A DNA stretch of 37,742 bases, from positions 1 through 37,742 of the forward strand of contig JAQVQL010000003.1 of NCBI GenBank assembly GCA_028701595.1. Reading direction: 5' to 3'. Positions 1-37,742 of this stretch are shown here, piece by piece (the stretch's first letter is position 1; each line of letters begins with the position of its first letter). The DNA comes from Herbinix sp. Its GTDB lineage: Bacteria > Bacillota > Clostridia > Lachnospirales > Lachnospiraceae. A program made the position numbers and the translations under genes. Below the pieces are notes generated by a model. That model saw only the letters and a list, made by a program, of their open reading frames with translations, was not told the origin of the DNA and did no database searches.

Positions 1-2
1 GC

Positions 3-128
3 CTTAAGAAAGTAAAGGAAATAATTATCGGTGGAGAAGCGTTTCCAATCACGCTTCTTGACACATTAAGGAAGCATAAATCACTAAAAATCTATAATGT
101 GTATGGTCCAACAGAGACTACTATTTAG
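3..128 (+). pseudogene. Upstream part of NRPS adenylation domain (A4-A5 region) ending at an in-frame TAG
   Basis: Frame of the 144..11084 ORF read upstream gives LKKVKEIIIGGEAFPITLLDTLRKHKSLKIYNVYGPTETTI* then STFKDMTRDD; TAG at 126-128 is where A domains normally have W/C (YGPTETTIW). Gene continues off the left edge. Confidence 0.85.
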
Positions 129-143
129 TCTACATTCAAAGAT

Positions 144-3100
144 ATGACCAGAGATGATAGATTGAATATTGGTAAGCCAATCGCCAATACTCAGATTTAT
201 ATCCTTGACCAGGAAAGCAAGCTGCAGCCAATTGGTGTACCTGGTGAAATCTGTATCGGAGGTAAAGGACTCGCAAGAGGTTATCTCAATAATTCGGAAT
301 TGACAGCTGAGAAGTTTATTTCAAATCCTTATAATAAAGACGAATTAATATATAAGACTGGTGATTTAGCCGCTTGGCTTCCAGATGGCACGATTGATTT
401 CATTGGACGAAATGATAATCAAATCAAGTTAAGGGGTTTTCGAATTGAGCTAGGAGAGATAGAAAACGTCTTATTGAGTTATCCGTTAGTTAAGGAAGCA
501 GCAGTATGTGTATGCTATAAAAATGATGATCCTTTTATTTGTGCATATATTGTAGGCGATTTTGATGTAGATACAAAAAATGTTAGAGACTATCTATCAA
601 AATCGTTACCATTTTATATGATACCCGCATGTTTTGTTAAGCTAGACAGTATGCTGTTAAATGCAAACGGTAAGATTAATCGAAAAGCATTGCCGCAGCC
701 AGATTTTAATCAAAGTTATAATGATATGGAGTTTATAGAGCCACAGACAGATGTGGAAAAAAAATTATGTGACATTTGGAAAGAGACATTAGGAATTGAA
801 AAGGTTGGAATAAGCAATAGCTTTTTTGAATTAGGTGGTCATTCCATTTCAATGATGAATGTTATTGCGAAAATTGATAAAGCATTTAAAGTCGATATAA
901 GGTTTGATGATTTTATACAAAATAGTACGGTTGCTGCATTGGCATCAATTATTTCTGAAGGTGATACGACTTATTGCAATAAAGTCGTATATCCAGAGGC
1001 GACTCCTGACTTGGAACATATGCATAATCCATTCCCTTTGACTGATGTACAGATGGCTTATTTTATGGGAAGAAATGATCAATTTGAGATGGGGGGGATC
1101 TCTACCCATGTATATGTTGAAATTGAAACTGAAATGGAGATTGAGAGATTAAATAGAAGTTTAAATCAAGTCATTGCTCGACATCCAATGATGCGAGCAA
1201 TTTTATTGCCAAATGGGCAACAACAAATTTTAGAAAGAACTGCAGACTATAAGATTATTGAAACAGACTTAATGGAATTTAGTACGATCGAACAGAAACA
1301 ATATATTGAAAAAAATCGAGAAATAATGTCACATTATATATTTCAAACAGACATATGGCCTTTATTTGATTTCAAATCTTTCAAATTGAATGATCACAAG
1401 AATTATCTTTGTATAGGTCTAGACCTGATAATAGCGGATGCTTTTAGCTATCAGATTATTTTTCATGAATTAGTTACTTTCTATAATAATCCTGAGATTG
1501 TGCTTCCTGAGCTGAAGTTTAGTTTCAGAGATTATATTATGTCATATATGAACTTTAAAGGTTCTGATACTTATGCAAGAGATAAAGAATATTGGTTAAG
1601 TAAGCTCCCTGATTTTCCAAATGCTCCTGCAGTGCCATTGAAAGCTGATCCAAGCAAGATTACAAAGCCTCATTTTAAGCGTCACAGCAAAGTGATTTAC
1701 AAGAATGAGTGGGAAATCATTAAGCAAAAAGGACGTTTACATGGTGTCACACCATCTACTATTTTATGTACTTTATACGCTCAGGTATTATCATTCTGGA
1801 GTAACCAGCCTCATATGGCAATCAATCTGACTGTATTCAATCGTTATCCATTCCATGCTGATGTACAAAAAATCGTAGGAGATTTCACTTCTGTAATACT
1901 TTTGGATATTGATCTATCTGTTGGATCTTTTTGGGAATGTGCAAAGCAGGTTCAGAGCATATTAGTAAATGCATTAGAACATAGACACTATGATGGTATC
2001 GAATTCATCAGAGAAATTGCTAAATATCGTAATGAAGGAACAAAAGCATCTATGCCATTCGTGTTCACCAGTGCTTTATTCGGAAACTCGGACAGTCTTG
2101 ATTCGTGCTTAAATGAGATGGGTAAATTTAAAATGGGAATCAATCAGACTTCCCAAGTTTATATAGATCATCAGGTTACTGAAGTGAATGGAAATCTAAA
2201 CATTGTTTTTGATTATGTTGATGAATTATTTGAATCAAATGTAATAGATACAATGTTTAGCCAATACATCACTGTGTTGGATGGTTTGATGAATGATACC
2301 ATAAAAATTGAGATTAGGAAAAAAGATAGTAATACGATTGAAAAATATGATGATACAACTGGATATAATGAACCATCCACATTAAATGGGTTATTTAAAG
2401 AACAAGTGAAAAAGAATCCTGATAACATTGCAGTTATATTCCAGGAGGATAACATTACATATAAGGAACTTGATAAAAAATCGAATCAAGTTGCATGTTA
2501 TCTAATGAATCAGGGAGTGGTGCGAGGAGATTATGTAGGTGTATTAGGGCATAGATGTATAGATACGATTGTTACTATATTAGGTATACTGAAAGCAGGC
2601 GCTGCGTATGTTCCAGTAGATCCTAGCTATCCGGATGATAGAAAGAAGTATATCCTTGATCATAGTAACTGTAAGCTAATGCTTACACCTGATCTATATC
2701 TAGATCAAGAATTAGATTCTTATGAGTCAAATGAGGTAGGTATCTACAACAATTATCAAGATTCAGCGTATGTAATTTATACATCAGGAAGTACGGGTAA
2801 ACCGAAGGGAGTAGTCATATCCCATGCAGCAGCAGCAAATACGATTATCGATATAAATAATAAGTTCATGGTGAATGAGTCGGATCGAATTATAGGTCTA
2901 TCCTCTATGTGTTTTGATCTTTCGGTATATGACATCTTTGGAACACTAGTATCAGGAGCTACTCTTGTAATGGTGGTAGATCAGAGAGATATATTGAATT
3001 TAGCTCATATTGTAGAAGATAATAACATAACGATATGGAATTCTGTGCCAGCGATAATGGATATGATGGTAGAAAACCTAGAGAGCGGATATAGTTATAC

Positions 3101-6100
3101 TAGTCTCAGACTTGTGTTGCTAAGTGGTGATTGGATACCTCTAAAATTACCTAATAAAGTACGCAGCAGTTTTGTAAATGCACAGGTTATTAGCCTTGGA
3201 GGAGCGACAGAAGCATCTATATGGTCAATCTATTATCCAATCAAAGAGGTCAAAGACGAGTGGAGAAGCATTCCTTATGGAAGACCTCTGGAAAATCAGA
3301 AATTCTATGTACTAAACTATAATAAGGAATTATGTCCGATAGGAGTTCCAGGCGAATTATATATTGGCGGCGTTGGTGTAGCAAAAGGTTACATTAATGA
3401 TGAAGGAAAGACAAAGGCATCCTTTATCATGCATCCACAATTCGGATATCTTTATAAGACAGGTGATTATGGAGTGCTACATGCTTGTGAAGATGAGGAT
3501 ACTGCATTTATTGAATTCTTGGGTAGAAAAGACCAACAGGTGAAAATCAGGGGCTATAGAGTTGAGCTTGGTGAAATTGAAAGTAGACTTCTGGAACATG
3601 AGTTTATAAAAAATGCAGTTGTAATAGATAATGTGGATACAACAGGACATAAATATCTCTGTGCTTATTATGTGGCTGAAGATGACATAACCTCAGAAGA
3701 AATAAAGATATATCTACGGAGGCAGCTGCCAGATTATATGGTACCACAGTATTTTGTTGAAATGGATGAAATTCCTCTTACAGCAAATGGAAAGATTAAT
3801 CGTAGTGCACTTCCTGCTTTGGAGATTTGTGCAAATGTTGACAATGATCAATATGTCGCGCCAAGAGACGAACTAGAGTGTAGACTCGTTGATATTTGGA
3901 GAGAAGTCTTAGACATAGAAAGAATTAGTGTTAAGGATAACTTCTTTGAACTTGGCGGTAATTCAATTTTGATGGTACAGATAGTGACCAAGATCAATAG
4001 GGAATTCGATGTTAATATCAGCTTTAAGTTATTTGTCGAAAAAAACAATATCGAAAATGTTGCTGAACTAATAAGAAATAGCAGTGCTAAGTGTAAAAAT
4101 GTGACTTATCCTTTGGTAGAACCAGATCCTGCTAATATGCATGTACCATTTCCATTGACTGAAGTACAGACCGCGTATCTTCTTGGTAGAGAGAATCTGT
4201 TTGAGATCGGTGATGTAGCAACACATGCCTATATGGAGATGGAGTCACAACTCGATATAGAGAGGTTCAATTATGCTCTTCAAATGGTGATTGATTACAA
4301 TCCTATGATGAGAGCAGTGATCTATCCAAATGGTACGCAACAGATTCTTGAGGTTGTACCAGAATATAAGATAAATATTGTCGATTTATCGAATGCGACA
4401 AGTGAGGAAAAGGACAAGCATATTATTAAAGAAAGAGAGCGTATGTCCCATTATGTATTTAAGACGGATGTATGGCCGTTGTTTGAATTCAAAGCGTTTA
4501 AGCTTTCAGCAGATAGTTATTATCTGTGTATGGGTTTTGATATGTTGATTGCCGATGGTGCGAGTATACAGCTCATAAATAGGATGCTTGTTAAATTCTA
4601 TAATAATAGTAATGCTATCATACCAAAAGTGGATTTTACTTTCAGAGATTATATGCTTGCCTATAATAAATTCAAACAATCTGAAATCTATCAAGAAGAC
4701 AAGAAATATTGGCTTGATAAGTTAGAAGAATTTCCACAAGCACCTGCATTGCCTTTAAGAATGGATACGGCTGATGTTAAAAAACCTCATTTTAAACGTT
4801 TTAGAAAAGAATTCACCAGTGAGAGATGGGATTGTTTAAAGAAAAAGGCAATGGAAAACAGTATTACCCCTTCCGCGCTGTTAAGTACAGTTTATGCTGA
4901 AGTATTGGCATTTTGGAGCAATCAGCCGCATTTAGCAATTAATCTTACAGTATTTAATCGTTATCCATTCCACGAAGATGTATATAGCGTTGTGGGTGAT
5001 TTTACTTCAGTCATGCTGCTTGATATTGATCTTTTACCAAATACTACATTCTGGGATAGGGCAAAACGAATACAAGATACGCTTGTTGCTTCATTAGAGC
5101 ATCGCCATTATGACGGTATCGAGTTTATCAGAGAAATTACCAAATATCATGAACTGGGTACGAAAGCTGCTATGCCTATTGTATTTACAAGTATGCTATT
5201 TGGAAATAAGAACAGCAATAGTGAAAGCCTCAGTGGAATGGGCAATGTGAAAATGGGAGCGGGGCAGACTTCTCAAGTTTATATCGACTATCAAGCCAAT
5301 GAAATAGATGGGCAATTGACTGTTACATGGGATTATGTAGAAGACATATTCAATCCTGAAGTTATCAGTACAATGTTTGATCAATATATTAAGATATTGG
5401 ATTTTCTAATGGATGAATCTGTTGAATATAGGCCAGAGGTCGATGCTTCCGTAAAAGCTTTGTATGAAAAATACAATGATACAAAAGAAGATATTCCACA
5501 ATGTACTCTTCACGGAATGTTTGAATCTCAAGTGCAAAGAGTCCCTGACCATACAGCAGTTGTTTTTGAGGATGATAGCATTACTTATAGAGAACTTAGC
5601 GAAAAATCAAATCAGATTGCTCACTATCTAAGGGAACAGGGAGTAGAGTCAGGAAGTTTAGTTGGAGTATTAGGTCAACGTTGTATTGAAACGATTATTA
5701 ATATATTAGGAATCATAAAAGCTAGTGCTGCTTATGTTCCTATTGATCCAGGATATCCTGAAGAAAGAAAAGAATATATTTTTAAGAATAGTGAGTGTAA
5801 GTTTTTCATTACTCCAGATTTATATCAAGAGAAGCGTATCAATGAATATCCAATCAGCGAACTAGATATTAATGTAAGCTGTGATGATATGGCATATGTG
5901 ATCTATACATCGGGAAGCACAGGAAGACCAAAAGGTGTGACTATTTCTCATGGAGCAGCTGCCAACACGATTCACGATATTAATCGAAAATTTAGCGTCA
6001 ATGAGAATGATCGGATCATAGGACTTTCATCTATGTGCTTCGACCTCTCCGTTTACGATATATTTGGATCATTAGGTTCTGGAGCTACGCTAGTTATGGT

Positions 6101-9100
6101 AGAAGATCAAAGAGATGTTGTCAAATTGATGGATACATTACAGGAAAAAGAAATCACAGTATGGAATTCTGTACCAGCTATTATGGATATGCTGATAGAA
6201 AACCTAGATATGAATAACACAAATAGTAGCCTACGATTAGTGATGTTAAGCGGAGATTGGATTCCATTGAGACTTCCTGAAAAAGTAAAGCATAGTTTTG
6301 AAAATGCTACTTTGATCAGCTTAGGCGGAGCAACAGAGGCATCCATTTGGTCGATTTACTATCCGATTATGGAAGTAGATGAAAATTGGAAGAGTATACC
6401 TTATGGCATCCCGCTTGCAAACCAGAAATTCTATGTATTGAATTATGAAATGAATTTATGCCCAATTGGTGTTCAAGGCGAATTGTATATTGGCGGAGTT
6501 GGTTTATCTAAAGGTTACATAAACGAGGAAGAAAAAACAAAAGGAGCATTCATTCATCATCCGATTTATGGAGACTTGTACAGAACTGGGGACTATGGTG
6601 TATTACAACATCATAATGAGAACCAAACGTATATTGAGTTTTTAGGCAGAAAGGATCAGCAGGTAAAGATCAGGGGTTACCGTGTAGAGCTTGGTGAGAT
6701 TGAAAGTCAATTAATGGAGCATGATTTTGTTAGAAACGCGGTTGTGTTGGACAGAGTCAACTCTCGAGGTCAAAAATATCTGTGTGCATATTATATTCCA
6801 GAAGAAGAAGTATCACCCGAAGAGTTAAAAATATATTTGTTAAGAAGACTTTCAGATTATATGGTTCCTATGCAATTTGTGGAGGTTGAAGATATTCCAT
6901 TAACTGCAAATGGAAAGGTGAATCGTAAAGCTTTGTTGGAATGTGCAAATACATTAAACGAAAGCGAAGATAATTATATTTCACCAAGAAATGAAACGGA
7001 AGCTAGATTAGCTGAGATATGGAGTGAAGTGCTAGGAGTTGAACACATAGGAATCAGAGACAGTTTCTTTGAACTTGGAGGAAACTCCATATTAATGGTA
7101 CAAGCAAGGATTCTAATCAGTAAAGAGTATAAAGTTGATATTAGCTTGAGGGATTTCTTCGAGAATAATACTCTTGAAAAGCTTGTAATATTAATGAGTA
7201 CAAAGAAGGGCACCAGTCAAGATGTTATTTATCCTGAAGTAGAGCCCACTCCTGAACATATGTATGAAAGATTTCCACTGACCGCTGTTCAGACTGCATA
7301 CCTTATGGGACGTGACAGCCAATTTGAGATGGGTGGAGTATCAACACATGTCTACATGGAGTTTGAGACTACATTAGATATGGAACGTTTCAAAAAGAGT
7401 CTTCAAAAAGTTATTGATAGACATCCGATGTTAAGAACAGTTATTTTCAGTGATGGAAGTCAACAGGTTCTTGATAGTGTCCCTGAATATGAGATAAAAA
7501 TTAGTGATATTTCTAATTTATCGGATGAAGAAAAAAATCAAAAAATTATTGTTGAAAGAAATAGAAAATCGCACCATATATTTAAAACCGATGTATGGCC
7601 GTTATTTGATATATCTGCATTTAAACTGAATGATAACACAAATTACTTATTTATGGAATTGGATATGTTAATCGCTGATGGTGCAAGTATGCAGATTATT
7701 TCAAAAGAGTTAATGGATTATTATCAGAATATGAATGTAAATCTCCCTGCAATTAACTTCACTTACAGAGATTACATTCTTGCTTTGAATGATTTTAAGA
7801 CTTCACCAGTTTATTTTAGTGATAAAGATTATTGGATGAGTAAGCTTGAGGATTTCCCGAATGCGCCAGCACTTCCTCTGAAACAGGAACCATCTTTGAT
7901 TACAAAACCAACATTCCGACGCTTAAGTAGAGTGTTTGATAAGAATGATTGGAATGTAATGAAGAAAGTTGCACAGGAAAAAGGAATCACACCTTCTGCA
8001 TTATTATGTACTGCATACGCACAAGTGCTCGCATATTGGAGTAATCAGCCTCATATGGCTATTAATCTGACCGTGTTTAACCGCTATCCATTTCATAAGG
8101 ATGTGAATAAAATAGTAGGTGATTTTACATCTGTCATGTTGCTTGACATTCAACTTACTGAATCTGTATCATTTTGGGAAAATGCTGTTAATATACAAAA
8201 AACATTATTTGATGCTTTGGAACACAGACATTATGATGGCATTGAATTTATCAGAGAGCTTACAAGATATAGAAACTATGGTACGAAAGCTATCATGCCG
8301 ATTGTATTTACCAGTATGCTTTTTGATTCAAATAGTGATAGTGCTGATGAAGAACAAGACTTAGGTGAAGTTAAAATGTCGGTTAGCCAGACTTCACAGG
8401 TTTACGTTGATTATCAGGTTATGGAACGAAATGGAAGACTTTCGGTTACATGGGACTGCGTGGATGGACTATTTGAGGATGAAGTAATCAATTCAATGTT
8501 CTCCCAATATGTAAGTATTTTGGAGAAGCTGATTGTAGATACAAAAGAATATTGTATCGAGCTCGATGAGAAAAATGTACAATTACTAGAAAAGTATAAT
8601 TCTTCTGAATCAGAGATAGAATTACATACTTTGCATGAAATGTTTACCGAGCGATCAAAAAAACAACCTGATCAAATAGCCATAGAATACGGTGAGGATT
8701 ATATTACATATCAGCAATTAGATAAGGAGTCCAATAGGGTAGCAAATTATTTGAGAACTATCGGTATTGAAAGAAATGATTATGTGGGAGTCCTATGTAA
8801 ACGTAGGATTCATACCTTGATTAACATTATAGGAATCTTAAAGGCAGGAGCTGCTTATGTACCAATCGATCCAGATTATCCAGAAGAACGTAAGAACTAC
8901 ATTCTAGATCATAGTAATTGTAAATGTATTTTGTCAGTGGATATGGAAGATATTTATTCTGATAGTTCTGTTGAAAACATAAATACATTGAATGATGTAG
9001 CATACGTAATATATACGTCTGGAAGCACAGGGAAGCCAAAGGGAGTCATAATCACCCATGGTGCGGCTGCGAACACAATACTTGATATCAATAAAAAGTT

Positions 9101-11084
9101 CAATGTATGTGAAAAGGATAGGCTAATTGGGATATCATCAATGTGTTTTGACTTATCTGTTTATGATATTTTTGGAGCATTGTGTTGTGGAGCGACATTG
9201 GTTCTAATTAATGACCAAAGAGATGTGAGCAATATATACGATATAATAGAAAAGAAGAAAATCACGATATGGAATTCAGTACCTGCAATCATGGAGTTAA
9301 TGCTAGACAATATTGAAAGTGAAGAGGAAGAAGTGGACCTCTGGATTAGCAGAAAGACAGCGAGTAAGCAGAATCTCATTAAGAGAAATGATAATTTGAG
9401 ATTAGTTCTTTTAAGTGGAGATTGGATACCTTTGAATCTTCCTAAAAAGATATCCAACATATTCATCAATGCTGAAGTTATCAGTCTTGGTGGTGCTACA
9501 GAAGCTTCCATTTGGTCCATTTACTATCCGATTGAGGAAGTGGAGGAAGCGTGGAATAGTATTCCTTATGGTTATCCTTTAGCTAACCAAAATTTCTATA
9601 TCTTAAATTATGAAGGTAAGCAATGCCCAGTAGACGTAAAAGGAGAACTATATATTGGCGGGACTGGATTGGCGAATGGATATCTAAATGATATAGAAAA
9701 AACAAATAGCGCATTTATTGAGTCAAAACAGTATGGAAGATTATACAAAACTGGAGATTATGGAGTTATGAGAGAGGAGGGATATATAGAATTCCTTGGA
9801 AGAAAAGATCATCAGGTGAAGTTAGGTGGTTATAGAGTGGAGTTAGGGGAAATCGAGAATTGCTTAAATGAATATAAAAAGATAAAAGCTTCTGCAGTAA
9901 TTGATTTGACCGATGATTCAAATAAGAAGTTTTTGTGTGCTTATTATGTTTCATCTCAAGAAATCGATGTAAGTGATCTACGTAGGCAGCTTTCTCTAAA
10001 ACTTCCAGAATATATGATACCTCAGTATTATATGCGAATAGAAGAAATTCCTCTTACGCCTAATGGAAAGAGAAACTTAAAAGTTTTTCCAAAGCCAGAT
10101 GGTAATCATGTCGAGAGAAAAGAATATGTTGCACCATCAAACGAGATGGAACAGAAGTTTGTGGAATTATGGAAAGATATTTTAAATATTGAATGTATCG
10201 GTGTAACTGACAATCTTATTGAATTAGGTGCAAGTTCAATTAATATCATGAGATTTATATCTGGAGTGATGAAAGAATATGGAGTAGAACTGTCAATTAG
10301 CAATTTACTACACACACCAACAATACAACAATGCACGTTACAAGTAATTCAATCAAGTATTGATGCGAGAGACTATTCCAGTGAGCTCAGTCTGTTAATA
10401 CCTGATGGTATAAAGACAAAGAATATTTTTTGCTTTCCTCCAATTGGCTCTGTCGGCATTGTTTATCGAAGGATGGCTGAGGTTCTGGAATCCTACGCAT
10501 TTTATAGTTTTAATTTTATAGAAAGTGATAACCGAATTGATGAATATATAAAGACGATTCAGTCCATTCAGCAAGAAGGACCATATATCTTATTTGGATA
10601 TTCTGCTGGAGGAAATCTGGCATTCGAAGTAGCAAAAGAACTAATCAATCATGGTTATGAGGTATCACATCTCATTCTATGGGATTCATACTTCATTGAC
10701 GAAATCAATAAGAATCGCATGACTGAAGAAGAAGGCAGGGATGCCGCAGATACAATGATAGAAGAATTTGTTAAAGAGAATGTTGAACTAATGCCTAATC
10801 TAAAGATATTAAAAGATTATTTCAGAAAGAAAATAATCAAATATATTGAATATCTTGATTATCTAGTTACTTCTGGTGAGGTTGATTCAAATATTCATTT
10901 GGTGAAAGCAGAGGAGGAGACGGAAGAAGCATTCGAAGGCAAGCAAATGAAATGGAAGGATTCTACAATGAAGCGTTTTTTCTTCTATAAAGGATATGGT
11001 ATACATAGTGAGATGTTAAAACTAGGATTCATTGAAAGAAACGCCGAAATTATGAGAAGTATACTAGAAGATGACGAACGCTAG
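144..11084 (+). CDS. Non-ribosomal peptide synthetase, A(C-terminal part)-PCP-Cy-A-PCP-Cy-A-PCP-Cy-A-PCP-TE
   Basis: Cy-type motifs FPLTxVQxAYxxGR, DxxxxDxxS (DLIIADAFS, DMLIADGAS x2), NLTVFNRYPFH and VGDFTSVxLLDI in three copies at about 990-2270, 4105-5400 and 7225-8540; A motifs YTSGSTGxPKG, GGATEASIWS, YKTGDYG, GRKDxQVKxxGYRVELGEIE, NGK; PCP motifs FFELGGxSI x3 and LIELGASSI; C-terminal TE with GYSAGG. The ATG at 144 is probably not the native start (frame is open upstream apart from one TAG). Confidence 0.95.
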   Translation: MTRDDRLNIGKPIANTQIYILDQESKLQPIGVPGEICIGGKGLARGYLNNSELTAEKFISNPYNKDELIYKTGDLAAWLPDGTIDFIGRNDNQIKLRGFRIELGEIENVLLSYPLVKEAAVCVCYKNDDPFICAYIVGDFDVDTKNVRDYLSKSLPFYMIPACFVKLDSMLLNANGKINRKALPQPDFNQSYNDMEFIEPQTDVEKKLCDIWKETLGIEKVGISNSFFELGGHSISMMNVIAKIDKAFKVDIRFDDFIQNSTVAALASIISEGDTTYCNKVVYPEATPDLEHMHNPFPLTDVQMAYFMGRNDQFEMGGISTHVYVEIETEMEIERLNRSLNQVIARHPMMRAILLPNGQQQILERTADYKIIETDLMEFSTIEQKQYIEKNREIMSHYIFQTDIWPLFDFKSFKLNDHKNYLCIGLDLIIADAFSYQIIFHELVTFYNNPEIVLPELKFSFRDYIMSYMNFKGSDTYARDKEYWLSKLPDFPNAPAVPLKADPSKITKPHFKRHSKVIYKNEWEIIKQKGRLHGVTPSTILCTLYAQVLSFWSNQPHMAINLTVFNRYPFHADVQKIVGDFTSVILLDIDLSVGSFWECAKQVQSILVNALEHRHYDGIEFIREIAKYRNEGTKASMPFVFTSALFGNSDSLDSCLNEMGKFKMGINQTSQVYIDHQVTEVNGNLNIVFDYVDELFESNVIDTMFSQYITVLDGLMNDTIKIEIRKKDSNTIEKYDDTTGYNEPSTLNGLFKEQVKKNPDNIAVIFQEDNITYKELDKKSNQVACYLMNQGVVRGDYVGVLGHRCIDTIVTILGILKAGAAYVPVDPSYPDDRKKYILDHSNCKLMLTPDLYLDQELDSYESNEVGIYNNYQDSAYVIYTSGSTGKPKGVVISHAAAANTIIDINNKFMVNESDRIIGLSSMCFDLSVYDIFGTLVSGATLVMVVDQRDILNLAHIVEDNNITIWNSVPAIMDMMVENLESGYSYTSLRLVLLSGDWIPLKLPNKVRSSFVNAQVISLGGATEASIWSIYYPIKEVKDEWRSIPYGRPLENQKFYVLNYNKELCPIGVPGELYIGGVGVAKGYINDEGKTKASFIMHPQFGYLYKTGDYGVLHACEDEDTAFIEFLGRKDQQVKIRGYRVELGEIESRLLEHEFIKNAVVIDNVDTTGHKYLCAYYVAEDDITSEEIKIYLRRQLPDYMVPQYFVEMDEIPLTANGKINRSALPALEICANVDNDQYVAPRDELECRLVDIWREVLDIERISVKDNFFELGGNSILMVQIVTKINREFDVNISFKLFVEKNNIENVAELIRNSSAKCKNVTYPLVEPDPANMHVPFPLTEVQTAYLLGRENLFEIGDVATHAYMEMESQLDIERFNYALQMVIDYNPMMRAVIYPNGTQQILEVVPEYKINIVDLSNATSEEKDKHIIKERERMSHYVFKTDVWPLFEFKAFKLSADSYYLCMGFDMLIADGASIQLINRMLVKFYNNSNAIIPKVDFTFRDYMLAYNKFKQSEIYQEDKKYWLDKLEEFPQAPALPLRMDTADVKKPHFKRFRKEFTSERWDCLKKKAMENSITPSALLSTVYAEVLAFWSNQPHLAINLTVFNRYPFHEDVYSVVGDFTSVMLLDIDLLPNTTFWDRAKRIQDTLVASLEHRHYDGIEFIREITKYHELGTKAAMPIVFTSMLFGNKNSNSESLSGMGNVKMGAGQTSQVYIDYQANEIDGQLTVTWDYVEDIFNPEVISTMFDQYIKILDFLMDESVEYRPEVDASVKALYEKYNDTKEDIPQCTLHGMFESQVQRVPDHTAVVFEDDSITYRELSEKSNQIAHYLREQGVESGSLVGVLGQRCIETIINILGIIKASAAYVPIDPGYPEERKEYIFKNSECKFFITPDLYQEKRINEYPISELDINVSCDDMAYVIYTSGSTGRPKGVTISHGAAANTIHDINRKFSVNENDRIIGLSSMCFDLSVYDIFGSLGSGATLVMVEDQRDVVKLMDTLQEKEITVWNSVPAIMDMLIENLDMNNTNSSLRLVMLSGDWIPLRLPEKVKHSFENATLISLGGATEASIWSIYYPIMEVDENWKSIPYGIPLANQKFYVLNYEMNLCPIGVQGELYIGGVGLSKGYINEEEKTKGAFIHHPIYGDLYRTGDYGVLQHHNENQTYIEFLGRKDQQVKIRGYRVELGEIESQLMEHDFVRNAVVLDRVNSRGQKYLCAYYIPEEEVSPEELKIYLLRRLSDYMVPMQFVEVEDIPLTANGKVNRKALLECANTLNESEDNYISPRNETEARLAEIWSEVLGVEHIGIRDSFFELGGNSILMVQARILISKEYKVDISLRDFFENNTLEKLVILMSTKKGTSQDVIYPEVEPTPEHMYERFPLTAVQTAYLMGRDSQFEMGGVSTHVYMEFETTLDMERFKKSLQKVIDRHPMLRTVIFSDGSQQVLDSVPEYEIKISDISNLSDEEKNQKIIVERNRKSHHIFKTDVWPLFDISAFKLNDNTNYLFMELDMLIADGASMQIISKELMDYYQNMNVNLPAINFTYRDYILALNDFKTSPVYFSDKDYWMSKLEDFPNAPALPLKQEPSLITKPTFRRLSRVFDKNDWNVMKKVAQEKGITPSALLCTAYAQVLAYWSNQPHMAINLTVFNRYPFHKDVNKIVGDFTSVMLLDIQLTESVSFWENAVNIQKTLFDALEHRHYDGIEFIRELTRYRNYGTKAIMPIVFTSMLFDSNSDSADEEQDLGEVKMSVSQTSQVYVDYQVMERNGRLSVTWDCVDGLFEDEVINSMFSQYVSILEKLIVDTKEYCIELDEKNVQLLEKYNSSESEIELHTLHEMFTERSKKQPDQIAIEYGEDYITYQQLDKESNRVANYLRTIGIERNDYVGVLCKRRIHTLINIIGILKAGAAYVPIDPDYPEERKNYILDHSNCKCILSVDMEDIYSDSSVENINTLNDVAYVIYTSGSTGKPKGVIITHGAAANTILDINKKFNVCEKDRLIGISSMCFDLSVYDIFGALCCGATLVLINDQRDVSNIYDIIEKKKITIWNSVPAIMELMLDNIESEEEEVDLWISRKTASKQNLIKRNDNLRLVLLSGDWIPLNLPKKISNIFINAEVISLGGATEASIWSIYYPIEEVEEAWNSIPYGYPLANQNFYILNYEGKQCPVDVKGELYIGGTGLANGYLNDIEKTNSAFIESKQYGRLYKTGDYGVMREEGYIEFLGRKDHQVKLGGYRVELGEIENCLNEYKKIKASAVIDLTDDSNKKFLCAYYVSSQEIDVSDLRRQLSLKLPEYMIPQYYMRIEEIPLTPNGKRNLKVFPKPDGNHVERKEYVAPSNEMEQKFVELWKDILNIECIGVTDNLIELGASSINIMRFISGVMKEYGVELSISNLLHTPTIQQCTLQVIQSSIDARDYSSELSLLIPDGIKTKNIFCFPPIGSVGIVYRRMAEVLESYAFYSFNFIESDNRIDEYIKTIQSIQQEGPYILFGYSAGGNLAFEVAKELINHGYEVSHLILWDSYFIDEINKNRMTEEEGRDAADTMIEEFVKENVELMPNLKILKDYFRKKIIKYIEYLDYLVTSGEVDSNIHLVKAEEETEEAFEGKQMKWKDSTMKRFFFYKGYGIHSEMLKLGFIERNAEIMRSILEDDER
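990..4080 (+). other. NRPS module Cy1-A2-PCP2, predicted Cys
   Basis: Cy motifs as above; hand-aligned A-domain code D-L-Y-N-L-S-L-I-W-K (FDLSVYDIFG, TIWNSVPA, LVLLSGDW, ISLGGATEASIWS, NGK). Confidence 0.8.
4105..7200 (+). other. NRPS module Cy2-A3-PCP3, predicted Cys
   Basis: Code D-L-Y-N-M-S-L-I-W-K from FDLSVYDIFG, TVWNSVPA, LVMLSGDW, ISLGGATEASIWS, NGK. Confidence 0.8.
7225..10350 (+). other. NRPS module Cy3-A4-PCP4, predicted Cys
   Basis: Code D-L-Y-N-L-S-L-I-W-K; PCP core LIELGASSI retains the Ser. Confidence 0.78.
10400..11081 (+). other. Type I thioesterase domain
   Basis: KTKNIFCFPPIGSVGIVYRRMAEVL...YILFGYSAGGNLAFEVAKEL, alpha/beta hydrolase nucleophile elbow GYSAG at the NRPS C-terminus. 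Confidence 0.85.
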
Positions 11085-11110
11085 TTGTATGCGAAGAAAA
11101 GAAAGTTAAG

Positions 11111-11827
11111 GTGGATTGTATGATGAAGATAAAGTTATATTGTTTCCCCTATGCAGGGGGATCTGCAGCAGCATATATAAAATGGAAGGATTATTTGAAT
11201 GATGTAATCGAGCTCAGACCAGTAGAATTATCCGGAAAAGGATCGAGGTGCAATGACTCTTTATATACAAATATGTCGGATATGGTTGATGATGTTTATA
11301 ATGAAATCCATCATGAACTTGATAGTATGTCATATGCGTTTTTTGGACATAGTATGGGAAGTTTAATCGCATATGAAACGTATTACAGAATCAAGGAAGA
11401 AAAACAAAGTCTTCCTATGCACATATTTTTTTCAGGACATAGACCTCCAGATAAACCTAATAATGCTAAAAAGTTATCACAATTAAGTGATGATAATTTT
11501 AAAAAGGAAATATTAAAGATAGGAGGGACTCCGAAAGAGCTATTTGATTATCCTGAACTTGTAGACTTTTATATTCCGATACTGAGAGCTGATTATGAGG
11601 TTGTCGAGAGTTATTCTTATCGTGAAAGAGTGGAAAAGTTAAAGTGCAGTATTTCTGTCCTGAATGGTAAGTACGATATAGAAGAGATATGTGATATTGG
11701 TGAGTGGAGAAAACATACATCGGATGACTGCAAGGAATATATCTTTGATGGAGGGCATTTTTATATCAATGATTATGGGAATGAGATTGGAAGTATAATC
11801 AAATCTACATTGATAGGAACTTATTGA
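11111..11827 (+). CDS. Type II (editing) thioesterase, GrsT/SrfAD-like
   Basis: KLYCFPYAGGSAAAYIKWKDYL, VELSGKGSR, FFGHSMGSLIAYE, DGGHFYI; GTG or ATG(11120) start. Confidence 0.9.
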   Translation: MDCMMKIKLYCFPYAGGSAAAYIKWKDYLNDVIELRPVELSGKGSRCNDSLYTNMSDMVDDVYNEIHHELDSMSYAFFGHSMGSLIAYETYYRIKEEKQSLPMHIFFSGHRPPDKPNNAKKLSQLSDDNFKKEILKIGGTPKELFDYPELVDFYIPILRADYEVVESYSYRERVEKLKCSISVLNGKYDIEEICDIGEWRKHTSDDCKEYIFDGGHFYINDYGNEIGSIIKSTLIGTY

Positions 11828-11959
11828 CAAAATAGAATAGAAGATTCATAATATACACAAAAGAGTATTAGAAATATATTATAAATAATTACAGAGAATA
11901 CCATATGTACTTTATTTCACTTATGAATTGTAAATATAATTATAGGAAGGAGAAATAGG

Positions 11960-12658
11960 ATGCAAACATTATTAGATGTTAATCAGCTATCATTAACTTT
12001 TGGCAATAAGAAAATATTGAAAAACATTAATATATCGGTTGTAAAACCTGAACTAATTTACATAGTGGGAACGAATGGATCTGGTAAGTCAAGCTTGTTC
12101 AATTGTATTACTGGTAGATATAAACCAAGTTCTGGTGAAATATGCATTAATGGTTCAATAGGCTACCATGAGCAGAAACCAGTTTTCATTCTAGATATGA
12201 CTGTTGAGGAAAACATCTGTTGTTTTAATATTGTGTTTAAATGTGGTCTTACGAAAAGTCAATTGATGGATTTAATTCTAAAAGTAAATTTAGATCATTG
12301 TTTTAAACAGAATACTAAAAAATTATCTGGCGGTGAAAAACAACGTCTTTCACTAGCAATAACACTTATGCGTCAAAGGGATATATATTTGTTTGATGAA
12401 GCTGAATCTGCAATGGACCCAATAGGTAGAAAGATGTTTTTTGATTCATTAATGGATTTAAAACAATATAGTAAAACAGTATTTTGGATCAGTCATCATA
12501 TCAAGGAGAGCCTTGCAGTTGCAGACAGAGGATGTTATTTATCAGATGGTCTGATATATGAATTTGATGTTAAGGAGTATGCCCAGATTGCATCTGAGTA
12601 TACAGAAGATGCCTTTGCAAGACTCTGTGAGGAAAGGTTGGTGAAGAATATATGTTAG
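11960..12658 (+). CDS. ABC transporter ATP-binding protein
   Basis: Walker A GTNGSGKSS, signature LSGGEKQR, Walker B DIYLFDEAESAMD; RBS aggagaaatagg; overlaps the next gene. Confidence 0.93.
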   Translation: MQTLLDVNQLSLTFGNKKILKNINISVVKPELIYIVGTNGSGKSSLFNCITGRYKPSSGEICINGSIGYHEQKPVFILDMTVEENICCFNIVFKCGLTKSQLMDLILKVNLDHCFKQNTKKLSGGEKQRLSLAITLMRQRDIYLFDEAESAMDPIGRKMFFDSLMDLKQYSKTVFWISHHIKESLAVADRGCYLSDGLIYEFDVKEYAQIASEYTEDAFARLCEERLVKNIC

Positions 12659-13395
12659 CATTGATAAAATACTTTTTTAAAGCTTCGTTTCGCGATAAAA
12701 CATTTTTATTTTTTGATTGGATTTTTCCTGTAGCTCTTATCACTGCGATTGCGATTTTTACTAGAGGTAAGAGTTATTCTACATTTTTTCTGCCAAGCTT
12801 AATGGCTTTTCTGCTTTTACAGAACTTAATTTATGCAATCCCTTATAGAATAGCGCAATTTAGAGAGAATAGTGTGTTACATATCATAGCTGAAGAGGGT
12901 AATATCACTCTTTTTACTATGGCTTTTTTGATAACAAGAGTTATCCTGGTCGCTTTACAGGGAGCATTATTCTTACCGATTGGTATATTAATATTAAAAC
13001 CAGCGATAGAGATAAAGCCTGAATGGGTATTCTTTGCATTTGTCTTCAGTTTATTTGCAATTGGTGGATTCTCCATGTTGATTGCAGTATTTGCAAAGAA
13101 TGCGAATAGCGCTTATGGATTAGCTCAACTTTTCTATATCTCATTATCTGCTTTATCGGGTATATTTTACCCTCTAGAAAGTTATCCGAAAATTTTAAGA
13201 GTAATTGGTGAGATACTGCCTTTGTCAAGTTCGAGAAGCTTAATGGAGTATGCGTTGTTATCTGGAGGAGAAGTCCCATTAAAAGAATGCATCTATTTAT
13301 TTGTTTTTGGAATCGTAACGTTGTTCATTGGTGCAATACTTTTTAAAAGAGTACTTAATTCGCGGTATAAAGTAGTTGATGTAATTCCTAATTAA
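12652..13395 (+). CDS. ABC-2 type transporter permease
   Basis: About 6 hydrophobic segments, ABC-2 motif YPLESYPKILRVIGEILPLSS; overlaps the ATPase ORF. Confidence 0.85.
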   Translation: MLALIKYFFKASFRDKTFLFFDWIFPVALITAIAIFTRGKSYSTFFLPSLMAFLLLQNLIYAIPYRIAQFRENSVLHIIAEEGNITLFTMAFLITRVILVALQGALFLPIGILILKPAIEIKPEWVFFAFVFSLFAIGGFSMLIAVFAKNANSAYGLAQLFYISLSALSGIFYPLESYPKILRVIGEILPLSSSRSLMEYALLSGGEVPLKECIYLFVFGIVTLFIGAILFKRVLNSRYKVVDVIPN

Positions 13396-13611
13396 ACTTG
13401 ACTCATTTATGTGTAGCCAGGAGTAAATAAGCAAATGTAGCTTATTTTTGATAAGACGTAGAAAGGGATGCAGATGAGGCTATTACTTTTAAAAAACATG
13501 GATGATTTTTATGAGCAATAGCCTCTGCAATTAGAATGAGTGATTGATAATTTAGCCGATTTCAGTATGGATTAAACAAAGCAGCATTAGCTAAAAGAAA
13601 GGAATAATAAT

Positions 13612-15993
13612 ATGTTTATAAATATATTGAAGAGGGACATAAAAAGAAAGAAAGCAATGAACTTGATCCTATTTCTATTTATGATTGCCTCTAGCTTACT
13701 GATTTCTGAAAGCATCAGTATGTTATATACTACCTCCAATGCAATTAGTCAATTTGAGAAGGATTCCAACATGGCAGATAATATTGTCATATCATTATCA
13801 GACGATGATTATTTTACACGGATGAATGATTGGGCAACAAATAATTCATTGATCAATAACATAGATTCTGAAAATGTATTGTTAGTATCTGCTGGTGATA
13901 TAGCAGTCCCTTCCGATAAGGATAAGCTTGATAATCAAACTGTTTATTTAATGTCGGAAGTACCAGATAATTATAATCTCGTATTTAGTCATAAAAATAA
14001 ACGATTTGATCTAAAAGACGGTGAGATTGCATTACCAGTATCGATAAATGAAAAGACTGGCATAGATCTGGAAGATAAGATCAGCATATCTAAGGGAGAT
14101 TTTACAAAAGATTTTACAGTCAAATATATTGTTAAGGATGTTGTATTTGGATCTTCAATGATGTCTATGAAAAGAATATTTCTTAATGATAATGATTTTG
14201 ATTATTTTAATCGAAGCTCAGCTTTTACAGATAAAGAAATATGGTCCATTAAAAAAAATAAAGATGTTGATTATAGTGATATAGATAAAGCTCTAAGTGC
14301 TGCTTCTTTGAATCAAGGAACACCTATCAATGGTGATACCATTTCTCTTACTTACTTAATGGAATTACTTACTGCAGTTATTATGATTGTTGTAAGCATT
14401 CTCCTTATATTTATTTCATTCTTAATTCTCCGATTTACTATAGTATTTACGATTGAAGAGGATTGTAAAGAAATTGGAATAATGAAAGCAATAGGCTTGA
14501 AAAACAGAACAATAAAGAGTATATATATGACGAAATATTTCGCTTTGTCAGTGATAGGCGGAATTATTGGTTTTTTACTCAGCGTATTGTTTAGTGATTC
14601 TTTGTTAAACAATTTATCGAAGTATCTAATTATGAAAACTGATATAGTTAATTATGCAATGTCGACTATAAGCGTAGCATTTATTGTTGCACTTACAGTT
14701 GGGTACTGCTTTTTATGTACAAGAAAAATTAATAAATTAACAGCAATAAGCGCTATCCGGCAGGGAAATACGAGTGGTAGAATGTCTATATCTAGAAAGC
14801 TTAAGCTTCATAAAACAAATCATTTATCGACTCCAGCCTTTTTTGCTTTTAATGATCTTGTTGTTAGTTTTCGAAAATTTATCATATTGTTTATAACATT
14901 TATTTTAGGAACAATATTAATAATTATTCCAGTAAATATTATCAATACCTTAGGCTCAGATGAAGTAATTCAATTCTTTGGATTAAGTGTGACGGATTTT
15001 AATATTGGTGATATCAATGTTACTCAAAACTATATTGGTGGAGGAAACATAAGCGATTTGATAACTGATCTACTAACGATAGAAGAACGGGCAAAAGAAA
15101 AGAATGTCGATATAACGTTGTTCCCTGAGATAAATGAAAATATTAGTATCTATACAGATAATGTAGATGAAAGTTTAAGCATAATTAGCTTTCAGGGTTA
15201 TGATTATGCAGCTGATAATTATACATATTTAAATGGTAAAGCTCCACAGGAGGAAGATGAAATAGCTATCACCTCAATCTTAGCAGATTATTTTGATGTT
15301 GGAATTGGTGATCACGTGAACTGTACGATTGGAGATAAAACTTATAGTTATAAGGTTACAGCATTATTTCAATCGATGATCAATGCTGGAAATTCGATAA
15401 GGCTATCATCGAAACATAAGGTAGATTTAAAGAACTGTTGTACGATTTCTATATTTGGGCTTATCAATGATACGAATGTTAATAAAAATGATGAAATTGA
15501 GATATTAAAGAGGGAATTTCCTGAGTATGGAATTGAAGATAATAAGGAATATCTAGAAAGTTATATAGGAAATTCAATCGATCAATTGGGGGCCATAAAA
15601 AACATGGTATTAATACTTGTTATGGCAATTAATTTCCTCATTACTAGTTTGCTAGTTCAAATGCTGCTTACAAAAGAGATTCATGAAGTAGGTGTATTAA
15701 AATCTATTGGATATAAGAATCGATATATTCGAAAATGGCAGGTTTTAAGAATAGCTATAATATTAATTATTTCAACAATAAGCGGAACATTAGTCGCGAA
15801 TTTTGCAGGTGGATTCTTAACATCAGGAATATTCAGAATGATGGGTGCAACAGAAATAAATCTTAGAATACAGCCGCTAGAAGTATTCGTAATTTATCCA
15901 ATCATAATTTTAGTTGTTACTTTAATAGCAGTTTTGGTATCTCTCGGGCAGATTAATAGGATTACTATACGGGATATAAACGGACAGGAGTAG
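13612..15993 (+). CDS. MacB/FtsX-family ABC transporter permease
   Basis: 793 aa; N-terminal TM, extracellular domain, EEDCKEIGIMKAIGLKNRTIKSIYM and TKEIHEVGVLKSIGYKNRYIRKWQV (duplicated FtsX signature). Confidence 0.92.
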   Translation: MFINILKRDIKRKKAMNLILFLFMIASSLLISESISMLYTTSNAISQFEKDSNMADNIVISLSDDDYFTRMNDWATNNSLINNIDSENVLLVSAGDIAVPSDKDKLDNQTVYLMSEVPDNYNLVFSHKNKRFDLKDGEIALPVSINEKTGIDLEDKISISKGDFTKDFTVKYIVKDVVFGSSMMSMKRIFLNDNDFDYFNRSSAFTDKEIWSIKKNKDVDYSDIDKALSAASLNQGTPINGDTISLTYLMELLTAVIMIVVSILLIFISFLILRFTIVFTIEEDCKEIGIMKAIGLKNRTIKSIYMTKYFALSVIGGIIGFLLSVLFSDSLLNNLSKYLIMKTDIVNYAMSTISVAFIVALTVGYCFLCTRKINKLTAISAIRQGNTSGRMSISRKLKLHKTNHLSTPAFFAFNDLVVSFRKFIILFITFILGTILIIIPVNIINTLGSDEVIQFFGLSVTDFNIGDINVTQNYIGGGNISDLITDLLTIEERAKEKNVDITLFPEINENISIYTDNVDESLSIISFQGYDYAADNYTYLNGKAPQEEDEIAITSILADYFDVGIGDHVNCTIGDKTYSYKVTALFQSMINAGNSIRLSSKHKVDLKNCCTISIFGLINDTNVNKNDEIEILKREFPEYGIEDNKEYLESYIGNSIDQLGAIKNMVLILVMAINFLITSLLVQMLLTKEIHEVGVLKSIGYKNRYIRKWQVLRIAIILIISTISGTLVANFAGGFLTSGIFRMMGATEINLRIQPLEVFVIYPIIILVVTLIAVLVSLGQINRITIRDINGQE

Positions 15994-16063
15994 AAGAAAT
16001 TTTTATAAAATGACTTAAGATGTACTTGGTTAAATCTAAATTATTATTAGAAATGAGAGAACG

Positions 16064-16852
16064 ATGGGAGAGGATACTATGAGTAAAATTTTAAGTGTTA
16101 ATAATTTATGTAAGACTTATATCATAAATAAGAGACAGATTAATGTACTTAAAAATATAGATTTTGATATGGAAGAAGGAGAGTTTGTCTCAATTATGGG
16201 ACCATCAGGGTCAGGTAAGTCAACTTTGCTTTATGCTGTAAGTGGTATGGATCATATGACTTCTGGTAAAGCCGTCTTTGCAGGAAAGGACATAAGCAAT
16301 TTATCTGATAATAAAATGGCAGATTTGCGATTGGATGAAATGGGCTTTGTATTTCAACAAATGCATCTTTTAAAAAATCTTTCGGTTTTTGATAATGTAA
16401 TTGTATCAGCTTACTATTCTTCCAACGGTAAGAAAAAATATCAAAGAAAAATGATAAATGAGTATGCGAAAGAGCTTATGAGGAAACTTGAAGTAATAGA
16501 TATTGCAGATAATGATATTACAGAGGTATCAGGAGGTCAGCTACAAAGGGTATGTATATGTCGAGCTATGATTAACAAGCCTAAAATGATTTTTGCTGAC
16601 GAACCGACAGGAGCATTGAATTCTAAAGCATCAAAAGAGGTAATGGAAGAGTTGAACAGAATTAATGCAGAAGGCACCTCAATCTTACTTGTAACTCATG
16701 ATGTAAAGGTGGCAGCCTCTACTGATAAGGTATTGTATTTAGTCGATGGAAACATACAAGGTGAGTTATCTTTGGAAAAATACACAGATAAATCCACAAG
16801 TCAAGAACGTGAGAGAAAGTTAAATGCTTGGCTGATGGAAATGGGCTGGTAA
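16064..16852 (+). CDS. ABC transporter ATP-binding protein, LolD/MacB-type (likely start ATG 16079)
   Basis: GPSGSGKSTLLYAVSGMD, VSGGQLQRVCICRAMINKPKMIFADEPTGALN. Confidence 0.93.
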   Translation: MGEDTMSKILSVNNLCKTYIINKRQINVLKNIDFDMEEGEFVSIMGPSGSGKSTLLYAVSGMDHMTSGKAVFAGKDISNLSDNKMADLRLDEMGFVFQQMHLLKNLSVFDNVIVSAYYSSNGKKKYQRKMINEYAKELMRKLEVIDIADNDITEVSGGQLQRVCICRAMINKPKMIFADEPTGALNSKASKEVMEELNRINAEGTSILLVTHDVKVAASTDKVLYLVDGNIQGELSLEKYTDKSTSQERERKLNAWLMEMGW

Positions 16853-16924
16853 AATATACTGCTACCTGATCTAGAATGATCAAATATATTCGAATTTTTA
16901 TAGATGATTATATTCGAGTAAATG

Positions 16925-16953
16925 TTGACAATTCGACTACTGAGTGATACTAT
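16925..16953 (+). promoter_or_regulatory. Sigma-A type promoter of the padR gene
   Basis: TTGACA 16925-16930, 17-bp spacer, TACTAT 16948-16953. Confidence 0.6.
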
Positions 16954-16990
16954 ATACTAGTATGAGTGATACTTAGTAGAGAGGAGAAGA

Positions 16991-17311
16991 ATGGAAAATT
17001 TAACTGAAATGCTAAGGGGTGTGCTAGAAGGATGTGTCCTTGAAATTATTAGTAGAGAGCAAAACTACGGATATGAGATTACAAAAAAAATAAATGAAAT
17101 GGGGTTTAAAGATGTAGTTGAAGGGACAATTTATACGATACTTGTTCGTCTAGAAAAGAACGGGCTTGTAACAGTAGAAAAAAAACCTTCGGAGTTTGGA
17201 CCACAGAGGAAGTTTTATAAACTAAATGATAATGGTATAGCGCAGCATGAACTCTTTTGGGAAAAATGGAATTATATTTCGGAAAAAATAAATCAGATGA
17301 AGGAGAAATAG
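16991..17311 (+). CDS. PadR-family transcriptional regulator
   Basis: MLRGVLEGCVLEIISREQNYGYEITKKINEMGFKDVVEGTIYTILVRLEKNGLVTVEKKPSEFGPQRKFYKLNDNG is the PadR winged-helix pattern. Confidence 0.93.
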   Translation: MENLTEMLRGVLEGCVLEIISREQNYGYEITKKINEMGFKDVVEGTIYTILVRLEKNGLVTVEKKPSEFGPQRKFYKLNDNGIAQHELFWEKWNYISEKINQMKEK

Positions 17312-17313
17312 GG

Positions 17314-17673
17314 ATGTCAGATTTTTTTAATGATTACTTTAATGTAAAACGAATGATAAAAGAAACGAGAGAATATAAACAACTAACGGCGCACGTTGAT
17401 TCAATGCCAGAAGACTATAAATTTGTGTTCAAGAAAATCCAGAGTTATATTTGGATGTTCACCTCGGGCGCTGGCTATGATATGATGGAAGTACAACAGG
17501 GATTAGTTGAACTATTTGATTCTGGAATATCAAATGGGAAAAACGTTCTGGAATTAACTGGAGATGATGTTGCAGCATTCTGTGAAGAATTATTAAGCAA
17601 CTGTAAAACTTATACTGGAAACTGGAAAGATAAGCTTAATCGTGAAATCCAGGAAGGAATAGTTAATAAATAA
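17314..17673 (+). CDS. DUF1048-family protein, PadR partner
   Basis: ORF track 17257..17673; ATG 17314 after ggagaaatagg gives MSDFFNDYFNVKRMIKETREYKQLTAHVDSMPEDYKFVFKKIQSYIWMF, DUF1048-like, downstream of padR. Confidence 0.8.
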   Translation: MSDFFNDYFNVKRMIKETREYKQLTAHVDSMPEDYKFVFKKIQSYIWMFTSGAGYDMMEVQQGLVELFDSGISNGKNVLELTGDDVAAFCEELLSNCKTYTGNWKDKLNREIQEGIVNK

Positions 17674-17768
17674 AAAATTATATGATAATTCGCAGTTACC
17701 ATCAAAGATAGAAATCAAGAAAAAATTTCATTTGCCAACGGATGAATATTAGTAGATTAGGGAAAAAT

Positions 17769-17804
17769 AGTTTGACACAACTAAATAAAAAGTTGTGTCA
17801 AACT
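17769..17804. repeat. Perfect 14-bp inverted repeat, 8-nt loop
   Basis: AGTTTGACACAACT-aaataaaa-AGTTGTGTCAAACT; no T-tract follows. Confidence 0.85.
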
Positions 17805-18300
17805 GAATCTGTAAGTTCCTGTGACAGATACAACAAGCGCCTGTCACAGTGAGCTTCGGATTGAATGATATCAACAAAACCGTTATCAATATGTACGTTT
17901 TCGCAACGAAGATGTTAGCGCTTCACCGCATCGTAAGCCCAACAATAAAGGAAACGATACAGTGCAGGTAATACATATGCCCTGCCCAAGTAATTCTTCC
18001 GGAGAACATGAATCACACTTATTGAAGAAAGCCAGTATCTCAGTTTCACTCATTAGGAAAACTTCGACGTGGTATCGCTGGTTCTGTACTTGTCATCCAG
18101 TACGTATGCATCGGGAAAGCCGATACTATGTATATATCGTCCGAATTCTCTTATAGGAGATATCCACCTCCGATCGGTGTTGTTGATTTACAACTTATGG
18201 ATGTAGTCCATCTTTCAACAGTTTCTTTATTCAAACTGCTTGAGTTGCCGTTTTAAAAGTTATACTCATCCAGGCTCCTAAACATAATTTACGTTTGGAT
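17801..18300 (-). pseudogene. Decayed tyrosine recombinase/integrase
   Basis: Reverse-strand reading across frames: IREFGRYIHSIGFPDAYVLDDKYRTSDTTSKF (about 18054-18155), MSETEILAFFNKCDS (about 18000-18055), VLPALYRFLYC then GLRCGEAL (about 17915-17980), HIDNGFVDIIQSEAHCDRRLLYLSQEL (about 17810-17896). Each piece matches the order of tyrosine-recombinase motifs, but frames shift and stops intervene. Confidence 0.7.
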
Positions 18301-18372
18301 TTTCATTCAAGGCCAAATAAAATAGAATAAAATTAATAAAAAATTAATAATTACGTAAATAAGCAAAAATAC

Positions 18373-18402
18373 TTGACAAAACAAACCATTATTATGTAAT
18401 AT
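18373..18402 (+). promoter_or_regulatory. Candidate promoter far upstream of accDA
   Basis: TTGACA 18373-18378, 18-bp spacer, TAATAT 18397-18402 (overlapping TATAAT 18400-18405). Confidence 0.4.
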
Positions 18403-18759
18403 AATAGTAATAAATGTAAAAACACAGGACTGCAAAACTTAAGACTAAGAAAATATGAGTATATTTTTATTATAGTTCAGATATCGAAATTAAATTTCTG
18501 TAGCTCTTTATTTACAAATGATGCGATAAACATTTGAAATGATAGCGGATTGATAGTAAGAAAGATGAGTGAAAAACATTACAAATAATCATTACACATA
18601 GCGATTTTTACCATGGATTTATGTTATTTATATGATATGTCTATCTTAGAAGCCTATTATAAAATAATGTATTTAATCCCAATATGACAATTTAGAGTAC
18701 AATATAAGCAGCAATTGGATTCTATATGTCTTATGAGATAACACGTATGAGGAGAAGTT

Positions 18760-20385
18760 ATGTGCGCACGGATGAATTATAGGATATGTAAAGAATGTGG
18801 TTCGGAAATTGATCGAGAAGTACTTGATGAATATTACTCAATATGTCCTACATGTGGAAATTATTTGCGAGTTCATGCAAAAAAAAGAATTGAAATGTTG
18901 GCAGATGCAAAAAGCTTTCATGAATGGGATACTAGTGTTGAATTGAATATTTCTGATTTGGATGAAAATTATTTAAAAAAATTAAAAGATAATTTTCAAA
19001 AACATAAATTACATGAGGCGGTGCTCATAGGCGAGATAGAGATAAATGGGATTAGAACTGCAATTGGTGTAATGGATACGAGATTCATGATGGCAACTAT
19101 GGGACATGCAGAAGGAGAAAAAGTTACTTGCTTATTTGAAAAAGCAACAAAAAAGAAATTATCAGTTATAATGTTTTGCTGTTCTGGTGGAGCACGTATG
19201 CAAGAGGGAATAATCTCTCTGATGCAAATGAGTAAAACAGCTGCAGCAGTGAAAAAACATAGTAAAGCGGGATTACTATATTTATCTGTATTGACAAACC
19301 CGACAATGGGAGGAGTAACAGCTAGCTTTGCTATGTTAGCAGATATTATTTTGGCTGAAAAAGAAGCATTAATTGGATTTGCAGGTCGCAGAGTGATAGA
19401 ACAGAACATAGGTGAAGTATTGCCAGATGGATTTCAGTCAGCTGAGTTTCAACTCGAACATGGTTTTATTGATATGATTGTGGAACGGTATGAGCTAAAA
19501 GACAATTTGTATAATCTTTTAAAGTTACATACTTCAAAAAAAAGTGGTAAGTATTTGAGAAGAGATGTGGAGCAAGCAGAGAATAGATTATTTACTTCAA
19601 GGATACAAGCATGGGAGAGGGTGAAAATCGCTCGGGCACATGATAGACCAACAAGTAAAAATTATATTGAACATATCTTTGAGAATTTTGTTGAGCTACG
19701 AGGTGATAGAGTATCAGAAGATGATCATGCAGTAATTGCAGGAATTGCTAAAATTCATGGACAGAACATAACGGTAATTGGACAAGAAAAAGGAAAAAAG
19801 AATCTAGATGATGCTATTTACAGAAATTGGGGAATGACATCGCCGAGTGGATATAGAAAGATTATGCGAATGATGATACAGGCAGAAAAGTTTGGACGCC
19901 CTATATTATGTTTTGTCGATACAATTGGTGCTGCTTGCGGAAAAAAGGCCGAAGGGGAGGGACAAGGGCTAGTAATTGCTAAAGTTCTAGAATTAGTATC
20001 GGATATGAATGTTCCAATAGTCTCTATTATTATAGGAGAAGCATGTAGTGGAGGCGCACTTGCACTTAGCATGGGCAATGAGGTATGGATGCTAGAGAAT
20101 TCTGTATACTCAATATTATCTCCTGAGGGATATGCAAGCATATTATGGAGGGATAATACAAGAGCAGAAGAAGCAGCGAAGCAAATGAAGTTGGAAGCTA
20201 AGGACTTATATCGTTGTAAGGTAATAGATAAGATTATTAGTGAAAAAGTTCCAGTAACAGTTAACAATATGGGTGATACTTGCAAACAAATTAGTGATGA
20301 GATTGCACGTTTCCTTAAAGACTATAAAAATAAGAGCGAATTATATATAAAAAAGGAACGATATGAGAAATACAGAAAATTTTAA
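18760..20385 (+). CDS. accDA: Acetyl-CoA carboxylase carboxyltransferase, fused beta(AccD)-alpha(AccA)
   Basis: N-terminal zinc ribbon CKECGSE..CPTCGNYLRVHAKKRI, AccD core CSGGARMQEGIISLMQM, LTNPTMGGVTASFAMLAD, IGFAGRRVIEQ; C-terminal AccA core FVELRGDRVSEDDHAVIAGIA, GEACSGGALALSMGNEVWMLENSVYSILSPEGYASILW. Confidence 0.93.
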   Translation: MCARMNYRICKECGSEIDREVLDEYYSICPTCGNYLRVHAKKRIEMLADAKSFHEWDTSVELNISDLDENYLKKLKDNFQKHKLHEAVLIGEIEINGIRTAIGVMDTRFMMATMGHAEGEKVTCLFEKATKKKLSVIMFCCSGGARMQEGIISLMQMSKTAAAVKKHSKAGLLYLSVLTNPTMGGVTASFAMLADIILAEKEALIGFAGRRVIEQNIGEVLPDGFQSAEFQLEHGFIDMIVERYELKDNLYNLLKLHTSKKSGKYLRRDVEQAENRLFTSRIQAWERVKIARAHDRPTSKNYIEHIFENFVELRGDRVSEDDHAVIAGIAKIHGQNITVIGQEKGKKNLDDAIYRNWGMTSPSGYRKIMRMMIQAEKFGRPILCFVDTIGAACGKKAEGEGQGLVIAKVLELVSDMNVPIVSIIIGEACSGGALALSMGNEVWMLENSVYSILSPEGYASILWRDNTRAEEAAKQMKLEAKDLYRCKVIDKIISEKVPVTVNNMGDTCKQISDEIARFLKDYKNKSELYIKKERYEKYRKF

Positions 20386-20486
20386 CTACAATTAGTATTT
20401 AGAAATAGATTTGTAAATGTGTTTTTAGATGAAAATAATCAGACTCTAAGTGTTACATAAGGATTAATTTTGAGATTAGAGGAGAT

Positions 20487-21188
20487 ATGATCTATTTAAA
20501 CTATTATAATGTGTCAAATATAAAAAATTATGAATATACTCAATTGAAAGAATTGGTTTCAAAAGAGAGAAGAGAGAGAGCAGAAAGATGCTATCGTATG
20601 GAAGACGCTATAAGGTGTATCTTTGCTGAATTATTACTGAGGTATAGCTTTCATAACCATTATACAAGAATGCTGAATATGGATATTTATTATAATAAAC
20701 ATGGGAAACCATACATTTGTTCCAATGAAAAATTCTATTATAATCTTTCACATTCAGGAGATTGGGTAGTGATAGTTTATGGTGATGTCGAAGTCGGTGT
20801 AGACGTAGAAAAGACGAATGAGAATTACAATCTTATATATGATAGTTGTTTTACGAATGTTGAAATGCAATGGATAGATAAAGCAGATAAAGCTAGTAAG
20901 GCTCAAAGGATGGCAATGGTGTGGACCATGAAAGAAGCTTACTTGAAATATATTGGTACAGGATTATTCAAGTCCATGCACTCATTTTCAATGGACATGG
21001 AAAATGGTGCTATTCTAGATGATACGGGGGAAATAGTTAGAAACGTATATACACATTGTTTTAGCATAAGCAAGAATTATGTATGTTCAGTGTGTAGTAG
21101 TGAGGTACAAGTTTGTGAGAGTGAGGTATCAGAGATGGAAATGCAATCATTTCTAAAGAAAGGTAATATGGTTTTTGGAACTCCATGA
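20487..21188 (+). CDS. 4'-phosphopantetheinyl transferase, Sfp type
   Basis: NKHGKPYI..FYYNLSHSGDWVVIVYGDVEVGVDVEK and WTMKEAYLKYIGTGL motifs. Confidence 0.92.
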   Translation: MIYLNYYNVSNIKNYEYTQLKELVSKERRERAERCYRMEDAIRCIFAELLLRYSFHNHYTRMLNMDIYYNKHGKPYICSNEKFYYNLSHSGDWVVIVYGDVEVGVDVEKTNENYNLIYDSCFTNVEMQWIDKADKASKAQRMAMVWTMKEAYLKYIGTGLFKSMHSFSMDMENGAILDDTGEIVRNVYTHCFSISKNYVCSVCSSEVQVCESEVSEMEMQSFLKKGNMVFGTP

Positions 21189-21294
21189 ATAATGAGCCTA
21201 AGGTGGTTTATTGGAGGTATGTTTGGATGAAAAAAGTTTCAATAAATAATAGATAAAGAGAAAAACATTGGGACTATCCCAAAGTTTGTGTAAA

Positions 21295-21334
21295 CCTTCA
21301 AACTGATGAAAAATAATATTGCTCAGTTTGGAGG
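21295..21334 (+). promoter_or_regulatory. Stem-loop covering the transposase Shine-Dalgarno
   Basis: CCTTCAAACTGA (21295-21306) pairs with TCAGTTTGGAGG (21323-21334) with one G-T pair; GGAGG is the apparent SD of the ATG at 21344. Confidence 0.6.
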
Positions 21335-21343
21335 TTTTATTTT

Positions 21344-22585
21344 ATGGCGAAAAGAAGAAGGGATGAGTCTCCCGAAAGACAAGCTCTACGTGAAAAGATC
21401 GGTGGATATCTCAAAGAAAATCCGGTCAAAGATGGAAAGGACATCAATGCCATGATGAGGGACATGATGTCGGTCATACTTGAAGAAAGCTTAGATGGTG
21501 AAATGGACGAAGATCTTGGTTATTCCATATACGACTATCATAATAAGCAGACAGATAATAGCAGAAACGGATATACCACAAAAACCATGCATACCAGCTA
21601 TGGAGATATGGATCTCGATGTTCCGAGAGATCGTAAGGGGGAGTTTGGACCACAGATTGTAAAAAAATATCAAAATACCATCTGTCAGGACATGGAGGAA
21701 AAGATTATATCCATGTATGCGAAAGGTATGACAACTGGTGATATCGAAAGTCATATGCAAGAACTATACGGAGTAGACATCTCTGACAGTACCATAAGTC
21801 ATATTACGGATAAGATACTACCAATTGTTAAAGAATGGCAGGAACGACCATTGGAAGAGATCTATGCAGTAGTTTTCATGGATGCGATACATTTTCATGT
21901 CAGAAGCGAAGGACGTATAGTGAAACGTGCAGTATATATTGCTATTGGCATTGACATGACTGGCAGAAAAGATGTTCTCGGTATGTATGTAGGTGAAAAT
22001 GAAAGTGCTAAGTTCTGGCTCTCCATTATGAACGGCTTGAAGAATCGCGGCGTAAGGGATGTCTTAATTGCCTGTGTAGACGGACTCACTGGCTTCCCTC
22101 AGGCAATAGATGCTGTATTCCCCAAGACGGAAATACAGTGGTGTATCATTCACCAAATTCGTAACACTACGAAGTTTGTTTCCTACAAGGATATCAAAGT
22201 TCTTATGGCTGATTTAAAACGTGTTTATGCTGCTCCGTCAGAAGAGATTGACCTGAAGTAGATTGATTCATTCGAAGGGAAATGGCCTCAAAAATATCCA
22301 AAGATATCAAAGACTTGGAGAGACAACTGGGTAAATCTTTCAACGTATTTTAAGTATCTAGAAGCCATCTGAAGAATTATATACATCACCAATGCCATCG
22401 AGGGATTTAACCGACAGCTTCGAAAAGTAACAAAAAGTAAGACAACATTTCCGTCCGATGACAGCCTTTTAAAAATGCTCTACCTTGCAACGATGGACAT
22501 TACAAAGAAATGGATTGGGCACAGCCAGGATTGGGGCCAGATTCACTCACAATTAGAGATTTATTTTGAAGAGCGGTTATCCTAG
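21344..22585 (+). pseudogene. IS256-family transposase, two in-frame stops
   Basis: Full-length IS256 transposase reads in one frame; TAG at 22259-22261 (..EEIDLK*IDSFEGKW) and TGA inside STYFKYLEAI*RIIYITNAIEGFNRQLRKVTK; natural end TAG 22583-22585. Confidence 0.92.
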
Positions 22586-22666
22586 TAAATGAATATATCA
22601 TGGTATTTCTGGCTGCCAGAGGGGAGTTTTACTTGACATCCCCAAATACAGCTTTTTAATACAATC

Positions 22667-22701
22667 AAGGGCAAGAACCACTAATAAATGGCCTTGCCCT
22701 T
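22667..22701. terminator. Possible intrinsic terminator hairpin between the IS remnant and the minus-strand operon
   Basis: AAGGGCAAG (22667-22675) / CTTGCCCTT (22693-22701); weak T-tract. Confidence 0.35.
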
Positions 22702-22772
22702 ATGCAACTATTAAGATTTTATATCAGTTTTTTGAGTTACCGCTTTTGTGTGCTTATGAAAAACAGGATAAT

Positions 22773-23348
22773 TTATACTTTACTCTTTTTTCGATGAATA
22801 ACATAGGATAGGCTGAAGAGTATGATGGCGGCGGCAAACGGAATTAGAGCATTTATGATAGAGAGTGTATTAAACCATATTTGTCCTTGCCCCTGCGTTA
22901 CATCTAGAAAAAGGTTTATCAAAAAGGTTATTGGGCTGAGAAGTAACACTAAAACAGCACTGTACAGCAACTTTCTTGCCCTCAATTTTTTAAAAAGGAA
23001 AAAAGCAACCCATATAAACACTATCAGAAGGGGCGCTATACTAATACCCATGGAAAAAATCGGCACATGATAATCCGTTAAACTATTTATCGCGTGATCG
23101 AGCATATACAAAAAGGGTACAAGAAAGATGCTTATATTGATAAGCGAACCAATGATTCCTTTCATACCAAACTTTATCGCTGGAAAAAATACAAGCCATG
23201 CAAAAGCGCTCGCACTAATCGGTACGAGAGACCATGTAAATGTACCGGAAACCATTAAATTGATAATGGATACAACAATGATACCCAATAGAAGAAAAAA
23301 GGAAAAAACAGCAGCCCAGATATTTTGGGTCATTTTAATTTTATCCAT
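22773..23348 (-). CDS. Multipass membrane protein
   Basis: 191 aa with multiple hydrophobic segments; sits directly after an XRE gene on the same strand. Confidence 0.7.
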   Translation of the reverse strand: MDKIKMTQNIWAAVFSFFLLLGIIVVSIINLMVSGTFTWSLVPISASAFAWLVFFPAIKFGMKGIIGSLINISIFLVPFLYMLDHAINSLTDYHVPIFSMGISIAPLLIVFIWVAFFLFKKLRARKLLYSAVLVLLLSPITFLINLFLDVTQGQGQIWFNTLSIINALIPFAAAIILFSLSYVIHRKKSKV

Positions 23349-23354
23349 TGTTGT

Positions 23355-23624
23355 CTATACGACATATTCCAAAGCATTGTTGATACCTGTTTTCATGTTT
23401 ACCACCTCCGAATAATTTTTTTCGCCATTTAGCAATTCCACTATTGTGATACCAAGAATGTCTGAAAGAGGCAATAACAATGAAATGTCAGGGCAACTTA
23501 GCCCACGTTCCCATTTCGATACTGCCTTATCGCTGACGTGCAGTTTTGCCGCCAAATCTTTTTGTGTCATTTGATTCGATTTTCGTAACTCTGATATTAA
23601 CTGTCCCATCTTTTCATTTTCCAT
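23355..23624 (-). CDS. XRE-family HTH transcriptional regulator
   Basis: MGQLISELRKSNQMTQKDLAAKLHVSDKAVSKWERGLSCPDISLLLPLSDILGITIVELLNGE. Confidence 0.93.
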   Translation of the reverse strand: MENEKMGQLISELRKSNQMTQKDLAAKLHVSDKAVSKWERGLSCPDISLLLPLSDILGITIVELLNGEKNYSEVVNMKTGINNALEYVV

Positions 23625-23939
23625 ACATAAGCACCTCCATATATTTACATGTTAATTTTACTATTAAAAAAGCATTCACACAAGAAAAACACAGTAGAAT
23701 TACGCAGAAATGAAGTAAACCAATAGTAGAAATTAGCAAATGTCATTTGCACCATTATTTTTTTATGTTTCGAACTGGAATTGCTGCTTCCTAAGGCAAT
23801 TCACCCGCTCCGACTATTCGGACCATCAAGGGGCGTGTCGTATTTTTCGTAAAGGGCGCAAAAATTTGACTTTAAGCCCGTTCTACCAGATTGTTGTCTT
23901 TTCATTTCATCATCGAAAACAGGGAACAAGAATATTTCT

Positions 23940-24122
23940 GAAAGGAATTATGTACCGGATTATCTGGAACAAAAGAAAATACGTAACTATGCTCAGGTGC
24001 AAAAGGCTGAAGTCCAAGGGAAACATCAGCCAATCGTTACTGAAACAGAGTACCTACGAGTTCAGAAGATGCTGGATAGTAAGAAAGCAAGCCAGGTAGC
24101 GATCGAAAGAGCTAGATGCTAA
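23940..24122 (+). pseudogene. Remnant of a large serine recombinase
   Basis: Frame with NISERNYVPDYLEQKKIRNYAQVQKAEVQGKHQPIVTETEYLRVQKMLDSKKA; GKHxPIVTxxEYxxVQKML is the Recombinase-domain pattern; no N-terminal resolvase domain is readable. Confidence 0.5.
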
Positions 24123-24302
24123 TGAATCCTTCACGATACCTGATAAAAGGAGTTGTCTGCGGTGTCAGGGTAGAAGATATTGGAGAACCATTAATGCGTG
24201 AGATTAGATATTTGGATAAACTAATCGATGAGTTAGCTGAAGGAAAATCAATGGATAAGATTCTAAGGAAAGAATAATTGGAATCAAAAGGAAGTCAAGA
24301 CT

Positions 24303-25517
24303 TTACTCGTCTTGAAAAAATGCATCAAGGCCATCTGCAATTCCTTGGACAATTCTATCCTGATAGCTATCCGTTGCTAAAAGCTCGTCCTCTTTTTTAT
24401 TTGACATATAACCCATCTCAACAATTGTTACCGGTACACTACACCAGTTGATACCACTCATGGAATCCGTCTCCCAGACACCCTTATTAGTTGCTCCTGT
24501 ATGTAGCACGATATTTTCCACAATACGATCGGATAGCTTGCGATTCACCTTATACAAGCTACTATTATAGGGATTAGATTTCGTCTGGCTGATTGTCATT
24601 ACTCCGTTCACATTAGTATTATCGCTACCGTTGGCATGGATTCGCAGGAAAGCATCTGCTTCTGCCTCATTGGCTATGGCAGCCCTCTCGGAATTGGGTA
24701 TATCCACATCATGGGTTTCTCGAATCATTAGTACGTCATATCCTCTTTTTAGTAGCTCTTCTTTAAGCTTAAGAGACACAGTTAGATTCAGTTTATATTC
24801 TTCTAGGCCTGTACTGACTCCTGTAGTTCCTGCTGAAACCTTAGGCTTAGTGTCTTTAGCACCTGGTCCTATGGGTTCCTGCTCATAGTTACCCTTAGCC
24901 TGGTGGCCAGCATCTATAACAATAAGCTGACCTTCGGCTTGCTCTGAAGTAGACTCCTCAGTCTTTTCGGTAACGAGATAAGAAGCTATATAGCAGGTTG
25001 TTCCCTGATATTCTACCCTGGTCCAATCCTCGTGAAAGCCAGTTCGTTTAAGGGGAGTGATTTCTTGTAAGGTGGTGATAATCTCAGTATCTGTCCCGGC
25101 ACCCTTTCTTAAGTTGACTCCCGACTTTGATATAACTACGTCGTCCTTATCTTCATATATGAGCTCCATGATGGGCTCAAAAGAGCGAGCTTCGTTAGTG
25201 TCATCTGACTGTGTGGGCGCCTCATCTCCTTGCGCCATATCATCATAAGCGGAGTTTTCATCATTTTTAGGTGCAGGGTTTATAGCATCCCCCTTATCTA
25301 CTACTGTATTTGCATTATCTTTAGTCTCTTTGGTTATATTCTCAGCCGCGCCAGTATCTTCGAACTCTACATTACCGAGCCTTAGGTTTGAATTCTCATC
25401 TAATCTATCCCTTTGCTTATCAAGCTTTGGAAGGGCAATCATAAGGATTACCGCAAGAACAGCCATAATGCCTATAATAATAAACCTGTTTTTATACTTT
25501 TTATACTGTATTTTCAT
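24303..25517 (-). CDS. N-acetylmuramoyl-L-alanine amidase (Amidase_3) with SH3b domain and N-terminal membrane anchor
   Basis: SKSGVNLRKGAGTDTEIITTLQEITPLKRTG (SH3b); VIDAGHQAKG, GLEEYKLNLTVSLKLKEELLKRGYDVLMIRETH, ERAAIANEAEADAFLRIHANG, VTIVEMGYMSNKKED. Confidence 0.93.
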   Translation of the reverse strand: MKIQYKKYKNRFIIIGIMAVLAVILMIALPKLDKQRDRLDENSNLRLGNVEFEDTGAAENITKETKDNANTVVDKGDAINPAPKNDENSAYDDMAQGDEAPTQSDDTNEARSFEPIMELIYEDKDDVVISKSGVNLRKGAGTDTEIITTLQEITPLKRTGFHEDWTRVEYQGTTCYIASYLVTEKTEESTSEQAEGQLIVIDAGHQAKGNYEQEPIGPGAKDTKPKVSAGTTGVSTGLEEYKLNLTVSLKLKEELLKRGYDVLMIRETHDVDIPNSERAAIANEAEADAFLRIHANGSDNTNVNGVMTISQTKSNPYNSSLYKVNRKLSDRIVENIVLHTGATNKGVWETDSMSGINWCSVPVTIVEMGYMSNKKEDELLATDSYQDRIVQGIADGLDAFFQDE

Positions 25518-25784
25518 ATCCTTTAATATTCTCCCATATGTTCTCTGACATCTATATCTGATTTCTGACTAGATAGAAATAGGTTGTTTATATTGATAAT
25601 AACATATTATCACATTTTATAGGGTAAAAGTGACAAACTTGTGTTGATTTATATTGGATTGTAATTTAATATACAAATAAGTGAATTGCATATCAGTGGT
25701 TGCATAAATGCAACTGATAGATAATGGTATGGTATATATAGGCCTGATATAATTATAGATATAATCGTCAGGGAGGTAGTAATT

Positions 25785-26459
25785 ATGATTTTTTCAGAAA
25801 AACTTGTACTTATTAGGAAAAACAAAGGCTATTCACAGGAGGAGCTGGCAGAAGCGCTTGATGTATCACGTCAGGCTATTGCAAAATGGGAAAGCGGACA
25901 AAGCTATCCGGAGATTTTTAACCTTATTGCGCTTAGTAGCTTGTTTAATGTAACAATCGATTATCTGGTTAAGGATAAGGATGGTTGTATGCTAAAGCCA
26001 ATTGAACAGAATTCTTATGTTATCGATGAACTGAGAGAATTTCTGTTAAAGGCTAAGAATAAAACCTATGCTGGAAAGGGTGCCGAGAGCTCGCCCTCAA
26101 GACCGCTTTCACATGACTTCAGATATGAGGAGAATGACTTGCTTTATATTGACACTTATCTCGGGGGAGAGTGTTTCTCGGGAGAAGAGGCCGTATGGAA
26201 AGATAGTGTTCCAATCTGGGCAATGAATTACAGTGGAAGAGTTATAGGAGAGAATTTTAGCGGAGATTTTCTAAAGTCAGCATTAAGAGAGGTTCCATAT
26301 GACAAACCATATCGAGGTCCTTCATATTTTCAGGATGGAGATTATGTGTATGTTTGTAAGGTTGATGGCACGTTTGAGTGGTATCAGGGATATGAAGAGA
26401 TAATGTATCAGGATGTAAAAATCTATGAGTGTTTTTTCCATGGTGGAAAAATAAAATAG
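25785..26459 (+). CDS. XRE-family HTH regulator with C-terminal DUF5680-like domain
   Basis: LIRKNKGYSQEELAEALDVSRQAIAKWESGQSYPEIFNLIALSSLFNVTIDYLV; C-terminal RYEENDLLYIDTYLGGECFSGEEAVWKDSVPIWAMNYSGRV. Confidence 0.85.
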   Translation: MIFSEKLVLIRKNKGYSQEELAEALDVSRQAIAKWESGQSYPEIFNLIALSSLFNVTIDYLVKDKDGCMLKPIEQNSYVIDELREFLLKAKNKTYAGKGAESSPSRPLSHDFRYEENDLLYIDTYLGGECFSGEEAVWKDSVPIWAMNYSGRVIGENFSGDFLKSALREVPYDKPYRGPSYFQDGDYVYVCKVDGTFEWYQGYEEIMYQDVKIYECFFHGGKIK

Positions 26460-26491
26460 GCAATAGAGCCTATAGCTGAAGGGAGCTTTTA

Positions 26492-26797
26492 ATGGTGTCA
26501 AAAAGACATAGGAAAATAATTGTTGCATTAACGATTATTACAACTATAATTACAATAGTTAGTGCCTCATGGGAATTTATAATGCGTATCTATATACAAT
26601 ATAGATTTCAAATTAGTAGAGACAATTATAACAGTTCAAGCTCAATAGGAATTATCGGTGGAGCAGATGGACCTACAGCTATATTTCTTAGTGGCAAACA
26701 ATATTCAAGCATAGTAACTTTAGTATTTGCGCTTTTATCAGCCCTAGGTATTATATATCTAATTCTTACAAGTAAGAGGAACTGTAGGCAAAAATGA
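26492..26797 (+). CDS. Small two-TM protein with a Na+-translocating decarboxylase beta-like GIIGGADGPTAIF motif
   Basis: 101 aa: N-terminal hydrophobic helix, SSIGIIGGADGPTAIFLSGKQY, C-terminal hydrophobic helix. Confidence 0.65.
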   Translation: MVSKRHRKIIVALTIITTIITIVSASWEFIMRIYIQYRFQISRDNYNSSSSIGIIGGADGPTAIFLSGKQYSSIVTLVFALLSALGIIYLILTSKRNCRQK

Positions 26798-26877
26798 TAA
26801 AGAAGCGCGTTTAAAATGGTAATATATAATTGTTTATATTCTTATTGACGTGCTGCAAATTAACACGTTAATTAGCC

Positions 26878-26906
26878 TTGATATTTATAGCGTGATAATC
26901 TATAAT
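26878..26906 (+). promoter_or_regulatory. Promoter of the toxin-antitoxin operon
   Basis: TTGATA 26878-26883, 17-bp spacer, TATAAT 26901-26906. Confidence 0.65.
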
Positions 26907-26920
26907 TATGGTATAAGGAG

Positions 26921-27175
26921 ATGATGATTATGCCAAATATTAAGCCTGTTTCAGATTTAAGGAATTATACAGATGTACTCAATGAAGTTAGAGAAGATAG
27001 TCCGGTTTATTTAACCAGAAATGGCAGAGGCGAATATGCAATTATCAAATTAAAGGAACTTGATAGATTGAAGGCGACAATACGCTTGCTTTCCAATCTG
27101 GAAGAGGGCGAGAAATCTGCTAGAGAAAAAGGGTGGCTTTCTGCACAGGATGTTGAAGCTAAACTGGGATTATAA
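26921..27175 (+). CDS. Type II antitoxin, Phd/YefM (RelB) family
   Basis: NIKPVSDLRNYTDVLNEVREDSPVYLTRNGRGEYAIIKLKELDRLKA. Confidence 0.9.
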   Translation: MMIMPNIKPVSDLRNYTDVLNEVREDSPVYLTRNGRGEYAIIKLKELDRLKATIRLLSNLEEGEKSAREKGWLSAQDVEAKLGL

Positions 27176-27177
27176 AT

Positions 27178-27496
27178 ATGGCAAACATTGAATATTCACC
27201 TAAAGCACTAGAGGATTTACAATCTTTACGTGATTATATTACTGAAAATTGGGGAGAGTCTGTCTCGGAGAGAATATTAAGAAAGATTATTTTGGATATT
27301 AGAAGATTGGAGAAGTATCCGTTATTAAGGGTGAATTTATCTAAGCAAATAGATACCCCAACAGATTATCACTATATATATAGAAAAGAATTATGTTTTC
27401 TACCATTTAGAACTTGATAAAATTAGGATTGTACGTATTCTAAATGAGCAGCAGGATTATATGATGCAATTATTTGGAATAAATTCAGAATCTTAA
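27178..27496 (+). pseudogene. RelE/ParE-family toxin, frameshifted at a (TA)5 tract
   Basis: Frame 1: MANIEYSPKALEDLQSLRDYITENWGESVSERILRKIILDIRRLEKYPLLRVNLSKQIDTPTDYHYIY; the family continuation EKNYVFYHLELDKIRIVRILNEQQDYMMQLFGINSES* is in another frame just after tatatatata. Confidence 0.85.
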
Positions 27497-27515
27497 GAAT
27501 AATAAAAACTTTAGT

Positions 27516-27559
27516 AAAGACCATTGTGAAGCAAAGGACGATTACAAGGGTCTTTTTTT
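27516..27559 (+). terminator. Intrinsic terminator of the TA operon
   Basis: AAAGACC..TTGT / ACAA..GGTCTTT stem followed by a T-run. Confidence 0.7.
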
Positions 27560-27560
27560 C

Positions 27561-27735
27561 GTGCGCCCGGCATGGGCGCAATCTAACGGGTGAAAGTCCC
27601 GAAACCGCGCGGTAGTGAGAAGGTTATAGTTGAACACCAAGGGTGTCGTCGGTGACGGTGAATCGAAGGTACGGGCAAACCTCTGGGCTGACAAACATAG
27701 TCTCAGTAGGAGGCTAGTAGGCTTTCTATGTAAAA
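27561..27735 (+). mobile_element. Truncated 5' fragment (domain I) of a group II intron, class C-like
   Basis: GTGCG 5' boundary; GTGCGCCCGGCATGGGCGCAATCTAACGGGTGAAAGTCCCGAA...CAAGGGTGTCGTCGGTGACGGTGAATC.GAAGG..CGGGCAAACCTCTGGGCTGACAAACA...GAGGCTAG resembles group IIC intron domain I; no RT ORF or domain V seen downstream. Confidence 0.8.
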
Positions 27736-27915
27736 CTCTATTAGAAACCTATAATAACAAGTAATGGTACTGTATTATTATGTATATATTTTATTCTTGT
27801 TGAGTTTAAATCTAATTCATAGTAGAATGATAGGGTATCTTTTTGTTGATATTATTATTTGTATACTTTGTATTTTGTAAAGCTAATCATAAGAACATAA
27901 AGCGAGGGAAAAATA

Positions 27916-29265
27916 TTGAATCTGGGAACTGAAAGGATATCAAAGCTTCTATGGCAGCTTAGTATACCGGCAATCCTTGGGATGCTCAGCAGTGCGATTT
28001 TTAATATTGTAGACAGAATCTATGTAGGTAGAATCAGCTCCTATGCCTTAACCGCAGTGGGAATTACCATGCCTGTTCAAATCATACAGATGGCCTTTAT
28101 ATTATTAGTGGGGGTTGGAACCTCTGCTCTGATTTCTATAAGGCTCGGCGAAGGTAAGAAGGATGAAGCTGAGGATATTTTATTTCTTGCATTAAAATAT
28201 ATAATAATTTTTTTAATTTCCTTTACTATATTATTTATAATATTTTTAGACCCAATACTGAGTGTTCTGTCTATATCTGATAATGTATTACCCTATGCAA
28301 AGGAATATATAGTAATCATAATTGTGGGTTCCATAATAGGTATTCCAGGATATTGCTTAAACAATTCCTTACGCTCTATAGGCAAAGCGGGAGTATCCAT
28401 GAAGATTATTATCATTACATCTGTAATGAACATAATATTGGATCCACTGTTTATATTTGTTTTTAAGATGGGAATAGCGGGTGCGGCTATTGCTACAGTT
28501 ATCTCCCAGACCACTTTGACAGTATATGTGATTTATGCATTTATTAAGAGAAGGGATTTTGTAATTAATTTAAAGCTAAGGAAAATTAGCAGTGAGTTAA
28601 GCTTACTTGGTAAAAGCCTAAAGCTGGGTATGCCATCCTTTTATATTCAGATATTAGCTGCTGCTGTAAATCTCTTTATAAATAGGAATTTACTTAAGTA
28701 TGGTACTGATCTTGATATTGCGTCTATAACGATAATGGCTTCCATATATAGCTTTTATCATATGATAGTCATAGGGATTGTTCAGGGCAATAATTCCATA
28801 TGCGGCTATAATTGGGGATCAAAACAATATGATAGGGTACGAAAGTCCCTGGAGCTAGCCTTGTTTTATTCTTTTTTGCTATCAGTATTATTGTTTATAA
28901 TAATATTACTGTTTCCACAGTTATTGGTATCTATATTCACAGATGATAAAGCTCTGATAGAGATTACATCGGCAGGTATTAGATTTCATCTGTGTATGCT
29001 TCCGATTGTAGGACCTCTGACTGTAAGCTCGCAATACTTCCAGGTTGTTGATAAGACTAAGCTTAGCAGTATATTGGCTTTCTTAAGATATGGAATAATA
29101 ATTGTTCCTGCAATACTTATATTGGCCCCAAGACTGGGAATAAGGGGAATATATATAAGTAATGCTCTATCTGATGGTATTACGGGTCTAGTTTCAATTA
29201 TTTATATTATTTTAGAGCTTAATATATTAAAGAGAATGGGTTCGGTTATAACGTACAATAAGTAA
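27916..29265 (+). CDS. MATE-family efflux transporter
   Basis: 449 aa, 12 TM pattern; LWQLSIPAILGMLSSAIFNIVDRIYVGRI, GGxGTSALISIRLGEGKKDEAE-like; TTG start. Confidence 0.93.
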   Translation: MNLGTERISKLLWQLSIPAILGMLSSAIFNIVDRIYVGRISSYALTAVGITMPVQIIQMAFILLVGVGTSALISIRLGEGKKDEAEDILFLALKYIIIFLISFTILFIIFLDPILSVLSISDNVLPYAKEYIVIIIVGSIIGIPGYCLNNSLRSIGKAGVSMKIIIITSVMNIILDPLFIFVFKMGIAGAAIATVISQTTLTVYVIYAFIKRRDFVINLKLRKISSELSLLGKSLKLGMPSFYIQILAAAVNLFINRNLLKYGTDLDIASITIMASIYSFYHMIVIGIVQGNNSICGYNWGSKQYDRVRKSLELALFYSFLLSVLLFIIILLFPQLLVSIFTDDKALIEITSAGIRFHLCMLPIVGPLTVSSQYFQVVDKTKLSSILAFLRYGIIIVPAILILAPRLGIRGIYISNALSDGITGLVSIIYIILELNILKRMGSVITYNK

Positions 29266-29351
29266 GAAAGAATTAAATTGGATATTTGCGTATTGCAATT
29301 AATTAGTGTAGAATACTAATACTCATATTAGCATAATTAAGGAGACAAAGA

Positions 29352-29837
29352 GTGGAGATAAGACAGACTATAATAGAGGATTTGGATAAGGTCATGGAGA
29401 TATATGATGATGCCAGAAACCATATGAGAGAGAATGGTAACCCCAACCAATGGGGAGGCGGTTATCCGAACATTGAATTAATTAAGCAAGACATATATGA
29501 TGAAAAAAGTTATGTATGTGTGGAAGATAATCAGATTCTAGCTGTTTTCTATTTTAATATTGGATCTGATCCTACTTATCTTAATATATACCAAGGCAGT
29601 TGGATTAATGATGATCCATATGGTGTGGTTCATAGGATAGCATCCGGCAACCGTAAGAAGGGTGTTGCCTCATTTTGTCTGAGTTGGTGCCTTGATAAGT
29701 GGCCTAATATCCGAATTGATACTCACGAGGATAATATAATCATGCAAAACTTCCTTACTAAGAACGGATTTAATAAATGCGGGATTATTTATCTTGAGGA
29801 CGGTGCAGAGAGAATAGCTTATCAAAAAGTTAAATAG
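29352..29837 (+). CDS. GNAT-family N-acetyltransferase
   Basis: MEIRQTIIEDLDKVMEIYDDARNHMRENGNPNQWG..HRIASGNRKKGVASFCLSWCL...NFLTKNGFNKCGIIYLEDG; GTG start. Confidence 0.85.
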   Translation: MEIRQTIIEDLDKVMEIYDDARNHMRENGNPNQWGGGYPNIELIKQDIYDEKSYVCVEDNQILAVFYFNIGSDPTYLNIYQGSWINDDPYGVVHRIASGNRKKGVASFCLSWCLDKWPNIRIDTHEDNIIMQNFLTKNGFNKCGIIYLEDGAERIAYQKVK

Positions 29838-29851
29838 TTATTAGTAATCAA

Positions 29852-29880
29852 TTGACAAATGTTATTAGTAACTATATTAT
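29852..29880 (+). promoter_or_regulatory. Promoter of the oligopeptide transporter operon
   Basis: TTGACA 29852-29857, 17-bp spacer, TATTAT 29875-29880. Confidence 0.65.
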
Positions 29881-29992
29881 AGTATGCATATCAAAATAGT
29901 ATGGAAACATACTAAAAACAGAGATGCTAAAGATATTTCAATATATAGTAATAAACATTATAATTAACAAATAGAAAAGGAACGGTGATTTT

Positions 29993-31663
29993 ATGAAAAA
30001 GACAGGAAAGCTTATATTAGTTATGCTATTTACATTAATAATCTCGGCATCATTAATCGCATGCTCTAAAGATGACACGAATAATGACACGAATAATGAT
30101 ACGAATAATTCTTCCGATAAAGATATAACAGAAGGGAATAAGGACAAAAGCTCGAATGATATTGTTAACGTCGGTGTTACAGATTCACTTAGCTCTGTAA
30201 ATCCTCTTTTGCAGGATGGTACAGAGGTAGTTAAATATACTACATCATTAGCGTTTTTACCACTAATGGAGCTTAACCATGACTTAGAATTCGTAAGTCA
30301 GCTAGCAAAAGAGATAACTACAGAGGATAATAAGACATTTACCATTCATTTAGATGAGAATGCAGTTTGGTCCGATGGTGAGCCAGTTACCTCAGAGGAT
30401 GTAGTTTTTACTTATTTACTTTGGACCAGCCCTGAAATAGGAAGCGTAGGAATGTCTATGGAGAAGATAGTAGGAACCGGAGATGACGGATATGCCGAGC
30501 AGGGTGCAACATCAGTCAGCGGAGTTGTTGCTGTTGATGAGCATACAGTACAGATAAGCACAAAGACCGAGATGGCATTACATTCCTTCACGAATATCTT
30601 TGGTCGTTATATTCTCACATTGCCTGAGCATGTTCTTAGGGATGTACCTAGGTCAGACCTTTTATCCTATGACTGGTTTAATGCTCCAACTGTAATAAGC
30701 GGACCATATTTTATTAAGGATGTGGATTTAAATCATTATGTTACACTTGAAGCTAATGAGAACTTCTTTATGGGAGCGCCCAAAATTAAGAATCTAAATA
30801 TAAAGGTTGTTACGGCGAGCCAGCTGCTTGCTGGACTTAGATCGGGTGAAATTGATCTTGTACAGCAGACTACCGGTGCAGTTTTACAGGAGGATTATGA
30901 TTCTGTAAGAGCGCTTGATGGAATCACTGTCTATGACGGAACACCGGTAACAAATCAGTCTATTTTCTTTAATACTGAGCGGGTTACTGATGCAAGAATT
31001 CGACAAGCGATTTTATACGGAATTGATCGTCAAACGATACTGAAGGATTTAATGAAAGGACAGGGAGAGGTAGTAGAAGCCTTCTTAGCCAGTGCAGGTC
31101 CCTTCTATGATGATGTGACCCCAATAGCTTATAATCCAGATAGGGCTATAGAGCTTCTTAATGAGGCAGAGGCAGACGGCTGGGATAAAACGACACAGTA
31201 TACCTTCTATGTGAATAGCGGTGATACAACATTTGTACAGATAGCTAGCTTTATTGCAGCAAAGCTTGGAGAAATTGGACTTAATATCAAGATCAATACA
31301 GTAGACATTGCATCTTTGCTCTCAATAGCAGGAACAGGTGAATTTGATTTATTGGCGGTACAATATACCTATACTCCTGTGGATCCTTATACGGATATTA
31401 GTTGGTTACTATCAAAGGGTGGTTGGACCAGATATTATAATGATGATATCGTACAAGCTCTTGATATGACACAGAAAATAACTAACATGGATGAAATTAT
31501 AAAGCAATACCGCATAATTACTGACATAACTCAACAAGAGGTTCCTATGATATCTGCATATATTATCAGTGCCATCGGAGCGGTTAATAACCGTCTTGGG
31601 AACGCTGTGCCTGATGTATATGGAACATTTATAAATGTCCATGAATGGGAAGTTGCAAAATAG
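29993..31663 (+). CDS. Oligopeptide/dipeptide ABC transporter substrate-binding lipoprotein
   Basis: Lipobox ISASLIACSKDD; SBP_bac_5 pattern VGVTDSLSSVNPLL...NAVWSDGEPVTSEDVVFTYLL...RQAILYGIDRQTIL...YNPDRAIELLNEA. Confidence 0.93.
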   Translation: MKKTGKLILVMLFTLIISASLIACSKDDTNNDTNNDTNNSSDKDITEGNKDKSSNDIVNVGVTDSLSSVNPLLQDGTEVVKYTTSLAFLPLMELNHDLEFVSQLAKEITTEDNKTFTIHLDENAVWSDGEPVTSEDVVFTYLLWTSPEIGSVGMSMEKIVGTGDDGYAEQGATSVSGVVAVDEHTVQISTKTEMALHSFTNIFGRYILTLPEHVLRDVPRSDLLSYDWFNAPTVISGPYFIKDVDLNHYVTLEANENFFMGAPKIKNLNIKVVTASQLLAGLRSGEIDLVQQTTGAVLQEDYDSVRALDGITVYDGTPVTNQSIFFNTERVTDARIRQAILYGIDRQTILKDLMKGQGEVVEAFLASAGPFYDDVTPIAYNPDRAIELLNEAEADGWDKTTQYTFYVNSGDTTFVQIASFIAAKLGEIGLNIKINTVDIASLLSIAGTGEFDLLAVQYTYTPVDPYTDISWLLSKGGWTRYYNDDIVQALDMTQKITNMDEIIKQYRIITDITQQEVPMISAYIISAIGAVNNRLGNAVPDVYGTFINVHEWEVAK

Positions 31664-31688
31664 ATTAGAAAGTATAATGTTATAATTT

Positions 31689-32735
31689 TTGAGGAGGAAA
31701 AACCTCCGTTATATACAGTACAAAAGTAATAAGTTTTTTAGGAGGTTTAGGATGGAGCCCTTATTACAGGTAGAGGATCTTACAATAGCTTTTGTAGAGG
31801 ATAATACACAGACAGTTGTGGTGGATAAGGCTGGATTCTCAGTAAAATCTGGAGAGGTTATATGTATTGTAGGGGAGTCCGGCTGCGGTAAAAGTGTTAC
31901 AGCCCTATCCTTACTTGGATTGTTGAGCCCTAATGCTCGCATTATAGATGGAAGTATAATATTTGAGGGAAAAGACCTTCTTAAAATGAATGAGAAGGAA
32001 CTTGATGGTATCAGGGGTAGTGAGGCTACTATGGTATTTCAAGATGTTATGAACAGCTTAAATCCTGTACTTACCATCGGCAATCAACTGACAGAGATTA
32101 TCCGTATTCATATGGGCTATGATAGAAAAAAGGCCAATGAATATGCTATAGAAATGATAAAAAAAGTTGGCTTACCAGATGCTAAGGCTGTTATGAAGAA
32201 GTATCCTCATATGCTTTCAGGTGGAATGCAGCAGAGAGTTATGATAGCCATAGCTTTGGCCTGCGGGCCAAAGCTTATAATAGCCGATGAGCCTACAACT
32301 GCTTTAGATGTTACTATACAGCTTCAGATTATGAAGCTTTTAGTGGAGCTGCAGAAGGAATTTCACATGTCAATTCTATTGATTACACATGATATCGGAC
32401 TTGTAGCAGAGCTTGCCGACAGAGTCATTATAATGTATGCGGGGCAGTTTATGGAGGAAGCTCCGGTGAATCAATTATTTGATCACCCATCACACCCATA
32501 TACAAGAGCACTTCTTGAATCGGTTCCTTGTATATATGATGATCCAGACAAAAAGCTATCCTCCATTCCTGGGACCGTTCCGGATAATTATCAGGATATT
32601 GAAGGCTGTAGGTTCTTTGGACGTTGTTCCTATGGGATTCCAGCTTGTAAGGAAAAGCAGGTTTATTCTGAACTTGAAGAGGGGCATTTTGTAAGATGTC
32701 ACCGAGCTGTAAAGGAGGAGATTCCTTTTGTATAA
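31689..32735 (+). CDS. Oligopeptide ABC transporter ATP-binding protein (OppD/DppD-like; likely start ATG 31752)
   Basis: [51 protein letters not shown]-terminal CRFFGRCSYGIPAC; GGAGG SD at 31741-31745. Confidence 0.93.
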   Translation: MRRKNLRYIQYKSNKFFRRFRMEPLLQVEDLTIAFVEDNTQTVVVDKAGFSVKSGEVICIVGESGCGKSVTALSLLGLLSPNARIIDGSIIFEGKDLLKMNEKELDGIRGSEATMVFQDVMNSLNPVLTIGNQLTEIIRIHMGYDRKKANEYAIEMIKKVGLPDAKAVMKKYPHMLSGGMQQRVMIAIALACGPKLIIADEPTTALDVTIQLQIMKLLVELQKEFHMSILLITHDIGLVAELADRVIIMYAGQFMEEAPVNQLFDHPSHPYTRALLESVPCIYDDPDKKLSSIPGTVPDNYQDIEGCRFFGRCSYGIPACKEKQVYSELEEGHFVRCHRAVKEEIPFV

Positions 32736-33735
32736 TAAGGAAGATAGAAAGCCTCTGATGGTAACCCGCGGATTAAAAAAGTATTATCCTGTGAGGGGTA
32801 CGACCATAGGTAAGAATAGCCCCGTTACACACGCCGTTGATGGCGTAGATTTTGAGATATATGAAGGAGAAACACTTGGCATTGTTGGTGAATCCGGTTG
32901 TGGCAAGTCTACTATTGGACGGCAAATTGTAGCCCTGGAGAAGCCTACTTCGGGGCATGTTCTATATCAGGGAGAATCGATATCAGAAATGTCCACAAGG
33001 CAACTTCGTAAAATCAGAACTCAATTACAGATGGTGTTTCAGGATTCAACATCATCATTAAACCCAAGAAAGCAGGTCTATGATATTCTGGCTGCTCCCA
33101 TGCTTTATCATGGAATTACCACGGGTGATAATCTAGATGGAGAAATCAACAGACTTTTAGACCTAGTTGGTCTACCAAAGTCTATGAAGCATAGATATCC
33201 TCACGAGTTTTCGGGAGGACAAAGGCAAAGGATTGGCATTGCTAAGGCTCTATCTGTAAAGCCAAGACTTATAGTATGTGATGAGCCTGTAAGTGCACTT
33301 GATGTATCAGTGCAGGCGCAAATACTAAATCTACTAAAGCAGCTACAGGATGAGTTCAAATTAACATATGTGTTTATTGCTCATGGATTGGGTGCGGTTC
33401 GCTATGTAAGTAGTCGGATTGCTATAATGTATCTTGGAAGAATTGTAGAAATCGCCAATACACAGGAGCTTTTTGATGACCCCGTACATCCCTATACCAA
33501 GGCTTTGTTCGATGCTTCGCCCATACCTGCCCCCAAGCTTCGGGGAAGAGAGAGAATAGTACTCAAAGGAGAAATCCCCTCATCGGTGAATCCTCCTAAG
33601 GGTTGCAGATTTCATACCAGATGTCCATATGCTATCCCATCGTGTGAGATTAATGACCCTCCGCTTATACCTGTTAAGCCCGGAAGTAATCATATGGCTG
33701 CTTGTCCGGTACTTTTGGCAGAAAGAGAAAGGTGA
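32728..33735 (+). CDS. Oligopeptide ABC transporter ATP-binding protein (OppF/DppF-like)
   Basis: [73 protein letters not shown]. Confidence 0.93.
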
Positions 33736-33780
33736 TAGAAAGCCACTTTCTACCATAAAGCACAAATAACATATGCAGGA

Positions 33781-34737
33781 ATGAGGAAAACAATGCTTAA
33801 ATATATCATAAAAAGAATATTAATCGCTATACCAGTACTTATCGGTATTACTATTCTGGATTATGCCATTATGAGTCTCGCTGGTAGTCCCTTGGAAATG
33901 ATGCTGGGGCCAAAGACTACTGAAGCGGCGTTAGAGGCTAAAGCGATACAGCTTGGACTGGATAAACCCTTTTATGTTCAATATTTTGTGTGGCTTAAGA
34001 ATATGTTACAGGGAAATCTGGGTTATTCGATAAAAAGCTATCAGCCTGTAAGGCAGATCATTAGTAGTCATCTGGGGCCAACGCTTTTGCTGATGGGAAC
34101 CTCAATGCTTGTGGGACTTGGATTTGCCATACCCATCGGTATTTATAGTGCGATTCATAGATACACAAAAAGAGACTATTCCTTGGTAACCATGTCATTT
34201 TTCGGGACAAGTATACCAAGCTTTTTTCTCTCGTTAATATTTATATATTTATTTACAGTAAGGGTAGGCTGGCTTCCCTCCAGTGGGATGCGAACCGCGG
34301 GAGGAGACGGAGGTTGGGGTGACCTAATCAGACATATGGTAATGCCTGTACTAGTTCTTGCCATCTCCATTGCCGGTTCAAATATCCGTTATGTAAGAAG
34401 TGCGGTTCTTGAGATATTACAAAAGGATTATGTTCGTACAGCAAAGTCTAAGGGTATCGGACGTTTTCTTACTATCAATAAGCATGCCCTTCGTAATGCT
34501 CTTATACCTATCATTACCGTAATTGGTATGCAGATTCCAACACTTTTTGGAGGAGCAGTTATTATTGAACAGGTTTTTAGCTGGCCGGGTCTTGGACTAA
34601 TCACTATGAATGCCATAATGAGTAGGGATTACCCTCTTGTTATGGGAGTAGCCCTCTTAACGGCGGTGGTGGTTCTGGTGGCTAATTTAATTACAGATAT
34701 CTTATATGCTTTGGTAGATCCAACCATAAAGTATTAG
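33781..34737 (+). CDS. Oligopeptide ABC transporter permease (OppB/DppB-like)
   Basis: MLKYIIKRILIAIPVLIGITILDYAIMSLAGSP...RNALIPIITVIGMQIPTLFGGAVIIEQVFSWPGLG. Confidence 0.93.
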   Translation: MRKTMLKYIIKRILIAIPVLIGITILDYAIMSLAGSPLEMMLGPKTTEAALEAKAIQLGLDKPFYVQYFVWLKNMLQGNLGYSIKSYQPVRQIISSHLGPTLLLMGTSMLVGLGFAIPIGIYSAIHRYTKRDYSLVTMSFFGTSIPSFFLSLIFIYLFTVRVGWLPSSGMRTAGGDGGWGDLIRHMVMPVLVLAISIAGSNIRYVRSAVLEILQKDYVRTAKSKGIGRFLTINKHALRNALIPIITVIGMQIPTLFGGAVIIEQVFSWPGLGLITMNAIMSRDYPLVMGVALLTAVVVLVANLITDILYALVDPTIKY

Positions 34738-34751
34738 AAACGGAGATAACT

Positions 34752-35624
34752 ATGAGTAATTCCGAAACATCAGATTATAAAAGCAGCACATTTAAGATGA
34801 TAATTAAGCGCTTTCGTAAACATAAGCTAGCAGTGGCAAGCTTGTATTTTCTGTGTATCATGACACTACTTGCATTACTTGCGCCTATTATTTCGCCCTA
34901 TAATCCTAATCAGGTAAGTACATCCTTCTCATCTCCTCCTTCTTTAGCGCACTGGCTTGGTACGGACCAGATAGGGAGGGATATGTTAAGTAGAATTTTA
35001 TATGCCACTAGAATATCTTTGTTTGTCGGGTTTGCTGCGACTGTCGTATCTACTGTAATCGGTGTAATACTGGGATTGATTGCGGGATATTTTGGTGGAG
35101 TGGTTGATATAATTATAATGCGTATAACGGATACTATTATGTCATTTCCTTATATTCTTCTTGTGCTTGTGGCAGCATCCATATTTGGAGCGGGATTATG
35201 GAATATTATTTTGATACTTGGCTTTGTGGATTGGCCAGGTGCGGCGAGATTGGTTCGCGGAAATGTTCTATCTCTTCGAGAAACCAATTTTGTGAAAGGA
35301 AATGTGGTTGCGGGAATGCCAAATAGATATATTCTATTTTCCGAGATTCTTCCAAATACTATAGGTCCCGTTCTGATATATGCTACTTCGGTATTTGCCA
35401 TATCCATACTTGATGAGGCAGCACTAAGCTTTCTTGGCATGGGTGTTCAGCCTCCAACCGCAAGTCTTGGAAATATATTAAACGGAGCAGAATCCATAAC
35501 AATACTCACCAGTAAGTTTTGGTTATGGATACCAGCAGGTGTTCTAATAATATTACTTGTTGTAAGCATAAACTTTGTCGGTGATGCACTTCGAGATGCA
35601 ATTGATCCGTCGGCAAAGGAATAA
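34752..35624 (+). CDS. Oligopeptide ABC transporter permease (OppC/DppC-like)
   Basis: HWLGTDQIGRDMLSRILYATRISLFVGFAATVVSTVIGVILGLIAGYFGG, EAALSFLGMGVQPPTASLGNIL. Confidence 0.93.
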   Translation: MSNSETSDYKSSTFKMIIKRFRKHKLAVASLYFLCIMTLLALLAPIISPYNPNQVSTSFSSPPSLAHWLGTDQIGRDMLSRILYATRISLFVGFAATVVSTVIGVILGLIAGYFGGVVDIIIMRITDTIMSFPYILLVLVAASIFGAGLWNIILILGFVDWPGAARLVRGNVLSLRETNFVKGNVVAGMPNRYILFSEILPNTIGPVLIYATSVFAISILDEAALSFLGMGVQPPTASLGNILNGAESITILTSKFWLWIPAGVLIILLVVSINFVGDALRDAIDPSAKE

Positions 35625-36005
35625 TATTATAGGTGGATATCTTATCAATAATTGGATAGAATAGTATATAAAGGGGTTGCCTTAGAAGTACCAGTAAACA
35701 TTTGAAGGGTACATAGAGGTGGCCTTTTCTGATTATTTAACCAAAATATGGTAATATATGTTGGCTAAATGCACTAATACATTGCCTAATAGCTTTATAA
35801 AAATTCCACAAAATTAACAAAAGTCCTTATTACCACTAACAAAAGAAGCCTATTTCTGTTATAATGTATTATAGAAGAGAATATTCTTTTCAAATCCATT
35901 GTTTTGTAAGTCGTTGACATCAAACGACTAACATATAGATTTAAGGCTTAAAATTGTTTGATATGATACTTGTGTTGGCTTTTCAGAGAAGATAGGAGAG
36001 ATTAA

Positions 36006-36518
36006 ATGTATGAATTAGGAGACTATATTATCTACGGTAACCATGGTGTGTGTAAGGTGGAAGAGATAGGCAGCCTTAATATATCGGGTATGGATAAAAG
36101 TATAGAATGCTATACACTTCAACCAGTATTTTCAAAGGCGAGCACCTTATATACACCCGTAGATAATGATAAAGTATCTATGAGAAAAGTGATCTCTAAT
36201 GAAGAAGCAACCGAATTGCTAAAGCAAATTCCGGATGCTCCCTTACTTTGGATAGAGAATGATAAGCAAAGGGAAGAGGCTTATAAGGAAGCCCTAAGAG
36301 AACGCGACTGTTTGGACTGGGTGAAGATTATAAAGACTCTTTATGTAAGAAAGCAAGAGCGTTTGTCTCAGGGTAAGAAGCTGACATTTACAGATGAAAA
36401 GTATCTGGGTATTGCTCAGGATTTTCTCTATGGTGAGCTTTCCATTGCTATGGACATAGATAAGGATGAAGTAGAAAACTTAGTTATGGATTGCCTAGAG
36501 CAACTTAATGCTGTGTAA
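36006..36518 (+). CDS. CarD-family transcriptional regulator
   Basis: MYELGDYIIYGNHGVCKVEEIGSL...YTLQPVFSKASTLYTPVDNDKVSMRKVISNEEA, CarD/CdnL RID pattern. Confidence 0.9.
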   Translation: MYELGDYIIYGNHGVCKVEEIGSLNISGMDKSIECYTLQPVFSKASTLYTPVDNDKVSMRKVISNEEATELLKQIPDAPLLWIENDKQREEAYKEALRERDCLDWVKIIKTLYVRKQERLSQGKKLTFTDEKYLGIAQDFLYGELSIAMDIDKDEVENLVMDCLEQLNAV

Positions 36519-36632
36519 TAGCATGTAATAAGCGGAGTTCATATTCTCTTATTATATAACCTATGACTTATATAACAAATAAATATATTCTATTTGCTCC
36601 AAGTGAAAGGATTTGTTAACATTAATTAAGGC

Positions 36633-37505
36633 TTGAATTTAGTTAATTCACAGCTTAATATGTTAATGATAAGAGGGGATTATATGAAGAAAACCAAGAT
36701 GTTCGGGGCAATTTTAATCATAATACTTCTTTTTACATCCTGTTCACAAAAGGAGACAGACACTATGAACAACGACAAGAATACAGATACTATACCCACA
36801 GAAGTACCGGCAGATCCTACATCTACACCTACACCAGAACCAACTCCCGAGCCTACACCGACAGAGGTACCTGAGATTGATTATTCTGATAAGAAGATTG
36901 TGGCATTGACCTTTGATGACGGTCCGAATTTGGAGATTACACCTCAGATTTTGGACATATTAGAGGAGAAAGAAGTAGTTGCTTCATTTTTTCTTATTGG
37001 TAAGTACGTTACGGAAGATACAAAGCCTATAATGGAAAGGCAATTGGAGCTTGATTGTGAAATCGCTAATCATTCCTGGAATCATAACTCAATGAATGCA
37101 TATACTGCCGAAGATAATATCGATGAGATACAAAGGACCAATGAAATCATCGAAGAGATGGTAGGTGTAACACCAAAGTTTTTCAGACCACCATTTATTT
37201 CTACAAGTCCGACCATGTTTGAAGCTATTGACCTTCCGTTTATAAATGGAATTAATTGTGAAGACTGGAGTGCCAATATAACTGCAGAGCAAAGAGTCGA
37301 AAGAATACTGACTAATGTTAAGGATGGGGATATTGTACTTCTTCATGATTTCAATGGTAATAAGAACACAGTGGACGCTTTAGGTGAAATGATTGATGGA
37401 CTGATAGAGGATGGATATGCTCTTGTTACTGTAAGTAAGCTTTTTGAATTAAAGGGTGTAGACCCTAACCAAGAAAATAAATTATGGACCAATCCAAGTT
37501 GGTAA
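36633..37505 (+). CDS. Polysaccharide deacetylase (NodB/CE4) lipoprotein; likely start ATG 36684
   Basis: MKKTKMFGAILIIILLFTSCSQKE lipobox, PTPEPTPEPTPTEVP linker, KIVALTFDDGPNLEITPQILDIL, EIANHSWNH, FFRPPF, DIVLLHD. Confidence 0.93.
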   Translation: MNLVNSQLNMLMIRGDYMKKTKMFGAILIIILLFTSCSQKETDTMNNDKNTDTIPTEVPADPTSTPTPEPTPEPTPTEVPEIDYSDKKIVALTFDDGPNLEITPQILDILEEKEVVASFFLIGKYVTEDTKPIMERQLELDCEIANHSWNHNSMNAYTAEDNIDEIQRTNEIIEEMVGVTPKFFRPPFISTSPTMFEAIDLPFINGINCEDWSANITAEQRVERILTNVKDGDIVLLHDFNGNKNTVDALGEMIDGLIEDGYALVTVSKLFELKGVDPNQENKLWTNPSW

Positions 37506-37529
37506 TTTTGACATAAAACTTTCCTAAAT

Positions 37530-37579
37530 CAAGAACATGGCATAGAAGATAAACTTTTAGCCATGTTCTTGGTTTTTTA
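37530..37579 (+). terminator. Intrinsic terminator after the deacetylase gene
   Basis: CAAGAACATGGC (37530-37541) / GCCATGTTCTTG (37560-37571), perfect 12-bp stem, then gTTTTTTat. Confidence 0.88.
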
Positions 37580-37601
37580 TAGTATATTAATTAAAATATA
37601 G

Positions 37602-37630
37602 TTGACAAAACCTAAGGAATAATGTATATT
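37602..37630 (+). promoter_or_regulatory. Promoter for a gene beyond the right edge
   Basis: TTGACA 37602-37607, 17-bp spacer, TATATT 37625-37630. Confidence 0.55.
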
Positions 37631-37742
37631 AATAAAATGCAATGAATAAATATACGAAATATAATGTATTTATTAACACAACTAAGAACACTCGTAACTA
37701 TATTAATAAGAGGTTCAAAGGATAATACGATATGAGGTGTAT

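Follow-up and report, generated by a model that had tools for sequence, protein, structure and literature searches.

An in-frame amber codon in a Herbinix sp. NRPS gene, very probably one base of a metagenome assembly fork

The window, by which we mean the whole stretch of 37,742 nucleotides that was analyzed, is derived from Herbinix sp. and begins inside the adenylation (A) domain of a nonribosomal peptide synthetase (NRPS), where an in-frame TAG codon is found close to the first base. The question that this codon raises is whether the synthetase is broken, whether the stop is read through, or whether it reflects the way in which the genome was assembled.

The amber codon and the two contigs that overlap at it

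In frame 3 the window reads KIYNVYGPTETTI, then TAG (126-128), then STFKDMTRDDR, and downstream of the TAG the frame is open to 11084 (3646 amino acids counted from the ATG at 144). This 10.9-kb frame has no further stop or frameshift, and its other 3646 codons are open. Two statements of the initial annotation are borne out here: the reading of frame 3 places the amber codon in frame, and inspection of the ATG at 144 reveals no good Shine-Dalgarno sequence. The ATG is located inside the adenylation domain and is not likely to be the true gene start.

Contig C185 (1-37742) and the window are one and the same, and window base 1 is a contig end. The assembly is a metagenome-derived draft of 379 contigs and 2.66 Mb that is 78.7% complete. 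A search of this assembly showed that the end of a second contig, C207 (33,106 bases), matches window positions 1-162 on the reverse strand; an end sequence common to two contigs is what an assembly fork is expected to give. Compared base by base, 161 of the 162 positions agree; the sole difference is window base 127, which is A in C185 and G in C207, and the codon at the amber site of C207 is TGG (Trp). On C207 no stop interrupts the 777 codons that begin at an ATG with a good ribosome-binding site, aaaagggagatgtatta, ahead of it; they encode a condensation domain and the larger part of an AMP-binding domain. The gene continues as the window ORF, one gene across both contigs, and C207 and C185 would adjoin in the chromosome. 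The features at this end of the window are:

1..162, + strand: overlap with the end of G000:C207 (bases 162-1, reverse strand), 126 identical bases, a mismatch at 127 and 35 identical bases
3..11084, + strand: 3' portion of a single NRPS gene; the 777 codons of its 5' portion, with a Shine-Dalgarno, the C domain and most of the A domain, are on C207:2332-2 (- strand)
126..128, + strand: in-frame TAG on C185, TGG (Trp) on C207; the ninth A-domain selectivity residue out of ten (GrsA position 331)
144..146, + strand: ATG that opens the mechanical 3646-aa ORF, the first ATG past the TAG; no Shine-Dalgarno; inside the A domain

Origin of the stop

Very probably the metagenome assembly graph forked at the amber codon, with the stop on one branch and Trp on the other, owing to a strain variant or to a read or assembly error, in a gene that is neither broken nor recoded. 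C207 reads TGG within 162 otherwise identical bases, which argues for a fork and against a broken or recoded gene. An assembly or strain-specific change was among the options of the initial annotation, and the second contig supports it.

The overlap and its single mismatch have counterparts at other contig ends of this assembly. The overlap between C186 and C336 (223 bases) consists of 126 identical bases, one silent mismatch (ACT/ACA) and 96 more identical bases, and C117 and C183 have exactly 126 bases in common and then diverge. Together with the window's own pair, three contig pairs show exact 126-base sharing, a k-mer-sized identical stretch that recurs up to the fork base. Such a recurrent length of 126 would be the expected residue of a 127-mer graph at its forks. 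Since this geometry recurs elsewhere, the assembly appears to break at single-base forks of a k~127 graph, with the amber as the fork base. A counterpoint is the overlap of C260 and C217 (220 bases with 3 mismatches, silent or conservative), which departs from the exact pattern; it has another mismatch inside the 126 bases and was rejected as a further exact fork. In the contig-start comparison, contigs reading N were left out of the first batch. Where contig ends of this assembly overlap (L127/L122, L130/L125 and L132/L133), the mismatches number one or a few.

A graph mechanism behind the C185/C207 break could have operated as follows. Reads with G (Trp) and reads with A (stop) would have had the preceding 126 bases in common, and the assembler would have extended the upstream contig, C207, by 36 bases along the G branch and opened a new contig, C185, on the A branch. 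In this subunit the A domain of the first module is of glycine type, Trp being its residue at pocket position 331, and the A base would be either a nonsense allele in part of the population or a read or assembly error. Such assemblers fragment, or take a consensus and collapse, where near-identical strains differ (PMC11443906). The present case resembles strain-variant forks of de Bruijn graph metagenome assemblies in the k-mer-sized identical stretch in neighbouring contigs and in the difference at the fork base, but unlike in the usual fork this base makes a stop codon and thus looks biological.

Another question is which of the two bases is right. Among the 53 codons of the overlap only this Trp codon becomes a stop by a transition, and 4.8% of all single changes within these codons give a stop. 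On a genome with a true TAG, an error to G would have to strike one base of 162 with one change of three, a chance that we estimate at about 1 in 486, and G is hard to explain as an error since it would need the specific change that restores the expected residue. The intact (TGG) allele is presumably the functional one. The A branch runs on for 37 kb and the G branch stops 35 bases past the fork; A, being on the long branch, is not obviously a minor variant.

One explanation for the A is a genuine nonsense allele for which the population is polymorphic: some cells would have an intact synthetase and others a truncated one that yields no product. This fits the other forks of the assembly, where the differences are silent or conservative, as is to be expected of true strain variants, and the survival of both bases into k~127 contigs, for which more than one read is usually required. 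Yet nonsense changes are rare among real segregating SNPs, and about 5% of random single changes in the overlap make a stop. The other explanation is a sequencing or assembly error at the contig end, with the stop present in no cell. The site is 127 bases from the contig end and at a graph fork, the rest of the 10.9-kb ORF is intact and the other contig has Trp, all of which an error would account for; however, an isolated error would usually have been discarded ahead of the longest k-mer step, and what follows on the A branch is a long contig. We would give allele and error about equal weight, each only slightly short of an even chance. That a nonsense allele of this PKS-NRPS synthetase segregates naturally, so that the sample contains both cells that make the secondary metabolite and cells that do not, is a tentative suggestion to which we assign somewhat less than even probability.

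It is very unlikely that the synthetase is a fixed pseudogene, or that two genes are split at the A domain. The stop as it is read in the window alone would suggest so, but C207 reads through, the ATG at 144 is without a ribosome-binding site and would start inside the A domain, no A-domain match from 12 related genomes was seen to be split here (one has a TAA somewhere inside), and the extracted A5 stretches read through. A pseudogene would be expected to carry the disabling change in all copies, or further decay; C207 has Trp and the frame is otherwise clean. The two-piece pseudogene proposed in the initial annotation is therefore not supported as a fixed state, C207 being intact, and the claim that the codon decides whether the whole cluster is functional was overstated, since the assembly also contains the gene in intact form. 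The contig search for relatives gave a single one, L051, with 36% identity, and in 60 related genomes (the window's own excluded) nothing exceeded 35% over the full query, with short A-domain pieces of up to 41%. As only distant relatives were found, there was no same-species copy comparable at base 127. Viral contigs scanned with either base at 127 gave no match.

Amber readthrough or recoding, by a suppressor tRNA or pyrrolysine, has the in-frame TAG in its favor and nothing more, and is so improbable that it can practically be dismissed: TAG ends 8 of the 21 window genes, this synthetase included (11084), with another stop mostly a few codons on; release factor 1 is present and intact on C353; the CUA anticodon occurs in none of 33 tRNAs, which is weak alone because tRNAs for Trp, Phe, Tyr and Ile are missing from the set; and the match to the pyrrolysyl-tRNA synthetase model reaches 22.8 bits against a cut-off of 178. 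Readthrough, which the initial annotation had raised together with a search for tRNA-CUA, thus finds neither that tRNA nor PylS, neither TAG avoidance nor RF1 loss, in this incomplete genome. A candidate internal TGA in release factor 1 was rejected, as it is the gene's own stop.

The amber is best read as an ordinary assembly fork at a strain variant or an error; the data do not show a broken gene and give no sign of recoding. A false alarm is thereby removed: the cluster should not be dismissed as a pseudogene, and this TAG is no basis for claims about the genetic code. Because contig ends of this assembly carry single-base disagreements, stops and frameshifts within ~130-220 bases of the ends need a cross-contig check. 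A dispersed repeat lies at the opposite end of the window (37661-37740): copies of 50-72 bases, 80-90% identical, occur on C186, C301, C309 and C86.

Substrate pocket and the joined PKS-NRPS cluster

By A-domain numbering from an alignment to gramicidin synthetase 1 (1AMU), the amber codon corresponds to GrsA position 331, which is one of the ten pocket residues and does not belong to the A5 core. In the aligned A domains of this cluster and its relatives the position is occupied by W, D, C, H, F, S, Y, A or G. The description of the codon as the conserved Trp of A5 is thus correct only in part: this is a variable selectivity position and not a conserved A5 residue, though Trp is usual there in Gly- and Cys-type A domains.

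The pocket residues DILQIGVIW are read from C207 and K517 from the window. The closest relatives are DILQLGVVWK in L051, from an uncultured Clostridia draft genome, and DILQLGMVWK in L056, from the same genus; both have Trp at 331. DILQLGMIWK is listed among Gly-activating domains, and Trp331 is treated as Gly/Cys-type, derived from Gly domains (PMC12283262). At the level of sequence the joined code (DILQIGVIW with K517) agrees with the pattern DILQ.G..WK of glycine-activating domains, and glycine is the predicted substrate of the split module. Trp331 is common to C207 with the window, L051, L056 and the listed domains, as in the glycine-type code DILQLGxxWK, but Ile replaces Leu299 here and Val is found at 322, and the substrate is a prediction only.

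The downstream part of the subunit contains the following features:

1422..1448, + strand: DLIIADAFS, the DxxxxDxxS motif of the first cyclisation-type condensation domain
2883..3860, + strand: A domain, code DLYNLSLIWK (Cys type)
6009..6983, + strand: A domain, code DLYNMSLIWK (Cys type)
9150..10130, + strand: A domain, code DLYNLSLIWK (Cys type)
10422..10979, + strand: C-terminal thioesterase domain, followed by the terminating TAG of the gene (11082-11084)

The DxxxxDxxS cyclisation motifs are found in three successive modules of the window (1422-1448, 4539-4565 and 7662-7688). Three cyclisation/Cys modules followed by a thioesterase look like the source of three thiazoline-type rings, which the product may contain.

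Joined together, C207 and C185 form a much larger PKS-NRPS system than the window shows. Besides the Gly-type module that is split between C207 and the window, the NRPS A-domain codes of the two contigs include DAWTIAAVCK, which is of Phe type (GrsA's own code is DAWTIAAICK), DVWHFSLVDK, which we take to be of Ser type, and DFWNIGMVHK, presumably of Thr type. KS, KR, DH and carrier domains are found in the PKS proteins of C207 and the window; Pfam detects no acyltransferase in these proteins (L049 1-16751, G000:C207), and the cluster is possibly a trans-AT system. Also in the window are genes for a free-standing thioesterase and for ABC transporters. The sequence at the far end of C207 (~32900-33106) reads like part of a FabD-like acyltransferase and has no Pfam match.

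A radical SAM/B12 insert in a C207 adenylation domain

The most interesting by-product of this analysis is a radical SAM/B12 module inside a Phe-type A domain. In protein P0002 (C207:6968-11299, - strand; L006) the A domain with the code DAWTIAAVCK is interrupted between A2 and A3 by an insert of ~570 residues, with a radical SAM domain (CPFECAYC) first and a B12-binding domain after it. Searches for full-length relatives of the insert found none in 33 other genomes of the genus, where the unmodified insert was the query and only generic radical SAM matches were obtained, and none in 294 other genomes of the order, where the query was an insert fragment preceded by ~25 A-domain motif residues and the match used residues 22-306 only. 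No A domain interrupted by radical SAM turned up in a literature search on the subject. The same cluster encodes two separate radical SAM proteins:

G000:C207 11289-13013, - strand: radical SAM protein, 574 aa; resembles B12-dependent radical SAM families
G000:C207 30756-32354, - strand: radical SAM protein, 532 aa

The 532-aa protein has the opposite order to the insert, with a B12-like region before the radical SAM domain, the match on the B12 side being weak (E 0.004).
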